Shown in pieces: positions 1 through 64,000 of a stretch of 64,000 bases of DNA. The notes under the pieces were generated by a model. The model worked only from the letters and a program-made list of their open reading frames with translations, had not been told where the DNA came from and searched no databases. The DNA is from Methanothrix thermoacetophila PT. GTDB lineage: Archaea > Halobacteriota > Methanosarcinia > Methanotrichales > Methanotrichaceae. The stretch covers positions 124,001-188,000 of the forward strand of contig NC_008553.1 in assembly GCF_000014945.1 (NCBI RefSeq). Reading direction: 5' to 3'. Each line of letters begins with the position of its first letter. Within the stretch, counting starts at the first letter, position 1. Position numbers and translations under genes: made by a program.

Positions 1-483
1 AACATAAGAGTTATCATGGACAGACTCATGAGGGCAAGGGGATTTCGCGGCAGGATCCATGGCCACACGATCCCTCTCTCGGGACCATCCAGATATCTTG
101 GAGGCAGGAGAACGATGCTATGCGGCGATTCTGCTGGCATGGTGGATCCATTCACAGGAGAGGGAATTGCCTACGCTGTGCGGTCCGGCCAGATCGCCGC
201 GCAGGTCGCCTCTGAACATCTCAGTGATGGATGCGATCTTGTGGAGTATCAACACAGGTGCAAAAGAGAGATCGGAGACGATCTAAGGGCGTCATTCCTT
301 CTGGCCCGTATCATGCACCGCTTTCCAGATCAGCTTTTCAACATGTTCATGGACGACAGATCGCTTCTGGAAAGATACATAGACATACATTCGCACGGGC
401 TTAGCTACAGGAGCTTTTTAAAATGGCTCGCGCCGAGAGCTCCGGCGAAGCTCATGGCATCGAAGATCTCGAAGATGGTTTGA
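1..483 (+). CDS. Geranylgeranyl reductase family protein, 3' part
   Basis: This is the C-terminal 160 residues of an FAD-dependent geranylgeranyl reductase family enzyme, cut by the window start; the frame is open to base 1. The family reduces double bonds of geranylgeranyl chains in archaeal membrane lipids or quinones. The diagnostic segment is CGDSAGMVDPFTGEGI (residues 42-57 of the fragment), the FAD-contacting GD motif followed by the family's PxxGEGI signature. A helical tail with basic residues follows. The substrate cannot be decided from this part. The next gene starts 42 bp downstream on the same strand, so co-transcription is possible. Confidence 0.85.
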   Translation, partial: NIRVIMDRLMRARGFRGRIHGHTIPLSGPSRYLGGRRTMLCGDSAGMVDPFTGEGIAYAVRSGQIAAQVASEHLSDGCDLVEYQHRCKREIGDDLRASFLLARIMHRFPDQLFNMFMDDRSLLERYIDIHSHGLSYRSFLKWLAPRAPAKLMASKISKMV

Positions 484-525
484 GCACACAGCTCCCGAAC
501 GACGCGGTTCCTGAGAAACCTGTAC

Positions 526-852
526 GTGCCCCGAGATGAGCATGGAGCCATGAAATGCCTGAGATGCGGATGCTGCTGCATCCATCTTGACGTCGCCATT
601 CCGAACCCGGATGCGATAAGGCCAGATGGCACTCTCGACAAAACTCACAGGATGCCTGTCATGTTCAAAAGGGCTGGTGAACCATGCCCACATCTCACAT
701 TTGCAGATGGAATTGCTGTATGCAGGATACACGAGATGGAATGCTACAGAGGATCTCCGTGCGAGCTCTTCGAGCAGGTTGGTTCTCAGGATGATGTCTG
801 CGTGCTGAATGCGTATTTCAGGTGTATGCGCTTGAGTGAGGATGAGAATTGA
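526..852 (+). CDS. YkgJ-family cysteine-cluster protein
   Basis: A small protein of 108 residues with a dense cysteine cluster (CLRCGCCC, then C at CPHL, CRIHEMEC, SPC and further single Cys). This is the pattern of the YkgJ/UPF0153 family, thought to bind zinc or an iron-sulfur cluster; the cellular role is unknown. The listed start is GTG at 526. ATG at 550 (protein beginning MKCLRCGCCC) is an equally plausible start and would put the cluster at the extreme N terminus. A second, longer YkgJ-type protein lies at 33.5-34.1 kb. Both sequence and family are clear; function is not. Confidence 0.7.
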   Translation: MPRDEHGAMKCLRCGCCCIHLDVAIPNPDAIRPDGTLDKTHRMPVMFKRAGEPCPHLTFADGIAVCRIHEMECYRGSPCELFEQVGSQDDVCVLNAYFRCMRLSEDEN

Positions 853-990
853 GCGTGCTGCCCAATTCCCGGTATCCAGTCCAACGGTTCCGCCCAATCG
901 GAGAGACTGGTGGATGCATATAGTCGGCAGGACAACACCAAAAGCGTTGGAAGATGCCGTTCATTCAGTTCTCGCCCTTGTAGAGACCCT

Positions 991-2169
991 CTAATCCATC
1001 GTGGTCGCTGCGTGTAGTTCACCGCCATCGTCTGATTGTGATATGTAAACATCTCCAGCGGCTCTCGTCTCCTCCGCATCCAGACGATGGTGATCTACGG
1101 GATCTGAATAGTCATCGAACCAGAAAGCAGCGGGATTCCTTTCGAAGACCATGAACATACCTATATTCTCCGGATCTGCAGCCTGCGCGTACTTCATGTA
1201 AACATACCTGTCTGTGAGCCCGACGACCTCGATCTTCCCTGTCGCATGTGACATTACGAACTTGGCTCGCTTGGCCAGACCCGAACACATCGACTTAGCC
1301 TTTTCAACGATCGCGTAGCTCGTCTCAACAGGAACCTGGAAATGGTAGTTTCCGATAGACGGCCTGCATTGGAATACATAGTAAGGCGATACACCAATGA
1401 AAGAGAGCTTCTTGAAGAGCTGTGCCAGCGTTTCTGGATTGTCGTTCACACCTCTCAGAAGCGGTGTCTGGCTCACGGTTATTGCGCCTGCCTCCTGTAG
1501 CTGGCTGACAGCTTTCAGGGTCTCACTCGAGATCTCCTTCGGGTGGTTGAACTGAATCACGAAATATATCCTCCGGTTTTCATGACTGTAGCGCTTCACA
1601 ATCTCGAGAAGCGACGGATCCTCTGTAATTCTGAATGGATTGTAGACCGGAAGCTTTGTGCCGATGCGTATGATCTGCACGTGGTCGATATCCCGCAGCC
1701 TCCTCACGATCTCCTCAAGTCTTTCTGTGGATAGCATGAGGGGATCTCCACCGCTGAGAAGGACGTTTGTTATCTCCCTGTGCTCTCTTATGTAATCCAG
1801 CGCTCTGGGAAGATCGATGGCGGTCTCGTGATGGCTGTCTATGAATATCCTCTTCCGGAAGCAGAACCTGCACAGAGATCCACATGCATTGCTGACGAGC
1901 ATAAGTGCAGTCTGTCTGTACTTGTGCTGAAGCCCAGGCAAAACCGTATATGACCTCTCCCTGGATGGGTCCTTCGTGCCCCAGTTGTACATCTCATTTG
2001 CATCTGGAATCACAATTTTTCGGAGGGGATCTTGGGGATCATTCCAGTCTATCAGCGACAGGTAGTAGCTGCTGGCTCTGAATGCGAAGTTCTCCGTTAC
2101 ACTGGATAGGTCCTTTCTCTCATCCTCCTTCAGCTGCATGACATCCATTATGTCTGTCACATATCTCAT
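991..2169 (-). CDS. KamA-type radical SAM aminomutase
   Basis: A radical SAM enzyme of the lysine 2,3-aminomutase (KamA/AblA) family, 392 residues. The [4Fe-4S] motif CGSLCRFC holds C96, C100 and C103, followed by FRKR; LLSGGDPL is the SAM-binding stretch. The family moves an amino group from alpha to beta carbon with PLP. In methanogens AblA makes beta-lysine for the osmolyte N-epsilon-acetyl-beta-lysine, but its partner ablB is not next to this gene. The usual PLP-lysine motif PGGGGK is replaced by HATGKIEVVG near the C terminus, so the substrate may differ. The start is ATG 2169 because GGAGGTG lies 5 nt before it; the ORF opens a little further upstream. It has its own promoter with dyad repeats. 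Confidence 0.85.
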   Translation of the reverse strand: MRYVTDIMDVMQLKEDERKDLSSVTENFAFRASSYYLSLIDWNDPQDPLRKIVIPDANEMYNWGTKDPSRERSYTVLPGLQHKYRQTALMLVSNACGSLCRFCFRKRIFIDSHHETAIDLPRALDYIREHREITNVLLSGGDPLMLSTERLEEIVRRLRDIDHVQIIRIGTKLPVYNPFRITEDPSLLEIVKRYSHENRRIYFVIQFNHPKEISSETLKAVSQLQEAGAITVSQTPLLRGVNDNPETLAQLFKKLSFIGVSPYYVFQCRPSIGNYHFQVPVETSYAIVEKAKSMCSGLAKRAKFVMSHATGKIEVVGLTDRYVYMKYAQAADPENIGMFMVFERNPAAFWFDDYSDPVDHHRLDAEETRAAGDVYISQSDDGGELHAATTMD

Positions 2170-2185
2170 GTTGCACCTCCTTTTG

Positions 2186-2216
2186 TTTTTGTACAAAATT
2201 TTATTTGTACAAAAAA
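2186..2216 (-). promoter_or_regulatory. Paired GTAC-centred palindromes before kamA-like gene
   Basis: Two palindromes, TTTTTGTACAAAA (2186-2198) and TTTGTACAAAAAA (2204-2216), have centres 16 bp apart. They lie between the TATA box at 2231-2240 and the start codon at 2169, near the expected transcription start (about 2208). The spacing and symmetry suggest an operator for a dimeric repressor. The regulator is unknown; this is inference from sequence symmetry. Confidence 0.55.
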
Positions 2217-2230
2217 CTGAGTGCTTGGAT

Positions 2231-2240
2231 GTTATATAAA
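2231..2240 (-). promoter_or_regulatory. TATA box of kamA-like gene
   Basis: On the minus strand the sequence TTTATATAAC is a good archaeal TATA box. Transcription would begin near 2208, giving a leader of about 40 nt that contains the Shine-Dalgarno GGAGGTG. Confidence 0.55.
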
Positions 2241-2608
2241 GGCAACGTCAATTCATATTATTAAAAATTCTATAAATTTTGAAGAAAATGCATGAAACTC
2301 AGCCTGCTCTCACCTATCTGATAACTACTCCTGAAATCATGCGATGCGCTCCTGGCGAATTAATGCTGATCCGTCCCGGTGATTCTGCAATCTCACAGAG
2401 GGGATGTATTGCTGGTTGGCGTTGGCTGGAGTGTCAGAACATCTTTAAGCCCCCATGTCGTGCTTTTCTGGTAAACAGGGTCACAGGTTAGATCTGGGAG
2501 GAACACAATAATACGCAAGACAGGTATACGAATGAAGACCGTCAGGCAAAGATAATGTGCTCAAAGGAGCATGTTGCTGTACGACCAGTCTTGCGAGGAA
2601 GGATCTCT
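2241..2608. other. Intergenic stretch before epimerase gene
   Basis: Between the divergent kamA-like and epimerase genes. The A+T-rich part (2241-2280) probably holds promoter elements for either side. A 70-codon open frame (2279-2491, plus) shows no recognisable protein features and is not called. AGGAAGG at 2595-2601 is the likely ribosome-binding site of the epimerase gene. Confidence 0.4.
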
Positions 2609-3541
2609 TTGAGGAACAAGAAAATAGCGGTAACCGGCGGTGCAGGATTCATAGGATCGAACATCGTCCGGGCTCTATGTGATGAGAATGATGTCACTGT
2701 CATCGATAATATGAGCACAGGACGGCGCGAGAACCTGCGCGGTTTGGAGGGGCGCATCAGGTTTGTGGAATGTGATATAAATGATATCAAGATGCTGAAA
2801 AGAGAGTTCGAGTCTGTGGACTACGTGCTCCATCAGGCCGCCCTTCCATCGGTTCAGCGATCGATAATGGATCCCATGGCGACAAACAGGAGCAACATCG
2901 ATGGGACGCTCTCTGTGCTCGTTGCGGCAATGGATTGTGGTGTGAAAAGAGTTGTGTTCGCATCATCCTCTGCCGTTTACGGAGATTCTCCGGAGCTCCC
3001 GAAGAGGGAGAGTCTGATTCCGAGGCCGATGAGCCCTTATGCTGTGACGAAGCTGGTGGGCGAGCATTACTGCAGGGTATTCTATGAGATATACGGGATC
3101 GAGTGCGTCTCCCTGAGATACTTCAACGTCTTCGGCCCCGGCCAGGACCCGGCATCTGAATATGCCGCCGTCATCCCGAAGTTCATTGATGCGGTTCTCT
3201 CAGGCAGCCAGCCTGTGGTCTATGGCGATGGCGAGCAGACGAGGGATTTTGTATACGTTGATGATGTCGTGCGGGCGAACATCCTCGCATGCCTGTCTCC
3301 CGGGGCGCCAGGTCTTGCGATCAACATCGGCACAGGATATGCCACAAGCCTGAACCGGTTGCTCGATGCAATAGGAAGAGTCCTGAAAAGGTATATCCAC
3401 CCCATCTACACCGAACCGCGCCCTGGTGATGTGAGGGATTCTGTGGCCGACATCACCCTCGCCAGAGAGGTGCTTGGGTACGCGCCAGAATATGGGCTTG
3501 AGGATGGGCTGAATGAGATGCTGAAGTGCCGGCCTGCATGA
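2609..3541 (+). CDS. NAD-dependent UDP-sugar epimerase/dehydratase
   Basis: An extended short-chain dehydrogenase of about 310 residues in the UDP-glucose/UDP-GlcNAc 4-epimerase group. It would interconvert nucleotide sugars for glycans, for example S-layer N-glycans. Visible motifs are the Rossmann loop TGGAGFIG near the N terminus, the catalytic Tyr and Lys in SPYAVTK, an upstream SSSAVYG, and a C-terminal DFVYVDDV block. I chose TTG 2609 because AGGAAGG lies 7 nt before it and the protein then starts LRNKKIAVTGG, the usual family N terminus; an in-frame ATG at 2555 would add 18 poorly conserved residues. The last codons (DGLNEMLK) recur inverted 90 bp downstream. Confidence 0.85.
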   Translation: MRNKKIAVTGGAGFIGSNIVRALCDENDVTVIDNMSTGRRENLRGLEGRIRFVECDINDIKMLKREFESVDYVLHQAALPSVQRSIMDPMATNRSNIDGTLSVLVAAMDCGVKRVVFASSSAVYGDSPELPKRESLIPRPMSPYAVTKLVGEHYCRVFYEIYGIECVSLRYFNVFGPGQDPASEYAAVIPKFIDAVLSGSQPVVYGDGEQTRDFVYVDDVVRANILACLSPGAPGLAINIGTGYATSLNRLLDAIGRVLKRYIHPIYTEPRPGDVRDSVADITLAREVLGYAPEYGLEDGLNEMLKCRPA

Positions 3542-3635
3542 AACAACAATATGCACCCCAGTGCAACAACCCTGCTGATTCAGCTGGATGGCAGATGATG
3601 GGGATGGAGCAATTCAGCATCTCATTCAATCCATC
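3503..3635. repeat. Inverted copy of the epimerase 3' end
   Basis: Bases 3503-3525 (coding DGLNEMLK of the epimerase) and 3613-3635 are inverted copies matching at 21 of 23 positions. The second copy lies outside the gene and on the minus strand would again read DGLNEML. The arms are 87 bp apart. This looks like a small inverted duplication or the remnant of a second, opposing epimerase gene, not a terminator. Confidence 0.7.
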
Positions 3636-3690
3636 TCTCAGATGATGATACACATGAAGCTCTGGATCGCATGCACCGCTGCGTAAGGGC

Positions 3691-4062
3691 TCAGAGGCTT
3701 GCAGCAGCATGCGGTTTCTCTCCGGAGCTCTTGCTGAACGCCAGTGCGAAGAGCCACTCGCTCAGCTTTGGGCATCGCTCCGGAACGCACTCATCGGTGC
3801 ATCCCGCGCATGGATCGAAGATATCAGATGCCATGAGCGGGGTGAATCGATCTGTGCACTCCGGCCGCTCGACTGCCCTGAGCCGATACGTCCTGACGCC
3901 GTCGGCGAGCTCCTCCTCCCGTGTTATCAGCCCATCCTTGAGCAGCTTTGCGACTATCCGGGAGCATTTTCGCGAGTCAATTCCAAGGGCCTTCCAGAGA
4001 TCGCTCTGGAGAACTCCATCCGGATTGGACCTGATATACTCCAGTGCTTCCTCTATCATCAC
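3691..4062 (-). CDS. Winged-helix protein with C-terminal Cys cluster, TFE-beta/RPC34-like
   Basis: 123 residues. Residues 1-65 read as a winged helix (LQSDLWKALGIDSRKCSRIVAKLLKDGLI is split here by prose: helices around 18-30 and 32-45). Residues 85-104 carry C85, C88, C92 and C97 followed by LSEWL. That order, Pro-Cys-x2-Cys, two more Cys and then a WL-ending helix, resembles the Fe-S domain of RNA polymerase III subunit RPC39/RPC34 and archaeal TFE-beta, a partner of TFE in transcription initiation. This family call is mine, from recalled motifs. A generic Cys-containing MarR/Lrp-like regulator is the alternative. It lies 16 bp downstream of the LSm gene on the same strand. Confidence 0.6.
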   Translation of the reverse strand: MMIEEALEYIRSNPDGVLQSDLWKALGIDSRKCSRIVAKLLKDGLITREEELADGVRTYRLRAVERPECTDRFTPLMASDIFDPCAGCTDECVPERCPKLSEWLFALAFSKSSGEKPHAAASL

Positions 4063-4078
4063 ACCCTCCTCCCTGAGT

Positions 4079-4303
4079 CTACTCAGCCGGGCTGATCAGT
4101 ATTATGTTGTTTCCTCTCAGAATCACAGACCCCAGAGACCTGGTTCTCTCTCCGTTGACGATCTCAACGGTCTCCAGGAGGTGCAGATTGAGATACTCAT
4201 CCACGCTGTTGAGTATGCCCTCGAGGACATGCCTCTGAGAGCCCTTCATCTCAACCTGTATCTTGGTGCCTATAAGGGACTGGACCTTCTTATTCGGATA
4301 CAC
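4079..4303 (-). CDS. Sm-like archaeal RNA-binding protein (LSm)
   Basis: A complete 74-residue LSm protein, the normal archaeal size. The Sm1 motif is in residues 9-45 (LIGTKIQVEMKG, then LEGILNSVDEYLNL), and Sm2 is near residue 62 (ILRGNNIILI, matching the IRGxNIxxI pattern). Such proteins form heptameric rings that bind U-rich RNA and assist RNA processing. It is followed 16 bp later by the TFE-beta-like gene and is probably co-transcribed with it. Confidence 0.92.
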   Translation of the reverse strand: MYPNKKVQSLIGTKIQVEMKGSQRHVLEGILNSVDEYLNLHLLETVEIVNGERTRSLGSVILRGNNIILISPAE

Positions 4304-4369
4304 AGATATTACCTCGTAGCAGTTCTAGTTTAGATCAGAATGCTTTAAGCAATTGATGGGGCAGTAGAG

Positions 4370-4597
4370 CTATACAGACTCTACAGCCTTAACGCCCGAT
4401 ACGTTCTTTTTAAGCTCACGCTCCACGAAGTTCCTGAGAGTCATCTGGGAAAATGGACATCCTGCGCAGCTCCCCGTGAGCTTCACATACACAACACCAT
4501 CGTTTATATCCACAAGCTCTACATCCCCACCCTCTATTCTCAGCACATTCCTTATGGACTCGAGGGTGGACTCAACCTCTTCCTTCATGCTCTGCAT
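4370..4597 (-). CDS. NifU-like C-terminal domain protein
   Basis: A stand-alone 75-residue NifU C-terminal (Nfu) domain. The CAGCPFS segment supplies the CxxC pair that binds a transient [4Fe-4S] cluster, preceded by the family motif EGGDVELVDI. It probably delivers Fe-S clusters to apoproteins. Its start is 5 bp downstream of the stop of the PII-like gene on the same strand, so the two form an operon. Confidence 0.92.
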   Translation of the reverse strand: MQSMKEEVESTLESIRNVLRIEGGDVELVDINDGVVYVKLTGSCAGCPFSQMTLRNFVERELKKNVSGVKAVESV

Positions 4598-4602
4598 TAA
4601 AC

Positions 4603-4929
4603 TTAATCTCCTCTGACCTTTATCGATGTCACCGGTTGTATGATCACTGTGAACCTCTTTCCCTTTAAACCTTGCTCCAGACTCTGAACAAGACGCTCAC
4701 ATCTGTTTGAGCTGACAACGGTATTCACCATAACCCCTGGCTCTGAGAAGTTCCTGATCGCATCAAGCGTCATCTCCGGATCTTCCCTGAGACGAAAATC
4801 CTTCCAGACCCCGGGAGACATCCCCTTGTACTCATAGATGTAAAAGCCTGTAATTCCCACTTCTGTGAGGATGTTCATGACCTTGAGGAGATGTTCGTGG
4901 TCGATAAAAACCTTCACCATGCTCTTCAT
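4603..4929 (-). CDS. PII-like (MJ1244-type) protein
   Basis: About 108 residues beginning MKSMVKVFIDHEHLLKVMNI. The beta-alpha-beta start and small size resemble stand-alone PII-like archaeal proteins annotated as MJ1244 family; the ligand is unknown. The open frame continues 33 codons upstream, but those codons lie in an inverted-repeat element and are excluded. Start ATG 4929 is supported by a TATA box (CTATTTATG, minus strand) at 4953-4961, about 27 nt before it, which implies a leaderless mRNA. ATG at 4920 is an alternative. It is co-transcribed with the NifU-like gene. Confidence 0.6.
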   Translation of the reverse strand: MKSMVKVFIDHEHLLKVMNILTEVGITGFYIYEYKGMSPGVWKDFRLREDPEMTLDAIRNFSEPGVMVNTVVSSNRCERLVQSLEQGLKGKRFTVIIQPVTSIKVRGD

Positions 4930-4952
4930 ATTAAGATTGTTGGAGACGATTG

Positions 4953-4961
4953 CATAAATAG
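4953..4961 (-). promoter_or_regulatory. TATA box of PII-like gene
   Basis: CTATTTATG on the minus strand, centred about 27 nt before ATG 4929. The spacing predicts transcription from the start codon itself. The box sits just outside the palindromic element at 4981-5210. Confidence 0.5.
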
Positions 4962-4980
4962 GTTGTCGTTTGTGCTGCTG

Positions 4981-5210
4981 TGTTGAACAATGTTTGAGAA
5001 TCCGATAGCAGAGACTGAATTCATACAAATACCAATTCTGGCAAAAATCGATAGCATTCGACTCCAGAGCTATTAGTTAATCAACACAGCGCACAAACGT
5101 GCTGTGTTGAATAATTCGAAGCCTTGTGGCCAATAGCTATCGATTCTTACTAAAGTCTCATGTTATATGAATTAGCTCTCTGCTATCGGATTCTCAAACA
5201 TTGTTCAACA
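4981..5210. repeat. Nested palindromic element of 230 bp
   Basis: The outer arms, 4981-5025 and 5166-5210, are inverted copies matching at about 42 of 45 positions. Inside are AATCGATAGC (5046-5055) with its complement at 5136-5145, and a perfect 10-bp stem, TCAACACAGC (5081-5090) with GCTGTGTTGA (5101-5110). No gene fits in it; the apparent ORFs that enter it from both sides share a peptide only because the arms are inverted. The form is that of a miniature inverted-repeat transposable element, or a long structured RNA if transcribed. Confidence 0.75.
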
Positions 5211-5389
5211 AGCACGCTTGTGGAATGGACCGCTCCGAATAAAATTGATGGGCTCACACCCATGATTCGACAGACCAACCTGCAGAAAGATGTGAAGTCG
5301 ATTGCAGCTGGTTGGGGTCGCCAGAAAAATCGCTACTCCGATGGTTCGACCACATTAGCCTACAGCAAATTCGGCACAATACCCTCACA
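5211..5389. other. Spacer between palindromic element and cbiE
   Basis: About 180 bp between the palindromic element and the 3' end of cbiE. Only open frames without family features cross it. I see no terminator with a T-run. Confidence 0.3.
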
Positions 5390-5965
5390 TCATCTAAGCT
5401 CGCCAATCACCACGCTGAAGAGACCTCTCGCTTCCGGAGGATCCCTGGTCGTGCCAACATTTATCCTCTCCTCCGGATATCCGAGATCTCTGAGAACGAC
5501 AACATCTCTTTGTATTCCCCTATTCTCCAGATACCTGCAGAGCTCATCCAGATCTGTGGAATCGTCGGCGAGCAGAAACACGCATCTACCGTGCTCCAGC
5601 TCAAACGCAACTGCCTCAGGATCCATCTTGCGGCCGTGAAATGTTATCGGTACAACCCTCAAAAGGCTCAGGCCGAGGCGTGCGCATGCGACCTGCATGC
5701 TTGATATTCCAGGTATGACATCTCCTCCGAGATATCCGAGGCCGCTCAGCATGGGATCTCCAGTTGAGAGAACAACAGCATCATCCGGCAGGCTCCGCAG
5801 CGATCTGTAATCCCTTATAACCCTGACATCACAGCCAGGCGGTATGTGATCCGCTGCCAGGGCTACCGCCCGCTCCGATCCGTAGATCAGCTTCGCTGCT
5901 CTTATCGCCTCGATCGCCTCCAGCGTGATCATACCAGGACCTGCTCCAACACCTACGATCTTCAT
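5390..5965 (-). CDS. cbiE: Cobalt-precorrin-7 (C5)-methyltransferase
   Basis: 191 residues of a tetrapyrrole methylase. The N terminus KIVGVGAGPGMITLEA is the SAM-binding loop, and VVLSTGDPMLSGLG and GGDVIPGISSMQVACARLG are the next family blocks. The size fits stand-alone CbiE, which methylates C5 of cobalt-precorrin-7 in anaerobic cobalamin synthesis. The decarboxylating partner CbiT is encoded at the other end of the same operon. Start ATG 5965 has AAGGTG 3 nt before it. It is the last gene of the cbi operon, 105 bp after cbiD, with an IS-end-like relic in the gap. Confidence 0.92.
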   Translation of the reverse strand: MKIVGVGAGPGMITLEAIEAIRAAKLIYGSERAVALAADHIPPGCDVRVIRDYRSLRSLPDDAVVLSTGDPMLSGLGYLGGDVIPGISSMQVACARLGLSLLRVVPITFHGRKMDPEAVAFELEHGRCVFLLADDSTDLDELCRYLENRGIQRDVVVLRDLGYPEERINVGTTRDPPEARGLFSVVIGELR

Positions 5966-5995
5966 AGCACCTTCTTCATGTGCACATGACGCACG

Positions 5996-6035
5996 ACTTC
6001 CTCTCCTGAAGATTGGAGTCTGCGTCCTGCTATTC
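5996..6035. repeat. IS200/IS605-type miniature end relic (copy a)
   Basis: GACTTCCTCTCCTGAAG joined directly to ATTGGAGTCTGCGTCCTGC. The same joined motif occurs at 58612-58652. The left half resembles the complement of the TnpB 3' hairpin region at 60128-60165, and the right half resembles the presumed left end seen at 60266-60303. It lies between cbiD and cbiE inside the operon. Confidence 0.45.
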
Positions 6036-6069
6036 TTATCACGGACGTGAGTGGCTGATGCCCACCCAA

Positions 6070-7104
6070 TTACCCTGTATCCCTGTAGATACTCCCGTCT
6101 CTCTTTATCAGAACTATCCTTGTACCAGGAAACATCTTTTCGAGATGCTCAAGCGCTCTGTCGATCGCCGGGTGATCTGGCTCTTGCTCGATCATCTCAG
6201 CCACTGTCGCATAGCCTGTGCCATTGAGCATCTCAGGCTCCGCCCACCTGAGTATCAGCCCGGGAAGGCCGCAGAGCACGGTCTCTCCGGTGCGCATCCT
6301 GAGCAGATCGAGCTTAGAGCCAATGAGGACTGCTGTATGCTCCGGAAAGAGCATCCTGCTGTACCTGAGACCTGTTCTTCCGGTTGTGGCCACAACCCTG
6401 TCCAGTACATTGAGCGATTCGGATATGCAATCCTCAAGATGCTCATTCCAAGGCTCGACGAATCCCGTTGATCCCAGTATTGATATCCCGCCATCAACTC
6501 CAACGCTCGGGTTCAGGGTCTTGAGCGCGATTCTCCTTCCATCAGGAACAGAGAGGTGCACCCGGGCTCCGCCCAGGCCTGTCTCCCTCACACCCTCCTC
6601 GATCGCCCTCATTATCTGAGCACGCGCAGATCTGCTTATGGCGGGCTTGCCGATATCGGTGGAGAGCCCACTCCTTCCTATCCTCCCGATGCCATCTCCA
6701 GCGATCAGCTCTGAGCGCTCTGATGGAGATGCGCTTGCGACGATCATCATACCATGAGTGATATCGGAGCCGTGATCCCCCGCGTCCTTCCGAGCGGCGC
6801 ATCTACCACAGGAGGCTTCCACCTTTACCCTGACCGTTATTCCAGATGGGGTCCAGACATCAACCTCCTCCACATCTCCCGCCAGGGATAGCACCGCGCC
6901 CTTGCATGCTGCTGATGCTGTAGTCCCCGTTGTCAAACCTCTGCGGAGCACCTGACCGTTCGAGAGGAGAACCCACAGACCGCTCTTTATCTTCTCCTCG
7001 ATGTCATCCAGAGAAGATCTCCTGAGCCATTCATCTGGAATCCTAAAACCGGTAACGGGATCTATCATAACGCCATCCATCCGCAGAGGTGAGCGCTCAA
7101 GCAC
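6070..7104 (-). CDS. cbiD: Cobalt-precorrin-5B (C1)-methyltransferase
   Basis: 344 residues; CbiD methylates C1 of cobalt-precorrin-5B after ring contraction and acetaldehyde loss. The signature RRGLTTGTTASAACKGA near residue 54 is the family start block, followed by DITHGMMIVASAS and GDGIGRIGRSGL. The protein has an N-terminal extension of about 50 residues before this block. The listed start is GTG 7104; ATG 7080 and ATG 7068 are alternatives, and no strong Shine-Dalgarno decides between them. It lies 87 bp downstream of cbiC. Confidence 0.92.
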   Translation of the reverse strand: MLERSPLRMDGVMIDPVTGFRIPDEWLRRSSLDDIEEKIKSGLWVLLSNGQVLRRGLTTGTTASAACKGAVLSLAGDVEEVDVWTPSGITVRVKVEASCGRCAARKDAGDHGSDITHGMMIVASASPSERSELIAGDGIGRIGRSGLSTDIGKPAISRSARAQIMRAIEEGVRETGLGGARVHLSVPDGRRIALKTLNPSVGVDGGISILGSTGFVEPWNEHLEDCISESLNVLDRVVATTGRTGLRYSRMLFPEHTAVLIGSKLDLLRMRTGETVLCGLPGLILRWAEPEMLNGTGYATVAEMIEQEPDHPAIDRALEHLEKMFPGTRIVLIKRDGSIYRDTG

Positions 7105-7191
7105 TGCATCTCAATACACCCGAGGAGCGAGATGCTCCTGGTCGGAGATGCAGAATCCGGAGATCGCAGCGCGCTCAGAACGCCGGTACAA

Positions 7192-7821
7192 CTACCTGAT
7201 CCCCCGGTGGTACATGTTGATTATCTCGTTCATCGCTGCAACAGCGATAGGCGTTCCGCCTCTTGTGCCCACGTTAGATATAGATGGTACCTCTATCCTT
7301 CGCAGCCTCTCCTTGCTCTCAGCCGCTCTCACAAATCCGACAGGAATACCTATGACCAGCGAGGGCATCGCCTCTCTTCTCTCCATTATATCGCAGAGCG
7401 CCAGCAAAGCTGTAGGCGCATTACCTATCACGACTACAGCGCCATCGAGCTCATCCTTCGCAGCGATGACACCTGCTGAAGCCCTGGTGACTCCAAGCCT
7501 GCTTGCAATCTCCTCGCCCATATCTATCAGCGTTCTTATTCTGGACCTGTGGCCCTTCTTGACAATGCCAGCCTCGACCATCCTGATGTCCACAAATATG
7601 TCCGCGGCATCATCGAGCGCCCTGAAGCCGGCCCTCACCGGATCCATAACAAACCTCAGGCTCTCTGCAATGCTCGGGTCGCCGGTTGCCATGACGCACC
7701 TCTGCTTTATCTTGTCCTCCAGGGTCTCATCGCCGACGATCCTGGCGATGAGCTCCCTGCTCGCCCTCGAAATCTCGAACGCCTCGGGCGTCATGGCGCC
7801 AAGATCTGAGTATCTCTCCAT
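7192..7821 (-). CDS. cbiC: Cobalt-precorrin-8 methylmutase
   Basis: CbiC moves the methyl group from C11 to C12 to give cobyrinate. From residue 1 (MERYSDLGAMTPEAFEISRA) the protein is about 209 residues, the usual size. The block RCVMATGDPSIAESLRF holds the family pattern, though the catalytic-region His seen in many homologues is hard to place here. ISNVGTRGGTPIAVAAMNEII is split across the C terminus and is typical. ATG 7821 was chosen because GGATGGTG precedes it; an upstream start at 7866 would overlap the preceding gene by 23 bp. Confidence 0.9.
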   Translation of the reverse strand: MERYSDLGAMTPEAFEISRASRELIARIVGDETLEDKIKQRCVMATGDPSIAESLRFVMDPVRAGFRALDDAADIFVDIRMVEAGIVKKGHRSRIRTLIDMGEEIASRLGVTRASAGVIAAKDELDGAVVVIGNAPTALLALCDIMERREAMPSLVIGIPVGFVRAAESKERLRRIEVPSISNVGTRGGTPIAVAAMNEIINMYHRGIR

Positions 7822-7843
7822 AACACCATCCCGTGCACAACAC

Positions 7844-9238
7844 TCACACACAGTACTTTTTCTCATAGCCCCTGCTCGCCACGATCATCCCATCTCTAAT
7901 TCTGGACCCCGGCCCTGATACAACCAACGTGTACCTAGATCCATCAAGCCGAAGATCCCCAAGCTCTGATGCCCTGCATACCTCCAGTATCTCGTCTCTC
8001 CGTGTCACGTCCCTGGCCACAGCGCAAGGTCTTGAGCCTGGCAGCCAGTCTGAGATGCTTTTTATCGTATATGCACTCGCATTATACAGAAACATGCTGA
8101 ACCCTGCATCTGCAAGTGCAGACAGTTTTTCTGGTGGAACCGATCCGGATAGCAGCGCGAAATCGTTCGAGATCGGCGCGCCTGCTCTCGCTGCGGCCGC
8201 GGAGAACGCGCTCACGCCTGGAAGCATTCCCAGAGATCGCCCCATACCGATGTAGCGCCCGGCCGCGCTGAATATGCTTGGATCGCCACCAACAGTGATG
8301 ACCGGTAATCCGCCATTCTCCAACTCACACACCGCCCTCTCAAGCCTCTGGACCTGTCTATCCTCGCGACTTCCCGCGCCTGTGAAAACCTCTCCGGCGA
8401 TGATCTCCTTTATGCACTCAAGATGCATCTCAGCCCCCAGGACGAGTGTCGCGGATCGCACTTTCTCCACAACCTCATGCGTGAGATTCTCGATGCTTCC
8501 GGGACCCACCCCGGCTATCGATATCCCTCCATCAGACACATGCCCCTGCTCTCCTCCTATTATCAGGAGTGTGAGCATATCGATCTCTCCGGCATCGTGA
8601 AGCATCTCGTCCACAGTGCTTCTCCGTATCGACTCTCCCTTCCGGGAGACGTTCCTCGCGACGACGACCGTGCGCCCGCCTCTTCCTGCGTTTTTCAGGA
8701 TCTCAAGAGCCTCAGAGAGCTGCCAGTCTCTACGGGAGCTTCTGGGGTTGTACAGGGCGAGCGGCATTCCCATGGACGCTGCGAGCCGGACCCTGCGCCA
8801 GATATCCTCCCAGGGAGTGAGAAGATCGCTCAGGCTCACAACAGCCAGAGAGTCTCTGAACACAACCCCTGCTCTGCAGGCTGCAGCTGAAAACGCAGTA
8901 ACTCCGGGAACGACCTCGATCCTGGAGGGATCGACTGAGGTGAGGGCGATCTCAAGGGCGAGGCTCGCCATGCCGTACACATTAGGATCACCGCTGCTGA
9001 TCAGCGCCACGGACCCATCATCGAGAAGCTCGACGGCGAGCCTCGCCCGCTCGACCTCTCCTCCCATTCTCCCCGGATATACCCTTTTATCTTTAAGAAG
9101 GGGCTGTATGAGATCGAGATACCTGCGGTAGCCAACAACGAAATCCGCATCCTTTATCATCCTCCTGGCGCGGAGTGTCATGGATCCCGGATTTCCAGGG
9201 CCGATACCGACGATGCTGAGCCTACTCTCCGAGGGCAA
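7844..9238 (-). CDS. cbiH: Tandem CbiH: two C17-methyltransferase-like domains in one chain
   Basis: 464 residues made of two complete tetrapyrrole methylase domains. Domain 1 (about 6-240) starts LSIVGIGPGNPGSM and contains SSGDPNVYGMA, PGVTAFSAAACRAG and LYNPRSSRR, which is classical CbiH (cobalt-precorrin-3 C17-methyltransferase, ring contraction). Domain 2 (about 243-455) starts ISIAGVGPGSIENL and repeats the same order: VGGDPSIFSAAG, PGVSAFSAAAARAG, LYNASAYTI. CbiH is normally one domain of about 240-260 residues, so this is a duplication and fusion. Domain 2 keeps the SAM loop, so it may be active. The start overlaps cbiG by 17 bp. Confidence 0.88.
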   Translation of the reverse strand: MPSESRLSIVGIGPGNPGSMTLRARRMIKDADFVVGYRRYLDLIQPLLKDKRVYPGRMGGEVERARLAVELLDDGSVALISSGDPNVYGMASLALEIALTSVDPSRIEVVPGVTAFSAAACRAGVVFRDSLAVVSLSDLLTPWEDIWRRVRLAASMGMPLALYNPRSSRRDWQLSEALEILKNAGRGGRTVVVARNVSRKGESIRRSTVDEMLHDAGEIDMLTLLIIGGEQGHVSDGGISIAGVGPGSIENLTHEVVEKVRSATLVLGAEMHLECIKEIIAGEVFTGAGSREDRQVQRLERAVCELENGGLPVITVGGDPSIFSAAGRYIGMGRSLGMLPGVSAFSAAAARAGAPISNDFALLSGSVPPEKLSALADAGFSMFLYNASAYTIKSISDWLPGSRPCAVARDVTRRDEILEVCRASELGDLRLDGSRYTLVVSGPGSRIRDGMIVASRGYEKKYCV

Positions 9239-10103
9239 CAGTCACCCTCCCGTAAACCTTCTTTGGCAGTATCATCCTCTGCGCCAGTGCCAGGACCGCC
9301 GGCTCTGCAACCCCTGAGAGGCCGAGCATGCTCGCCCTCGATGGCGTCAGGGGTTTCTGTGCGTTCAGAGCATCATCTGGGAGGTAAACAACAGATACGC
9401 CGAGCTTCGCGGCGGCCCTCGATATCTCCGGATCACAGCTCTTGATTTCAGACGTCGCTATCACCCTCACCTCTGATACATCCCGTCCGGCCTCTGCGGT
9501 CGCAGATCTTACCGCGCTCAGTATCTCATCTGCGGTTGCTCCTTTTCTGGCCCCGAGCCCTGCGATCAAGCCGCTGGATTTCAGGACGGCCACATCCTTA
9601 TCTACGATCACAATCCTGGGGCCCCTGAGCCTCACGATGGGAACATCCTGATACAGAAAGGATGCATTGATATGTTTCGATGCATCTCTGTTCACGATCT
9701 CAGAGCCGAACGCGGATGCTATGCCCTCCAGGTTTGGCCTTCCCGATGAATCGGTCGCGGTTGTTATCGCGGGGTATATGCCCAGATGCTTGAAGAGGTA
9801 AAGCGCGAGATCATTTGCTCCATGATGGCCTCCAATGACCGGAACCGCTGTTTTGAGGGCTGAGTCCACAGCGACGACTGGCTTGTCCGTCCACTTATCC
9901 CTGAGCAGAGGGCATACCTGCCTGACGACTATGCCAACAGCCATCAGGGCGAGGATCATGTCGTATTCCCTGAAGAGCTCCTCCATTATGCCCTTCCTGT
10001 ATGTGTGAAGATCCGCTCTGTATTTTGAGCACAGGCTGCCTGAGATCCGTTCTCCCTTCTTTATGTCCCTCGGAAAGACGAGAACTGCTACCGACTTCTG
10101 TAT
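9222..10103 (-). CDS. cbiG: Cobalt-precorrin-5A hydrolase, probable ATA start
   Basis: CbiG opens the lactone of cobalt-precorrin-5A and releases acetaldehyde. Typical blocks are [41 protein letters not shown], and the C-terminal [13 protein letters not shown] region. The first ATG (9986) would lose about 39 residues that look coding ([18 protein letters not shown]). No ATG, GTG or TTG exists in that frame upstream before the overlap with cbiF. The codon ATA at 10103 lies 7 nt after a perfect GGAGGT, so I place the start there. If ATA is not used, the CDS is 9222-9986. It overlaps cbiF by 16 bp and cbiH by 17 bp. Confidence 0.82.
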
Positions 10104-10825
10104 AGATGAGACCTCCTGAACCCCGCTCTCCTGACCACCCCGCCTATAAGTATAAGGGCGCTTTTATTTATTCCAGCCTCCTCGACCTTCTCCGCTATAT
10201 CCCCAAGCGTTCCGGTCAGAACCTGCTGGTCGGGCCATGATGCGTGGTAGACCACGGCCACAGGGGTATCCGCTGGAAGTTTCACAGATGAGACGATCTC
10301 CCTTATCCGCTCCGCTCCAAGAAACACCGCCATCGTTGATCCGTGCTGCGAGAGCTCTCTGATCTCATCCCTCTCAAGGGTCGCTCCAGAGGGCCTCGTG
10401 ATTATCAGCGACTCCGAGACGCCCTTGAGCGTGAGTTGTGTTTTCAGGGCAGCAGCCGCTGCGAACAGCGATGAGACTCCGGGGACGACCTCGACCTCAA
10501 CACCGTTCTCCTCAAGCGGCCTCATCTGCTCCAGGATCGCCCCGTAAAGAGACGGATCCCCGCTGTGGAGCCTGACGACTTTCTTGCTAGCTCTTACACT
10601 GCTCAGGATCCTGTCAGTTATCTCCTCAAGAGATAGGTTGCTGCTATCGACAAGCTCCGACCTGAGACCCCTGAGAAGATCTCTGTTGACCAGCGAGCCT
10701 GTGTAGATCACGAGATCCGCTTCTTTGAGAAGCCTGTAACCCTTCAGTGTTATCAGATCCGGATCACCCGGGCCCGCGCCCACAAAGTAGACCTTCATGG
10801 GGGGCCAGTCATTTTTCTCAGCCAT
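10088..10825 (-). CDS. cbiF: Cobalt-precorrin-4 (C11)-methyltransferase
   Basis: 245 residues, the usual length of CbiF. Residues 10 onward read [19 protein letters not shown], the SAM loop; [44 protein letters not shown] and the C-terminal SALILIGG follow. It methylates C11 of cobalt-precorrin-4. Start ATG 10825 has GAGGGGAT before it; 30 extra codons upstream are open but lack conservation. It is followed by cbiG with a 16-bp overlap and lies about 145 bp after cbiL. Confidence 0.93.
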
Positions 10826-10970
10826 ACGATCCCCTCCGCTCTCGTTCATTCGATAACTGCCGTAGGCGTACTGGATCCGTTCCGCACCGGACGAATGAAT
10901 TTGTGCTTCTGGCAAACTCGCTCTGTGGAATCCAAGCTGCTAACATAAGAGCGATCTCCGTTGATCCGGA

Positions 10971-11579
10971 TCAGCGCACGCGTCTGGCATAAAGCACGCT
11001 GAAGTAGCTGCTCCTTTCCGGCATCTTTCCTCTGAGTATTATCTCATCGGGCGTGTACAGCCTGCTTCCCAGGATGAATTCTGTGTATCCTTCTTCATGA
11101 AGCTCCGCAGCGATCGATGCTGGCCTTGTAGCCTTGAGCCTGAGAACCGCATCAGGTTCAGAGCCGTCAGAGACCAGAAACGACCTCTCAAAGCCTATGC
11201 CGAATCGAGCAGCGGCCGCGGGGATTATGCCTACCCCCGGGACTGTATCGATCTCGATCCCGGGATGCCTCCTCATCAGAACTCTCCTGAGATGTGAGAA
11301 TGTCGAGAAGGTGTTAACATCGCCGAGACACGCGAACGATGTGAGGCATTTTTCAGCATAACTCGCAACAGTGTCCGCATTTCTCTCCCATATCTCCTCA
11401 AGCCTCTCGAGATCATCGGTCATCGGGAAATCCAGGATCTCCGGCTCGCAGTAGGGCCTGGCGAGCTCTGCTGCAAGCTCTCCCGGGGCGAAGACCTTCT
11501 CACTCGCCCTCAGCACCTCTATCGCCCGAAGCGTCAGCAGGCCAGGGTCGCCAGGCCCGAGGCTCACACCCACAAGCAT
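10971..11579 (-). CDS. cbiL: Cobalt-precorrin-2 (C20)-methyltransferase
   Basis: 202 residues, slightly short for the family (about 220-240). LVGVSLGPGDPGLLTLRA at the start and FACLGDVNTFSTFSHLRRVL identify the C20-methyltransferase, which performs the first methylation committed to corrins. The start codon directly follows the stop of cbiT (11580), so translation is probably coupled. Confidence 0.92.
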   Translation of the reverse strand: MLVGVSLGPGDPGLLTLRAIEVLRASEKVFAPGELAAELARPYCEPEILDFPMTDDLERLEEIWERNADTVASYAEKCLTSFACLGDVNTFSTFSHLRRVLMRRHPGIEIDTVPGVGIIPAAAARFGIGFERSFLVSDGSEPDAVLRLKATRPASIAAELHEEGYTEFILGSRLYTPDEIILRGKMPERSSYFSVLYARRVR

Positions 11580-12095
11580 TCAATCCCCTCTTCCTACTAT
11601 CATGAAGATGGGATTCACAGGCTTTAAGGCTATGTCTCCTGCCAGCCTGTATCCTCTGAATATGTTTATCTGAATAACCTCCTCAAGCGTGAAATGATCC
11701 TCGACGAGCCTCACGATCTTTGATGTCATGCCTATCCTTGCGACATCGACGACAAGCCTGAAGCCGGGGGCTGCCCTTTCCCTCAGTGACGGAAGAAATC
11801 GCTCTATATCCCTTGTGCCGCCGATGAAGCACCTGTCGACATCAGGCAGTCCAGGTATGACATCAACCGCCTCCCCGCAAATGAAATTGCCACCCGGCAC
11901 CAGGGATCTCGACGCCTCAACGGCTTCATGCCGTCTGTCTATTCCATAAATCCTGTCGGTGTATCGCGATGCTGCAAGCGACACCGCGCCTGAGCCGCAG
12001 CCGATATCGAGAAACAGCATGCCCTTTCCGATATCAAGCTTGCCCATCGCTATCTGTATATTCTCAGGCTGGGTTGCTGTGCCCGGAAGCTTCAT
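11580..12095 (-). CDS. cbiT: Cobalt-precorrin-6B C15-methyltransferase (decarboxylating)
   Basis: 171 residues of a class I methyltransferase. LFLDIGCGSGAVSLAAS is SAM motif I, and CFIGGTRDIERFLP is a CbiT-specific block. CbiT methylates C15 and decarboxylates the C12 acetate chain. It is the first gene of the operon. A TATA box at 12118-12126 places transcription at about 12095, so the mRNA is probably leaderless. Confidence 0.92.
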   Translation of the reverse strand: MKLPGTATQPENIQIAMGKLDIGKGMLFLDIGCGSGAVSLAASRYTDRIYGIDRRHEAVEASRSLVPGGNFICGEAVDVIPGLPDVDRCFIGGTRDIERFLPSLRERAAPGFRLVVDVARIGMTSKIVRLVEDHFTLEEVIQINIFRGYRLAGDIALKPVNPIFMIVGRGD

Positions 12096-12117
12096 CCATA
12101 CTCCAGGTGCCAGGAGA

Positions 12118-12157
12118 GGATATAAGCTTAATCCACATTTGTTTCAAGAAAACAAAT
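12118..12157 (-). promoter_or_regulatory. Promoter and dyad of the cbi operon
   Basis: The minus-strand TATA box CTTATATCC lies at 12118-12126, 27 nt before cbiT. Just upstream, ATTTGTTT (12137-12144) and AAACAAAT (12150-12157) form a perfect 8-bp dyad with a 5-nt gap, a candidate operator. No cobalamin riboswitch fold was recognised. Confidence 0.5.
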
Positions 12158-12330
12158 AAATTTTCAGAAGAGTGTGTTGTGGACTCTATATCCTATGGAA
12201 TCAGAGATTGCGGTTGGTATGAAAATGATTCTCGTAAAGGTCCATTTTCATCCACATGGGTGACCTTGGGTCATGGGTGTTTTTTCAGCTGTATAACCTC
12301 CCTATTCGAAGAGTCCCGTTTAGACAGGAC

Positions 12331-12411
12331 GTGTCCGAATAAGGATTAAGCGTATCAGACATCCAAAAGCAGTAATGCCCAAATCTCCGGATTCAGCTCT
12401 TATCCGGACAG
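12331..12411 (+). repeat. 82-bp inverted-repeat element, copy 1
   Basis: Starts TGTCCGAATAAGGATTAAG and ends CTCTTATCCGGACAG. The ends are inverted repeats. The core contains GACATCCAAAAGCAG, shared with the copies at 34.7 and 56.7 kb. The end arm CTTATCCGGACAG (12399-12411) is also perfectly inverted at 12428-12440, forming a strong hairpin. Confidence 0.75.
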
Positions 12412-12427
12412 GTTCGTCCTACATGGC

Positions 12428-12440
12428 CTGTCCGGATAAG
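12428..12440 (-). repeat. Solo end arm of the 82-bp element
   Basis: CTGTCCGGATAAG, a perfect inverted copy of the right end of copy 1, 16 bp away. It may be what remains of an adjacent, opposite element. Confidence 0.6.
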
Positions 12441-12601
12441 CGAAGAGTATTTGTGGAAGTCGTCTCAAAATTCCCAGGCGTATTGATTTATGTGGATTGT
12501 ATTTCCGCGCAGGATCAATGCAGATCCGCATCGTTGCTTAAATAGTTTCGAGACGAATTCATGACTAACAAGATCTGTAAGGCACACATTTTTGGATCCT
12601 G

Positions 12602-12632
12602 CCTCTTATTCGGACTGGTCCGTCCTACATGC
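12602..12632 (+). repeat. Partial 82-bp element end
   Basis: CTCTTATTCGGACTGG followed by TCCGTCCTACATGCC matches the right end plus flank of copy 1 (12397-12428). The rest of the element is missing. Confidence 0.55.
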
Positions 12633-12696
12633 CACAGAGTATAATAAGCAGTACGAAAAAGATACGCAGAAGCACCGTGTATGAAAACGCATTCGC

Positions 12697-12740
12697 ATAA
12701 AATATATATGCGGTAAAGAAATGAATACTTATGGGAGGTG
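12697..12740 (+). promoter_or_regulatory. TATA box and strong RBS of the S-layer gene
   Basis: ATAAAATATATATG (12697-12710) is a strong TATA box. GGGAGGTG (12733-12740) is a near-perfect Shine-Dalgarno with 5 nt between its GGAGG core and ATG 12744. The strength fits an abundantly expressed surface protein. Confidence 0.6.
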
Positions 12741-12743
12741 TTC

Positions 12744-15700
12744 ATGTACTGCAAAAGTTTGATTGTCATCGCGCTCATCGTAATATCAGCTGGATTTTTA
12801 TCGGGAGGTGTGGCGGAGAATGCAGATAATAGGTCGGCTGAGCAGTCAGTAACAAGTGCGGCTGCTCTACAGGATGATTTCTTCTCCACAGACACCTCCT
12901 CCAGCGGTATAACTGTGACATTCAAGAGGCTGGGAAATAACACAGCAAAAACCCCGGTCTCTCTGGGATCCAGAAACACCACCGTGAGCACGGTGGATCG
13001 TGATGCGGAAAAAAACGCAACATCCGGTGCAAATGCCACGACGGAGGGGAGGCCTGCAGGCGCTTCAGAGAATGTGAGCTCTGCAGTGGAGCAGAACCGC
13101 ACCGCTCAGAGCGCAGCGCCAAGCATGGCCATAGCTTCTGGCGCAGCTCCTGCATCTAATGTGTCTGCAGTGGCCACCGAGGGGCTCACTGAGGGGAACC
13201 TGACATCAAATGCGACGTCTGAGAGCGGCGCATCAAACGCGACTGCCGCTCCGGGCATATCCACAAACCTCACAGCAGTCGTGACCCCAGAGGGTCTCGC
13301 TCCCGAGGGGAATCTGACATCAAATGTGACATCAGCAGTTGCAGAGAACGCAAGCCTGGCAGGCAACCAGAGCTCTAACCTGACCGCGGTTCTCGTACCT
13401 GCAAACATCTCTGCGGAGAACCTGACCGCGGAGAACGTAACAGAAGAGGAGAATGTAACTGCAGCTGAGAATGTGACCGAGGAAGTCACAGAGGAGGCTC
13501 CGGAGGAGGTTGGCGAGGAGGTCGCTGAGGAGGAGTTCACGGACAGGATCTGGAGAGAGGGAATGCCAGAGACATACACATGGACGCCACAGACGTTCTC
13601 AGGATTCTTCTATGATCTCGACGATATGGTTGGCACCGAGAAGCTGACCGTCAGCCTGAGTCGCTCAGGCGGCGGCTACAACAGGGCCATCGACACAGGG
13701 AATATAAGATACACCAGTGATGTCCAGGACATAAGCTTTGAGTTCGACGACTGGGGGAAGTATCAGGTACTCGGCTTCATGGCGGAGAAGTACTTCGCCG
13801 GATATTCTGGAACTGAAGTGGTTGATGATGTGAGCCTGATCAACGAGAACCAGCTCAGGCGCGTGCTGATAGACAGTGATGATGAGAAGACCATAACATC
13901 AGGCTCCGTGCTCCCGCTTGAAGAGGGATACGAGCTCAGGATCAAGGAGATAGATATCAACGGCAACAAGGTCCATCTCGCACTCGCAAAAGATGGCGAT
14001 GAGATCGACAGCAAGGTGATATCTCCTGACGATCTGAAGAGCGCCACGTACATGTACGAAGAGGAGATCGGCGGCAAGGATGTTCCTCTCATAATGGCTC
14101 ACGTCTCGAATGTCTTCGCGGGCGCGGAGTCGAGTCTGGTCACAATAGACGGACTCTTCCAGATATCAGATACATACGCCTCTGTCGAGGAGGGCGACAA
14201 ATACGACAAGATGGAGGTGGTGTCGGTCTCTGACTCCGGAATCGAGCTGGAGAATGAGGACTCAGTGACTCTCAGAAAGGGCAGAACGATCCAGCTGATG
14301 GGCGGTGTTGGTCTGCAGGTGGCCGACTCTGATGTGCTCAGATTTGCGCCTGTTGTCGAGAGAACCGGATCCTACGAAGTCAGAGGAACTGTGGTAAATC
14401 CAAACAAGGTGGATAGCTTCACCTGGACCCCCTACAACTTCGAGGGCTTCTACTACGATATCGACGAGGATATCGGGACGGAGAAGCTTGTCGCGAGGTT
14501 CTCTGGAAGCAAGATCGATGATGGTGATCTGAAGTACGAGACCTCTCCGCAGCCTGTGGAGTTCGAGTTCAATGGCTGGGGTAAGTATGATGTCATCGGG
14601 TTCATGGCAGACAAGTACTTCGCTGGCTACAACAATGAGACACTGTTCACGGATGAGTTCAGCATCATAAACGATGGCGAGTTGAGAAAAGTCCTGATAG
14701 ATAGCGATGAGGAGAGCACGATATCATCGGGATCTGTTCTGCCTCTCGAGGACGGCTACGAGCTCCAGATAAAAGAGGTGGATCTCGACGGTAACAAGGT
14801 CTGGCTCTCCCTGACGAAGGATGGGGATGAGGTGGACAGCAAGGTCGTCACACCGGTATCAGGAGACCTCGAGGCCTCAACATACACCTACAAGGTGCGT
14901 ATCGGCTCCGAGGATGTCCCGATAATAGCAGCCCACATAAGCAATGTCTTCCGCGGCAGAGAGGCGGATCTGGCGACAGTCGACGGGATATTCCAGGTCT
15001 CGGACACGCCTGAGTCTGTGGAGGAGGGCGACAAGCACGGCAAGATGGAGGTGGAATCGCTCTCCGATGATGGCATAACGATGAAGAACGACGGCTCGAT
15101 AAGCCTCGGGAGGGGCAAGGATGTTGAGATCATGGGCAACCTGAGGCTCAGGGTAGCCGACAATCCGGAAAGAAACCTCTGCCCGATAGCCCTGCGTGTG
15201 GGCAAGACAGAGCCACTCAGGCTCAACCTGACAGAGGCGATCGTTGGTAAGCCAATAATGATACAGGTCACATCCGGCGGGCAGGCTGTGAGCGGAGCAA
15301 AGGTGCTTGTTGACGGCAGGGAGATCGGCACGACAGATGCAGGCGGAATGATCAGATACACGCCGGAGAGAGCTGGAAGCGTTCAGGTCCAGGCGAAGCT
15401 ATCTGGATACGAGGACGCGAGCGGGACGCTCCTGGTGAGAACTGAGGCCGAGTTGAGGAGGATTGTGATAACAGCACCCCCAGAGGTCATGAGGGGCGAG
15501 ACCTTCGTGGTGACTGTCAGGGGAGGCGCAAATGCCACCCAGGCGATCGCGGGAGCTAATGTGAGCATAGACAACATGCCTGCTGGAGTGACCGACAGCA
15601 AGGGATCTGTCTCCGTATCGATAAACGATACTGGGGACCACACGATATCTGTGGAGGCAGCAGGCTACGACAGGGCGACGAAGAGCGTGAAGGTGCTCTC

Positions 15701-16085
15701 TCCGATCAGCATCGTCGGTATAAACGTCACGGGCGATGCGATCGCTGGTAAGCCGCTGAAGATCGTCGCCGAGGTCCAGAACACAGGAAAGGCGCCCGAC
15801 TCCAGGCAGTTGCAGCTTCTGGTGAACAAGAACGTCACTGGCAACAAGAGCATCACTGTTGCGCCTGGAGAGACCGAGAAGGTCACATTTGAGTACAGGC
15901 CGAAGGAACCTGGCGTATACACCTTCGAGGTGGATGGCATCCAGAAGACTGTATCTGTCGAGGAGGCGAAGGGCGGATGGCTCGTGTGGGCCGTTGCCCT
16001 GCTGATAATCCTGCTCGCCGGAATCGGTGTGTATCTCTACAGGACCGGTGAGCTGAAGGAGCTGAAGAAGCGCCTCAAGATGTGA
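12744..16085 (+). CDS. S-layer protein with two S-layer duplication domains
   Basis: 1113 residues, probably a main cell-envelope protein. In order: signal peptide (about 1-24), an Asn/Thr/Ala/Glu-rich region full of N-glycosylation sequons (25-270), S-layer domain 1 (about 276-552, beginning TYTWTPQTFSGFFYDLDD), S-layer domain 2 (about 557-820, SFTWTPYNFEGFYYDIDE), two PEGA-like beta domains (about 855-1000), a CARDB-like domain (about 1010-1075), one membrane helix (about 1077-1099) and a basic tail ending KELKKRLKM. The tandem domain is typical of Methanosarcinales S-layer proteins. ATG 12744 was chosen over GTG 12738 for Shine-Dalgarno spacing. Confidence 0.9.
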   Translation: MYCKSLIVIALIVISAGFLSGGVAENADNRSAEQSVTSAAALQDDFFSTDTSSSGITVTFKRLGNNTAKTPVSLGSRNTTVSTVDRDAEKNATSGANATTEGRPAGASENVSSAVEQNRTAQSAAPSMAIASGAAPASNVSAVATEGLTEGNLTSNATSESGASNATAAPGISTNLTAVVTPEGLAPEGNLTSNVTSAVAENASLAGNQSSNLTAVLVPANISAENLTAENVTEEENVTAAENVTEEVTEEAPEEVGEEVAEEEFTDRIWREGMPETYTWTPQTFSGFFYDLDDMVGTEKLTVSLSRSGGGYNRAIDTGNIRYTSDVQDISFEFDDWGKYQVLGFMAEKYFAGYSGTEVVDDVSLINENQLRRVLIDSDDEKTITSGSVLPLEEGYELRIKEIDINGNKVHLALAKDGDEIDSKVISPDDLKSATYMYEEEIGGKDVPLIMAHVSNVFAGAESSLVTIDGLFQISDTYASVEEGDKYDKMEVVSVSDSGIELENEDSVTLRKGRTIQLMGGVGLQVADSDVLRFAPVVERTGSYEVRGTVVNPNKVDSFTWTPYNFEGFYYDIDEDIGTEKLVARFSGSKIDDGDLKYETSPQPVEFEFNGWGKYDVIGFMADKYFAGYNNETLFTDEFSIINDGELRKVLIDSDEESTISSGSVLPLEDGYELQIKEVDLDGNKVWLSLTKDGDEVDSKVVTPVSGDLEASTYTYKVRIGSEDVPIIAAHISNVFRGREADLATVDGIFQVSDTPESVEEGDKHGKMEVESLSDDGITMKNDGSISLGRGKDVEIMGNLRLRVADNPERNLCPIALRVGKTEPLRLNLTEAIVGKPIMIQVTSGGQAVSGAKVLVDGREIGTTDAGGMIRYTPERAGSVQVQAKLSGYEDASGTLLVRTEAELRRIVITAPPEVMRGETFVVTVRGGANATQAIAGANVSIDNMPAGVTDSKGSVSVSINDTGDHTISVEAAGYDRATKSVKVLSPISIVGINVTGDAIAGKPLKIVAEVQNTGKAPDSRQLQLLVNKNVTGNKSITVAPGETEKVTFEYRPKEPGVYTFEVDGIQKTVSVEEAKGGWLVWAVALLIILLAGIGVYLYRTGELKELKKRLKM

Positions 16086-16089
16086 AGCT

Positions 16090-16120
16090 GCGCCCGCACG
16101 GGCGCCTCCACTATTTTTCT
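16090..16120 (+). terminator. Terminator of the S-layer gene
   Basis: GCGCCCG-CA-CGGGCGC forms a perfect 7-bp hairpin (16090-16105), followed by a T-rich tract at 16111-16120. It begins 5 bp after the stop codon. Confidence 0.6.
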
Positions 16121-16296
16121 CAAAGTTCGATTGTTCGACAGCTCTCGCGTATCTGTATCTATTTGAGAGCCAACTTATCTCAGAAGCGACCCAGAGGCGT
16201 CTCACATTGCAGGATCACTACTGCAGTCGATTGCATCGCGGTTCTGAAAATGAGTTGAGGTAGTATGCGCACACACATGCTGCATGCGATGCATAT

Positions 16297-17166
16297 TCAC
16301 GCAGTGCGATCCCTCAGACGCTCTTTCGCTGCCTTCTGGACGCTCGGGTCCGGATCGCTGCTGAGCATCTTCATTATGGATATTGGCGTGGATCTGTTCT
16401 TTGCGACTGCCTCTCTCACCAAAAAAGACCAGTGCCCTGCAAGGGCCTCCAGAGCTTCCACAGGTGTGGAAGGGTTCTCAGCCACAGCGCACCTGACCTC
16501 GATCATTCTGTCCTTGGAAAGAGAGATCAGCGAATCAGGAGGCGATTTTACATTTGCTGCAACCGCAACCCTCACATCTGTGATCCGATCATCCGCCAGA
16601 CGGCCGAGAACCTCCGGCGGAGTCACCGGATTCCGGGCGACTCTGAACCTGACCAGCCAGCTCTGATCCCGGGAGAGCTTTTCTGTGATGTACACCGGCA
16701 CCTTCGGATTTGATGCAACCGCAGCTCTCACATCATCGCTTTGGCTGGCTGAGAGCCTGATGATATCATGCTCCGGCGTCCTCGGGTTCTTTGCCACCGC
16801 CTCCATGACTATGTAGCGCAGCCGCTCATTTGTGGCATCGAACTCGACCATCTCATCCTCTGAGAGCTCTGATAGGAGGCTATCCGGCGTCGCTGTGTTC
16901 AGGGCAACAGCAGACCTTACATAGCCATCCGGATCCCTGGCGAGCGCCTCCAGGACATCCAGAGGCGTCTTGGGGTTACCGGCGACCGCCTCCCTGACCC
17001 ACTGAACCCTGTCCCTGGAGAGTACTTTCAGAACAGCGACGGGTGTTGACGGGTTCCACCCAACCGCACGCCTGACCCTCCATGAGATCGATCTCGAGAG
17101 CTCCTCGAGCACCTCAGGCTCTGTGTCATGCGACGATGCCCTGCGCTCCAGCTCTATCTCTTCCAT
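16297..17166 (-). CDS. Ten-repeat HEAT/LRV-like solenoid protein
   Basis: 289 residues consisting almost entirely of ten repeats of about 26 residues with the consensus NPxTPxxVLExLSxDxxxxVRxAVA. The pattern is that of the leucine-rich-repeat variant (LRV) or HEAT-like alpha solenoid family. Repeat 4 carries an insertion of about 11 residues. The N-terminal Fe-S cluster domain of bacterial LRV proteins is absent. Such solenoids bind protein partners; no specific role can be given. Start ATG 17166 (MEEIELERR) was preferred over 17217, whose added residues do not fit the repeats. Confidence 0.75.
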   Translation of the reverse strand: MEEIELERRASSHDTEPEVLEELSRSISWRVRRAVGWNPSTPVAVLKVLSRDRVQWVREAVAGNPKTPLDVLEALARDPDGYVRSAVALNTATPDSLLSELSEDEMVEFDATNERLRYIVMEAVAKNPRTPEHDIIRLSASQSDDVRAAVASNPKVPVYITEKLSRDQSWLVRFRVARNPVTPPEVLGRLADDRITDVRVAVAANVKSPPDSLISLSKDRMIEVRCAVAENPSTPVEALEALAGHWSFLVREAVAKNRSTPISIMKMLSSDPDPSVQKAAKERLRDRTA

Positions 17167-17336
17167 GATCGTAAGTGTATGCACAGATTTTTGATCCTTA
17201 CCACAGCGCTTCTGCATCGCGTACTCGCATCATCGAAGTCCATACAACTCCGCAGGCCCATCGACTTTGATCGGGTTTGTCTGGATCCGGCGATTAAAGA
17301 ACAGACTATATCGAGACCAGATATATCGATTTTCAG

Positions 17337-18254
17337 CTACATCCTGAAGAGCGTGTATGTGTACAGCTCCTCGAGTGTTTTCTCTGGATTCCGTTCGTCA
17401 TGCTTGCCCAACCTGGCTCGGATAACAGGCAGACTGAAGCACTGATTCACATATCTGATGAGATCTGGCTCACCGCTCACAGCCACGTATTTGACAAGAG
17501 GAGCGTATCGCTCAACGGCGCACTCCACCCTCTCCCTGAGATGCTCGCCATGCCTCCTTATGTCCTCCTCCCTCAGCCGCTCGAACCTGCGCTGCGACCA
17601 TCCCCCTTTCGAGTGCTTCTCCTTCACAGGCGTCCTCACGATCTCAAAGCTCTCGATCTGATCCGCTCCAAGCGAGACCATGATCATGCTGTCGCCGGCA
17701 TGTGCTGATATGAGGAGCACAGGAGTATCCACGATCTCCTGAATGGGGGATAGATCAAACCTGCGCCCCATGGTCACACCCTCAGAAACGAATGGCAGGG
17801 GTGGGACGATTATGAGCGTGAAGACATCGGGAAGGCTGAGAAGCGATATACCCCTCTCAGATGCCAGGGTCTTCAGGGATCTCGGCAGGATCGCCTCAGG
17901 AGCACCCTCCAGATTCCCACCGGGTGTGCGGTACTCGCTCAGGATGTCCTCCTCAGGTGATTCTATGTTATCGAGCCGCCGGAGCAGTCGCTTCATTATC
18001 CTTGGAGCGAGCTTCTGAACGCCAGGGGCCTCAGGGGTTTCATCAGAAGATCGCTCTGGGGTTCCTCTGAGCCTAAGCTCCGCCTCCTTCAGGGCGCGCC
18101 TGGTCTCCTGATAGGCGCTTGTGATCTTCTTCAGGCGCTCTTCGCGCTTTTCAAGTGTATGTTTGAGCTCCTCCTTCTCGCGAGTGAGATCCTGGAGCAT
18201 GCCTTCCAGCTCAGATATCCGCTCTTGATGTCGCTTTTTCCCGAAGAGATCCAA
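17337..18254 (-). CDS. Archaeal Vms1/eRF1-like peptidyl-tRNA release factor
   Basis: About 305 residues. Residues 5-70 are a charged coiled coil (ERISELEGMLQDLTREKEEL). The rest resembles the VLRF1 domain of Vms1/ANKZF1, an eRF1 relative that releases nascent chains from stalled large subunits. The key loop reads KGGWSQRRFERLREEDI, matching the GGxSQRRFER signature in place of the GGQ of eRF1. Start TTG 18254 has AGGAAGGTG 7 nt before it; the frame opens further upstream, but that would run into the tbp gene. It lies about 100 bp after tbp. Confidence 0.75.
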   Translation of the reverse strand: MDLFGKKRHQERISELEGMLQDLTREKEELKHTLEKREERLKKITSAYQETRRALKEAELRLRGTPERSSDETPEAPGVQKLAPRIMKRLLRRLDNIESPEEDILSEYRTPGGNLEGAPEAILPRSLKTLASERGISLLSLPDVFTLIIVPPLPFVSEGVTMGRRFDLSPIQEIVDTPVLLISAHAGDSMIMVSLGADQIESFEIVRTPVKEKHSKGGWSQRRFERLREEDIRRHGEHLRERVECAVERYAPLVKYVAVSGEPDLIRYVNQCFSLPVIRARLGKHDERNPEKTLEELYTYTLFRM

Positions 18255-18358
18255 AGAGCCACACCTTCCTGAGATACATGTCCCTCCGCGATCTGATGCA
18301 TCACCATGATCTGAGATCAAACTGACATGTGCACCAAACCAAGGAGAGCTTATCAGTA

Positions 18359-18910
18359 TCAAAGCAGTCCGAGGTTCTCGAGCTGCTGCCTCACGATCCT
18401 GACGCCCTCCTCGCACTCCTCAGGTGATTTTCCGCCGGTCACGACCAGCTTTCCGGAGCTGAATATCAGCACCACAACCTTGGGCTGCTTGATCCTGTAA
18501 ACAAGCCCTGGAAACTGCTCGGGCTCGTACTCTATGTTCTCGAGCCCGAGGCCGAGGGCGATGGCGTTGAGGTTGAGATCCGTCTTGAGATCTGCGGAGG
18601 CCACAATATTCTGAACGTGGATCTCCGGCTCGAGGTTGATGTTATCAAACCCTATCGACTTCAGCGTCCGGGCCATGTTGGTGATGACGGTTCTGACATC
18701 CTCCACGTTCTTGGCCCCGGTGCAGACGACCTTGCCGGACGTGAAAATCAGAAAAGCCGCCTTTGGAGACTTGACCCTATAAACAAGCCCGGGAAACTTC
18801 TCCTTGTTGTACTCGGCGCCTTCAAGCTCGGACTCGATCTTGACAAGATCGAACTCATCAGCAAGCTTTGTGGATGCCACCACGTTCTCGATATTTATTG
18901 TGGACTCCAT
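18359..18910 (-). CDS. tbp: TATA-box-binding protein
   Basis: 183 residues with the two direct TBP repeats: [17 protein letters not shown] to about residue 90, and [16 protein letters not shown] to about 178. Each holds the FPGLVYR block and the FxSGKxVxTG motif. It recruits TFB and RNA polymerase to promoters. Start ATG 18910 was chosen because GGAG lies 8 nt before it; ATG 18919 would overlap the Shine-Dalgarno. Three TATA-like sequences lie upstream, suggesting autoregulation. Confidence 0.96.
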
Positions 18911-18947
18911 ATCGCGCATCTCCTGGAGAGGTTTTTAAACGTAGGGG

Positions 18948-18979
18948 TATATAAAGATAGTATATAAAGGATATAAAGA
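18948..18979 (-). promoter_or_regulatory. Triple TATA boxes upstream of tbp
   Basis: On the minus strand CTTTATATA occurs at 18948-18956 and 18961-18969, and CTTTATAT at about 18971-18978. The spacing is about 13 and 10 bp. The box nearest the gene places transcription near 18922. Extra boxes upstream of the TBP gene itself could serve feedback control. Confidence 0.6.
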
Positions 18980-19132
18980 GGGGCATCTGTCTTGACATTG
19001 CAGGAATGGAGCTGACTGCATCAGCAGCATGCTGGCGAACATAGTCCATAAGAAGAGGAGATTCAACCTGTACAGCAGCACCGAGTCCGAAGTCCCCATG
19101 CTTCTAGATCTGAGAGGAAGCATGTCGCAAAA

Positions 19133-19220
19133 CGGACTCGCTGGGAATCGAACCCAGGTCAGCGGGTCTCCTCGATGAGATCTCCGAAGCCCGCTAGGAT
19201 ATCCTCTACCCCACGAGCCC
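19133..19220 (-). tRNA. tRNA-Arg (anticodon TCG) with a 16-nt intron
   Basis: The acceptor stem is GGGCTCG with CGAGTCC and discriminator G. The anticodon stem is GCGGG/CCCGC, and the T arm is CTGGG-TTCGATT-CCCAG. The loop reads CT-TCG-G, then the intron, then A. Without the intron the RNA is 72 nt. The anticodon UCG reads CGA arginine codons. CCA is not encoded. Confidence 0.9.
19168..19183 (-). other. tRNA-Arg intron with bulge-helix-bulge fold
   Basis: A 16-nt intron between positions 37 and 38. Intron GAGG pairs with exon CTTC (positions 32-35), and the intron GAT/ATC pair closes an inner CTC loop. The 3-nt bulges are GG^A and AG^A. This is a complete archaeal bulge-helix-bulge substrate in minimal form. 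Confidence 0.8.
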
Positions 19221-19447
19221 GCGTGATCACCTCTTGCTCCCTCTGTTATTAACCTTTCCAGGCAGTGTATGAGGATCGTCAGTATTACGAAGATCGCTCT
19301 TATCAATATGATAACTTGCCCAATGGAGCACTGTCATGATATGGAGTCGAATGGATGAGCATGTTCACCAACCACATCACATGCCGTACAAGTTGCTGCG
19401 CACATAAGAGCGACGAAGATACGCAGGATACGCATATTAACGATGCC

Positions 19448-21883
19448 ATGGCAGAGCTGATACGGATGCGTAGAAAGGATGAGATCCCTGAGCTTCTGGC
19501 CCCGGCCGGCTCCTGGGATGCGCTGGTTGCGGCTGTTGCAGCCGGAGCGGATGCTGTTTACCTTGGAGGAAAGCGTTTCAGCGCCCGGATGTTCGCCGAG
19601 AACTTCCCCAGCCTGGAGGAGGCTGTGGATTACGCTCATGCAAGGAACGTCAGGGTCTATGTAACCGTGAACACCCTCGTTCGTGATTGTGAGATCGACG
19701 AGCTGGAGGATTATCTGGTGGAGATCTGCGAGATTGGCGCAGACGCGATACTTGTGCAGGATACTGGAGTTGTTAGGCTGGCCAGGGATATCGTGCCGGA
19801 GCTGGAGCTCCATGCATCAACCCAGATGACGATACACAGCGCTGATGGAGTCAGATGGGCTGCGAGGAACGGCCTAAAGCGGGTGGTGCTCTCGAGAGAG
19901 CTTTCTGTTGATGATATTAAAAACATAAAAAATGTTTCCGATGATCTGGGCGTAGGGCTTGAGGTCTTTGTGCACGGCGCGCTCTGCTACTCTTACTCCG
20001 GACAGTGTCTTTTATCATCATCAATGGGTGGCAGAAGCGGAAACCGCGGGATGTGCGCCCAGCCGTGCAGGAAGCCATACACGCTGCTCAGAGGCACATC
20101 TGATGAATATGGAAGGCTGAAAGATCTGAGAAGGAGAGGAGGGGAATGCTATCTGCTCTCCACCCGTGATCTCTGCACGTACCCCAGCCTTGATAAGATC
20201 GTATCAGCTGGAGTCGACGCGCTCAAGATCGAGGGGCGGATGAAGTCTGCAGAGTACGTCGCCATTGTGACAAGGGTTTACAGAGATGCGCTTGATGCCA
20301 TCGCGAGAGGTGATTGGGCGCAGGATGATGGAGAGATCCAGAGGCTCGCGCTCGCCTTCAACAGGGGGTTTACAGAGGGATACATCCTGGGCGCAGATGA
20401 TATCATGGGAAGAGAGATGCCGGACAACAGGGGCGTCCTTGTGGGAAAGATCCTGAACTGCTCAGGGGGTTTTGCGGTCGTATCTCCCACCGGCGAGATC
20501 CTTCCAGAGCCCGGTGACGGGGCAGTGCTTCGCTCAGGAGCGGAGGAGATCGGATTCGTTGTGAGAGAGAGGGTCGATTTACAGAATGGCACGTTCGGGC
20601 TCAGGGTGCCTGATGGTGCCAGGACGGGAATGTATCTTTACATAACGCGATCCGCCCGCATGAGGGACGATGCTGAGAGGATCATCAGAAGAGGAAGAGA
20701 TAGAATCCCAATCGACCTGCGGATATCCTTTGATAACGGGGTGCCGGTCGCAGATGTATATCTAGCTGGGCCGTCTGGGCGGATAGAGCTCTCTGTTAAG
20801 GGAGACTTTGTCATGGAGGCTGCGAGAACGCTTCCCCTCAGCCCCTCGCAAATAGAATCTCAGATGCGGAGAACCGGCGGAACCCAGTTCGTCTTCAGGG
20901 AGGTCGTCATCGATTATCCCGGGGGACTTTACACCACGCCAGCGAAGCTCAATCAGCTCAGAAGAGATATACTCAGAGCTGCGGAGAACGCTCTTGTGCA
21001 CTCGTACAAAAGAGTGTGCACCAGAGGAAGATCGCCAGCTCTTGACAGAACTGAGAGAAAGGCTGACCGGCTCAGGGTATCGGTTTATGCCGATACTCTT
21101 GATGTGATTGATGGAGCGCTTGAGGGCGGCGCTGAGAGGGTGTACTTCGAGCCAACTACATATGAGCATGACCTTGCCTCTGCCCTGGAGAAGGCCCGCG
21201 ATCTCTGTGAAGGGCGCGCAGAGCTGGTCTGGAAGTGGCCCCGGATAACAAGAGATCGTTTTCTGTATATGGCTGGGGATGTTCTCCGCGATTTCCGTCT
21301 CAACAAGATCATGGTCGAGAACCTGGGCGCTCTCGAGGCAGCAGAGCGATACGAATGCGAGATCTTCGGAGGACAGGGGCTGAACATATGGAACTCGCTG
21401 AGCGTGTGCATGCTCTCAGGAGCGAGAGCCCTGACGCTCTCACCGGAGCTCTCCGCAAGCCAGATCTCATCTATCGCATCTCTCCGTGACAGACCAGATC
21501 TTGAGGTGATCGCCCAGGGAAACATCGTGATCGCAGTGACCGAGGACAGGCTCATCTCAGAGGGAGATGTCTGCGCGATTCGGGACAGGAGACACATCTT
21601 TCCCGTCAGGAGAGATGCCGCGGGCGTCACGAATATACTGAACAGCGTGGAGACCTGCCTCCTGGATTACCTCCCTCAGATATCTTTGATGGGTGTGGAT
21701 TCTGTGGCGATCGATGCCAGGTGGAGGACAAAAAAGTATGCCAGAGAGATGGCCGGGATATACTCGAGGGCTGTGGGGGAGCTTTCAGAGCTCCCGAAGC
21801 TCAAAAGCATGGTCAGGCGAATGGCCATGGGCGGGATCACAGCAGGACATTTTCTGAGGGGTGTTGCAGAGGCAAGCGATTGA
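19448..21883 (+). CDS. U32 family peptidase-like protein
   Basis: About 811 residues. The N-terminal part (about 12-290) reads ELLAPAGSWDALVAAVAAGADAVYLG as a TIM-barrel start and contains HASTQMTIHS and the U32 signature ALCYSYSGQCLLSS with RGMCAQPCRKPY. The central part resembles the DUF3656-type insertion, and the C-terminal part is a second barrel-like half. Relatives include YhbU and RlhA, the latter being needed for 23S rRNA hydroxylation, so RNA modification is as likely as proteolysis. Start ATG 19448 precedes the conserved region; the ORF is open from 19355 with no family similarity. Confidence 0.85.
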   Translation: MAELIRMRRKDEIPELLAPAGSWDALVAAVAAGADAVYLGGKRFSARMFAENFPSLEEAVDYAHARNVRVYVTVNTLVRDCEIDELEDYLVEICEIGADAILVQDTGVVRLARDIVPELELHASTQMTIHSADGVRWAARNGLKRVVLSRELSVDDIKNIKNVSDDLGVGLEVFVHGALCYSYSGQCLLSSSMGGRSGNRGMCAQPCRKPYTLLRGTSDEYGRLKDLRRRGGECYLLSTRDLCTYPSLDKIVSAGVDALKIEGRMKSAEYVAIVTRVYRDALDAIARGDWAQDDGEIQRLALAFNRGFTEGYILGADDIMGREMPDNRGVLVGKILNCSGGFAVVSPTGEILPEPGDGAVLRSGAEEIGFVVRERVDLQNGTFGLRVPDGARTGMYLYITRSARMRDDAERIIRRGRDRIPIDLRISFDNGVPVADVYLAGPSGRIELSVKGDFVMEAARTLPLSPSQIESQMRRTGGTQFVFREVVIDYPGGLYTTPAKLNQLRRDILRAAENALVHSYKRVCTRGRSPALDRTERKADRLRVSVYADTLDVIDGALEGGAERVYFEPTTYEHDLASALEKARDLCEGRAELVWKWPRITRDRFLYMAGDVLRDFRLNKIMVENLGALEAAERYECEIFGGQGLNIWNSLSVCMLSGARALTLSPELSASQISSIASLRDRPDLEVIAQGNIVIAVTEDRLISEGDVCAIRDRRHIFPVRRDAAGVTNILNSVETCLLDYLPQISLMGVDSVAIDARWRTKKYAREMAGIYSRAVGELSELPKLKSMVRRMAMGGITAGHFLRGVAEASD

Positions 21884-22051
21884 ACGGAGCACTGAAATTC
21901 CTGCCGTTAACGCGCCCGGATTTTGTGCGTAAGCACATGTGATATCATGCGTGCCTCTCCGCGATCTCAATTATGGCGCTGCTCCACCGAGGTCCCCAAC
22001 CTGTGATATCGACAACGGTGGTCTGGAATCACATTCTCTAAGGCGACAGGT

Positions 22052-22060
22052 TCTATATAC
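22052..22060 (+). promoter_or_regulatory. TATA box of the XRE-cupin operon
   Basis: TCTATATAC centred 27 nt before ATG 22083, which predicts a leaderless transcript for the regulator-ligase-oxidoreductase operon. Confidence 0.55.
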
Positions 22061-22082
22061 ATGCAGATATTGGTTGACCACC

Positions 22083-22631
22083 ATGAACGAGAAGCTTGAG
22101 GAGATCGGATCGCGGATACGTGAGCTTCGAGAGCTCTCAAAGATTTCGCCTGAGGAGATGGCCGGATACCTCAAAGTGCCGCTTGAGACATACTGCGGGT
22201 ACGAGTCAGGCCATCTCGACATACCTGCGAGCCTGCTTTTCAAGATCGCGCAGCGCCTCGATGTCGACATGAGTCTCCTTCTAACAGGCCAGGAGCCGAA
22301 GATGAGCATCTTCACCGTGACCAGAAAGGGGGAGGGAGTGGAGGTCGAGAGGAGGAAGCAGTACAGGTACCAGAGCCTCGCGGGGCGGTTCGCACATAAG
22401 AAGGCAGAGCCATTCATAGTCACCGTCGAGCCGCGGTCTGAAAAGCCAGCGGTCTACAGCCATCCCGGCCAGGAGTTCGACTACATCCTGGAGGGGACCA
22501 TAAAGATATACATCCACAACAACGAGATCGTCCTCAACGAGGGCGATTCGATATTCTTCGATTCGTCTTATGATCACGCTATGGAGGCTCTCAACAACAG
22601 ACCTGCCAGGATGCTTGTCATTGTCATGTGA
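22083..22631 (+). CDS. XRE-type helix-turn-helix regulator with cupin domain
   Basis: 182 residues. Residues 5-65 are an XRE/Cro helix-turn-helix ([19 protein letters not shown], then a Gly-Tyr-Glu-Ser-Gly recognition turn). Residues 110-182 form a cupin barrel ([19 protein letters not shown] and the [19 protein letters not shown] block). Such proteins bind small effectors in the cupin and regulate adjacent genes. The ATG 22083 start is supported by a TATA box 27 nt before it. The acyl-CoA ligase gene starts 14 bp downstream, so it probably senses a substrate or product of that pathway. Confidence 0.9.
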
Positions 22632-22645
22632 GGGAGGGGCTTTAT

Positions 22646-24529
22646 TTGGCATCGCTTCTGCACAAGTTTGTGTCAAGGGTCGAGTTCGACTCATACGAGG
22701 ATTTCAGGAACAACTTCAGAATAATTGTTCCGGAGAACTTCAACTTCGCCTACGATGTCGTCGATGTTTACGCTCAGGAGCAACCTGATAAGATCGCTCT
22801 GGTCTGGTGCAACGATCACGGTGAGGAGAGGATCTTCACATTCAAGGACATGAAGCACTGGAGCGACAGGGCGGCCAATCTCTTCAGTAGCTACGGAATC
22901 AGAAAAGGCGATACTGTGATGCTCACGCTGAAGAGCCGCTATGACTTCTGGATCTGCATGATAGGCCTCAACAAGATTGGGGCGGTGGCAATCCCGTCAA
23001 CCCACATGCTCAAGGCGAAGGACATCGTCTACAGAATAAAAAAGGCTAACCTGAAGATGGTCGTCTGCATAATAGAGGATGGAGTGCCAGAGGAGGTAGA
23101 TCTCGCTCATAAAGAGCTCGGCGATGTGAATCTCATAAAAGCATTTGTGGGCAGAGAGGATCAGGAGAGGGAGGGATGGATAAACTTCAGGCGCGCGCTC
23201 GCTGAGGCATCTCCTGATTTCACAAGACCTGTGGGGGAGGAGGCCACCAGGAACGAGGATGTTCTCATAGCCTACTTCACCTCCGGAACCACGGGCTACC
23301 CGAAGATGGTGAAACACGACCAAACATATCCGCTGGGACACATACTCACAGCGAAGTACTGGCAGAACGTCGCAGACGATGGACTGCACTACACGGTCGC
23401 GGATACAGGCTGGGCGAAGTGCGCCTGGGGCAAGATATACGGCCAGTGGATAGCTGGCTCGGCGGTCTTTGTCTACGACTACGACAGGTTTGACGCTGGA
23501 AGAATGATGGAGAAGCTATCAAAGTATAAGGTCACAACGTTCTGCGCCCCTCCGACGATCTACAGGTTCATGATCAAGGGGGACATGTCGAAGTACGATT
23601 TCTCCACATTAAAATACGCGGTCACTGCGGGCGAGCCGCTGAACCCATCTGTGTATGAGAGGTTCCTGGAGGTCACAGGCCTCAAGCTCATGGAGGGCTA
23701 CGGCCAGACTGAGACTGTGGTGACGATAGCGAACTTCCCCTGGATGGAGCCGAAGCCTGGATCCATGGGCAAGCCCGCGCCCGGCTTCGATATAGTCCTC
23801 CTGAAGGACAGCAGGCAATGCGAGGTGGGCGAGGAGGGTGAGATCGTAATCCGCACGGATAAGGGAAAGCCGGTTGGGCTCTTCATAGACTACCACCTCG
23901 ATCCAGACAGGGTGAGGAACACCTGGCACGATGGATACTATCACACGGGAGATACCGCGTGGGTCGACGAGGACGGGTACATATGGTTTGTTGGCAGGAC
24001 AGACGACATGATAAAGACCTCCGGCTACAGGGTCGGGCCGTTTGAGGTCGAGAGCGCCCTGATGACTCATCCCGCAGTCCTGGAGTGTGCTATAACAGGC
24101 GTCCCCGATCCGATCAGAGGGCAGGTGATCAAGGCGACCGTGGTTCTTACAAAGGGCTACACGCCATCAGAGGAGCTGAAGAGAGAGCTGCAGGAGCATG
24201 TCAAGAGGGTAACAGCCCCCTACAAGTACCCCAGAATCGTGGAGTTTGTGGAGGAGCTCCCGAAGACGATAAGCGGAAAGATACGCAGGGTCGAGATCAG
24301 GGAGAAGGACAAGCCGTATCCGATTATAAACGCAATGGAGTGCAAGGGGTGTGAGCGGTGCATTCTCGCATGCCCTGTGAACGTGCTCAGGATGAGTGAG
24401 GAGCTGAACAGCAGGGGCTACAGGTATTCCGTGTACGCAGGAGATGGGTGCATAGGGTGCGGCGCGTGCTACTACACATGCCCCGAGCCGAACGCGCTTG
24501 CTGTTCACATACCATCAAAGGGCGAGTGA
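22646..24529 (+). CDS. AMP-forming acyl-CoA ligase fused to a 2[4Fe-4S] ferredoxin
   Basis: About 627 residues. The first 560 are an acyl-CoA synthetase: [15 protein letters not shown] (ATP loop), [26 protein letters not shown] and the late lysine region [12 protein letters not shown]. The C-terminal 60 residues are a dicluster ferredoxin, [12 protein letters not shown] and [14 protein letters not shown], which such ligases normally lack. TTG 22646 has GAGGGG 6 nt before it and is preferred to GTG 22628. The 2-oxoacid:ferredoxin oxidoreductase genes follow 4 bp later; the ferredoxin part may replace their missing delta subunit. The substrate could be acetate, a branched-chain or an aryl acid; this cannot be read from sequence. 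Confidence 0.9.
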
Positions 24530-24533
24530 GACC

Positions 24534-25577
24534 ATGCCATCAAAGCTGGTAGCGGGCAACACGGCTGTTGTGATAGGGGCGATGTATGCTGGATGCGACT
24601 GCTTCTTTGGCTACCCGATCACACCTGCGAGCGAGATCCTCCAGGAGGCGTCCCGGTACTTCCCGATGGTTGGGAGGAAGTTCGTCCAGGCTGAGTCTGA
24701 GGAGGCTGCGATCAACATGGTCTACGGGGCTGCAGCTGCAGGCCACAGGGTGCTGGCCGCCTCCTCCGGACCGGGAATGAGCCTCAAGCAGGAAGGGATA
24801 AGCTACCTGGCGGGTGCCGAGCTGCCGTGCGTCATAGTCGATATCAACAGAGCAGGCCCGGGTCTCGGAAACATAGGGCCAGAGCAGTCGGACTACAACC
24901 AGACCGTCAAGGGCGGGGGGCACGGGTGCTACAGGAACATCGTGCTCGCGCCGAACTCGGTGCAGGAGATGTGCGATCACACCATCAAAGCCTTCGAGCT
25001 CGCGTTCAAGTACAGGAATCCGGCTGTGGTGCTTGCGGATGGTGTTCTGGGGCACATGGTCGAGCCGCTGAGGTTCCCCGAGAGCGCGATCACTCCTGTG
25101 ATAGACACATCATGGGCAGTCTGCGGCACAAAGGGGACCAGAGGGAATGTAATAACATCGATCTTTCTCAACTTCGATGAGCTTGAAAGACACAACATCA
25201 GGCTCCAGGAGAAATACAGGCGCATAAGGGAGAACGAGGCCGCATATGAGACATACAGGGTGGACGATGCAGAGGTTGTTCTCGTATCATATGGCATAAG
25301 CAGCAGGATCGCCAGATCTGCAGTGGATGCCGCCAGGCGTGATGGCATCAATGCAGGCCTGTTCAGGCCCATAACGCTCTTCCCGTTCCCGGATAAGGCG
25401 TTAAAGGAGATCGCGGAAAGGGGATGCAGGCTCATATCCGTGGAGATGAGCGACGGCCAGATGCGGGAGGACATAATCCTCGCCACAGGCGCTGATGTCG
25501 AGCTTGTCTCGAGGTATGGAGGCAATCTCATCACACGCGAGGAGATCATGAGAAAGATCAGGGAGGTGAGCAGATGA
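24534..25577 (+). CDS. 2-oxoacid:ferredoxin oxidoreductase, alpha subunit (Kor/Vor type)
   Basis: 347 residues. The N-terminal pyrimidine-binding domain reads [17 protein letters not shown], with Glu in [18 protein letters not shown] and [19 protein letters not shown]. The C-terminal domain II region follows after about residue 240. These enzymes make or use acyl-CoA, CO2 and 2-oxoacids with ferredoxin and TPP. The substrate class (2-oxoglutarate, branched-chain or other) is not decided by sequence. It starts 4 bp after the ligase and overlaps the next gene by 4 bp (ATGA). Confidence 0.9.
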
Positions 25578-26986
25578 GAAAAGATCTCGGTGGGCATCCG
25601 GGCCTTTACAGCGAGTACCCGAGAAAGGGAGGAAGCGCACCTGGAGCGACGCACTACTGCCCCGGATGCGGTCATGGCATTTTGCACAAGCTCATAGGCG
25701 AGGCGATGGCGGATCTTGGGATACAGGACAGATGCGTCCTTCTGAGCCCTGTCGGATGTGCTGTCTTCGCCTACTACTACCTCGACTGCGGCCATGTCCA
25801 GGCAGCACATGGGAGAGCTCCTGCGATCGGCACTGGAATATCCAGAGCTGAGGACGATGCGATAGTGATCTCATACCAGGGAGATGGTGATCTCGCATCC
25901 ATAGGTCTCAACGAGACGATACAGGCCGCGAACCGCGGGGAGAAGATGGCCGTATTCTTCATCAACAACACAGTCTACGGGATGACAGGCGGCCAGATGG
26001 CCCCGACCACCTTGGTTGGAGAGGTCACATCAACAACGCCAACCGGAAGAGACCCCAGAGAGGCAGGCTATCCGCTGCATGTCTGCGAGATCCTGGACAC
26101 GCTCAAGGCGCCTGTATACATAGAGCGCGTATCTCTCTCTGACATAGAGCACATCAGAAAGGCCAGAAGGGCGGTGAGGAAGGCGCTGGAGATACAGCGG
26201 GATAAGAAGGGATACGCTTTTGTGGAGTTCCTCTCGCCCTGCCCGACGATACTGAGAATGGACGCGAAGGGCGTGGAGCGCTTCATAAACGAGGAGATGG
26301 AGAAGGAGTTTCCGCTGAAGCGTTTCAGGGACAGATCTGGAGAGGTCGAGCCAATAGTGCGGATGAAGAGCGATTTTTCAAAGGAATCACTGGATCGCAT
26401 ATTTGGCGTGGCGGGAGAGGAGTCGATAGAGCCGGTGCATGACCCAGAGTTTGGCACGATGAGCATCAGGATCTCCGGCTTTGGCGGACAGGGTGTTCTC
26501 AGCATGGGCCTCGCGCTCGCCCAGGCCGCGTACTTGTCACGCAGGTTCGTCTCATGGTACCCGGACTATGGGCCGGAGCAGAGGGGCGGCACATCAAACT
26601 GCACTGTGGTGATATCAGGAGAGCCGATATCATCGCCTGTCGTGGATGAGATCGATATCCTAGTGGCATTCAACCGGCCGTCGCTGGAGAAGTTCTCGTC
26701 CAGTGTCAGAGAGCTCATACTCTATGATATGCTCGCGGGCGAGTTTCAGGGAAGCGTGCGATCGATACCGGTAGCTGCAACGGAGATCGCCACGCAGAAG
26801 GGAGCGCAACAGGCTGCGAACACCGCGATGCTCGGCGCTCTCATGGCCACAGGTCGCCTCGGGCTTCCCGAGGATTCGTACGTGGGCGCGATAAAGGATG
26901 CGTTCTCGAAGAAGCCGAAGCTTGTGCCGCTGAACCTGGAGATATTCAGGGCAGGGGCAGACTGGGTACGGAAGATGGATCGATGA
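25574..26986 (+). CDS. 2-oxoacid:ferredoxin oxidoreductase, fused beta-gamma subunit
   Basis: 470 residues combining two subunits that are usually separate. Residues 15-290 are the TPP-binding beta subunit: [20 protein letters not shown], and [12 protein letters not shown] with [17 protein letters not shown] as the TPP-Mg motif. Residues 300-470 are the gamma subunit: [37 protein letters not shown]. With the alpha subunit this is a full catalytic unit lacking only the ferredoxin-like delta subunit. The stop overlaps the start of cofE (ATGA), so cofE belongs to the same transcript. Confidence 0.9.
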
Positions 26987-27717
26987 TCGAGTCTGTGAGC
27001 CTGCATCTCGTCAGGGGTCTTCCTGTTATCAATAAAGGCGACAGCCTGGCGGATCTGATCCAGTCGAGATTCGAGCTCCTCGATGGAGATCTGATCTGCA
27101 TCGCCAGCACCGTCGTCTCAAAATCCGAGGGCAGGGTCAGGGAGCTGAGCTCTTACACTCCATGTGAGAGGGCTTTAGCGATAGCAAAGAATCTCGGAAA
27201 GGATCCCAGGTTCGTTCAGGCGGTTCTCGAGGAGTCCTCTGAGATCCTCCTGGACCGCCCGTTTCTCCTGGTCGTCACCAGGTTCGGCCACGTCTGCGTA
27301 AACGCGGGCATAGACCAGTCGAACGTGCCTCCAGGGAAAATACTGCTCCTTCCGGAGAACCCATCGCTGAGCGCTGAGATGATTCGGAGAGAGCTGAACA
27401 GGGATTGCCCGGTCATAATAACAGATACGTGCGGCAGACCGTTCAGGTTCGGCGTCACCGGCGTGGCGATCGGCTGGTCCGGACTCTCCCCCATCAGGGA
27501 CTGGAGAGAGGCCACTGATATTCATGGGAGGAAGCTCGAGATAACCCTGGAGGCTGTCGCAGACGAGATCGCTGGGATGGCGAACCTCCTGATGGGAGAG
27601 GCAGGAGATTCAACACCCGCAGTCGTCGTCCGCGGCCTGCCGCGATTCGATGGCGGAGGCAGCATGTTCATGCCCGAGGAGCAGGATGTGATACGGGCCA
27701 TTCTCTCAAGCAAATGA
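26983..27717 (+). CDS. cofE: Coenzyme F420-0:L-glutamate ligase
   Basis: 244 residues. CofE adds gamma-linked glutamates to F420-0 with GTP. Visible blocks include [31 protein letters not shown], and [22 protein letters not shown], which hold the metal and nucleotide ligands typical of the family. It overlaps the oxidoreductase gene by 4 bp although its role is in cofactor synthesis. cofC lies 227 bp further on. Confidence 0.95.
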
Positions 27718-27727
27718 CCTACGATCC

Positions 27728-27764
27728 GGCCTGAAGCTCGGAGTTTGCGCCCCGCCACCTCTAT
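27728..27764. repeat. IS-end-like motif (copy b)
   Basis: CCTGAAGCTCGGAGTTTGCGC followed by a CCCGCC stretch resembles the motif found at 58619, 59416 and 60266. It begins about 10 bp after the stop of cofE. Confidence 0.4.
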
Positions 27765-27871
27765 CAATAACAACCCGCCAAGGGAGGGTACATGCGCCGT
27801 GAATTCCTCCATCCCACATTTCTTCGACGCCGCCTATTCAATAACAACCCGCCAGGGGAGGGTACATGCGC
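27764..27871 (+). repeat. Two 34-bp direct repeats upstream of cofC
   Basis: Bases 27764-27797 and 27838-27871 match at 33 of 34 positions; the period is 74 bp. Both contain AACCCGCC and GGGAGGGTACATGCGC. Similarity extends a few bases further on the left (GCC.CCT). They may be regulatory sites or a local duplication. Confidence 0.7.
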
Positions 27872-27915
27872 AGGCTTATGTTGCTGGAGCTGGAGGATCT
27901 GTGCGTGACGCAAAT

Positions 27916-27925
27916 CATTTATTTC
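27916..27925 (+). promoter_or_regulatory. TATA box of cofC
   Basis: CATTTATTTC lies about 25 nt before GTG 27945, implying a leaderless mRNA that begins with GTG. Confidence 0.45.
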
Positions 27926-27944
27926 AATCATCTGAGATCAGCGT

Positions 27945-28610
27945 GTGCTCAGACCAGTGCACTGCGTGGTGCCATTCAAGTCGAGCGGGTGCAAGACACG
28001 GCTCTCCTCTGCGCTCTCCGGTGAGCAGAGATGGCAGCTGGCGGTGGCGATGCTGAGGGATGTGCTCAGGACACTGAGGTCGATCGGGATGGTGACCGTC
28101 CTGGCCCGCCCCGGGATGCGTGAAGATATCATTGCAGATCTCGATGCCACCCTGAGGTTCTCCGAGCTGGAGCTCGGTGATGCTTTGAACGGATTCATCG
28201 ATGAGAATACAGCAGCAGGATGGCCTGCGGACATTCTCATTGTCATGGCAGATCTTCCCCTGATCAGGGAGGAGGATGTCCTCGAAATGATCCGTACTCC
28301 GGGCGGCGTCGTCCTGGCTCCTGGTCGTGGTGGCGGGACCAACATGATCCTGATAAGGGACAGTAGGTTCAGAACCAGATACAAAGGCCTAAGCTTTGCG
28401 AAGCATAAAAGAGAGGCTGAAGAGCTGGGGATCGAGGCGGGATACTGCTACTCATACAGGGCGGGATGTGACATAGACGAGCCCGGGGATCTGATCGAGA
28501 TACTGCTGCACACCAACGGCGAGTCGAGGGCGCTGCTGGAGAGGTTCGGGTTACGCATATTGGAGAGCGACGGGAGGGGGAGGCTGGATCAGACTCAGTC
28601 TAATGAGTAG
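27945..28610 (+). CDS. cofC: 2-phospho-L-lactate guanylyltransferase
   Basis: 221 residues with a GTG start. It activates 2-phospho-L-lactate with GTP for F420 synthesis. VVPFKSSGCKTRLSSAL is the nucleotide-binding start, ILIVMADLPLI the metal-binding Asp strand, and GGGTNMILI and DIDEPGDL complete the CofC pattern. The TATA box 25 nt upstream supports the start. It follows cofE after the direct-repeat spacer. Confidence 0.92.
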   Translation: MLRPVHCVVPFKSSGCKTRLSSALSGEQRWQLAVAMLRDVLRTLRSIGMVTVLARPGMREDIIADLDATLRFSELELGDALNGFIDENTAAGWPADILIVMADLPLIREEDVLEMIRTPGGVVLAPGRGGGTNMILIRDSRFRTRYKGLSFAKHKREAEELGIEAGYCYSYRAGCDIDEPGDLIEILLHTNGESRALLERFGLRILESDGRGRLDQTQSNE

Positions 28611-28658
28611 AGCCTGTGAGGTTTGGAGGTGTCCCCTGATCCCCAGCCGGAGGATGCC

Positions 28659-29024
28659 GATGCATCATGGATTCGATGCTGCCTGGAGTCAGGAGATCTG
28701 TGGAGGTCAGGGTGCAGTCGGAAGCGGAGGGCACGTCGACATTCACTGCAGAGATGAGTTATGTGCTCACTGCTGCGTCCTGTGATCGCTCTTTGAGCGC
28801 ATCAGCGATGTCTTTTATGATATCCCTCGTATCATCCATTCTCGCAACGATCGAGATCCCATCATCAGCAAGATATCTGAAATGGAGACCCCACATCCCG
28901 GCAGCCTCTCTTGCTCCGAGCGCGAGATCTGCCTTTCCCTGAAGCACCGCCAGCGCCGCGCCTGTGTGCGTCCTGACCTCCACAGATCTCCTGACTCCAG
29001 GCAGCATCGAATCCATGATGCATC
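28659..29024. repeat. 53-bp perfect inverted copy of a moeA segment
   Basis: Bases 28659-28711 are an exact inverted copy of 28972-29024 inside moeA (53 of 53). The outer copy lies beyond the moeA stop and, on the plus strand, still reads MDSMLPGVRRSVEVR. The arms are 260 bp apart. This is a recent inverted partial duplication. Confidence 0.85.
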
Positions 29025-30519
29025 CGACTCCAGAATCTCTCCCCCACGCTGCGAATGCTGCACCATCTGAATTCAAAAGAAGATCCGGATTCCTGGAGAT
29101 GAGCCCGAGCTCCCTTCTGTAGGATGCGACGACTCTGAGATCCTCCGGCAGCTCCTGTGTGGCGGTGATGCACGCGATATCCGCCAGACCATCCTGGAGA
29201 TCTGTTAACGCTCTCATGGATCCCCTTACAAGGTACCTGAATCTGAGATTCATGCGATCCAGAGCAGCCTCCAGAACAGGGCAGCTCTCACCGCTAATGA
29301 TGAGATCGAGATCATCGCCGGAAAGCGGATGCACGTCAAAAACCTCCCCTGCATGCAGGTACTCCCTATCCGCGGGGACGTCTATGATGCCATCCGATGC
29401 TCCAAGTGTTGTGACTGCGCCGCTCCCTCTGTCGAAAGGATACGCCTTACCTCTGTGAATGATAACAGGAAGCATCTGCCTCCTCGATTCTGATCTGAAC
29501 GGCCTGGCGAGTGTTGCTTTTAAGGAGAAGTGGTGCGATCTCAGGCCCAGCGAGCGATGTACCAGTGGAGATACGAGCTGCCAGAAAACTGTCAGCGCGC
29601 TCGTCGGGTACCCCGGCAAACCGATCACATGCTTTCCTCCCACCCTGCCAAAGAGTGTGGGCTTGCCAGGCTTCAGGTTTATCCCGTGAAATACCAGCTC
29701 TCCCAGATCGCTCACGACCCTGTACAGCATATCGCCACGGCCTGCAGATGTCGATCCGCTCAGAATCATCATATCGCAATCGATCAGAGCGGTGGCGATC
29801 GACTCTGAGAGCGCATCGTAGCTGTCCGGAAATACGCCGTAAACCACAGGCTCTGCTCCAATCTGTGAGAGCGCTGATGAGATCGTGTATGTGTTCACAT
29901 CGTAGATCTTGCACGGCATCAGATGCTCATCAGGCGATTGGATCTCATTTCCTGTCGATGCCACTCCCACCCTCAGTGATCTGATTTTCACCCTGCTCAT
30001 GCCGAGTGCCGCTAGCATGCCTATCTCCCGCGGGCCGAGATGTGTGCCAGCGCTCAGCACCCTCTCTCCCAAAGAGAGATCAGCGCCCCTTCTCTGGACG
30101 TTCTCATATGGATGCACCGGCCGTCTTATCATAACATAACCATCAGCTGCATCCGCATACTCTACCATCACGACGGCATCAGCACCCTCAGGCATCGCAG
30201 ATCCAGTCGAGACCTCGACAGCCTCGCCGGGGCCTGCAGATGCATCGGGAATACTGCCAGCTGAGACCGATCCCACGATCCTGAGCCTGACGGGCGATGA
30301 TTCAGATGCGATGATGCAGTCCTCGGATCTCACAGCATACCCATCCATGGCAGCTCGATCGAAGTGTGGGACATCGATCTCCGCGATAACATTCTCGGCA
30401 AGGACCCGGCCGAGCGCGCTCTCGAGATTGACGATTCTCACTCTGGGCCTGGGAGCATCCCCAAGCGCGAGCTCAATCGCCTTATCCAGGCTTATGAGTC
30501 TGTGGAACTCCTTATGCAC
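28759..30519 (-). CDS. moeA: Molybdopterin molybdenumtransferase MoeA with C-terminal PBP-like domain
   Basis: 586 residues. The first 400 are MoeA: FDRAAMDGYAVR, PEGADAVVMVEYA, GVASTGNEI, ILSGSTSAGRGDMLY and VIGLPGYPTSALTVFWQLV. It inserts molybdate or tungstate into the pterin cofactor. Residues 410-586 resemble a periplasmic-binding-protein-type (LysR-effector-like) domain, an addition common in archaeal MoeA that may sense the oxyanion. An inverted copy of 53 bp of this gene lies beyond its 3' end. It starts 4 bp downstream of aroC on the same strand. Confidence 0.93.
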   Translation of the reverse strand: MHKEFHRLISLDKAIELALGDAPRPRVRIVNLESALGRVLAENVIAEIDVPHFDRAAMDGYAVRSEDCIIASESSPVRLRIVGSVSAGSIPDASAGPGEAVEVSTGSAMPEGADAVVMVEYADAADGYVMIRRPVHPYENVQRRGADLSLGERVLSAGTHLGPREIGMLAALGMSRVKIRSLRVGVASTGNEIQSPDEHLMPCKIYDVNTYTISSALSQIGAEPVVYGVFPDSYDALSESIATALIDCDMMILSGSTSAGRGDMLYRVVSDLGELVFHGINLKPGKPTLFGRVGGKHVIGLPGYPTSALTVFWQLVSPLVHRSLGLRSHHFSLKATLARPFRSESRRQMLPVIIHRGKAYPFDRGSGAVTTLGASDGIIDVPADREYLHAGEVFDVHPLSGDDLDLIISGESCPVLEAALDRMNLRFRYLVRGSMRALTDLQDGLADIACITATQELPEDLRVVASYRRELGLISRNPDLLLNSDGAAFAAWGRDSGVGCIMDSMLPGVRRSVEVRTHTGAALAVLQGKADLALGAREAAGMWGLHFRYLADDGISIVARMDDTRDIIKDIADALKERSQDAAVST

Positions 30520-30523
30520 AGGA

Positions 30524-31645
30524 TCACCTCAGCCTAGCAGATCTCTGGCGGAGGATATGGTCAGCAAGAACCAGCGCAACCATCGCCTCTGCTACAGGCA
30601 CGATTCTCGGGGGGATTGAAGGATCGTGCCGCCCCCTGACAGAAATATCCACCGACTCTCCTGACACCATATCCACAGTTCTCTGGGACCTGGCGATGGA
30701 GGGGGTGGGCTTCACTGCCATCCTGCACAAAATCGGAGCGCCTGTCGATATGCCGCCGAGTATTCCGCCAGCGTTGTTCCTCTCGAATGATATCCTGCCG
30801 TTCTCATAAAATAGAGGGTCGTTCATCTCGCTTCCTCTGAGCCGGGCGCTCTCGAATCCTGCACCTATCTCGACTGCCTTCACCGCGCCTATGCTCATAA
30901 GGGCCTTTGCGAGATCGGCATCCAGCTTGTCGAAAACAGGCTCGCCAAGTCCTGGAGGTACGCCTATGGCAATAACCTCCACCACCCCGCCTATGCTATC
31001 GCCATCGGATCTCACCGAATCCAGCAGCGAGAGCATTCTGGATGACGCAGCTGCATCCGGACATCTAATGGGACTCGATTCCGCTCTCTCTCTGATATCC
31101 AGAAGCTCCTCACGCTCTATGCTGCCTCTCGAGGTCCATCTTGGCAGAGACGCACTGATTCCGCCGAGCTCGCTGACGTATCCTGCGATCTCCACGCCGA
31201 ACTCTGAAAGGAGCTTCCTCGCCACGGCCCCGGCCGCGACCCTGCCCACAGTCTCTCTCGCAGATGCCCTTCCGCCGCCGCGGTGGTCCCTGATCCCGTA
31301 CTTCACATGATATGTGTAATCTGCATGCCCCGGCCGCGGGGTGTGGCGTATGGAATCGTAGTGCGAGCTTCTCGCGTCCCTGTTCCACACCAGCATCGAT
31401 ATCGGTGTGCCTGTTGTGATCCCCTCAAAAATACCACTGAGGATCTCTACACTGTCTGCCTCATGCCGTTCCGTTGTGGCCGTGCTCTGCCCTGGGCGCC
31501 TTCTGTCGAGCTCTCTCTGCACGTCCATTTCGCTGAGCTCGATTCCTGCGGGACAGCCATCAACCACCACGCCGATCGCTCTGCCATGCGATTCGCCCCA
31601 GGTCGTCACCCTGAAGAGAGTTCCGAATGTGCTCCCGCTCATCAT
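30524..31645 (-). CDS. aroC: Chorismate synthase
   Basis: 373 residues. AroC converts EPSP to chorismate with reduced FMN, the last shared step of aromatic amino acid synthesis. [22 protein letters not shown] is the N-terminal signature (shown in parts), [26 protein letters not shown] the second, and the C-terminal [19 protein letters not shown] the third. GGAG precedes the two adjacent ATGs; 31642 has the better spacing. It overlaps the 3' end of the RNase H gene. Confidence 0.96.
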
Positions 31646-32070
31646 CCACTCCTTTGTCCTCTCCTGTAGATCTCGTACGCGTGTTTGGAGAGGGCATCTG
31701 CCTCAGCATTCTCCTCTCTTGGCACCCAGACGAACTCGTGTTCGATTCCCTCAAGCATGCTCTTTATAATCGGAACATATCGCTTTGATGTGTGCGATCT
31801 AACCCTCCACTCGCCGCTCATCTGCTTTATGACGAGATTGGAATCGCCCTTGAACACCACCCTCTCCCCAGGGGCGTTCTTCTGTATCCAGCGAATCGCA
31901 GCGAGCAGGGCCTCGTACTCTGCCACGTTGTTCGTCATGCCACTGCCCTCGCCCACAACCCCCCATCCTCTGTGAAGCAGCTCACCGTTGCGGTAGACGA
32001 GATAACCGTATGCTGCCACTCCGCCTGGATTTTTTGGACTGCAGAGGCCGTCGAAGAATACCGTGATCAT
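31642..32070 (-). CDS. RNase H type I
   Basis: 142 residues. Domain start [13 protein letters not shown] has the first catalytic Asp, [10 protein letters not shown] the Glu, and [15 protein letters not shown] the second Asp; [13 protein letters not shown] has the last. It degrades RNA in RNA-DNA hybrids. Start ATG 32070 was chosen for GGAG upstream and because it gives the ATGA overlap with the flavoprotein gene. Confidence 0.9.
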
Positions 32071-32654
32071 TCGCTGCTCCAGCATCCGCCCTTCTTTTTG
32101 AGATCCAGCAGATCGCAGAGCTTGCTCGCGGTTGCCTCGACCGTTGAGATGCCGACGTCGTCGTTCTCAGCGGGCCTGACCGCGATCCCGCCGAAGTGGC
32201 TGTTATCGCCCACCACTATCATCCCGTGGATGTGCATCCATGCATGTATCGCCTCTATCGTCTTCTCCTGGCCGCCGTTCCTCGATCCGCCGACGGCTAT
32301 TGCGCATCCGGCCTTGTCTCTGAGCCTGAAGCCCTGCCGGCGCAGGGGCAGTGTGCGATCGAAGATCGCCTTGAGCTGCGCTGTGACGGATCCGAAGTAC
32401 ACAGGAGATGCGACCACGATCCCATCCGCATTCTGGAGCAGCTCGTAGATCTTAACCATGTCATCATCGATCGGGCATGGCTTGCCCTTGCTACACTCAC
32501 CGCAATCCGTGCAGAACCCGACTCTGAGCCGGGAACACAGCACACTCTCTGTTCTGTATCCCCTCTCCGAGGCCACCCTCAGCGCCCTCTGGAGGAGGTA
32601 CTCGGTGTTCCTTCCGCTCTTCGGGCTTCCCGATATCCCAAGCACCATCGCCAT
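32067..32654 (-). CDS. Iron-sulfur flavoprotein / NADPH-dependent FMN reductase family
   Basis: 195 residues. VLGISGSPKSGRN is the FMN-binding start. CTDCGECSKGKPC gives four Cys spaced like the compact cluster motif of archaeal iron-sulfur flavoproteins (Isf), which accept electrons from ferredoxin and reduce O2 or peroxide. VVASPVYFGSVTAQLKAIFDR is the second FMN loop. ATG 32654 is preferred because GAGGTGAT precedes it. A TnpB relic with its 3' hairpin ends 18 bp upstream, so IS-derived DNA forms part of its promoter region. Confidence 0.85.
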   Translation of the reverse strand: MAMVLGISGSPKSGRNTEYLLQRALRVASERGYRTESVLCSRLRVGFCTDCGECSKGKPCPIDDDMVKIYELLQNADGIVVASPVYFGSVTAQLKAIFDRTLPLRRQGFRLRDKAGCAIAVGGSRNGGQEKTIEAIHAWMHIHGMIVVGDNSHFGGIAVRPAENDDVGISTVEATASKLCDLLDLKKKGGCWSSE

Positions 32655-32671
32655 CGTATCACCTCTGTGAA

Positions 32672-33040
32672 CTACCCTACCCTGAAGGGTAGGGCTTCCC
32701 ACTTCATCGCCAAAACTTGCATCACAGATATATGATGTAAAGGTTTTGACTCTATGGGCACTATGGGCTGTTCCATCCCTGCAATGAGTATGTTCATGGA
32801 AGCATTGTAGTCTCTATCGCATGAGAACCCACAATAAGGGCACTCATGAAATCTGTCCGATAACTCTTTCCTCACAATGCAAGCAAGCAAAACACCTTTG
32901 TGTAGTGTTCCTTGGATCTACCTTGATCAGCTTTCGACCAGCACTTTCAGACTTGTACGAAAGCATGAATATGAACTTAGACCAGGATGCATCATGGATG
33001 TTTCGATGTGTGCCTTTGTTGTAACCCTTCTCCACCTGAG
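32672..33040 (-). pseudogene. tnpB: Truncated, frameshifted TnpB (IS200/IS605 type)
   Basis: Only the last third of a TnpB is left. Residues HDASWSKFIFMLSYKSESAGRK and VDPRNTTQRCFACLHCEE read in one frame, and CPYCGFSCDRDYNASMNIL and the end EALPFRVG in another, with a frameshift near 32870. The zinc ribbon and the last RuvC Asp (in DRDYN) are present; the N-terminal and first catalytic regions are gone. The final codons also form the 3' hairpin CCCTACCCTTCAGGGTAGGG. It cannot make a working protein. Confidence 0.8.
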
Positions 33041-33371
33041 ACTCTACATGAGACTCTACATACTGCATCGGAACTAAATTGTTATCGTTGAGCATGTCAG
33101 AAGCAGGGAGGGCTTCGCTCTCATCCGAAGACTTCCCGCTGCGCCCTCTCCTCTCCCAAGAGAATGCGCATGCAGGCCACCTACTCTGGCATGAATAACC
33201 AGAGCTTGTGTCCCCCCGCTGTCCCTTATAAATACAGTTGGTATATATATTTTCCAGCACACAGGCGGAGCGCACACATATCTTTCATGTGGAGAAAGCT
33301 CCTGACACCCATGCGATCGCATTATGCATTTGAACGCAGACAGTAAACGCCTGATAAACTTCAATTTGATG
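33041..33371. other. Intergenic relic DNA downstream of TnpB fragment
   Basis: About 330 bp without a gene. CCGAAGACTTCCCGCTGCGC (about 33125-33144) resembles the presumed IS left-end motif seen elsewhere, which would mark the other end of the deleted element. A+T-rich stretches near 33240-33260 (TATATATATT) may be promoter remnants. Confidence 0.35.
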
Positions 33372-33460
33372 GTGTCCCGTATAATAGGGATTAGGTGTTT
33401 CCCACCTGCAGAAGGCGTAAGCTCCGGACTCCTGGCCTCGGCTCTTATCCGGATAGGTCC
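33372..33460 (+). repeat. 82-bp element, copy 2 (divergent)
   Basis: Begins GTGTCCCGTATAATAGGGATTAGG and ends CGGCTCTTATCCGGATAGG. Its ends still match the family, but the core has diverged. It lies in the intergenic region 40 bp before the 3' end of the YkgJ-type gene. Confidence 0.5.
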
Positions 33461-33498
33461 ACCCCTGGGCTCAGCCATTTGACCCAATGTTCCTGGTT

Positions 33499-34101
33499 TC
33501 ATCCATCAGGTTCGCTTATGCCTAGCGGAACACGGTGAGCCCCCTCTCCATCGTGAACTACGCACACGCCTGTCGGTTTCTCCGGTCGATCTGCGACAAC
33601 AAATTTGGAGAACCTCGATCTCGCCTCCCTCTCCTCCATTATCTCTGAGATGAGGCGTCTCTTCAGATCCTCAGCGATGCGCAGCGCCTCATCGTAATCC
33701 ATTTCCAGCCCCAGACCTCTGCACTCTGATACACGGAGCACATCGCCATCAAGATAGAAAGGATAAGTCCTGCAGATATCCGGGCGTACGGGATATATCC
33801 TGCAAGATCCTGATGTAGCATCATAGTACGCGCATCCATTCTCAGAGCGCCTCAGCATCCACTCGAGTGTGTGGAAGTCCCCATCCACATCCCAGACACC
33901 GGTCTTCGGTGGCTCGACCACCTCCAGCCAGGTCAGGTTCGTGTAAGAGATTATCCTTCTCACCTCTGATGGGAAGACCAGGACCTCGGCATCCGGCCCC
34001 CTGCAGCAATCTCCACAGCGCCGACACCTGAAGCCTATCGCCTTTATCCTCTCCGCCAGGGCCTCAACCGATATATCTCTGGCCCCCTCCAGATCGATCA
34101 T
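33499..34101 (-). CDS. YkgJ-family cysteine-cluster protein, long form
   Basis: 200 residues. CRRCGDCCRGP near residue 26 and the later CAYYDATSGSCRIYPVRPDICRTYPF give the YkgJ/UPF0153 cluster with the typical CRxYPxRPxxCRxxPF motif. It may bind a metal or Fe-S centre. The C-terminal 80 residues are charged and helical. It overlaps guaA by 4 bp (ATGA). Confidence 0.85.
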   Translation of the reverse strand: MIDLEGARDISVEALAERIKAIGFRCRRCGDCCRGPDAEVLVFPSEVRRIISYTNLTWLEVVEPPKTGVWDVDGDFHTLEWMLRRSENGCAYYDATSGSCRIYPVRPDICRTYPFYLDGDVLRVSECRGLGLEMDYDEALRIAEDLKRRLISEIMEEREARSRFSKFVVADRPEKPTGVCVVHDGEGAHRVPLGISEPDG

Positions 34102-34643
34102 CTCCTGCAGATCTCCAGGAAGTTATCGAAGACCTCCTCCCCGTACTCTGTATGGGCAACCTCCGGATGCCACTGAACGCCATAAAGCGGCCTGCTCTCG
34201 TGACATATGGCCTCTATATCGCAGATTGACGAGCGCGCGATGACTCTGAACTCAGGAGGGCAGATGGTCACCTGATCCGCATGCGATGCCCATGCCATGA
34301 ATCTGTGTGGCACTCCTCTCAGAATACCATCCTCTTCCAGGACCTCGATCTCGACGCTCGCATACCCGCCGACCTTGCCGGGCTCGACTTTACCCCCGAA
34401 AGTCACGGCCATTATCTGCAGTCCAAGACATATGCCCAGAACGGGAATATCCAGCGTTCTCAGATATTCTGAGCACCTTCCCGACCTATCCATCGACGGC
34501 CCACCGCCGAGAATCAGACCATCCGCGACGATATCCTCAACAGGCGTCTCGTTTGAGATCATCCTGGCCTCAACCCTGTCTTTTATGCTCCTGTATATCA
34601 GATGATTGAACTGGCCGTAGTTGTTGACCACGAGTATCTTCAT
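34098..34643 (-). CDS. guaA: GMP synthase, glutamine amidotransferase subunit
   Basis: 181 residues, the stand-alone archaeal GATase subunit (GuaAA). The nucleophile is C72 in LGICLGLQIMA; the His and Glu lie in YGVQWHPEVAHT. It supplies ammonia from glutamine to the separate ATP-PPase subunit, which is not in this window. It overlaps the YkgJ-type gene. Confidence 0.94.
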   Translation of the reverse strand: MKILVVNNYGQFNHLIYRSIKDRVEARMISNETPVEDIVADGLILGGGPSMDRSGRCSEYLRTLDIPVLGICLGLQIMAVTFGGKVEPGKVGGYASVEIEVLEEDGILRGVPHRFMAWASHADQVTICPPEFRVIARSSICDIEAICHESRPLYGVQWHPEVAHTEYGEEVFDNFLEICRR

Positions 34644-34690
34644 CCGAGCTCCAATCTGAGGTTTTGAAGATAACCTTTGTGCTAGAGGGG

Positions 34691-34772
34691 CTGTCCGAAT
34701 AAGAGCTGAATTCAGAAATCAGTAGCTTGTTGCTTTTGTATGTCGTAGGTACTTAATCATTGTTCGGACAGA
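34691..34772 (-). repeat. 82-bp element, copy 3 (best conserved ends)
   Basis: Begins CTGTCCGAATAAGAGC and ends ATTGTTCGGACAG, so the terminal CTGTCCGAA is perfectly inverted. Read on the minus strand it aligns along its length with the copies at 12.3 and 56.7 kb, including CATACAAAAGCA and TCTGAATTCAGCTCTTATTC. It lies between guaA and gpmI. Confidence 0.8.
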
Positions 34773-34848
34773 GTAGTGCCAGACATCTCATCATGCCCGG
34801 ATTTCGCCCGCAACCACTAAAAAGCCTGAGGATAACCCGGCTGGCATC

Positions 34849-36366
34849 ATGAGACCGGTGGTTCTTATAATAATGGATGGCTATGGGCTCTCAGAGGAGA
34901 CAGAGGGAAATGCAGTAGCAGGTGCCCATAAGCCAAACCTGGACAGGTTGAAGTCCCAGTACCCCCACACATCTCTTGGAGCGTCAGGGCTTGATGTAGG
35001 GCTTCCCAGGGGACAAATGGGGAACTCTGAGGTGGGGCACCTGAACCTGGGCGCAGGAAGGATCGTCTATCAGGATTACACACGCATAAGCCTGGCCATC
35101 GAGCAGGACAGGTTGAAGGATGCAAAGCAGCTTGTCGATGCGATGGTGAAAGCAAGGGATTCTGGGAGAAATCTGCACCTGATGGGCCTGCTCTCAGATG
35201 GCGGCGTTCACAGCCACATCACGCACCTCTTCGCGCTTCTCGACATGGCAAAGGAGCTTGGGGCGAAGAAGGTTTACGTCCATCCCATACTCGATGGAAG
35301 GGACGTCCCACCGAGGAGCGCACTGACCTATGTCACACAGCTCGAGGAGAAGCTCACCCGGATCGGTATCGGCAGAATCGCCACCATATCAGGGCGCTAC
35401 TATGCGATGGACAGGGATAAGCGCTGGGACAGAACCGAGGCTGCCTACAGGGCCATGACTGAGGGTTTGGGGATTCACGCAGCCACTGCAGTGGAGGCGG
35501 TTCGTCTCGGCTACGATCGGGGCGAGACCGATGAGTTTCTCACGCCGACAGTGATCGATCCGAACGGGCTCGTCCGGGAGGGGGACAGCATAATCTTCTT
35601 CAACTTCAGGCCAGATCGCGCACGCCAGATAACCAGAGCTTTTGTGCAGCCTGATTTCAACGAGTTTGAGCGCAGGTACCTCAGACCGTTTTTCGTCTGC
35701 ATGACACAGTATGATGAAAGTATCGATGCTCCGGTCGCGTTTCCGCCAGAGTACCTGAAGGAGACGCTGGGCGAGATTCTGAGCAAGGCTGGTCTCACAC
35801 AGCTCAGGATAGCAGAGACCGAGAAGTACGCGCATGTAACATACTTCTTCAACGGCGGGAGGGAGGAGCCGTTTCCTGGCGAGGACAGGATCCTGATACC
35901 ATCTCCGAAGATACCGACATATGATCTCAAACCTGAGATGTCCGCTCCAGAGGTCACATCCACGGTAGTGGAGCGCATCAAATCGGGGAAATATGATGTT
36001 GTGATCATGAACTACGCCAACCCTGACATGGTCGGGCATACAGGTATATATGAGGCTGCAGTGCGTGCTGTTGAGGCGGTCGATCGTGGTGTGGGCATGG
36101 TTGTCGACGAGGTTCTTTCCAGAAGAGGGATAGCCCTCATAACCGCAGATCATGGGAATGCTGAGAAGATGGTGGACCGGAGCACAGGCGAGCCGCATAC
36201 AGCGCATACGACCAACCGGGTGCCGTTCATCCTGGTCGGCTGCGATCGTGGCATTGTGCTCAGAGACGATGGGATCCTCGCTGATGTCGCACCAACGATA
36301 CTTGCGCTGCTCGGCATAGAAAAACCCGAATCGATGAGCGGCAGATCGCTCATAAAAAAGGATTGA
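34849..36366 (+). CDS. gpmI: 2,3-bisphosphoglycerate-independent phosphoglycerate mutase
   Basis: 505 residues, the normal size of GpmI. It interconverts 3- and 2-phosphoglycerate with two metal ions. VVLIIMDGYGLSEE is the metal-binding start; GNSEVGHLNLGAGR has the catalytic Ser; LITADHGNAEKM and the later HTAHTTNRVPF are metal-binding blocks. This is the bacterial-type GpmI; the archaeal ApgM form is separate. Confidence 0.96.
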   Translation: MRPVVLIIMDGYGLSEETEGNAVAGAHKPNLDRLKSQYPHTSLGASGLDVGLPRGQMGNSEVGHLNLGAGRIVYQDYTRISLAIEQDRLKDAKQLVDAMVKARDSGRNLHLMGLLSDGGVHSHITHLFALLDMAKELGAKKVYVHPILDGRDVPPRSALTYVTQLEEKLTRIGIGRIATISGRYYAMDRDKRWDRTEAAYRAMTEGLGIHAATAVEAVRLGYDRGETDEFLTPTVIDPNGLVREGDSIIFFNFRPDRARQITRAFVQPDFNEFERRYLRPFFVCMTQYDESIDAPVAFPPEYLKETLGEILSKAGLTQLRIAETEKYAHVTYFFNGGREEPFPGEDRILIPSPKIPTYDLKPEMSAPEVTSTVVERIKSGKYDVVIMNYANPDMVGHTGIYEAAVRAVEAVDRGVGMVVDEVLSRRGIALITADHGNAEKMVDRSTGEPHTAHTTNRVPFILVGCDRGIVLRDDGILADVAPTILALLGIEKPESMSGRSLIKKD

Positions 36367-36369
36367 TTC

Positions 36370-37011
36370 TCACAGGTGCACGACATCAGTGACTGTGCCC
36401 GTATCGGTCACGATGGCGGCATCTCCGTTGGTGCCGAACCTGCTGTAGCTTCCCGATATCGTGTTGTTCTCCTGCACCAGGGTCAGCTTGTAAAGCACAT
36501 CCTCTCTGTACCTCTCGCCATCAAACACCTGGATCAGGTCGAGGCGCACATCTTCTCCCACAGAGCCCCTAGCCTTGAGAGGGATCGTTGAATTTCCCTC
36601 GATCAGGGCGCCGGTACCGTAAAAGACCGTGCCCACAGGATACAGAAGAAGCTCCACGTGCCTGCCATCGGAGAGGTTCATGCTCCAGCTCCCGCTCAGG
36701 TTGATCTGCGCCCGCTGTTCCACAGCATCGATGCTCTCTGCAGTCGTGTTGCTCTCATTTGTTGCAGAGGCATTTCCTGCCGCGCTAGTCGTCTTGATCG
36801 GGCCTGGCTCAGGCATCGACATGTCTGGCTTTGTTACGGGATTCGGCATGCCCATATTCGGCCTCTCGAAGCCGACAGGCGTGCCCGTATCAGATCCGAT
36901 CTCATATCCGCCGAGCCAGTTCACGCCGCCAGTCCCAGTGGGGCATCCAGCATGAGCAGCGCCAGCGAGCGCAAAAAGCAGGAGCAGAGCCAATATCACT
37001 GTTATGCGCAT
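36370..37011 (-). CDS. Secreted protein of unknown function
   Basis: 213 residues with a clear signal peptide (MRITVILALLLLFALAGAAHA). A Pro/Met/Thr-rich linker (residues 45-85) with several N-glycosylation sequons follows, then a beta-rich domain (about 95-213) with the block LSGSWSMNLSDGRHVELLL. No family recognised. The start is a good SD-less ATG. The gene converges on gpmI with 3 bp between the stops. Confidence 0.7.
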   Translation of the reverse strand: MRITVILALLLLFALAGAAHAGCPTGTGGVNWLGGYEIGSDTGTPVGFERPNMGMPNPVTKPDMSMPEPGPIKTTSAAGNASATNESNTTAESIDAVEQRAQINLSGSWSMNLSDGRHVELLLYPVGTVFYGTGALIEGNSTIPLKARGSVGEDVRLDLIQVFDGERYREDVLYKLTLVQENNTISGSYSRFGTNGDAAIVTDTGTVTDVVHL

Positions 37012-37062
37012 GCTCCTTAATCAAATCTCCAGGCTTTAAAGCTTGCCGTCGGCAGAGTGGAC

Positions 37063-37138
37063 CTGTGCGAATAAGGATTGAGTGTCTTCTCCATCCACGT
37101 GAGCCGCAGATCTCTGAATTCATCTCTTATCCAGACAT
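37063..37138 (+). repeat. 82-bp element, copy 4
   Basis: Begins CTGTGCGAATAAGGATTGAG and ends CTCTTATCCAGACA. The core TCTCTGAATTCA matches the family. Confidence 0.65.
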
Positions 37139-37154
37139 ATCCGGCAGAGCGGAC

Positions 37155-37235
37155 CTGTGCGAATAAGAAATGGCGCTGGAGATTCGGGCCATACTGCCTT
37201 TGTATGTCTAAGATGCTTAACCCCTATTCATACAC
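37155..37235 (-). repeat. 82-bp element, copy 5
   Basis: Begins CTGTGCGAATAAG and contains CTTTGTATGTC and CTTAACCCC, aligning with copy 3 in the same orientation. The right end has decayed. Confidence 0.55.
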
Positions 37236-37417
37236 GCCCTGCGAGCAGGGAAATCACCTCAATATCACATTTGACGCATAAGTGTGGAGACATCCTCTCC
37301 TGGATTATCCTGTTCACGAATCTCGATTCCAGCCGAATCATTCAGATATTCGTGCGTGCTACCATTACACACAGGCGTCGAAACATTCGAGGCAGACATC
37401 CAGGCGTGTCTAAACTA

Positions 37418-37425
37418 TTTATATA
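37418..37425 (+). promoter_or_regulatory. TATA box of the aIF1A operon
   Basis: TTTATATA in the context CTATTTATATAGG. Transcription is expected near 37448. Confidence 0.55.
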
Positions 37426-37452
37426 GGATATCCTGATACATGGTGTGGGCTG

Positions 37453-37539
37453 ATGAACTGGATAAATCTGCTCAGCGACTTTAAAAAATGTTTTGAGGTG
37501 ATAGGCTGCATCAAAAGAATGATGATGAAGCTGTTGTAA
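37453..37539 (+). CDS. Possible 28-residue leader peptide before aIF1A
   Basis: A short frame from ATG 37453 to TAA 37539. It starts about 5 nt after the predicted transcription start and ends 6 nt before GTG 37545. The peptide ([20 protein letters not shown], then KRMMMKLL) is amphipathic and hydrophobic. It contains the Shine-Dalgarno of the overlapping aIF1A reading frame. It may be a regulatory leader or a chance ORF. Confidence 0.35.
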
Positions 37540-37817
37540 CGAGGGTGAGGGTCCCTCGCAAGCAGAACAGAGAGGTATTCGGGTATGTGGAAAGCCTTCT
37601 GGGCTCCAACCGTATTAAGGTACGGTGCATGGACGGCCAGACCAGGATTGCCAGGATACCGGGAAAGATGAAGAAGCGGATATGGATCCGCGAGGGAGAT
37701 GTCGTAATAGTGGTTCCCTGGGAGTTTCAGGACGACAAGGCAGATGTGATATGGAGATACACAGGCCCTCAGGTCGACTGGCTTGAGCGCAAGGGCTACC
37801 TCAAATCAACACTATGA
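37506..37817 (+). CDS. eif1A: Translation initiation factor aIF1A, probable CTG start
   Basis: aIF1A binds the A site of the small subunit during initiation. The core [30 protein letters not shown] (given here in part) and [12 protein letters not shown] are standard. The annotatable GTG at 37545 gives 90 residues but removes an N-terminal part typical of archaeal aIF1A, here [15 protein letters not shown]. The only candidate start further up is CTG 37506, 7 nt after the GAGG of a perfect GAGGTGAT (37495-37502); an in-frame stop precedes it. I therefore extend to 37506; the alternative is 37545-37817. It overlaps rio1 by 4 bp. Confidence 0.85.
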
Positions 37818-38611
37818 AGCGAAGGAAAGAGGAAGAGCTCGACGCGCGTATCGATCTCTTCCGCAGGCGTATAAAGGACGCTAACGATTTGAAGGTAAGG
37901 GATGATGTTTTTGATACGCGCACCCTCATGAACCTTTACTACCTCTCCAAGAAAGGCTACGTCGAGGCCCTCGGGGGATCGATCAGCCGGGGGAAGGAGG
38001 CCAACGTCTTCCACGCGCTCGGTCGCGGGGGCAAACATCTCGCCCTGAAGATCTACAGGGTCGCAACAAGCGACTTCAAGGCGATGCAGGACTACATCCT
38101 GGGGGATCCGAGGTTCAGAAGCGTGAAGGGCAACAAGCGCAGCCTGGTGAACGCCTGGACCAGGAAGGAGTACAGGAACCTCCTCAGGGCAGAGGAGGTC
38201 GGCGTGCGCGTTCCCCACCCTTACGCTGTAAGGGAGAACATCCTCGTCATGGACTTCGTCGGCACTGATGGAGCTGCCGCGCCACTTCTCAGAGAGGTCG
38301 CGCTTGAGGGTGAGGAGGCGGAGCGCGCCTACAGGAGGATCGCGGATTACATCGTGCTACTTCATAACCGCGCGGGACTCGTCCATGCGGATCTGAGCGA
38401 GTTCAACATACTCTATGATGGAGAGCCTGTGCTGATCGATATGGGCCAAGCTGTGACGCTCGACCATCCAAACGCGATGGAGTTCCTCAAAAGGGATATA
38501 TCCAATCTGGTGAGATTCTTCAGGGAGCGCTACGGCATTGGCTCCGAGGACGATATATGGAGCAGGATAGCATCAGAGGAGAAAGATGCGCAGATGGAGA
38601 GAGGTTCTTAG
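37814..38611 (+). CDS. rio1: RIO1-type serine/threonine protein kinase
   Basis: 265 residues. The ATP loop reads [17 protein letters not shown], the catalytic loop [13 protein letters not shown] and the metal Asp VLIDMGQAV, all typical of RIO kinases. Rio1 acts in maturation of the small ribosomal subunit. It overlaps aIF1A (ATGA) and is followed directly by the KH protein gene, matching the conserved archaeal order aIF1A-rio1-dim2. Confidence 0.95.
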
Positions 38612-39136
38612 ATGAATATCAAGATTCCCAGTGACAGGATAGGCGCGGTAATAGGCCCGAATGGCGAGACGAAGCGGTATTTGGAGGAGAGGTGCAGTGT
38701 ATCGCTTGACATAGATAGCGAGAGCGGCGCTGTCACGGTGACGTCTCAAGGAGACGCCCTGGACGCCATGAGAGCCATCGATGTTCTGAGGGCCATAGCT
38801 AGGGGTTTCTCGCCGGAGCGGGCGTTTGCATTGCTGGACGACGATATGCTGATGCTTGACATCCTTGATCTATCAAGTCTAGCTGCAACGAAGAACGACC
38901 TGATACGGATAAAGGGAAGGATCATTGGGAAGGATGGCAAGACCAGGGAACTGATGGAGAGCCTGACAGGGGCGAGAATTTCAGTTTATGGAAAGACCGT
39001 CTCCATCATCGGATATCCTGAGCAGATCAAGGTCGTGCGCTCTGCTCTTGAGATGCTCATAGACGGCGCGCCTCATGGCAACGTTTACAGCTTCCTTGAG
39101 AAGAAGCGGAGAGATCTCCTGGAGATGGAGCTCTGA
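38612..39136 (+). CDS. KH-domain ribosome assembly protein (Dim2/Pno1 type)
   Basis: 174 residues with two KH domains. KH1 has the GPNG loop (IGAVIGPNGETKRYLEE) and KH2 the GKDG loop (IKGRIIGKDGKTRELME). The family binds the 3' end region of 16S pre-rRNA and works with Rio1 and Nob1. It starts directly after the stop of rio1. Confidence 0.93.
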   Translation: MNIKIPSDRIGAVIGPNGETKRYLEERCSVSLDIDSESGAVTVTSQGDALDAMRAIDVLRAIARGFSPERAFALLDDDMLMLDILDLSSLAATKNDLIRIKGRIIGKDGKTRELMESLTGARISVYGKTVSIIGYPEQIKVVRSALEMLIDGAPHGNVYSFLEKKRRDLLEMEL

Positions 39137-39137
39137 A

Positions 39138-40694
39138 ATGGATTTCAGCAGCGAGCAGTGGATAATTCTGATTGTACTGGCTCTAGGGCTGCTATCTCTC
39201 CTTGGTACAGCGCTCGGCGGTGGAAGGGGGATTAGCAGTTGGGGGCCGGTGATATTTGTGAGAACGACCAGGGGTCTGGGCCTCCTTGACAGGCTCGCAG
39301 GTGCGAGGAGTCTCTGGCGTTTAACAACAACGATCTTCATGCCTATCGTCATGGCAGGGATGATCTACTTTCTGCTCCTGCTGCTTCTGATGGTATACGT
39401 GATGTGGAGGGCGCCACCCGAGCCCGGGAGCTACAGCGCTCCACGGAACGTTCTGCTCATACCCGGTGTCAATCAGTACATACCACTTGTATGGGGATGG
39501 ATCGCTCTATGCGTTACGATAGTGGTACATGAGCTCTCACACGGAATCCTTTGCAGGGTCGAGGGGATTCGGGTAAAATCGATGGGTTTGATATTCCTGC
39601 TCTTCCCCATAGGCGCATTTGTGGAGCCTGATGATTCCGAGCTGTTCGGGGACGAGAAGAACCCACCAAAAGCAACATGTCAGGCGAGGATAAGAATACT
39701 GTCAGCAGGAGTTATCGCGAACTTCCTGGTGGCTGCGCTGGCGCTCTCTCTGTTCTTCGGTCCTGTCATCAGCGCGCTCTCACCGGTCGACAGGGTTGTC
39801 GTTGTTGATGTCGATCCTGAAAGCAGATTTGCAGGTGATGTCCGTGCAGGGATGGTTGTTTCGGGTGCGAGCAGCCTGGAGGAGCTTTACAGGATCGCAT
39901 CAGAGGGGAGGTCCCTTGAGCTCTTTGATGATACTTCCAGGGCAATAATCTCCGGAGAGCCTGTCCTCGGGGTGCAGGTCGTAGACACGTTCGACGGATC
40001 GCCGGCAAAGGACGCCGGAATGCCGGAGAGGTTCGTCATCACAGATATCAATGATACAAGAGTCGATTCACTCGAGAGCTTCAGGGACTACATGAACTCC
40101 ACATACCCAGGGCAGATTCTAAAAATAAATACCACAAAGGGATCTTACAGCGTGAAACTTGCGCCAAAAGGCGATGGCACAGGCATGATAGGGGTTGCGA
40201 TATCAGGCACAGCCCTATACCTCGATGGAGTTACCTTTCAGGAGTTACAGCCGGAGAGGTTCCTTGCGCTCATGAGATCGATCCCGTCAAGCGGATTGAA
40301 GGGTTTTAACACGCTCATGGGACTGCCGTTTACGGGCGTTGTAGGATTCACATCAGATGGATTCCAGGGCTTCAGCGGATCGATGCTCTACCTCTTCGAG
40401 CCAGCCGGATGGGCGGAGCCACTGGGTGGAAAAATATTCTGGATCGCAAACCTGCTGCTATGGATCGGCTGGATCAACATGTATGCGGGGCTCTTCAACT
40501 GCCTGCCGACGATACCGCTCGACGGCGGCCATATAGCTCGCGATATGATCAGGATGCTCCTAGATAAAGTGATGAGCGAGAGGAGCGCCGAGCGGTTCAC
40601 GAGAGGCATCGTGGCCGCGCTCTCCTGGCTCGTGATATCCTCACTCATATTCACAGTTCTCGGCCCGTACCTGGCTCATGGGATACCTCTCTGA
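39138..40694 (+). CDS. Site-2 protease family (M50) membrane metallopeptidase with PDZ domain
   Basis: 518 residues. Several membrane helices surround HELSH (the HExxH zinc motif near residue 135) and NCLPTIPLDGGHIA (the second zinc ligand motif near the C terminus). A PDZ-like domain (about 215-345) sits between them. Such proteases cut membrane-anchored regulators or signal peptides inside the membrane. ATG 39138 follows dim2 by 1 bp. The 3' end overlaps mfnF by 54 bp on the opposite strand. Confidence 0.9.
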   Translation: MDFSSEQWIILIVLALGLLSLLGTALGGGRGISSWGPVIFVRTTRGLGLLDRLAGARSLWRLTTTIFMPIVMAGMIYFLLLLLLMVYVMWRAPPEPGSYSAPRNVLLIPGVNQYIPLVWGWIALCVTIVVHELSHGILCRVEGIRVKSMGLIFLLFPIGAFVEPDDSELFGDEKNPPKATCQARIRILSAGVIANFLVAALALSLFFGPVISALSPVDRVVVVDVDPESRFAGDVRAGMVVSGASSLEELYRIASEGRSLELFDDTSRAIISGEPVLGVQVVDTFDGSPAKDAGMPERFVITDINDTRVDSLESFRDYMNSTYPGQILKINTTKGSYSVKLAPKGDGTGMIGVAISGTALYLDGVTFQELQPERFLALMRSIPSSGLKGFNTLMGLPFTGVVGFTSDGFQGFSGSMLYLFEPAGWAEPLGGKIFWIANLLLWIGWINMYAGLFNCLPTIPLDGGHIARDMIRMLLDKVMSERSAERFTRGIVAALSWLVISSLIFTVLGPYLAHGIPL

Positions 40695-41648
40695 GAGCAG
40701 GCGGGCCACAGCAAATGCAGGAAACACATCAGACAGCCTCTCGGTGTAGATCTCTGACAGGCGGATGCATTCCAGACCTGCGCGCTCGCATGCATCCTCC
40801 ACAATAAACTCGCCCACTCCGGCTGCAACGACCCTTCTGATCTTATGCCTCTCAGCTATTCTGGATATTCCAGTGGATACGATCGATATCTGGCGGGATT
40901 TTGCCTGCGCTGCGATCGAGAGCGCGCCGTCCTCCCCCAGCTCATCGAGGTCTGAGCACACGGTCCTCGCGAGCCTCCTGAGCGCCCCCTTAAGGCTCTT
41001 CGGCCCGCCGTCAGGAGTCTCACATGTATACGCATCCGGTTCTATATCTCCGAGAGCGAGATACACATCTGCTGTTATTGAGAAGAGCTCGGATGAGAGT
41101 GGAACAGAGCCACCAAAGAGCTCGACGCCCGGGAGCAACGCTGCAAGGTTTGTGCGCAGCAACCCTGTGTATAAAAGCTCACCGCGCAGGAGCCTTTCAA
41201 GATCCGTACAGCCGGAGAGCGGACGGTCCATCACAGGTATGATATCTGTGGTTGTCGAACCCATATCAGCTAGGATGCAACTCCCCACGTCTTTTAATAG
41301 GAGGGCTGCAGATGCAGACCAGTTTGCAGCAGCTAGATCCAGCGCCATCTCTCTCGAAACGCTCCGGTGAAACCCGCTCAGACCCCAAAAGTGCACGGGG
41401 CACTCAAACGCCCTTTCGACCTCAGATGCAATGAACAGCACTCCATCTCTCCGACACTCAAAGCAGTCCGCAAGCTCGCCGGTCATGACCACGCCCACAG
41501 CATCAGGTTCCAGCCTGGTACTCAGCTCCTCAAGATGCTCGCTAAGAGGTGCTTTCTTCCAGAGAGGAAGATACCGGATCTCTGAAAACCGCCCATCAGA
41601 ACTCGCCGCCTTTGTGTTCGCCCCGCCAATATCGACTCCGAGAATCAC
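40641..41648 (-). CDS. mfnF: Methanofuran biosynthesis condensing enzyme MfnF (hydantoinase A-like)
   Basis: 335 residues of the hydantoinase/oxoprolinase-like sugar-kinase fold. MILGVDIGGANTKAASS is the phosphate-1 loop, ILADMGSTTTDIIPV the phosphate-2 region, and GELLYTGLLRTNL a family block. MfnF joins the furan and tyramine-glutamate parts of methanofuran. The gene converges on the M50 protease gene with a 54-bp overlap. Confidence 0.85.
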   Translation of the reverse strand: MILGVDIGGANTKAASSDGRFSEIRYLPLWKKAPLSEHLEELSTRLEPDAVGVVMTGELADCFECRRDGVLFIASEVERAFECPVHFWGLSGFHRSVSREMALDLAAANWSASAALLLKDVGSCILADMGSTTTDIIPVMDRPLSGCTDLERLLRGELLYTGLLRTNLAALLPGVELFGGSVPLSSELFSITADVYLALGDIEPDAYTCETPDGGPKSLKGALRRLARTVCSDLDELGEDGALSIAAQAKSRQISIVSTGISRIAERHKIRRVVAAGVGEFIVEDACERAGLECIRLSEIYTERLSDVFPAFAVARLLSERYPMSQVRAENCEYE

Positions 41649-41717
41649 AGTTCTGCAGGCATATCCTTACCATAAAAGCTTTAGGTATGGAGCCTATGGA
41701 GTTTCTGGAGATTCATC

Positions 41718-42806
41718 ATGGCTGCTAAGGAGATGTACCCTGAGCCCACCTTTCTGGAATGCGGGTTCGCCGATCTGGACTACAAGGTGGTCCAGCGGGG
41801 GATCTGCTGCCTGTGCGGCACCTGTATAGCCCTCTGCCCCAGGATCGGGCAGCAGAATCGAAAGCCAACACTTATGGAGTACGATCCCCTTTGTGGTTTG
41901 TGCTACGCATACTGCCCGAGAAGCTTCTTCGACATGCCCTTCTTCGAAAAGAAGCTCTTCGGGAGATCGAGAGCGTCTGAAGAAGTCCTGGGAATATACC
42001 GGAGCGCGATGGCAGCAAGGGCGACGCCAGTTCGCGGCAAGGTTCAGGATGGAGGGGTGGTGACAGCTCTTCTGGTCCACGCGCTGGAGACCGGCGTGAT
42101 CGATTGCGCTGTTGTGACCGATAGAAACTCGAGGTGGCAGACCACACCCAAAGTCGCGACCACTCCCGAGGAGATTATCGCAGCTGCAGGCACCAAGTAC
42201 ACCATAGCCCCAAGCATTGCTGGTGTTCAGATGGCCATCAATAGTGGCTTCACGAAGATCGGGTTCACGGGAACGCCCTGCCAGATACAGGCACTTCGGA
42301 AGGCCCAGCTGCTTGATGAGCCATACCAGTTCGGCCAGGAGAGGATCGCCCTGATGATAGGTCTGTTCTGTATGGAGAACTTCGATTACCAGAGGCTCAT
42401 GACAGGCCTGGTGAAGGAGAAGATGAATCTACAGCCCACTGATGTCGAGAGGTTTGAGATACAGAGAGGCATGTTCAGGGTAATCTCGAAGGAGGGCACG
42501 AAGGAGGTGCCCCTCCAGGAGACAGATGAGTTCACATGGCCAGGATGCGGTCCTTGCTTCGATTTCACGGCTGAGCTTGCAGATGTGTCTGTAGGCAGCG
42601 TTGGATCCCCGGGCGGATGGTCCACGGTCCTCGTGAGGACCGATCCTGGGGAGAGCATCTACAGATCTGCTCTCTCTGCGGGCGTGATCGAGGAGAAGGC
42701 GCTGACTGATAAAGGCATGGCTCTCGTGAAGAGACTCGCATCGGAGAAGGTCTCGAGATTCGAGGATTATGCATCAAGATGCAAGCTGGATATAAGGAGG
42801 ATCTGA
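41718..42806 (+). CDS. F420-dependent FrhB/FpoF family Fe-S flavoprotein
   Basis: 362 residues. N-terminal CCLCGTCIALCP and CGLCYAYCP form a two-cluster ferredoxin part (residues 35-75). The remainder is the FrhB core (VRGKVQDGGVVTALLVHALE, then GTPCQIQAL and WPGCGPCFDFTAELADVSVG), which binds FAD and F420. Members include FpoF, FrhB and FqoF; which electron carrier it serves here is open, since no fpo or frh genes are near. GGAG lies 7 nt before the ATG. Confidence 0.88.
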   Translation: MAAKEMYPEPTFLECGFADLDYKVVQRGICCLCGTCIALCPRIGQQNRKPTLMEYDPLCGLCYAYCPRSFFDMPFFEKKLFGRSRASEEVLGIYRSAMAARATPVRGKVQDGGVVTALLVHALETGVIDCAVVTDRNSRWQTTPKVATTPEEIIAAAGTKYTIAPSIAGVQMAINSGFTKIGFTGTPCQIQALRKAQLLDEPYQFGQERIALMIGLFCMENFDYQRLMTGLVKEKMNLQPTDVERFEIQRGMFRVISKEGTKEVPLQETDEFTWPGCGPCFDFTAELADVSVGSVGSPGGWSTVLVRTDPGESIYRSALSAGVIEEKALTDKGMALVKRLASEKVSRFEDYASRCKLDIRRI

Positions 42807-42859
42807 GAAGGCTCTCTTGCAGGCTGGTGCGCAAAAGAGTTACAGGTTGATGGGAACGT

Positions 42860-44032
42860 ATGCTGTCAATAGGGCTTGCTGGAAAGCCGAACGCGGGTAA
42901 ATCGACGTTCTTCAAGGCCGCCACTCTGGCGGATGTCGAGATAGCGAACTATCCATTCACGACCATCGATGCCAACCATGGCGTCTCATACGTGAGAGTG
43001 AAGTGCCCGTGTGTGGAGCTCGGCATTGAAGGTGGATGCGGCAGATGCATCAATGGCAGCAGGTTTGTGCCTGTGGAGCTCATAGATGTTGCAGGGTTGG
43101 TGCCGGATGCGCATCTGGGGAGGGGCCTTGGAAATGAGTTTCTGGATAGCCTTCGCCTGGCTGAGGTCGTGATACATGTTCTGGATGCATCAGGTTCTAC
43201 GGATGCTGAGGGGAACCCTGTTGGCATTGGAAACTACGATCCTCTGAAGGATGTGGAGTTTCTCAAGCGCGAGATAAGCATGTGGCTCTTCGGGATCCTG
43301 GAGAGAAACTGGACAAAGCTGATGCGCCAGTACACCTCTGAGAAGGCTAAGCCGGAGCAGATCATATACGAGCAGCTTGGCGGCGCTGGCGTGTCCGATA
43401 AAGATGTGCGCTGGGCCCTCTCCCGCATGGACTCTGATCCTGCAACATGGAGCGAGGACGATCTCAGGAGGTTTGCAGAGCTTCTCAGGCAGTCCAGCAA
43501 GCCCATGATCATAGCTGCCAATAAGATCGATCTCGCGCCCAGGGAGAACATCCGGAGGCTAATGGAGCTCGATGAGATCGTTGTGCCTGTGAGCGGTGCT
43601 GCGGAGATCGCGCTGAGAATGGCTGATAAGGCAGGTGTTATAAGATACCTCCCTGGGGATCCTGATTTTGAGATCGTGGGTGAGCTCAACAGGGCCCAGA
43701 AGGCCGGTCTGGATAAGATAAGGGTTCTCCTGAAGGAGTACGGCTCCACCGGAGTGCAGGAGTGCATCAACCGCGCGGTCTTCGATCTGCTCGACTACAT
43801 AACCGTATACCCTGTGGAGGACGAGAACAAGTTCACCGACAGAGATGGGGTGGTCCTCCCAGATGCATTTCTCATGAAGAGAGGATCCACAGCACGCGAT
43901 CTCGCCTACAGGGTTCATACAGAACTGGGCGAGAGCTTCCTCTTCGCGATAGACGCACGCAGGAAGCTGCGTGTTGGGGAGAAGTATGAGCTGAAGGACG
44001 GGGATGTCATAAAGATAGTGGCGACGAAATGA
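42860..44032 (+). CDS. YchF/Ygr210-like Obg-family GTPase with TGS domain
   Basis: 390 residues. G1 is GLAGKPNAGKST, the switch region NYPFTTIDANHG, G3 DVAGLVPDAHLGRG, and G4 NKID. The last 80 residues form a TGS domain ending DGDVIKIVATK. The long insertion with CVELGIEGGCGRC places it in the archaeal Ygr210-like group. Probably ribosome-associated. Confidence 0.92.
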   Translation: MLSIGLAGKPNAGKSTFFKAATLADVEIANYPFTTIDANHGVSYVRVKCPCVELGIEGGCGRCINGSRFVPVELIDVAGLVPDAHLGRGLGNEFLDSLRLAEVVIHVLDASGSTDAEGNPVGIGNYDPLKDVEFLKREISMWLFGILERNWTKLMRQYTSEKAKPEQIIYEQLGGAGVSDKDVRWALSRMDSDPATWSEDDLRRFAELLRQSSKPMIIAANKIDLAPRENIRRLMELDEIVVPVSGAAEIALRMADKAGVIRYLPGDPDFEIVGELNRAQKAGLDKIRVLLKEYGSTGVQECINRAVFDLLDYITVYPVEDENKFTDRDGVVLPDAFLMKRGSTARDLAYRVHTELGESFLFAIDARRKLRVGEKYELKDGDVIKIVATK

Positions 44033-44120
44033 GATCCTGGCATACAGGCTCGCGATTCTACTGATCGTCGGTTAAGCAGCGAGGACTGTTAAGTCTGTTG
44101 TGCTGGTGATGCCAGGTTAA

Positions 44121-44140
44121 GTGGCTACTGAAGTAGCCAC
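44121..44140. terminator. Hairpin between converging genes
   Basis: GTGGCTACT-GA-AGTAGCCAC, a perfect 9-bp stem. No long T-run follows, so termination is uncertain; it may belong to the IS-related sequence just beyond it. Confidence 0.35.
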
Positions 44141-44169
44141 TGCTCTTATGTCAGATGGGTAACCAGAGT

Positions 44170-44198
44170 CAGGAAGCCCCGCCCTCGGGGCAGGGAGG
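44170..44198 (+). repeat. TnpB 3'-end hairpin relic (plus strand)
   Basis: GAAGCCCCGCCCTCGGGGC followed by AGGGAGG has the same form as the final TnpB codons at 32.7 kb and 60.1 kb (GAAGCCCTxCCC-TTCAGGG). No TnpB coding remains beside it. Confidence 0.5.
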
Positions 44199-44240
44199 AA
44201 TATCACGGATAGGTCCTTAAAATATTCAAACTCGAGCGGA

Positions 44241-45659
44241 TCAGCACATCTGCCGCTCGATCTCCTCTCTCACAAGCCTGTGTGCGACCGATGGATCGGC
44301 TCTGCCCTTTGTTCTCTTCATGACCTGACCGACGATGTAGTTTATCGCTCTGGTGTTGCCGCTGAGGTAGTCCCTGACCGCCTCCTGCGAATCTGCAATC
44401 GCCTCCCTGACAGCCTGAACAACATAATCATCATCCGCTCTCTTCAGGCCCATGCTCTCGACGAGCTCCCTGGGCGATCCGCCCCTGTCGAGTATTGTTC
44501 TTATCACGGTGACAGCGACCTCGTCAGTGATCTCCCTATCAGAGAGCATCCTGACAATTTCCAGCATGCTCTCTCTCTTGAAGCTGTCTATGGTCAAATT
44601 CCTGTAGTTCAGCTCTCCTTTGAGAACATCAGCGATCCACACAGCAGCAAGCCTGGGATCGGATCGAGCAGCAACCCACTCGTAGAAGTCTGCGACCTTT
44701 ATCTCAGATGTGAGGGACTTCGCGTGATCATCGCTGATGCCATACTGCTCCCTGAACCGCTCCCTCTTCGCATCCGGAAGCTCTGGAAGCTCGGCTCTTA
44801 CCCTGGGAACCCAGTCAGCGATCCGTAGAGGGACGAGATCCATCTCCGGGAAGTACCTGTAATCGTGAGCCTCCTCCTTTGTTCTTATCGACACGGTCAC
44901 TCCGCGAAGCTCATCGTAGTGCCTGGTCTCCTGAACGACCTCGATCCCCCTCCGCTTCAGGTTCCTCTGTCTTGTTATCTCATACGATAACGCCTTCTCG
45001 ACGCCCTTGTGGCTCGAGATGTTCTTCACCTCAACCCTGTCTCCGCCAGCAAGAGATATGTTCGAGTCCACCCTCAATGATCCCTCGAGATTGCCATCGA
45101 ATACATCCAGGTACTCCAAAATCGTCCTGAGCTTGTCCAGGAACTGCCTAGCCTCTTTTGGAGATCTGAGATCCGGCTCTGTTACGACCTCAAGAAGCGG
45201 CATGCCGCAGCGATTGTAGTCGACCAGGGTGTACCTTGCCCTGTCTATGGTGCCCGCATGCACCAGTCTTCCGGGGTCTTCCTCCATGTGGACCCTGGTT
45301 ATCCTTATCCTCCGCTCCTGCCCATCATCACCCTTGATGAGAACGTATCCGCCTGTGGCAAGCGGATAATCGTACTGGCTTATCTGGAACCCCTTGGGAA
45401 GATCCGGGTAGTAGTAGTTCTTCCTGTAGAACATCGTCTCCTCTGCGATGCTGCAGTTCAGCGCCAGTGCGACCTTTATACCGAACTCGACCGCTCTTCT
45501 GTTTATGACGGGAAGTGATCCGGGAAGGCCGAGACACACAGGGCAGGTGTGCGTGTTCGGAGGTGCATCATGATAGCCTGTAGAACAACCGCAGAACATC
45601 TTTGACCTGAGTTTGTTGAGCTGGACGTGTATCTCCAGCCCGATAATCACATCATCCAT
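44241..45659 (-). CDS. gatB: Asp-tRNA(Asn)/Glu-tRNA(Gln) amidotransferase subunit B
   Basis: 472 residues. GLEIHVQLNKLRSKMFCGC is the start with zinc-binding Cys, PNTHTCPVCLGLPGSLPV the second block. The C-terminal YqeY/tail domain ends in VREEIERQMC. With GatA and GatC it converts misacylated Asp-tRNA(Asn). GatDE handles Glu-tRNA(Gln) in archaea, so Asn-tRNA formation is the likely role. Start and gatA stop overlap by 1 bp. Confidence 0.96.
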   Translation of the reverse strand: MDDVIIGLEIHVQLNKLRSKMFCGCSTGYHDAPPNTHTCPVCLGLPGSLPVINRRAVEFGIKVALALNCSIAEETMFYRKNYYYPDLPKGFQISQYDYPLATGGYVLIKGDDGQERRIRITRVHMEEDPGRLVHAGTIDRARYTLVDYNRCGMPLLEVVTEPDLRSPKEARQFLDKLRTILEYLDVFDGNLEGSLRVDSNISLAGGDRVEVKNISSHKGVEKALSYEITRQRNLKRRGIEVVQETRHYDELRGVTVSIRTKEEAHDYRYFPEMDLVPLRIADWVPRVRAELPELPDAKRERFREQYGISDDHAKSLTSEIKVADFYEWVAARSDPRLAAVWIADVLKGELNYRNLTIDSFKRESMLEIVRMLSDREITDEVAVTVIRTILDRGGSPRELVESMGLKRADDDYVVQAVREAIADSQEAVRDYLSGNTRAINYIVGQVMKRTKGRADPSVAHRLVREEIERQMC

Positions 45660-47080
45660 CAGACCACCTCCGGGGATCTGAGATGATATGGTGTTGCCTG
45701 TTCATAGGCGTTCGCGACCCTGAGAAGCAGTGCCTCGTCGAAAGGCCTCGCCATGAGCTGCAGTCCCACAGGAAGACCATCCGAGAAGCCGCATGGCACC
45801 GATATCGCGGGGATGCCCGCCAGGTTTATGGGCACCGTGAACACATCTGACATGTAAAGTGATAGCGGATCCGTTATCCTCTCGCCGATCTTGAAGGCGG
45901 GGAAGGGCATCGTGGGCGATGCTATTATATCAACCTTATTCAGCGCATGCTCGAAATCTCTTTTGATGAGAGTCCTGACCTTCAGAGCCTTCAGATAGTA
46001 CCTTCCGTAGTACCCAGCAGAGAGGGCATACGTGCCGAGCAGTATTCTCCGCTTAGTCTCCTTCCCGAATCCCATCGCCCTGATCTCAGAGAAGGTCGTG
46101 TGCCAGTCCTTGTCCTCGCCAACCCTCAATCCATACCTCAATCCATCAAATCTGGCAAGGTTGGACGACGCCTCGGACATCGCTATTATGTAATACGCCG
46201 GAAGCGCGTACTTGGTGTGCGGAAGGCTTATCTTCCTCCAGCTCGCGCCCAGCCCCTCCAGGACTGAGACTGCGTCCCACACAGCCCGCTCAACTCCCGG
46301 ATCTACGCCCTCGCCAAAGTATTCCTCCGGAACACCGATGCATATGCCTCTGATATCTCTGCCTATGCTGCTGAGATAATTCCCTTCAGATGCGATGGAT
46401 GTGGAATCTCTTGGATCGTGACCTGCTATGACATCGAGGAGAAGAGCCGCATCCTCAACGGTCTTTGTGATCGGTCCGATCTGCTCCAGAGAGTTCGCAT
46501 AGGCGATCAGCCCGTAGCGCGAGACCAATCCGTAGGTCGGCTTCATCCCAACAGTGCCGCAAAAAGATGCAGGGCATCTGACAGAACCTCCTGTGTCAGA
46601 GCCGAGTGCGCATGGCGCCTCGCCTGCTGCCACCGCGGCTGCAGATCCGCCGCTGGACCCTCCTGGCACCCTCTCCAGATCCCAGGGGTTTCTCGTCGGC
46701 CCGAAACAGCTCGTCTCTGTTGATGTCCCCATGGCGAACTCGTCCATGTTCGTCTTCCCGATGATTATGGCACCCTCGGCCCTGAGACGCTCTATCACAT
46801 GGGCATCATACGGCGGGATGAACCCTTTGAGAATCCTTGAGCTGCATGTCGTCTCTATGCCCCTCGTGCAGATGTTGTCCTTGATCGCCACAGGAATTCC
46901 TGCGAGCGCGCCGCCCCAGGGCCTGGCATCGAACTCCCTCGCCGCTTCCAGGGCGCTCTCCTTCGCAAGCGTGGTGAATGCATTCAGCCTGCTGCGCTCT
47001 ATCCTCTCGAAGAGCCTGTGGAGATATTCCTCAGCAGATCCTGACCTGATCTCATCCTTCAGCTGCAAGAGCATGCTCAC
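45659..47080 (-). CDS. gatA: Asp-tRNA(Asn)/Glu-tRNA(Gln) amidotransferase subunit A
   Basis: 473 residues of an amidase. The Ser-cisSer-Lys triad is in [29 protein letters not shown] (cis-Ser and nucleophilic Ser) and the [11 protein letters not shown] block. It releases ammonia from glutamine. GTG 47080 has GAGG 5 nt before it; ATG 47074 is a second candidate. It overlaps gatC by 4 bp. Confidence 0.96.
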
Positions 47081-47358
47081 ACTATCCTCGGGCTTCTGAA
47101 GTATCCTTCCTCTCTTCTCGGCGCGTTTCTCAGAGCTTCATCCTGAGTGAGAGAGTCTCTGGGCACATCCTCCCTGAATACGTTTGCAAGATCCACGACC
47201 CTGTATGTCGGCTCGACGCCCTCTGTATCCACCTCATCCAACTGCTGGAAGTAATCCAAGATCGTGTTGAACTGCGCAACAAGCTCCTCCCTCTCCTCCT
47301 CGGAGACCCTTATGCTGGCAAGCCAGCTTATGTGCTCGACATCCTTGATGGTGATCAT
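47077..47358 (-). CDS. gatC: Asp-tRNA(Asn)/Glu-tRNA(Gln) amidotransferase subunit C
   Basis: 93 residues, the usual GatC size. [20 protein letters not shown] and [20 protein letters not shown] match the family; the tail [13 protein letters not shown] wraps GatA in known structures. Operon order gatC-gatA-gatB. GGGGAT precedes the ATG. Confidence 0.94.
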
Positions 47359-47575
47359 GGTATCCCCACATCTGAAGTGTAAAGACCACAGGCCATGCCG
47401 GCATGGTGAATCTACTGGGTAATATAACTATCCGGATGGTCCGAATCACTCGAGCTGCAGACGCTGTGGAGATGATGATCGAAGCCGAACGGCAGACTGA
47501 AGAGATGTGGAAATCATGCCCTCGGCGTGGGCTCTGCAGAGGTGCTGCAGATAACAGTAATGTCATTACCAGCAA

Positions 47576-47809
47576 TCACCTGAACCGCTCTTCGAACGGC
47601 ATGGATCTGAGGTAGAACTGCCTGGCATGGACCAGCAGGTCCAGGAGGTATGAGTAGTTCTCCGCGATGACAGAGATGTACTCATCGCCTATAGACCACT
47701 CAACACCCTCATAGACATCCGCAAGAGGCTTCCAGAACTCAGCCGGCTCGAACTCCATCCTGTACTTATGCCTGTCTGTGAAGCTCAGGTGGATCCTCTT
47801 ATCACTCAT
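47576..47809 (-). CDS. Small conserved-type archaeal protein of unknown function
   Basis: 77 residues rich in aromatic and acidic residues ([19 protein letters not shown]). No motif recognised. It overlaps the aIF2-beta gene by 4 bp (ATGA) and so belongs to the translation operon, which supports it being real. An RNA- or ribosome-linked role is only a guess. Confidence 0.65.
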
Positions 47810-48432
47810 GCCTTGCCCTTCCGCTCAACGATCTCCGCAAAAGCAAGCGTCCCGCTTATCTTCTTCACTTTGGCCTTTACGATCTCGCCCTTCGATGTGT
47901 TAGGCACGAAGATCAGATACTTGTCTACCTTGGCTATGCCGTCGCCCTTGCTCCCCACAGACTCGATTCTGAGCTCGTAGGTCTCGCCCTCCTCTATGAC
48001 ATCCCTGGCAACGACCGCCTTGGCCTTCCTCTTCTTGACCGGCCTGTGTGCCCCGCACGCGTCGCATTTCAGCATCAGAACGCGATCGCTCTTTATGAGG
48101 TGTGTATCCGGTAGCTTGCACTCTGAGCATATCACATACTCATCGACATAGGCCGCGATCTGGTTCTGAATCGCCTGCTCTGTGAACTTCCCCTGGAATA
48201 CGCCACGATGCCCCTCGATCTTTCCAGCGGTGCCCAGCTCCTGGAGAAGGAACTTCATCAGGTGATCCGGGTCTCTGTTCAGAGCATCCGCTATGGCTGC
48301 GAAGTTATCGAGAACAGTCGTCTTGCCCTCATAGAATATCCTGGGCACAGGGATCTGAAACCTCTCCTTTGTACCCTTAGCGGCGGGCATGGATCTCATC
48401 GCCCGCTCGAGTCCTTCTAGATAGTCCTCCAA
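47806..48432 (-). CDS. Translation initiation factor aIF2 subunit beta, fused to TRAM domain
   Basis: 208 residues. Residues 1-135 are aIF2-beta: [18 protein letters not shown], and the zinc ribbon [12 protein letters not shown] with [10 protein letters not shown]. Residues 145-208 form a TRAM domain ([23 protein letters not shown]), an RNA-binding module. The fusion is unusual outside methanogens of this order. aIF2 delivers initiator tRNA. Confidence 0.93.
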
Positions 48433-48445
48433 GCCTGGTCACCGT

Positions 48446-48943
48446 TCAGGAGCCTACGATGATCTGGACCGGCGAGGGCAGCTTATGTCCGGCCCTTCGC
48501 AGAGCTGTCTTGGCCTCCTCGATGTGCTCTGGGTGCACGCCCAGCGTGAATATCCGCTGCCCAGTGTATACCTGCGCCGCTGTGCCGACAGGCTTCCCGA
48601 ATGCGCGACGCATACCACTGGAGACGCGGTCCGCGCCTGCGCCTGTAGCCTGCTTGTTCTCCCTTATGACATGATGCGGGTAGACCCTGAGCTTCAGGTG
48701 GAAATCGTTCCTGCCCAGCGTTTTAAGAAGATACCTATTCGCGGCGACCCTTGCCGCCTCAAGTGCAGTGTGTCTGATCTGGCATGGCTCTCTCACCACA
48801 AGAGAGAGCTTGACGGGAAATTCCTCTGTGAGATTTCCCATGTCATAGTGAACGACCTTGCTTCCAGGGACGCCTCCGATGTACTCCCTGCGCGTGTAAG
48901 GCCGCTCGATCCTTCTGTACATGCTTCCGGGTTTTCGCGCCAA
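48446..48943 (-). CDS. rpl10e: Ribosomal protein uL16 (L10e)
   Basis: 165 residues. The first codon is TTG: GGAGGAG lies 8 nt before it and the protein then reads (M)[20 protein letters not shown], the exact L10e start. The ATG at 48958 would add five foreign residues. [14 protein letters not shown]-like and [21 protein letters not shown] are standard L10e blocks. A TATA box lies at 48991-49000. Confidence 0.95.
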
Positions 48944-49251
48944 ATAATACTCCTCCAATGAGCTTGATACCTGCTACCTGCCACCCACTGGTTTATAAGT
49001 CTTAGTATCTGAGGTGTGCACCTGACTGATTGGAGCGCGTTTTGGGGGTGCTGCAAATCTATGTGATGCTGTGGGTTGCAGGCTCGGATCACCGAACAGC
49101 CTCAATCAGCATCCTTCTGCCACAGCATCTCAGAATTCTCCATACGCCGCAGAGCTCTGCGATTTCATCCAGGCCTGAAGACCAGAGGTTCTGCTGCACC
49201 TCTCCAGGAGGTAATTTCTGGAAAGATGCGGAGGCCACACTTTTGGAGCAT
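48944..49251. other. Intergenic region upstream of L10e
   Basis: Holds the L10e promoter: minus-strand ACTTATAAAC at 48991-49000, with transcription expected near 48968. The remaining 250 bp up to the end of the large secreted-protein gene shows nothing I recognise. Confidence 0.45.
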
Positions 49252-52200
49252 TCAGCTGAACTCCAGTCTGCACTCCTTCGTGACCTCCATCAGGTACGCC
49301 CTTCCCGGCTCCATAGGCTCGTCCATTTTCAGCGGCTTCCATTCGCCATCCTCATACTTCCACATGAACGCTGATATCAATCCCTTCTCTACAGCCTCTG
49401 AGAAGCTGTAACGCCGGTGCTCTGTGTTGACGGTGATGTTCATGGGAGCAAGCGATTCGTTCACGGGCAGCCCGATCAGGTTCCAGCCAGCTGTGAGCTT
49501 GAGCCTGTACGGCCGCTCCACAGGCTTGCCCGGGATCTTAATGGTGAAATCATCATAGCTGTCGATTATATAGCCCATTCCTGGCTCAAAGGCAGTTATG
49601 TTCGTAATAGTCGAGTCCTTCAATGAGTAGCTCCACTCATCATCGGTCACCGTGAATATCCCGCGGTACGGCTTGCCCTTGAGGTACTTCTCCACGCGCG
49701 CATCCTTGGGATTGACGTAGATTGAGACCGCGTTCCAGCCTACGGTGATGTTTATGATCTGAAGCTCCTCAGGGATGACGCGGTATTCCACCGAGAAGCT
49801 CCTCGTCTCTCCGAGTCTCGGGTTGATGACAGGCCACATCACGCGCCTGTTCTCTCCGGCTACATCCTCCGCATGCCACACGACTCTGGATCCCTCTTTA
49901 ACTACGACCTCCTCAGCATCCCTGGGAAGCAGCACCTCAGCTATGATCGCAGGAGGAGCGTTGAGGCTGACCTCCCCGTCGGTGCTGTCCACGCCGAGCC
50001 AATAGAGCCAGTCCGTGGCCTGCTCTGTGATGGGGGCGACGGAGACTGCAACAGTATCGTTGCCCGAGACCTCATCTACCCTATACGGAAGCTCCGGCGT
50101 CTCTGGGAGATATGGCCTGAACTCCGGATCGCCGAAGAGCATGAAGCTGCTCGCGGTCTGGTTCATCATCTCCTTCATGGAGTACTCCCACGGAGGCAGC
50201 ATCTCCTCTATCCTCTCGAAGGATATCTTCTCCGCGCCCTTCATCTTCATGATGTAAAGGTTCTCGGCCTGGCTCAGGGCCTCGCCTGCGGTTGCATTCT
50301 CGAATACCAGCGCCTGGTAGAAGCGCTTGTTGTAGTCCTCTGAGACGTATATCCAAACAAGCGCGGATGAGCCCACATATCCCACAGCCCCAGCCCTGAC
50401 GAACGCCAATGCTATCGAGTCGTCGAGCCTCATTGGTATGTACATCTCCGTCCCGCTCACATTGATGCTGAATCCCTTGAGTCGGGAGCTCAGACAGGAG
50501 TTGCTCGTCGTGAGCTGGGGAGCGAGGACGAACTGCTTGACCTGCGTCTCATCGAGGAACGAGTCTGTCATCGACCAGCTCGAGAGCGCCCAGCCCTTCT
50601 CTGAACCATGATGATCGAAGTGGACTATGCCCACGCCATTGTTCATGAATGCAGAGACCCTCTGGAAGGTCGCCTCCTCCCACCGCAGGTCTCTCGAGTT
50701 CAGGCCTGCGTCTGCAAGATACTCCTTTATCCTGATGGGCACAGGGCTCCATGGCCACTCCACCGGCGTGGCCACAACGAGCGATGTGTTCTTCCAATCG
50801 CCATGGAGCCTCTCGTAGCTCAGAGTCCTGGCGACCATCTGCGAGACGTCGTAAACGCTGAGCCCTATGAACCGACCGGTCGCGACCTCTGTGTAGTTGT
50901 CGTCATCCATCTCTATTCTGTAATCCCTGTAAACATCATAGGAGATGGGATCTCCCTCAAGCTCCTGCTTCACACCGGTCGTCGGGAATGGAAGTGATCC
51001 GGGGTCTCCGACCACCAGGAGGTACTCCGGTCTCAGCTTCTTCTCCCCAACACTCTCGCGGAGCCATTCCTCGACCTCACCAGGGTCCACATACTGCGGG
51101 TCCTTCGCCACGTCCATCACTATGGCGCGCTTTGCAGCTGCAACCTGCATCGATGCCAGCGACAGCTTCGGCACCTTCGTGTGGCTGAAAGCCGTAACGT
51201 TGTTAGGCGGCAGTGTCGACCTCACCTCTATGCTCATGTTCTTCGTCCGGTACTCCGTGCCACCACCGACCTCTATGTTGAATAACCATCTTCCAGGCTC
51301 AGGCATCGGAAGAACTGCGCGGTATCCGTCCGATCCTGCGCCGAACCGGACATAGCCTATCAGCCCGTGCGGGCTGAAGAGCCGGAGGGCTGTGTAGCTG
51401 TGCGGCTCAGAGACATTCCATGTGACTATTGCAGTTCCAACAGGCATCTCTCCTGGATACGTTATCTCAGAGACTGGTCCGTCGCTCTCCGTTTCCACCG
51501 TGACGTTCTCCGCCAGGCCGGTGTACCTGACCGTCATGCCCCTGTCGAGAGGCTGCACCCAGCCGGCATCCATGGGATGTAAAACCACGACCTCTAAATT
51601 CAGAGAGACCGATTCATCCGGGTCGAGCTTCTCTAGATCCCACGTGAGTATCGAGCCGTTGAAGAATGCGCCTGCCGGATCCGACGGCTCTTTGGATATC
51701 GGGTCTGTGATCGCGAGCTTTCCTTTGTAGTATATCGGCATCCTCACATACCGGCCGTTTGCGAACATGTCAACGAGGCTTACCCCCTCCAGAGGCTCTG
51801 TGCCAGTGTTTCTGAGCGTTATGTTCATCCGCACGACCTCCCCGGCCTCCTCAGAGGGTATGCTCGCGGGGATGGTCTCAACACTGATCCAGAGGTCTTT
51901 GACAAACGCTCTCTTTATCCTGCTCTCCGGCTTTGGAGGTATCAGAGAGATGTCGTGGCTGTTTGTCAGCACTATGGATCTGACAGAATCGTTTCGCGCC
52001 CTCATCTCTCCCAGGAGAAGATCCAGATCACCCCTGTGGACTGTGACGTTCATCTCCTCCAGCATCTTGACCACATCAGATGGCGCGTCCCCTGCGATGA
52101 TCGCATCTCTGCAACCTAGCCTCTCGATCTCCGAGAGCGTGGTGTTCGATATGTTGGAGGAGAAGAAGAGAACTGGCCAGTTCAGGTACGAAGCTATTGT

Positions 52201-53577
52201 CGCCGCCTGGATCCCCGCGGTGTAGTTATCCCCGACCAGAACAACGCCAGGGGAGGAACTCCACCGGCTGCTCAAAAGCACCGCCAGCTCCTCGCTGCTG
52301 TTATATCTTATCGTATCATTGCATGCCCAGGAGACATCTCCTATGCCCAATGTCCTCATTCCGAGCTCCTTTATGAGCCACTGAGCTGCCTTCGAGGGGG
52401 GCTCGAGCTCAGACCATAGAGGTGTGTAAACGACGTTATACTCGAAGACCATGCCGTCGCATTCTGATTTGATGAGACTCTCAATGTAATTCAAAGCGCC
52501 CTCGACGTTCTGCGTGGAGAGCATGTACTCAACATAATCATCGCTGAGCCTCACGTATATCGGGGTATCAGTCACCCTGGCAGCCAACTCTGCATCCTGC
52601 ACAGGCACAGAGGACACAACGACAAAATCTGATACGCTGGAGAGATCATAGAGGTTATAGCCCTTCGATTTGTCAAAGGGCTCGTCTATGGCGACGCCCA
52701 GCTCCACCGGTCCGAGGTTTCTTGTTATGTTCCGCGCCTCTCGCGCGATCTCCAGGACCTTCTGCTCCCTCCACGAGAGCCACTTCTGGTAGTTGTATCC
52801 TGATGACCTTATCCTCGTCAGGTCCAGCCCTGTATCTCTGTAGAACTCCTCCTTGCAGACGTCACAGAAGCAGTAGTCCTCTCCATCGAAGCCAAACCTG
52901 TAGAGCACTATGCCATCTACCTTGTACTCGTCTATGATCTCCTCGATCCTGGCGTAGAGATCCTCCCTGACATTTGGATTCACAGGACATAAGAGAGATC
53001 CACGATTTCCGTTTGCGTCCAGTGAGTATCCATCTATCTCTGTGTCGTTCCCTTCCTCCAGCCTCTTCCTGAGCTCGACACCTCTGAATGCATCACGAAT
53101 CATCCCTGCCAGTGTCGAATCGTTCGCATTTACCAGTGTGGTTGATGTCCATCTCTCCTCATCGCTCTCAGGCTCCAGGGATACTGTCATGTACGTCTTC
53201 ATTCCCTGCTTCTGAGCTGTTTTGACGAGGGTCTTGACGTCCTCGCCGGAGCCGTGGATTATCAGCGCGGAGACGTTGCCAGAGGTCATGGTCTGCAGGA
53301 TCGCATCCATCCCGTACCTCTCGAGATCCGTGCCCTCCACCCACCCGAGCCGCCTTCCAGCATTCACCTCCCGCGGGAGTATCAGCATCGGCCTCACTAC
53401 CGTGGTGTTCTCTTCACTCCACGTCGAGAGCGGCACGGATGCCACGACAGCATGCCAGTCCTGTTCGCCGACGAGTATCATCTCATCGGTATCTGATTTC
53501 ACCCCTCTTTCAAACACAGCGCCCGCCTGAGATATCAGGAGCAAGAGGAGAGTTGCAATAAATATAGCGCGCATCAC
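49252..53577 (-). CDS. Giant secreted protein: glycosidase-like, CWB2 and gingipain-like (C25) domains
   Basis: 1441 residues. In order: signal peptide (1-21); a TIM-barrel, glycoside-hydrolase-like region (about 30-395) with a Cys trio in GEDYCFCDVCKEEF; a CWB2-type cell-wall-binding domain (about 425-535, VVLVGDNYTAGIQAATIAS); Ig/CARDB-like domains (about 560-800); a C25 gingipain-like peptidase (about 830-1140) whose dyad would be His near 985 in HFDHHGSEKGW and Cys near 1028 in TSNSCLSS; and a C-terminal part with two related units (GWNAVSIYV, GWNLIGLPV). No membrane anchor is seen, so surface binding may be through CWB2. It overlaps the upstream secreted-protein gene (ATGA). Function is unknown. 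Confidence 0.8.
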   Translation of the reverse strand: MMRAIFIATLLLLLISQAGAVFERGVKSDTDEMILVGEQDWHAVVASVPLSTWSEENTTVVRPMLILPREVNAGRRLGWVEGTDLERYGMDAILQTMTSGNVSALIIHGSGEDVKTLVKTAQKQGMKTYMTVSLEPESDEERWTSTTLVNANDSTLAGMIRDAFRGVELRKRLEEGNDTEIDGYSLDANGNRGSLLCPVNPNVREDLYARIEEIIDEYKVDGIVLYRFGFDGEDYCFCDVCKEEFYRDTGLDLTRIRSSGYNYQKWLSWREQKVLEIAREARNITRNLGPVELGVAIDEPFDKSKGYNLYDLSSVSDFVVVSSVPVQDAELAARVTDTPIYVRLSDDYVEYMLSTQNVEGALNYIESLIKSECDGMVFEYNVVYTPLWSELEPPSKAAQWLIKELGMRTLGIGDVSWACNDTIRYNSSEELAVLLSSRWSSSPGVVLVGDNYTAGIQAATIASYLNWPVLFFSSNISNTTLSEIERLGCRDAIIAGDAPSDVVKMLEEMNVTVHRGDLDLLLGEMRARNDSVRSIVLTNSHDISLIPPKPESRIKRAFVKDLWISVETIPASIPSEEAGEVVRMNITLRNTGTEPLEGVSLVDMFANGRYVRMPIYYKGKLAITDPISKEPSDPAGAFFNGSILTWDLEKLDPDESVSLNLEVVVLHPMDAGWVQPLDRGMTVRYTGLAENVTVETESDGPVSEITYPGEMPVGTAIVTWNVSEPHSYTALRLFSPHGLIGYVRFGAGSDGYRAVLPMPEPGRWLFNIEVGGGTEYRTKNMSIEVRSTLPPNNVTAFSHTKVPKLSLASMQVAAAKRAIVMDVAKDPQYVDPGEVEEWLRESVGEKKLRPEYLLVVGDPGSLPFPTTGVKQELEGDPISYDVYRDYRIEMDDDNYTEVATGRFIGLSVYDVSQMVARTLSYERLHGDWKNTSLVVATPVEWPWSPVPIRIKEYLADAGLNSRDLRWEEATFQRVSAFMNNGVGIVHFDHHGSEKGWALSSWSMTDSFLDETQVKQFVLAPQLTTSNSCLSSRLKGFSINVSGTEMYIPMRLDDSIALAFVRAGAVGYVGSSALVWIYVSEDYNKRFYQALVFENATAGEALSQAENLYIMKMKGAEKISFERIEEMLPPWEYSMKEMMNQTASSFMLFGDPEFRPYLPETPELPYRVDEVSGNDTVAVSVAPITEQATDWLYWLGVDSTDGEVSLNAPPAIIAEVLLPRDAEEVVVKEGSRVVWHAEDVAGENRRVMWPVINPRLGETRSFSVEYRVIPEELQIINITVGWNAVSIYVNPKDARVEKYLKGKPYRGIFTVTDDEWSYSLKDSTITNITAFEPGMGYIIDSYDDFTIKIPGKPVERPYRLKLTAGWNLIGLPVNESLAPMNITVNTEHRRYSFSEAVEKGLISAFMWKYEDGEWKPLKMDEPMEPGRAYLMEVTKECRLEFS

Positions 53578-55142
53578 GACACCTCCACTGAGAGCCCCAT
53601 CACTTTGAGAGATGTCACCACTGAATCACTCACGCCGCTTGCGATGATCGCCTTCTCCAGACCCTTCGCCATCATGCTCTTTATTGATGTCGTGATCGAA
53701 TCAGTGAGCTCGTCACCACAAACGACCAGTGGCAGACCTGAACGCTTTGCGATCTGGTACGATCTGAAGACATCTATCTCGCTCGGCCCTGAGACGACAA
53801 CTGCTGTCTGGTTAGACCACATCTTGTCTGCGAGAATCCAGGAGGTCTCGGCGAGATCCGAGCCTGCGATCCTGGAGACGTTGAAGCCGGATAGCTCAGA
53901 CTCGATTTTACTGCTCACTTCTGATTCGCTGCCCAGTATGATCACATCACTGTAGGGTAGAAGCATGTCCATGATATCCTTACTCACCCTGTCCTCGACC
54001 TGGATCACAGGCACGGTCGTATTGTTTCCTGAAAGCAGAGAGGCAACGGCCATGTACCTCGGATCCGCCGAGGTGATTACCGCGAGCCCAGATGGCTCTA
54101 CGGCCTCTAGATACACTACCTCAGGCGGGAATGGCACACCATTTGTATCTACCATCCTGAAGACTATTGCATATCCAGATGGCTCGGTCGCGATAAGCGT
54201 GAAGTTCGCCGATCCGAACTTGCCGTCGATGTCCAGAACCATGCTCGATGGCACGATGAGCAGGGATGGATCCGATATCGCATCTACCATCACCCTGACA
54301 TTGTTCTCCAGGAAGAGCGTTATCCTCCCCTCGTAGCTCCTGTTCACGATCACCTGCTTCGGGATATCTATCCTGACATCATAACCCTTGACCACAACCC
54401 CGACATCGAGATTCACTGTAACACTGGCGTTCTTGGATCTGTTGCCCTGAGACTCCCCCACGATCCTCATCGACCCACTCCTCGCGTTCTCATTCACCTC
54501 AACCTTCAGGGTCAGATGATGGCTTGATCCGGATGGGAGAGCGAGCGAGTATGGCAGATCTATCTCCTCATCCCCATCGTATAGCCTCGGCTGCCAGCCC
54601 GCGGGGACCTCAGGGATGTACACCTCGATTAGATCCCTGAACCTGCCGGTGTTTCTCACCTCGAGATCGAACTCTACAGGCTCATCCGGTGTGACCTCCC
54701 CGCTCACCTCCTTTGCATCATTTATGTAAAGTCCAACGTTATAGCTGTCCTTCTCGATGACGTTGAGGTTGAAGCTTATCGCTATCGGGAGAGCAGGAGG
54801 CGCGGTCTCATCGAATATGTAGAAGAATCCTGTGTACAGCCCAGGCTTCGTCTCAGGAGGTGCCATGAAGAATATGTCCACATCCATATCATCGCCCGGA
54901 TCGATTGCCTTTTTGGGTATATCGATCATTATCATATCCTTCGCGTCTCCACCCACAGCGGTAGTTCTTATCCTCGATACCGGCTCCTCGCCTGTGTTTG
55001 TCAGGGTCAGCACCTTGTGTATGACCTCTCCAGGATGGATCTCGATATCGAAACGCTCCCTATCCGGCTCCAGCTGGGCGGAAGCGATCCCGCTCAGAAG
55101 CAGCATGATGAGTATGAGGTAAATAGGCTTCATCAAGACCAC
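53574..55142 (-). CDS. Secreted protein with NEW3/Ig-like domains and CWB2-type domain
   Basis: 522 residues with a signal peptide (about 1-22). Two or three Ig-like NEW3-type domains (to about 330) contain repeated VRNTGRFRDLIEVYIP-like patterns. The last 170 residues (about 350-522) resemble the CWB2 fold: VVVSGPSEIDVFRSYQIAKRS and IIASGVSDSVVTSL. It is transcribed just ahead of the giant protein and overlaps it by 4 bp, so the two products probably act together at the cell surface. Probably a partner or anchor; not proven. Confidence 0.75.
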   Translation of the reverse strand: MVLMKPIYLILIMLLLSGIASAQLEPDRERFDIEIHPGEVIHKVLTLTNTGEEPVSRIRTTAVGGDAKDMIMIDIPKKAIDPGDDMDVDIFFMAPPETKPGLYTGFFYIFDETAPPALPIAISFNLNVIEKDSYNVGLYINDAKEVSGEVTPDEPVEFDLEVRNTGRFRDLIEVYIPEVPAGWQPRLYDGDEEIDLPYSLALPSGSSHHLTLKVEVNENARSGSMRIVGESQGNRSKNASVTVNLDVGVVVKGYDVRIDIPKQVIVNRSYEGRITLFLENNVRVMVDAISDPSLLIVPSSMVLDIDGKFGSANFTLIATEPSGYAIVFRMVDTNGVPFPPEVVYLEAVEPSGLAVITSADPRYMAVASLLSGNNTTVPVIQVEDRVSKDIMDMLLPYSDVIILGSESEVSSKIESELSGFNVSRIAGSDLAETSWILADKMWSNQTAVVVSGPSEIDVFRSYQIAKRSGLPLVVCGDELTDSITTSIKSMMAKGLEKAIIASGVSDSVVTSLKVMGLSVEVS

Positions 55143-55434
55143 ACAGTGTCAATGAATCTCTTTGGGGAGAACTCTTTCCATCAAGGTATAAAACAGTATC
55201 TGGAGTCGTGGATGCCCTGAAGATCTTGGCTATGTGAATGCTGGAGAGATGCCATCCTCTGCACAGCGCTAGCTTCTTATTTCCTTTGATGGTGTCCTGC
55301 TGCCCCCTGCACTTCCAGAAGGTTGCTCTATGAGATGCCCCACCTGTCCTTGCATCCAAACGAAGAGATTATCTAGTGGGACGCCAACCTGCAGATTTCA
55401 AAGGATCGAATCGAGGGGAGAAAAGGTCGTAGTC

Positions 55435-56505
55435 ATGATTTCGAAAGAGGAGATTTTGGAGATACTGAATGGGTATGATCTGAAGAACATCACAATAGCC
55501 ACGGTCTGCTCCCACAGCAGCCTTCAGATATTTCACGGCGCGAAACAGGAGGGCTTCAGGACTCTCGGCATATGTATAGGTCCGCCCCCGAGGTTCTATG
55601 ATGCCTTCCCTCTCGCAAAGCCGGATGCATTTATATCGCTGGACAGTTATAAAGCCATGCTGGATGAGAGCGACCGTCTGATCGATGAGAACGCCATAAT
55701 AATACCACACGGCTCGATGGTCGAGTATCTCGGCATCCAGAACTTCGAAGCTCTGCCTGTGCCGACCTTTGGGAACAGAAGATGCCTCGCCTGGGAGAGC
55801 GACCGCGAGATGGAGCGAGAGTGGCTTCTCAGGGCTGGTGTGAACGTCCCCATGAGGTTCGAGAACGCCGAGCTGATAGACAGGCCTGTCATAGTCAAGT
55901 ACCACGGCGCCAAGGGCGGAAAGGGGTTCTTCATAGCAAAGAATAAGGAAGAGTTCCAGTCGAAGATCCAGCAGGGACAGAAATACACCATACAGGAGTT
56001 CATCTTAGGAACAAGATACTACATACATTTCTTCTACTCTCCCATAAGGGAGAAGGGCTACCGTCTGAGGAAGGGCACACTCGACATGCTCGGGATCGAC
56101 AGGCGTGTGGAATCAAATGCTGACGAGATATTCAGGATAGGATCGGTGAACGAGCTCGAGGCTGCAGGGATATACCCCAGCTTCGTCGTGACCGGGAACC
56201 TGCCGCTGGTTCTGCGAGAGTCGCTTCTTCCGAAGGTATTCGACCTCGGCGAGAGGGTCGTCGAGACGTCGATAGAGTTATTTGGCGGCATGGTGGGTCC
56301 GTTTAGCCTCGAGACGATAGTGACCGACGATCTGGACTTCAAGGTCTTCGAGATATCTGCAAGAATCGTTGCAGGTACAAACCTCTTCATAAGCGGATCG
56401 CCATATTCTGATCTCATTGAGAAGGGCCTCTCCACAGGAAGGAGAATCGCCCAGGAGATCGCGCTCGCGAGAAGCATGGGGGCGCTTGGAGAGGTCATAA
56501 GCTGA
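55435..56505 (+). CDS. purP: FAICAR synthetase PurP (formate-dependent)
   Basis: 356 residues of an ATP-grasp enzyme. TVCSHSSLQIFHGAKQEGF, PVIVKYHGAKGGKGFFIA (the ATP-grasp loop) and EISARIVAGTNLF are PurP blocks. It makes FAICAR from AICAR, formate and ATP, replacing PurH in archaea. ATG 55435 was chosen; upstream codons in frame from 55330 do not look like the family. Confidence 0.95.
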   Translation: MISKEEILEILNGYDLKNITIATVCSHSSLQIFHGAKQEGFRTLGICIGPPPRFYDAFPLAKPDAFISLDSYKAMLDESDRLIDENAIIIPHGSMVEYLGIQNFEALPVPTFGNRRCLAWESDREMEREWLLRAGVNVPMRFENAELIDRPVIVKYHGAKGGKGFFIAKNKEEFQSKIQQGQKYTIQEFILGTRYYIHFFYSPIREKGYRLRKGTLDMLGIDRRVESNADEIFRIGSVNELEAAGIYPSFVVTGNLPLVLRESLLPKVFDLGERVVETSIELFGGMVGPFSLETIVTDDLDFKVFEISARIVAGTNLFISGSPYSDLIEKGLSTGRRIAQEIALARSMGALGEVIS

Positions 56506-56509
56506 ATGA

Positions 56510-56545
56510 TGTACCACCTCACCCTGAATGGTGAAGCCGACTGCG
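56510..56545 (-). repeat. Degenerate TnpB 3'-end-like motif
   Basis: CCACCTCACCCTGAATGGTG resembles the complement of the 3' end of TnpB relics (ACCCTACCCTGAAGGGTAGGG), after which GAAGCC follows. Weak; the hairpin is imperfect. Confidence 0.3.
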
Positions 56546-56650
56546 CTTCGACTGCTTTCGACATTCGATGCTCGTCGATGCCTTTCGATGCTGTCGAGAG
56601 CGGTCGAAGATCTCTCGATCGGCCATCTGTAATACAGAAATAGAAATGTG

Positions 56651-56730
56651 TGTCTGATTGGGGATTGAGCGTCTCCGACATCCAATAGCAGCAATCCACA
56701 GAATTTCTGAATTCAGCTCTCATTCGGACT
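56651..56730 (+). repeat. 82-bp element, copy 6
   Basis: Begins TGTCTGATTGGGGATTGAGC and ends CTCTCATTCGGACTG. The core GACATCCAATAGCAGCAATC and TCTGAATTCAGCTC match copies 1 and 3. Confidence 0.75.
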
Positions 56731-56787
56731 GCCCATGCTGAGCACAGGAAAAGCTTATCTTCAGACATCCTCATAGCAGGAGCCACC

Positions 56788-57981
56788 ATGTCTGGCCTGT
56801 TTGAGATATTCCGGGAGGCAACACTCCTGCAATGCGGATTTCTGGAGAAGCTGCTTCGTCTCGATATGTCTGAGGTTGCGTCTTTCTCAGAGTCGCTGGC
56901 ATCTTTCCTGAGCGATACCGAGAGGAACAAATTCGTCTATGGGCTTGCTGCAGGCAGAAGCGCCCTCTCGCTGTACAGCTTCCTTCAGCTCCTGCAGAAC
57001 CACTTCGACAATATCTTCCCGTGCACGCTGGAGGATCCAGTCCAGAGGCACTTCAATCCGAGGAAGATGAATCTGGGGATAGCGGTCTCGGGCTCGGGAG
57101 AGACCCCATCTGTGAACAAGTACATCGAGGATGTCATGGGCCAGGGAGGCGAGATCAAACTGATCACAGCCAACAGAAACGGCACAGCGTACAGGCTCGT
57201 GGAGGATTACAAGAACGGCACCATACTTGTGATAGAGGGGAGGACGAAGTACAGCACCGACAAGGAGAGACGCTCTCGGCTATCGCCACTGGGCACGGAG
57301 TTCGAGCTCGAGGTCCTGGCGTTCCTCAACGCCCTCTTCAAGGATATCCAGGCGAGGCTTGATGGCCACCATGATGATCGATGTCCTGAGTACTGCTCCA
57401 CGATCCAGGACTTCGAGGAGAACGGAAGGCTCATAGCTGATATGGATCAGGAGCATCTCGAGAGGTGGTTTGGCAGGCTCTTTCCGAGGTCGGGGCGCTA
57501 TGTCATTGGAGGTGTCGGCAGATCCGGGCTTGTCGCGAGGGCATTCGAGATGAGGTTCACGCATCTGAACAAGATAAGCTACTGGGAGAGAGACTTCAAC
57601 ACGCCAAGCTTCCAGATAGGGGATGTGTACATACCGATAACAGGCGGGGGTAACACCTACGAGGCGCTTGAGGGCGCGAGGAACGCGTTCAGGAACGGCG
57701 CGGACGTGATGCCGATCACCGCGAACAGTGGGTCGAACCTGATGGCGCTTGTGAGGGAGAAAGGCAGGCTTGATGATGTTGTTTTCATACCTGTGAAGAA
57801 GGACTATGAGGGTCTCTTTAAGGGCAACAGAAGCACCACAAGCTGGCTGGTATCCGAGTTCACGAAGTACAGGTACCCGATATTCGAGATAAACACATCC
57901 ATATTCACAAACAGTGTCGTCGCGGTGGGCGCTGAGTTCCTGGGCATAGTCGAGGCCGGGATGCGCAGGCTCCACGTTTAG
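56788..57981 (+). CDS. Tandem SIS-domain protein (phosphohexuloisomerase-like)
   Basis: 397 residues with two SIS sugar-isomerase domains. The first reads KFVYGLAAGRSALSLYSFLQ and LGIAVSGSGETPSVNKYIED; the second YVIGGVGRSGLVARAFEMR and GDVYIPITGGGNTYEALEG. Single-domain relatives are 6-phospho-3-hexuloisomerases of formaldehyde and pentose metabolism. The second half looks more canonical, and the first may be regulatory. A two-domain sugar-phosphate-binding regulator is the alternative. Confidence 0.75.
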   Translation: MSGLFEIFREATLLQCGFLEKLLRLDMSEVASFSESLASFLSDTERNKFVYGLAAGRSALSLYSFLQLLQNHFDNIFPCTLEDPVQRHFNPRKMNLGIAVSGSGETPSVNKYIEDVMGQGGEIKLITANRNGTAYRLVEDYKNGTILVIEGRTKYSTDKERRSRLSPLGTEFELEVLAFLNALFKDIQARLDGHHDDRCPEYCSTIQDFEENGRLIADMDQEHLERWFGRLFPRSGRYVIGGVGRSGLVARAFEMRFTHLNKISYWERDFNTPSFQIGDVYIPITGGGNTYEALEGARNAFRNGADVMPITANSGSNLMALVREKGRLDDVVFIPVKKDYEGLFKGNRSTTSWLVSEFTKYRYPIFEINTSIFTNSVVAVGAEFLGIVEAGMRRLHV

Positions 57982-58022
57982 CGGATGCTCCGGAGACGCT
58001 GCATCACCACGCTGGAGGCAGC

Positions 58023-58562
58023 ATGAAGATACTCCTAATATCTGATACACATCTTGATCGCATTTCCGAGGAGCTTCTGAAAACCCTGTCCGGATACGAT
58101 ATGATACTGCATGCGGGCGATCTCGTCAGCATGGAGGTCTACACCGATCTTAAGACTCTCGGGGAGACGCATGCGGTGGCTGGAAACTCTGATCATCCGG
58201 ATGTCAGGAGATCACTGCCAGAGCGTCTGAAGCTTGATATCGAGGGGCTGCGCGTGGGCATCATACACAGACCATCACACTCGCCCGATTCCCCTGGTAT
58301 ATCCCTGATGGCAAGAGAGATGGATGTGGATCTGCTCGTCTTTGGTCATTTCCACAAGCCGGTATTCGAGCGCGATGGAAGTCGGATGATGGTGTGTCCG
58401 GGGAGCCCCACATGCCCCAGGCTGTCTCCACCATCCGTCGCAGAGCTCCTCGTGGAGGGTGGAAGGGCATCGATCAGGATCGTGCCAGTGGGAAGGCCTA
58501 TGTGCGGCTACCTCCGGTTTGCTGAGACGCTTTATCTGAATGGATCTTCTGGCCAATGTTGA
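58023..58562 (+). CDS. YfcE/MJ0936-type metallophosphodiesterase
   Basis: 179 residues. LISDTHLD, LHAGDLVS, GNSDHPDVR and VFGHFHKPVF are the metal-binding motifs of the calcineurin-like YfcE/MJ0936 group. They hydrolyse phosphodiesters in vitro; the natural substrate is unknown. It lies 42 bp downstream of the tandem SIS gene and may share its transcript. Confidence 0.9.
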   Translation: MKILLISDTHLDRISEELLKTLSGYDMILHAGDLVSMEVYTDLKTLGETHAVAGNSDHPDVRRSLPERLKLDIEGLRVGIIHRPSHSPDSPGISLMAREMDVDLLVFGHFHKPVFERDGSRMMVCPGSPTCPRLSPPSVAELLVEGGRASIRIVPVGRPMCGYLRFAETLYLNGSSGQC

Positions 58563-58973
58563 GCGATGGTCGGATTTGGTAAGATCTCACAGGACGGGGG
58601 ATGCTATTGGTGTGACTTCCTCTCCTGAAGATTGGAGCTTGTGCCCTGCTAACCCCTATGAGAGCCCTATGAGAGCATGTCCAGTTTGCTCAAGAGCGAA
58701 GCGATTAATTTATTCCAGACAACGACCAAGAGATGACCATACACTCATACCGAAAGCCTTCGCACCCCCTTTTAGGCACCTGCTCATCCCGTGTCCAGTA
58801 ACGTCTGGCCTCAGCATAGGGAGATAAAATCTTATATAACATATGCCAGAGATGAGAGACACATTTATGATATTGTTAAATTGAGCTAATGGATGCGGGA
58901 TGGCAGTGCTGAAGAGAGCCCAGGCTGTGCATGCTGAAGCATGTAGTGCTCATGAAGATCGGGTTATGGGATA
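58563..58973. other. Intergenic region before the winged-helix gene
   Basis: About 410 bp without a gene. It holds a joined IS-end motif (58612-58652), a 12-bp tandem duplication of CCCTATGAGAG (around 58656-58680), a TATA box TTATATAA (58832-58839) and a 110-nt leader of the following gene. The leader has a tiny frame MDAGWQC and a CATGC/GCATG hairpin near 58930. Confidence 0.5.
58612..58652. repeat. IS200/IS605-type miniature end relic (copy c)
   Basis: GTGACTTCCTCTCCTGAAG joined to ATTGGAGCTTGTGCCCTGCT, the same junction as at 5996-6035. Looks like the two ends of an IS605-type element fused with the gene deleted. Confidence 0.45.
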
Positions 58974-59240
58974 ATGACGCTGAAAAGAGACAAGCTGAGC
59001 ATAATATCTGAGATACTTCAGAAATGCATTGGTGGTGCCACGAAAACCGCTATAGTCTACCAGGTAAACCTGAACTTCAAGACGGTTAATCCATACCTGG
59101 ATCTTCTGATCGCCCGTGGTCTTATTGAGATCTCTCAGGGCTCGACTGTGACATACACAACGACCGAGAAGGGCATCAAGCTGCTTGAGGATCTGAAAAG
59201 AGTGCATGATGTTCTGAAAGAGACATCCGAGCAGGATTAA
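58974..59240 (+). CDS. Winged-helix DNA-binding protein (HTH_45 type)
   Basis: 88 residues, almost entirely one winged helix: SIISEILQKCIGGATKTAIVYQVNLNFKTVNPYL then LIARGLIEI and the wing TVTYTTTEKGIKLL (all given in part). This is the common archaeal PF14947-type stand-alone regulator. Its target is unknown. A TATA box about 135 nt upstream implies a leader of over 100 nt. Confidence 0.9.
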   Translation: MTLKRDKLSIISEILQKCIGGATKTAIVYQVNLNFKTVNPYLDLLIARGLIEISQGSTVTYTTTEKGIKLLEDLKRVHDVLKETSEQD

Positions 59241-59415
59241 CTGAGTTCTGCATGCATCAAACTGCGTCCTCTGAAGAAGACGATATGCGATCAACTCCGC
59301 GCATCTTTTTCTGCAGCAGATTCCAGAGGGCGCAGATTAGTGAAGTCTGCTCTGCTCGCAGCGTCATAGAGCGACCTTCTGGTGTCGGAGCAGTGGGAAC
59401 TCCATTACATTCTAT

Positions 59416-59449
59416 CCCGAAGCTTGGAGTTTGCGCCCTCCTCTTTATC
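59416..59449. repeat. IS-end-like motif (copy d)
   Basis: CCCGAAGCTTGGAGTTTGCG followed by CCCTCCTCT, similar to copies b and e. It lies at the 3' end of nep1. Confidence 0.4.
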
Positions 59450-60128
59450 AGGATGGAGCCGACGCCTCCAGAACATGATTCTCGTAGTTGACGAGTATCT
59501 CAGATGCCACGGTCCAGACCGAGAGGCTCTCTTCGTAGATCGATATCGTATCGTCCGCTTCTGAGAGAACATCGCTTATGAACTCCCCCTTCGGAAAGCC
59601 GCCGAGTATGAAGAGAGCGTTATCACACTCCTTCACGTAATCGCTGAGCCTGACCCTTCTGCCCTTCGGTGATAGAAGGATGACCTTTTCGTGCGGGATC
59701 TCACCTATGCATGCGCCGATATCACGATCCCTCTGCATCACAATGAGAGGCTCCCTTTCAGGAACACTGCCCTTCTCAAAGAGGCTCTCCATGAGACCCA
59801 CAAACCGGGGATAGTTCTTGGGTATCCTTGTCGTTGGGTCTATGGTGATCATCTCGTTATTTCTGGTATGGATATAAACCCTGAGCTGACCCACCCTGTT
59901 CAGGACAGATTCCAGCGCCACAAGAAGAAAGACATGGACTATATCCGGCCTCCCGCGGCGATCTCCCATGGGGAGAGCCCGCATCGCTGAGTGATGAAGA
60001 CTTGCATCAAGAATACTCTTCGCCGGTGATTTGTTCCGCTTCCTGGCGTTGAGCCGCACCGCCGGATACCCCACGATCTCTCTGGGCACGAGCTCCAGCT
60101 CAGAATCCGCAAGCAACATGCTAATCAT
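59448..60128 (-). CDS. nep1: rRNA pseudouridine methyltransferase Nep1
   Basis: 226 residues. LDASLHHSAMRALPMGDRRGRPDIVH is the Nep1/Emg1 core (given in part), with VYIHTRNNEMITIDPTTRIPKNY and RFVGLMESLFEKG. It methylates a pseudouridine in the 16S rRNA of the small subunit. The ATG 60128 has GGAGGT 7 nt before it, within a sequence that also forms the 3' end of a TnpB relic. Confidence 0.95.
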   Translation of the reverse strand: MISMLLADSELELVPREIVGYPAVRLNARKRNKSPAKSILDASLHHSAMRALPMGDRRGRPDIVHVFLLVALESVLNRVGQLRVYIHTRNNEMITIDPTTRIPKNYPRFVGLMESLFEKGSVPEREPLIVMQRDRDIGACIGEIPHEKVILLSPKGRRVRLSDYVKECDNALFILGGFPKGEFISDVLSEADDTISIYEESLSVWTVASEILVNYENHVLEASAPS

Positions 60129-60303
60129 AACTGTGACCTCCTCCCCGCCCTGAAGGGCAGGGCTTCCTCACTTCGACTGTGCCGAAGCTAGTCGAAGTCT
60201 TCACTGACGTATCTCCACAGGCTCTAGTCCGAGGGTGAGTATGTTCTTCGTTGCGTACGGGCTTACCCCAAAGATGGGAGCTTGCGCCCTGCTGCCTCTA
60301 CAG
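60129..60303 (-). mobile_element. Internally deleted IS200/IS605-type element
   Basis: From right to left on the minus strand: the presumed left-end motif (60266-60303, AAGATGGGAGCTTGCGCCCT), a short TnpB C-terminal remnant (60201-60262, YATKNILTLGLEPVEIRQ then stop), a spacer, and the 3' hairpin GAAGCCCTGCCCTTCAGGGC with GGGGAGGAGGTCAC (60128-60165). The catalytic body is gone. Confidence 0.6.
60201..60262 (-). pseudogene. tnpB: TnpB C-terminal remnant
   Basis: About 18 codons, YATKNILTLGLEPVEIRQ, then stop. They resemble the stretch after the last RuvC Asp of TnpB (NAxxNILxLGL). Nothing else of the gene survives. Confidence 0.55.
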
Positions 60304-60367
60304 CATCTCCAGAACGCCTGACCGGAACTCTTGCGTCTCCTGTGCCTGAATTCGAAGCGGCCTGCTG

Positions 60368-61105
60368 CTACAGCACTATTGACATCATGTCATGCGCAAG
60401 CGGCCATCTCTTTACAGCCTCATCGTGCGGCGGATAGAGATGGCTCAGGTGCGTCAGCACCGTCTGCCTGGCGTTCAGTCTGTGCGCCAGGGAGATAGCC
60501 TCATCAGCGTTCATGTGCTTGTTTAGTTTGTAGCCGGGTGGCATTATCGCATCCGCGATGAAGAGATCTGCATCTCTCATGATATCCAGGCTCTCCTCGG
60601 ATAGCGCATCATTCGTATCACTTGTTATGACAACCCTCTTACCACCAGCGGAAACCAGCACCCCCATCGTCTCGACCGGTGGATGGTTCACCTCGAAGAG
60701 CGTGAATTCCATGCCGGCGATCTCGAAGGGCTCCAGGGGCTCCACATCATGCCGCTGGGGTCTCAGGAAATAGAGGTAACTGATTACGTAGTCCAGGGTG
60801 CTGCGGGTTGCGTATACGGGCACATGGTTCTGAACCCTGTGAAAGTCGCCGAAGCCGGCATAGTGATCGTAATGCGCATGCGTCCAGATGACTGCATCCA
60901 CCTTGCTTATGCCCATCTTGATGAGCTGCCATCGAAGATCAGGGCTCGTATCAATAAGCACCCTTCCCTCGTCGTTCTCCAGAAGTATCGAGAACCTGAG
61001 CCGTCGGCTCCTCCCACCATTGAGTGCATCGACGCATGTGGGACATCTGCATCCTATCTTCGGCGTGCCTATCGCATCACCGGTTCCCAGCATCACGACT
61101 CTCAT
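60368..61105 (-). CDS. PhnP-like metallo-beta-lactamase-fold hydrolase
   Basis: 245 residues. The metal motif THAHYDHYAG, TSDTND and the late THLSHLYPPHDE are those of the PhnP-like phosphodiesterase group of the MBL fold; CRCPTCVD near residue 20 adds a metal-binding pair as in PhnP. The substrate is probably a cyclic phosphate, but no phn genes are near. Its start overlaps the AAA gene by 4 bp. Confidence 0.88.
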   Translation of the reverse strand: MRVVMLGTGDAIGTPKIGCRCPTCVDALNGGRSRRLRFSILLENDEGRVLIDTSPDLRWQLIKMGISKVDAVIWTHAHYDHYAGFGDFHRVQNHVPVYATRSTLDYVISYLYFLRPQRHDVEPLEPFEIAGMEFTLFEVNHPPVETMGVLVSAGGKRVVITSDTNDALSEESLDIMRDADLFIADAIMPPGYKLNKHMNADEAISLAHRLNARQTVLTHLSHLYPPHDEAVKRWPLAHDMMSIVL

Positions 61106-62379
61106 AAAGCCACTCTGCCTCTGTGCTCCCTGATCCTGTGCTCGAAGTCCTCTATGGCGCGCAGGAGATCGATGTGCTTGAGAGTTTTGCGGTCCTCCAG
61201 AAGTGCATTCAGCATAGCCTCGCGGACAACCAGGCGCAGATCCGAGCCGGAGTAACCATCGGTCAGGCTCGCGATCTCATCAATATCCACCTCTGCATCT
61301 ATCTTTGAGAGGATCTTCTCTAGGATCCTGCGGCGCATGAGCTCATCAGGCAGCGGAAAGTCCAAGACCTTATCGAACCTGCGCCAGGCAGCATAGTCGA
61401 GAAGCTGTGGATGATTCGTTGCAGCTATGAACAGGACGCCATCCTCTACCAGGCTTATCTCATCGATCGCCTTCAGGAGCGTGTTGACCGCCCGCTTGAT
61501 CGCGCCGTGCTCATCTGAGGTTCTCGTCTTCGCGACGAAGTCGAACTCATCCACAAAGAGGACGCATGGGCTGAGCCGCTTGGCCAGATCGAAGACCTTG
61601 TCGATGTTCTTTGAGGTCTCACCCAGGTACTGGCTGGTGATCATCGAGAGCCTGACCTCTATGAGGGGTAGGCCAAGCCACTCTGCAATCGCCCTCGCGG
61701 TCGTCGTCTTCCCCGTGCCGGGAGAGCCAACGAAGAGGCTCTTTCCGATCTCCCTCAGCCCAACCCTGCGAAGGTATTCCCTGTGCTCTATAGCCTTCTC
61801 TATCTTCGATATCTCGGCCCTCTGCTCATCTGTAAGCACCAGATCCCCGATGCGCTCTCTGATATCCTCAGGCGATTTTATCTGGACGAGCTTAAGCATA
61901 TCCTCTGAGTCCTGTACAGACTCCTGAAGCTCCTTGATCCTAGCCTCGATCCACTCGCGGTCCGCGAATCTCGGCTTGTTTGCACGTCTTGCCTCTGCGT
62001 AGCTGACATCGAGATGATCGTAGTTCTCATAATAGTAAGCAAGAACAGGGTTCGATCTCACCCGCTCGATGCCCTCCCTGGCGAACCACCTCGCACCAAG
62101 ATCAAACACTGTGAGCCTCAGCTGGGATCCGAACTCCTCTATATCGATGAACGGGAGGCGCTTCGCGATGCTTCTCACGTCATTTATGCTGTATATTTTC
62201 TCAACATCAGATATGGTGACGTAGATGGGGCGTTTCACTCCCCTGTGCTCCGGGTCGAAGTAGTGCTTTCTTATCCTTGATGGCAGGTCGTCCTCTGTGA
62301 GACTCTCAAACCTGTTGTATATCTCTGCTGTAAGCAGGAGCTCGGTCACCTCTACAGAACCGGGTATCTCGGAACCCAT
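61102..62379 (-). CDS. AAA+ ATPase with novel N-terminal domain
   Basis: 425 residues. Residues 1-175 form an N-terminal domain without a recognised family. The AAA core (about 205-360) has Walker A GSPGTGKTTTAR, Walker B CVLFVDEFD, sensor 1 AATNHPQLLD and an Arg-rich box RRFDKVLDF; a C-terminal lid follows. The core resembles classical AAA proteins of the CDC48/FtsH group, single-ring type. Function unknown; coupling with the PhnP-like gene suggests a shared task. Confidence 0.85.
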   Translation of the reverse strand: MGSEIPGSVEVTELLLTAEIYNRFESLTEDDLPSRIRKHYFDPEHRGVKRPIYVTISDVEKIYSINDVRSIAKRLPFIDIEEFGSQLRLTVFDLGARWFAREGIERVRSNPVLAYYYENYDHLDVSYAEARRANKPRFADREWIEARIKELQESVQDSEDMLKLVQIKSPEDIRERIGDLVLTDEQRAEISKIEKAIEHREYLRRVGLREIGKSLFVGSPGTGKTTTARAIAEWLGLPLIEVRLSMITSQYLGETSKNIDKVFDLAKRLSPCVLFVDEFDFVAKTRTSDEHGAIKRAVNTLLKAIDEISLVEDGVLFIAATNHPQLLDYAAWRRFDKVLDFPLPDELMRRRILEKILSKIDAEVDIDEIASLTDGYSGSDLRLVVREAMLNALLEDRKTLKHIDLLRAIEDFEHRIREHRGRVAL

Positions 62380-62514
62380 CTTCAGAACTCCGTTCAGAAC
62401 TGGAGGTAACTGGTGGCCTATAAAAAGAGATAAACCTTTCCGTTCGCCTCAGGAATGCTCAAGGGCCTGCTAGATCAGCGACCGACCCACAGATATTTAT
62501 TTCTCCACTGCAGA

Positions 62515-63120
62515 TCAGAAAAGCTTCATAAGCTCCTCTGCTATTATTCTGTATCCGTCCTCGTTGGGGTGATCGAGGCCAGGCAGCACAAGCGATTCGA
62601 GCGGCATGCCGGATCTCACACGCACCATCCATGCTGCATAAACATCGACGAATCCCACGCCCATTGCAGCCGCGACCTCACCTATTGCACTGTAGTAATC
62701 GAGCACGAGCTTATCGTAATAGGGGGTGAGCAGGGGCTGTGAGCTCAGAAGGATTATCTCGCTGCAGCACTCCGAGAGAATTATCTCCACCATCCTCGAG
62801 AGATTCGCTCTGAACTCATCCAGACCGATTCCGTAGGCTGCGTCGTTGATGCCAAAGTTTATCGTGACCAGGTCGGGCCTGTGATAGAGGACAGAATGCT
62901 CCAGGCGCGCCAGGCCGTCTCTCGTTGTATCCCCTGAGACCCCCTCGTTGTGCATCTCTATCCTGGCATCAGGGTACTTCTCCTGCAGCGCCTGCTTCCA
63001 GAAGTACGGGAAGCCATGCCTCACCGCATACCCGGCTGTGATCGAGTCGCCGAATGCGACTATCACGACATCGCATCCAGATCTCAGTGCATTGACTGTG
63101 CGTCTGGTGAACTGACTCAT
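62515..63120 (-). CDS. GDSL/SGNH-family esterase, cytoplasmic
   Basis: 201 residues. VAFGDSITAGYAVRHGFPYF is block I with the catalytic Ser in GDS; GVSGDTTRDG block II; TINFGINDAAYG block III with Gly-Asn/Asp; LDHPNEDGY block V with His and Asp. No signal peptide. A small-molecule or acyl-ester hydrolase; the substrate is unknown. It overlaps trpA by 4 bp (ATGA). Confidence 0.9.
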   Translation of the reverse strand: MSQFTRRTVNALRSGCDVVIVAFGDSITAGYAVRHGFPYFWKQALQEKYPDARIEMHNEGVSGDTTRDGLARLEHSVLYHRPDLVTINFGINDAAYGIGLDEFRANLSRMVEIILSECCSEIILLSSQPLLTPYYDKLVLDYYSAIGEVAAAMGVGFVDVYAAWMVRVRSGMPLESLVLPGLDHPNEDGYRIIAEELMKLF

Positions 63121-63920
63121 GATTGGTGGATGGATGCTGCGGACTTAACACTTACCTCAGAGATCGCTTTCTTCATGCTCCTGATCAGATCCTCGAGCTG
63201 GTCAAGCTCTTTTTTACCAATGAGATCAACACATGCGGAGCCGACTATGACTCCGTCTGCGCCGGCCCGGACGAGCTCGGCAGCATGCTCTGGCCTCGAG
63301 ACCCCGAAGCCAACGGCTCTTGGAATGACTGGAGGTACTCTCTCTACAAGATGCTTCGTCGACTCCTGCAGATCCGCGCGCGCGCCCGTGACCCCTGATC
63401 TGGCGACGAGGTACACAAAACCTGAGCTCGTGGAGACGATATCGCGGATGCGTTTATCAGGAGTGTTCGGAGCTATCATGTTTATGAGATCCACGCCATG
63501 GCGGCTTGTCACCTCTCGGAGGGGGCGCGATTCCTCCATCGGCAGATCCGGCACAATCATCCCACAGATCCCAGATGCTCTGCAGTCTGACACGAACCTC
63601 TCCAGGCCACGCCGATAAACCATGTTGTAGTATCCCATGAATACCTTCGGCACACCATCTATTTTCGATGCAACATCGAAGTACAGGTCTGTGTTCATGC
63701 CAGCGGCTATCGCCCTCTGTGACGCGGCCTGTATCACGGGCCCGTCCGCGATCGGATCTGAGTGTGGAAGGCCGAGCTCGAGCACATCAGCACCTGCGCG
63801 CACTATCCTATCCGCGATATCCACGGTCTCATCAGGGGAGGGGTCACCGGCGCAGATGTAGACGATGAGAGGTCTGCACCTCCTGAATACCTCGTACAGG
63901 CTCATATCAGACGGAGTCAT
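63117..63920 (-). CDS. trpA: Tryptophan synthase alpha chain
   Basis: 267 residues. ICAGDPSPDETVDIADRI has the first active Asp region, LELGLPHSDPIADGPVIQAASQRA the Glu/Asp catalytic block, and VPDLPMEESRPL and GVTGARADL the phosphate loop region. It makes indole from indole-3-glycerol phosphate. ATG 63920 overlaps trpB; ATG 63905 is the alternative. Confidence 0.96.
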   Translation of the reverse strand: MTPSDMSLYEVFRRCRPLIVYICAGDPSPDETVDIADRIVRAGADVLELGLPHSDPIADGPVIQAASQRAIAAGMNTDLYFDVASKIDGVPKVFMGYYNMVYRRGLERFVSDCRASGICGMIVPDLPMEESRPLREVTSRHGVDLINMIAPNTPDKRIRDIVSTSSGFVYLVARSGVTGARADLQESTKHLVERVPPVIPRAVGFGVSRPEHAAELVRAGADGVIVGSACVDLIGKKELDQLEDLIRSMKKAISEVSVKSAASIHQS

Positions 63921-64000
63921 GGGCCATCACCGTGTGCAGATCCTTGTCGCCTCTGCCGGAGATGTTTATCACGCTCAGTTCCCCCAGCACCTCAGGATGC
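63907..64000 (-). CDS. trpB: Tryptophan synthase beta chain, 3' end
   Basis: The last 30 codons, read from the window edge: the block VINISGRGDKDLHTVM is the C-terminal SGRGDKD motif of TrpB. The rest of the gene lies outside the window. It overlaps trpA by 14 bp if the first ATG is used. Confidence 0.9.
   Translation of the reverse strand, partial: HPEVLGELSVINISGRGDKDLHTVMAHDSV

Follow-up and report, generated by a model that had tools for sequence, protein, structure and literature searches.

The window, a stretch of 64,000 nucleotides from Methanothrix thermoacetophila PT, harbored two adjoining genes on the minus strand, and all features of the window located below lie on that strand. 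Gene 1 (49252..53577) encoded a multidomain protein of 1441 aa with a predicted peptidase C25 domain and gene 2 (53574..55142) a partner of 522 aa; both reading frames were present as a preliminary description of this DNA had reported them. Translation and hydropathy scans assigned a signal peptide to each product (approximately residues 1-20, 53518..53577, for gene 1 and residues 1-22, 55077..55142, for gene 2) and no further transmembrane-like segment to either, and both proteins are accordingly predicted to be exported. Their junction reads TC-GTG-ATG: counted from the GTG (at GTGA) the overlap is 4 bp, and counted from the next ATG it is 1 bp. N-glycosylation sequons were enriched in both products, with 28 against 7.8 expected in the first and eight against 2.7 in the second. 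No defence-system match was obtained for the locus with PADLOC.

Predicted docking modules of the two proteins

The N-terminal part of the gene 1 product (approximately residues 40-405, 52363..53460) was assigned to a GHL10-like TIM barrel on the basis of its homologues, of a model of residues 22-575 (pLDDT 79.5) and of Foldseek comparisons. The protein itself stayed below the Pfam cut-off for GHL10 (0.013, 15 of 27.9 bits), and the domain was matched in 27 of 31 homologues (at 0.01) and passed the cut-off in an ANME-1 orthologue (1.1e-13). The best PDB fold matches of the model were PgaB (6.9e-11) and Cwp19 (1.6e-10), the latter also being weakly matched by the gene 1 family profile among PDB sequences; GHL10-type and GH42/GH35 barrels were matched as well. 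The closest fold was therefore the C-terminal domain of PgaB (GH153; PMC5933820), at 10% identity. In its order of signal peptide, GHL10 barrel and CWB2, gene 1 resembles the autolysin Cwp19 of Clostridioides difficile, which carries GHL10 and three CWB2 units (PMC6016235). It differs from Cwp19 by having roughly one and a half CWB2 units, by the likely loss of the active-site acid of the barrel, by the fusion to a C25 peptidase and by residing in an archaeal host devoid of peptidoglycan.

The lost acid concerns residue 227 (52897..52899), placed by alignment where barrel strand 4 ends. It is Arg in this species, was acidic in only three of 35 Methanotrichaceae (Arg, Lys, Asn or Ser in the other 32) and was Asp in each of the four ANME-1 homologues. 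In PgaB, the acid that is probably catalytic lines up with aspartates that are catalytic in related families (PMC5933820) and that by our reading sit at the place of residue 227; this PgaB residue, D474, seems to be the counterpart of the strand 4 position. Because the acid was lost in 32 of 35 Methanotrichaceae and because of this alignment with PgaB, the barrel of M. thermoacetophila is probably non-catalytic and restricted to glycan binding. The region described earlier as glycosidase-like thus retained its fold assignment, while hydrolysis by it became doubtful. A bifunctional glycoside hydrolase and protease, with barrel and C25 domain both active, would be compatible with the role proposed below and recalls Cwp19, whose GHL10 domain confers lytic transglycosylase activity (PMC6016235); the ANME-1 homologues, which keep Asp at 227 and pass the GHL10 cut-off, also speak for it. 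Given Arg at this position here and a non-acidic residue in nearly all Methanotrichaceae, we consider it distinctly unlikely. The barrel further displayed a CFCDVC cluster (C236, C238 and C241; 52855..52872), invariant together with C197 in 39 of 39 sequences. The CFCDVC portion of these four Cys aligns with a Cys cluster of a GH42 beta-galactosidase, which suggests a metal site.

The barrel is followed by one complete and one partial CWB2-like unit (residues 420-545, 51943..52320). Searched alone, the gene 1 protein gave no CWB2 match in Pfam; PF04122 was matched in 23 of 31 homologues (at 0.01) and exceeded the cut-off in an ANME-1 orthologue (4e-11, 43.7 bits), and among PDB sequences the family profile matched the CWB2 anchoring module of C. 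difficile Cwp6 at 1.2e-9. A related region formed the C-terminus of the gene 2 product (residues 345-522, 53577..54110). Its Pfam score was just below cut-off (1.3e-4, 22.8 of 24.9 bits), and by profile comparison it matched the gene 1 unit with 94% probability. The signal peptide, this match and the GTGA junction agree with the earlier view of gene 2 as encoding a second CWB2-type protein of secreted type that overlaps the first by 4 bp. Bacterial CWB2 proteins possess three tandem units, which bind the anionic wall polymer PSII. In contrast to Cwp6, the units found here are spread over two proteins, with fewer than three in each by our reading of the alignments, and a composite module of three binding units may arise from both proteins together. 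The domain had been called out of place in this archaeon, and indeed PF04122 (at 1e-5) detected nothing but gene 1 orthologues when 394 genomes of the phylum were searched.

The gene 1 spacer and tail were rich in beta structure. An Ig-like or DUF11-like spacer (residues 575-800, 51178..51855) matched DUF11 weakly (0.016) and was modelled with a pLDDT of about 80 over residues 690-790. The conserved C-terminal tail of gene 1 (approximately residues 1265-1441, 49255..49785), which displayed two GWN motifs, was modelled as beta with a similar pLDDT of about 80; comparable tails occurred in bacteria and in further ANME-1 proteins. In gene 2, Ig-like domains (NBR1-Ig-like and NEW3-like; 54108..55064) gave Pfam matches below cut-off (4e-4 and 4.4e-3) and constituted the portion shared with the ANME-1 partner protein. 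Profiles, homologues and the barrel model together supported the composition of barrel, CWB2, Ig-like and C25 regions proposed earlier, and the two-gene organization was supported too.

The C25 peptidase domain

The peptidase C25 domain (residues 846-1154, 50116..51042) was the most clearly recognized part of the locus. It matched PF01364 at 2.9e-46 (158.9 bits, the cut-off being 23), the match starting at position 63 of 374, and gingipain R at 2.7e-6 by profile; the C25 profile was matched in all 31 homologues. The predicted catalytic His, H990 (50608..50610), falls on the HGSE motif of gingipain R in the alignment, and the predicted catalytic Cys, C1028 (50494..50496), lies downstream and is the sole Cys of the region. 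Both residues were invariant in 39 of 39 homologues (35 from Methanotrichaceae and four from ANME-1); within the domain, no other His was invariant across this set and no Cys besides C1028 occurred. The preliminary description had placed the dyad at about H985 and C1028 and had proposed its conservation in homologues as a check: C1028 was right, the His is H990 (residue 985 being Val), and the pair so corrected proved to be fully conserved. In the model of residues 690-1441, most of the C25 region had a pLDDT under 50, the underlying alignment being narrow, so that the caspase-like sheet is predicted here from sequence profiles. With its dyad intact, the domain is predicted to be an active cysteine peptidase.

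Gene 1 differs from gingipain R by its partner gene and by its predicted N-terminal glycan-docking module. Asp163 gives gingipain R its specificity for Arg. This S1 residue was not kept in gene 1, where Pro is aligned to it in a pairwise alignment that is weak at that place. A C25 enzyme may also act in a sortase-like manner, as PorU of the type IX secretion system, cutting surface proteins and attaching them to envelope glycan. PorU models did match the C25 region, weakly (0.026 and 0.22), and the presence of a glycan-docking module in the same protein would fit a transfer to glycan; these matches were far under cut-off (12 of 420 bits), and we regard such an activity as very unlikely.

Distribution of the pair

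Gene 1 and gene 2 were each found in all 37 Methanotrichaceae genomes searched and adjoined one another in those that were read. Gene order around them varied within the family, which identifies the pair itself as the conserved unit. Gene 1 was absent from all 24 other genomes of the class, three of which displayed weak, partial matches to gene 2. Among 394 genomes of the phylum, near-full-length versions of the N-terminal module came only from Methanotrichaceae and four ANME-1 (Methanophagales) genomes, and when genomes of 84,980 species were scanned, near-full-length relatives were again seen only in Methanotrichaceae-type genomes and in the same number of ANME-1 genomes. In ANME-1, a partner of 278-365 aa also precedes gene 1 and lacks the CWB2-like end. 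GHL10, CWB2 and C25 all score above their Pfam cut-offs in the gene 1 homologues there. Three of these four homologues contained an insert with two transmembrane-like segments; in one of them (L103:6492-11201, residues 619-675 of the translation) the segments lie in the Ig region and the first resembles a PGF-CTERM motif (weak, 0.12).

C25 domains are generally more widespread, being present in 54 of the 394 genomes of the phylum, and what is restricted is therefore the combination of domains. Each of these domains was already known. A GHL10-CWB2-Ig-C25 fusion accompanied by a CWB2-like partner was not found in the literature searched, nor was its confinement to Methanotrichaceae and a few ANME-1; for gingipains in Methanothrix, that literature yielded only an unrelated match.

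Most Methanotrichaceae checked possessed no other C25 gene, whereas genus g9 displayed several additional C25 matches per genome (G013, G018). C25 peptidases feature in a genomic study of MBG-D archaea (PMC6461988), and extracellular gingipains of this type, proposed for sediment archaea, could suggest that gene 1 encodes a secreted protease for scavenging nutrients. Gene 1 is family-wide and tied to a partner and to a predicted glycan-docking module, which sets it apart from the additional C25 genes of genus g9. Methanothrix, moreover, grows on acetate, and scavenging is therefore an extremely unlikely function.

Some other features were observed around the pair and its relatives. A small gene on the opposite strand, about 157 bp upstream of gene 2, was kept in 22 of 37 genomes (L052:5630-6118 and equivalents) and is missing from the window. 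In ANME-1 genus g68, the DNA immediately upstream of the pair encoded related small secreted proteins, some of which had Pro-rich linkers (L103:3542-5491 and L105:10200-12242). They gave no Pfam match over cut-off and were rejected as sheath proteins, as they were not among the matches of the sheath protein profile and had no PDB match. Repetitive pseudo-ORFs resembling a CRISPR array in appearance were seen at about 671-678 kb of the contig that holds the window (L170, G000:C1). In viral contigs, no relative of the gene 1 N-terminal module was found and the C25 half gave a single weak C-terminal match; the matches in a Foldseek viral library were mostly generic glycosidase-like or unnamed.

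Association with sheath proteins and proposed role

According to Medvedeva et al. 2024 (PMC11576556), sheath (SH) proteins occur throughout Methanotrichales, in Methanospirillum and Methanolinea, and in part of ANME-1, genus QENH01 among them; in that survey, no other protein could be linked to the formation of sheath or plug. The probable SH genes of M. thermoacetophila were located near 703 kb of the genome. SH genes were present, usually in many copies, in 23 of 23 Methanotrichaceae tested and in none of 14 other genomes. Methanothrix-type SH proteins were clear in five of 51 ANME-1 genomes, all from one genus, which holds the QENH01 genome, and a single weak match occurred in one additional genome. 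The pair was present in four of these 51 genomes, namely three of the five bearing SH genes and one other (Fisher p 0.0019, uncorrected for relatedness and drawn from very few lineages). The two SH-bearing genomes devoid of the pair were 81-86% complete. In the remaining carrier, GoMg1, SH proteins were not detected; its gene 1 is split just past the CWB2 unit by an in-frame TAG (L102:7311-7330), which may reflect gene decay, an error in the sequence or recoding of the stop codon.

Within Methanotrichaceae, genus g9 (the Methanothrix harundinacea group) displayed an SH-type gene approximately 2 kb upstream of the pair, on the opposite strand, in nine of nine genomes (L057:13567-14106 and its equivalents in L043, L048, L050, L053, L055, L059, L061 and L063). 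Together with the co-occurrence in ANME-1, this proximity is suggestive of a link between the pair and the sheath. The notion of a surface protease maturing or turning over the sheath, put forward in the preliminary description, thereby gained circumstantial support, as the pair is found in all sheathed Methanotrichaceae and elsewhere in a few ANME-1, mostly of the SH-bearing genus; that the sheath is its substrate is suggested by co-occurrence and is circumstantial too. Since full-length homologues were found only in Methanotrichaceae and ANME-1, Methanospirillum and Methanolinea appear to lack the pair, which thus appears dispensable for some archaeal sheaths.

The peptidase may instead serve general housekeeping or quality control of the S-layer and pseudoperiplasm without being dedicated to the sheath. 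This would accommodate GoMg1, the one ANME-1 carrier of four without detected SH proteins, the many traits unrelated to the sheath by which Methanotrichaceae differ from their relatives, and the presence of S-layer proteins in most sheathed archaea (PMC11576556). The absence of gene 1 from the 24 class relatives argues against a general archaeal envelope need, and the lack of other C25 genes in most Methanotrichaceae checked also counts against this explanation, which we hold to be rather unlikely.

We give an even chance to the pair being a surface-retained cysteine peptidase unit of the sheath lineage that processes sheath or S-layer protein. The two genes, forming one tightly linked unit, would provide a proteolytic machine kept at the surface. 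Once exported, the gene 1 product would dock on an envelope glycan or glycoprotein; its GHL10-like barrel and its CWB2-like unit would make the contact, and the gene 2 protein, with which it may form a complex, would assist through its own CWB2-like and Ig-like domains. The C25 peptidase (H990/C1028) would then cut an envelope protein, most likely a component of the sheath or S-layer. Such cutting is envisaged while the sheath matures, when hoops are inserted or plugs formed, or when filaments split. The reported protease resistance of mature sheaths (PMC6242892) counts against this role.

A bolder proposal, possible though doubtful, is that the Methanothrix-type amyloid sheath has its first accessory factor in this pair. 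It would be a caspase-fold protease docked on glycan, in which an autolysin-like GHL10-CWB2 module is fused to a gingipain; it would open or mature the sheath and would have been shared between Methanotrichaceae and ANME-1 along with the sheath proteins. The pair offers a concrete candidate for a factor in the assembly, opening and splitting of archaeal amyloid sheaths, and in it a GHL10-CWB2 module of the bacterial autolysin type appears to be reused in archaea that lack peptidoglycan.

Follow-up and report, generated by a model that had tools for sequence, protein, structure and literature searches.

A decayed TnpB element right end as the likely source of the nep1 Shine-Dalgarno sequence in an archaeal genome

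Insertion sequences can activate neighboring genes through outward-facing promoters, and mobile elements are known to donate promoters. Parts of TnpB systems have also been domesticated, as in the TldR proteins, which descend from nuclease-dead TnpB. TldRs are RNA-guided transcription factors (PMC13418256). Elements of the IS200/IS605 type (TnpB/IS1341-type) carry a right end (RE) directly 3' of tnpB, with a subterminal palindrome, a GAAG foot and a short terminal end, and this RE constitutes the 3' part of the omega RNA, or reRNA (sotRNA in archaea; PMC12558985, PMC8612924). The stretch upstream of nep1 described here has the same features, but only the end of the element survives, and it sits in a gene leader as the Shine-Dalgarno sequence (SD). 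As with promoter-donating insertion sequences, a mobile element would give a host gene an expression signal, whereas here the signal would be translational, built into the terminus of the element, and a replacement for a native one. As with TldR, components of a TnpB system would have been domesticated, but in that case protein and guide act, while at nep1 only the DNA/RNA end is kept, as a leader. The RE is likewise shared with TnpB omega RNAs, reRNAs and sotRNAs; the difference is that nep1 has no sign of guide production or use. A limited literature search turned up no description of an SD provided by a TnpB right end and no match for Methanosaeta thermophila together with TnpB, and a review of MITEs (PMC10969869) contains none of six terms relating to translation or to IS605.

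The window (the whole stretch of DNA that was analyzed, 64,000 nucleotides) lies in an archaeal genome of 1,879,471 bases on one contig, and its relevant features are collected in Table 1. Immediately before nep1, the minus strand reads GAAGCCC-TGCCC-TTCA-GGGCGGGG-AGGAGGTCAC-AGTT-ATG. The arms CCCTGCCC and GGGCGGGG form eight pairs, including one G-U, around a TTCA loop. A CTTCGAC stretch similar to the second hairpin also lies upstream of the RE of another copy, L015. Further upstream, the TnpB remnant has approximately 27 recognizable residues and shows a resemblance to the NAALNILTLG of intact TnpBs; its first part overlaps a 13-base repeat, its protein-level matches beyond itself are weak (E 0.12 or worse), and the stretch upstream of nep1 has no match to PF07282 or PF01385.

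Table 1. Coordinates in the window of features at nep1 and at the flavoprotein gene
Feature	Position	Strand	Evidence
nep1 (EMG1/NEP1 rRNA methyltransferase), 226 aa, ATG start	59448..60128	-	Pfam PF03587, E 1.6e-58
AGTT, four bases from element end to nep1 ATG, taken as host flank	60129..60132	-	Flanks after TCAC unrelated in 133 copies; 15-copy alignment
GGAGGT SD within the element right end, 7-base spacer to ATG	60136..60141	-	
Right end: GAAGCCC foot, hairpin, AGGAGGTCAC; element end at 60133	60133..60166	-	
RE hairpin CCCTGCCC-TTCA-GGGCGGGG	60143..60162	-	Sequence and predicted fold
Second hairpin ACTTCGACT ... AGTCGAAGT, directly 5' of the RE	60170..60198	-	Sequence and predicted fold
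TnpB C-terminal frame remnant (...YATKNILTLGLEPVEIRQ stop)	60201..60284	-	DNA matches to other element copies
13-base repeat GGGCGCAARCTCC, one copy	60277..60289	-	
Metallo-beta-lactamase-fold gene upstream of nep1	60368..61105	-	Pfam PF12706, E 5.6e-29
Flavoprotein, FMN reductase family	32067..32654	-	Pfam PF03358, E 7.1e-32
RE of another subtype (GAAGCCCTACCCTTCAGGGTAGGGTAGTTCAC), followed outside by native SD AGAGGTGAT	32667..32698	-	

Comparison with other copies confirms, at the level of sequence, that this stretch is the right end of a decayed IS200/IS605-type TnpB element. The pattern GAAGCCCN{1,8}CTTCAGGG has nine matches in the source genome and none in the reversed control, while across the family a right-end pattern gave 235 matches, counting those nested in one another, distributed over 34 of 50 genomes, with 10 in the control. 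Of the 235, the 150 matches listed were taken, 12 nested matches were collapsed and five with unconvincing hairpins were dropped by eye, leaving 133 copies that all lie outside this genus, the source genome and its genus contributing none. The base that follows TCAC is evenly spread in these copies (A 36, T 33, C 33, G 31), which shows that the element ends at TCAC; as GGGAG and TCAC were demanded by the pattern, this flat flank is the sole independent test of the boundary. Fifteen aligned copies have the end in common and not the flank, and 47 of the 133 surveyed ends contain GGGAGG. The nep1 stretch thus has the subterminal hairpin, the conserved foot and the fixed end of an IS200/IS605 RE, repeated elsewhere with unrelated flanks. 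In related genomes such REs are found directly 3' of tnpB, with TnpB frames stopping within approximately 40 bases of the RE hairpin, and all four scanned TnpB frames that end at them have both PF01385 and PF07282; at nep1, there is a C-terminal remnant only. An empty site is also seen, with the element absent at nep1 from all five same-genus genomes compared. Since no left end was recognized at nep1, nor a target motif, a clear left flank or an insertion point, the claim is one of a remnant right end and not of a whole element. The Y1 transposase domain (PF01797), a mark of a mobile element, had no match in this genome and was present in five of 14 control genomes. Elsewhere, an open frame in L115 (genome G031; 1543-2451, minus strand) joins part of a Y1 transposase (PF01797) to TnpB domains that come after it (PF01385, PF07282) and is perhaps a fused remnant.

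The original prediction held that the 3' hairpin of a TnpB relic is followed by GGAGGT, the SD of nep1, and this is borne out: the SD falls within the repeated end of the element, and the relatives have GGAGAG instead. In five of five same-genus relatives, nep1 is 89-91% identical and begins with MI(S/H)MLLADSELEL, the end of the same metallo-beta-lactamase-fold gene sits upstream, and a native GGAGAG stands at a 5-base spacer from the ATG. Elsewhere in the source genome, GGAGGTCAC terminates three of five matched copies of a related end whose hairpin differs from that of the nep1 RE. The 14-base end GGGGAGGAGGTCAC recurs beside an unrelated flank in another genus (L209, one of the 133 copies). 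As GGAGGTCAC is present in other copies and the relatives have GGAGAG without the element, these comparisons confirm that the element's RE supplies the letters of the nep1 SD and point to replacement of the native one. The prediction had also proposed comparing the nep1 upstream region in relatives that lack the element. That comparison does reveal a conserved, unrelated SD, yet the SD of nep1 is still the element's, so the relatives' SD here indicates that a native signal was replaced and is not evidence against an element origin. Little of the native nep1 leader is left, and the left flank gives only a weak alignment. Part of the 4-base AGTT gap could itself be element sequence: among the 133 survey copies, TCAC is followed by AG in 11 and by AGTT in one, and L015, in this genome, also has AG there.

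GGAGGT might instead be the ancestral nep1 SD, with the element inserted just upstream of it, and the window offers a precedent at 32654, where a native GGTGATACG follows the element end. At nep1, however, GGAGGTCAC belongs to repeated ends in copies with other flanks and GGAGGT is found in none of the five relatives, which makes an ancestral origin very improbable. The original prediction had assigned the same layout to the flavoprotein gene, and the order of hairpin and then SD does hold there, but the RE is of another subtype (GGGTAGTTCAC) and differs from that of nep1. Element-free relatives keep GGTGATAC(G/C)ATG at this gene (five of five); by this comparison the flavoprotein SD is native and lies outside the element, which appears merely to have slid in front of it. 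The relatives also have a TATA-like CTCATATAG approximately 39 bases before the flavoprotein ATG, and the element lies between the native SD and the position of this box. In this region (32654-32740) the element has a TATA-like CATATATC of its own at about -80, so that the flavoprotein gene may have changed promoter.

That ribosomes recognize the element's SD at nep1 is an inference. GGAGGT is complementary to the presumed 3' tail of the 16S rRNA, and its 7-base spacing is normal; GGATCACCTCCT, a candidate for the 16S end, occurs four times in the genome. The duplex with the anti-SD is predicted at -11.3 kcal/mol here and at -6.4 to -6.9 kcal/mol in the relatives, and a value of -11.3 or lower was reached by 0.7% of 3000 random 17-mers from the window. 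In the predicted fold, at 37 °C as well as at 55 °C, early nep1 codons pair with most of GGAGGT. This pairing is tighter than that in most relatives, and the stronger SD therefore need not give more translation. It is conceivable that nep1 is translated without an SD, either leaderless or coupled to the upstream metallo-beta-lactamase gene, leaving the RE-borne SD a bystander. The covered SD is in keeping with this idea, as is the wide variation in SD strength among 38 window ORFs (at least 200 residues, read from the first ATG, nep1 presumably included), of which six are at -11.3 or below and 23 are weaker than -6.4. On the other hand, an SD seems to be used at nep1, since all five relatives retain GGAGAG with an unvarying 5-base spacer, and the 239 bases between the end of the upstream gene and the nep1 ATG argue against coupling. 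Translation independent of an SD is accordingly unlikely in our assessment, and ribosomes would be expected to use GGAGGT.

A further possibility is that the RE still yields an omega RNA guided by the start of nep1, with TnpB supplied in trans or the leader being processed. A right-end hairpin of this kind is found in archaeal omega RNAs (PMC12558985), and the nep1 stretch therefore probably once encoded one. The reRNAs extend approximately 16 nt into the flank (PMC8612924), and the source genome has two open TnpB frames elsewhere. Both of these, however, have REs of another subtype (GTTCAC and GTTCAT), without GGGAGG. The remnant upstream of the nep1 RE is short and in part another repeat, and no intact cognate TnpB accompanies it. 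No promoter was recognized in this remnant: it has no clear TATA-like box, the best site agreeing with TTTATATA at five of eight positions, compared with five or six in the relatives. Rfam at gathering scores gave no match in the window. Continued guide production at nep1 is thus highly unlikely, and the retained guide-like RNA suggested by the original prediction is unsupported, given a TnpB remnant of approximately 27 residues, a genome without a Y1 transposase match and the negative Rfam result.

The reading that we consider likely is that the RE of a TnpB element took over as the leader and SD of nep1. An IS200/IS605-type TnpB element would have inserted at or into the native SD with its RE toward the gene and would then have decayed to roughly its last 100-150 bases. 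The terminus, a hairpin followed by AGGAGGTCAC, would have been left four bases before the ATG and would since have served as a translation leader, the element's GGAGGT pairing with the 3' end of the 16S rRNA in place of the lost GGAGAG. The SD in the terminus would have made such an insertion tolerable, and nep1 would be transcribed from upstream.

The arrangement recurs at other genes. Outside the genus, two of the 133 surveyed REs place an SD in register ahead of a conserved gene: a NUDIX hydrolase, with GGAGGAAGTCAC-CG-ATG (L257) and the RE-borne GGAGG nine bases before the ATG, and a dCTP-deaminase-like candidate, with GGAGGAGTTCAC-G-ATG (L258) and GGAGG eight bases before it. The NUDIX gene was matched in 27 of 50 family genomes, of which 24 loci were fetched and 11 upstream regions scanned. 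The gene in genome G028 and an orthologue with 96% identity in a second species (G031) have the hairpin and the GGGGAGGA leader in common, at -10.1 kcal/mol each; the remaining scanned upstream regions range from -4.0 to -9.0 kcal/mol, with two (L319, L320) that may be anchored at the wrong start. A single change, at the element terminus (TCAC to TTAC), separates the 31-base leaders of G028 and G031, whose upstream 500 bases show no relationship. One change in 31 bases is no fewer than the coding region predicts (4.5%; 95.5% identical), and the comparison thus demonstrates persistence of the NUDIX leader rather than selection on it.

A class-wide pattern was matched by 122 of 237 genomes. Many genomes also match its reversed control, and chance therefore probably accounts for most of these hits. 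Thirteen with a hairpin and a TCAC end were opened among the matches listed, and two of them lead into a frame of more than 45 codons, namely NadA and an archaellin-domain gene; both are less certain than the NUDIX and dCTP-deaminase-like cases. For NadA, an 11-base spacer and a further in-frame ATG shortly downstream leave the start uncertain. Other genes near REs were rejected as cases of SD donation: for MoeA and an aldehyde dehydrogenase, the start codon appears to be an ATG further downstream, the ATG of LeuD is too far away, and frames beginning with GTG or TTG were excluded as doubtful. Targeting of gene starts, or their enrichment behind REs, was likewise rejected, as long ATG frames (at least 80 codons; counted in the 132 copies whose flank is 400 bases or longer) number two in the first 10-base bin after the RE and 6, 6, 10, 10 and 8 in the next five. 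SD donation is a rare by-product, reflecting opportunism and not targeting. Since REs of this kind occupy the same position ahead of several further genes of related archaea, they may work as ready-made translation signals.

A broader and more doubtful interpretation is that TnpB REs of the GGAGG subtype are portable leaders that have been fixed repeatedly across Methanosarcinia and outlive the transposon, perhaps being bound or processed by TnpB. In these ends, a stable hairpin abuts a strong SD near the last base of the element, and an insertion near a start codon would then exchange the native SD for the element's own rather than inactivate the gene. The host genes would be nep1, the NUDIX and dCTP-deaminase-like genes, and possibly NadA and the archaellin-domain gene. 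Where a matching TnpB is present, with an omega RNA that has the same hairpin, the leader could be bound or processed, tying the gene to the transposon. The arrangement suggests that one molecule can be both an omega RNA end and an mRNA leader. Donation of a ribosome-binding site by a TnpB terminus, with the native SD visible in relatives, would be a clear-cut, testable example of one signal replacing another, and SD-bearing ends could help to explain how insertion sequences survive close to start codons.

Two minor observations concern the surroundings of nep1. The gene was found by search in nine of 50 family genomes (all six of the genus and three others), which means either that a ribosome-maturation gene has been lost patchily or that its other copies are too divergent for that search. 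The 13-base repeat GGGCGCAARCTCC has three minus-strand copies in the window with at most one mismatch (59426-59438, 60277-60289 and 27740-27752; 0.03 expected), the first two flanking nep1, one on each side. The genome has five further sites at which GGGCGCAARCTCC leads to GTCAC within 30 bases, and the repeat may therefore represent another type of TnpB right end.
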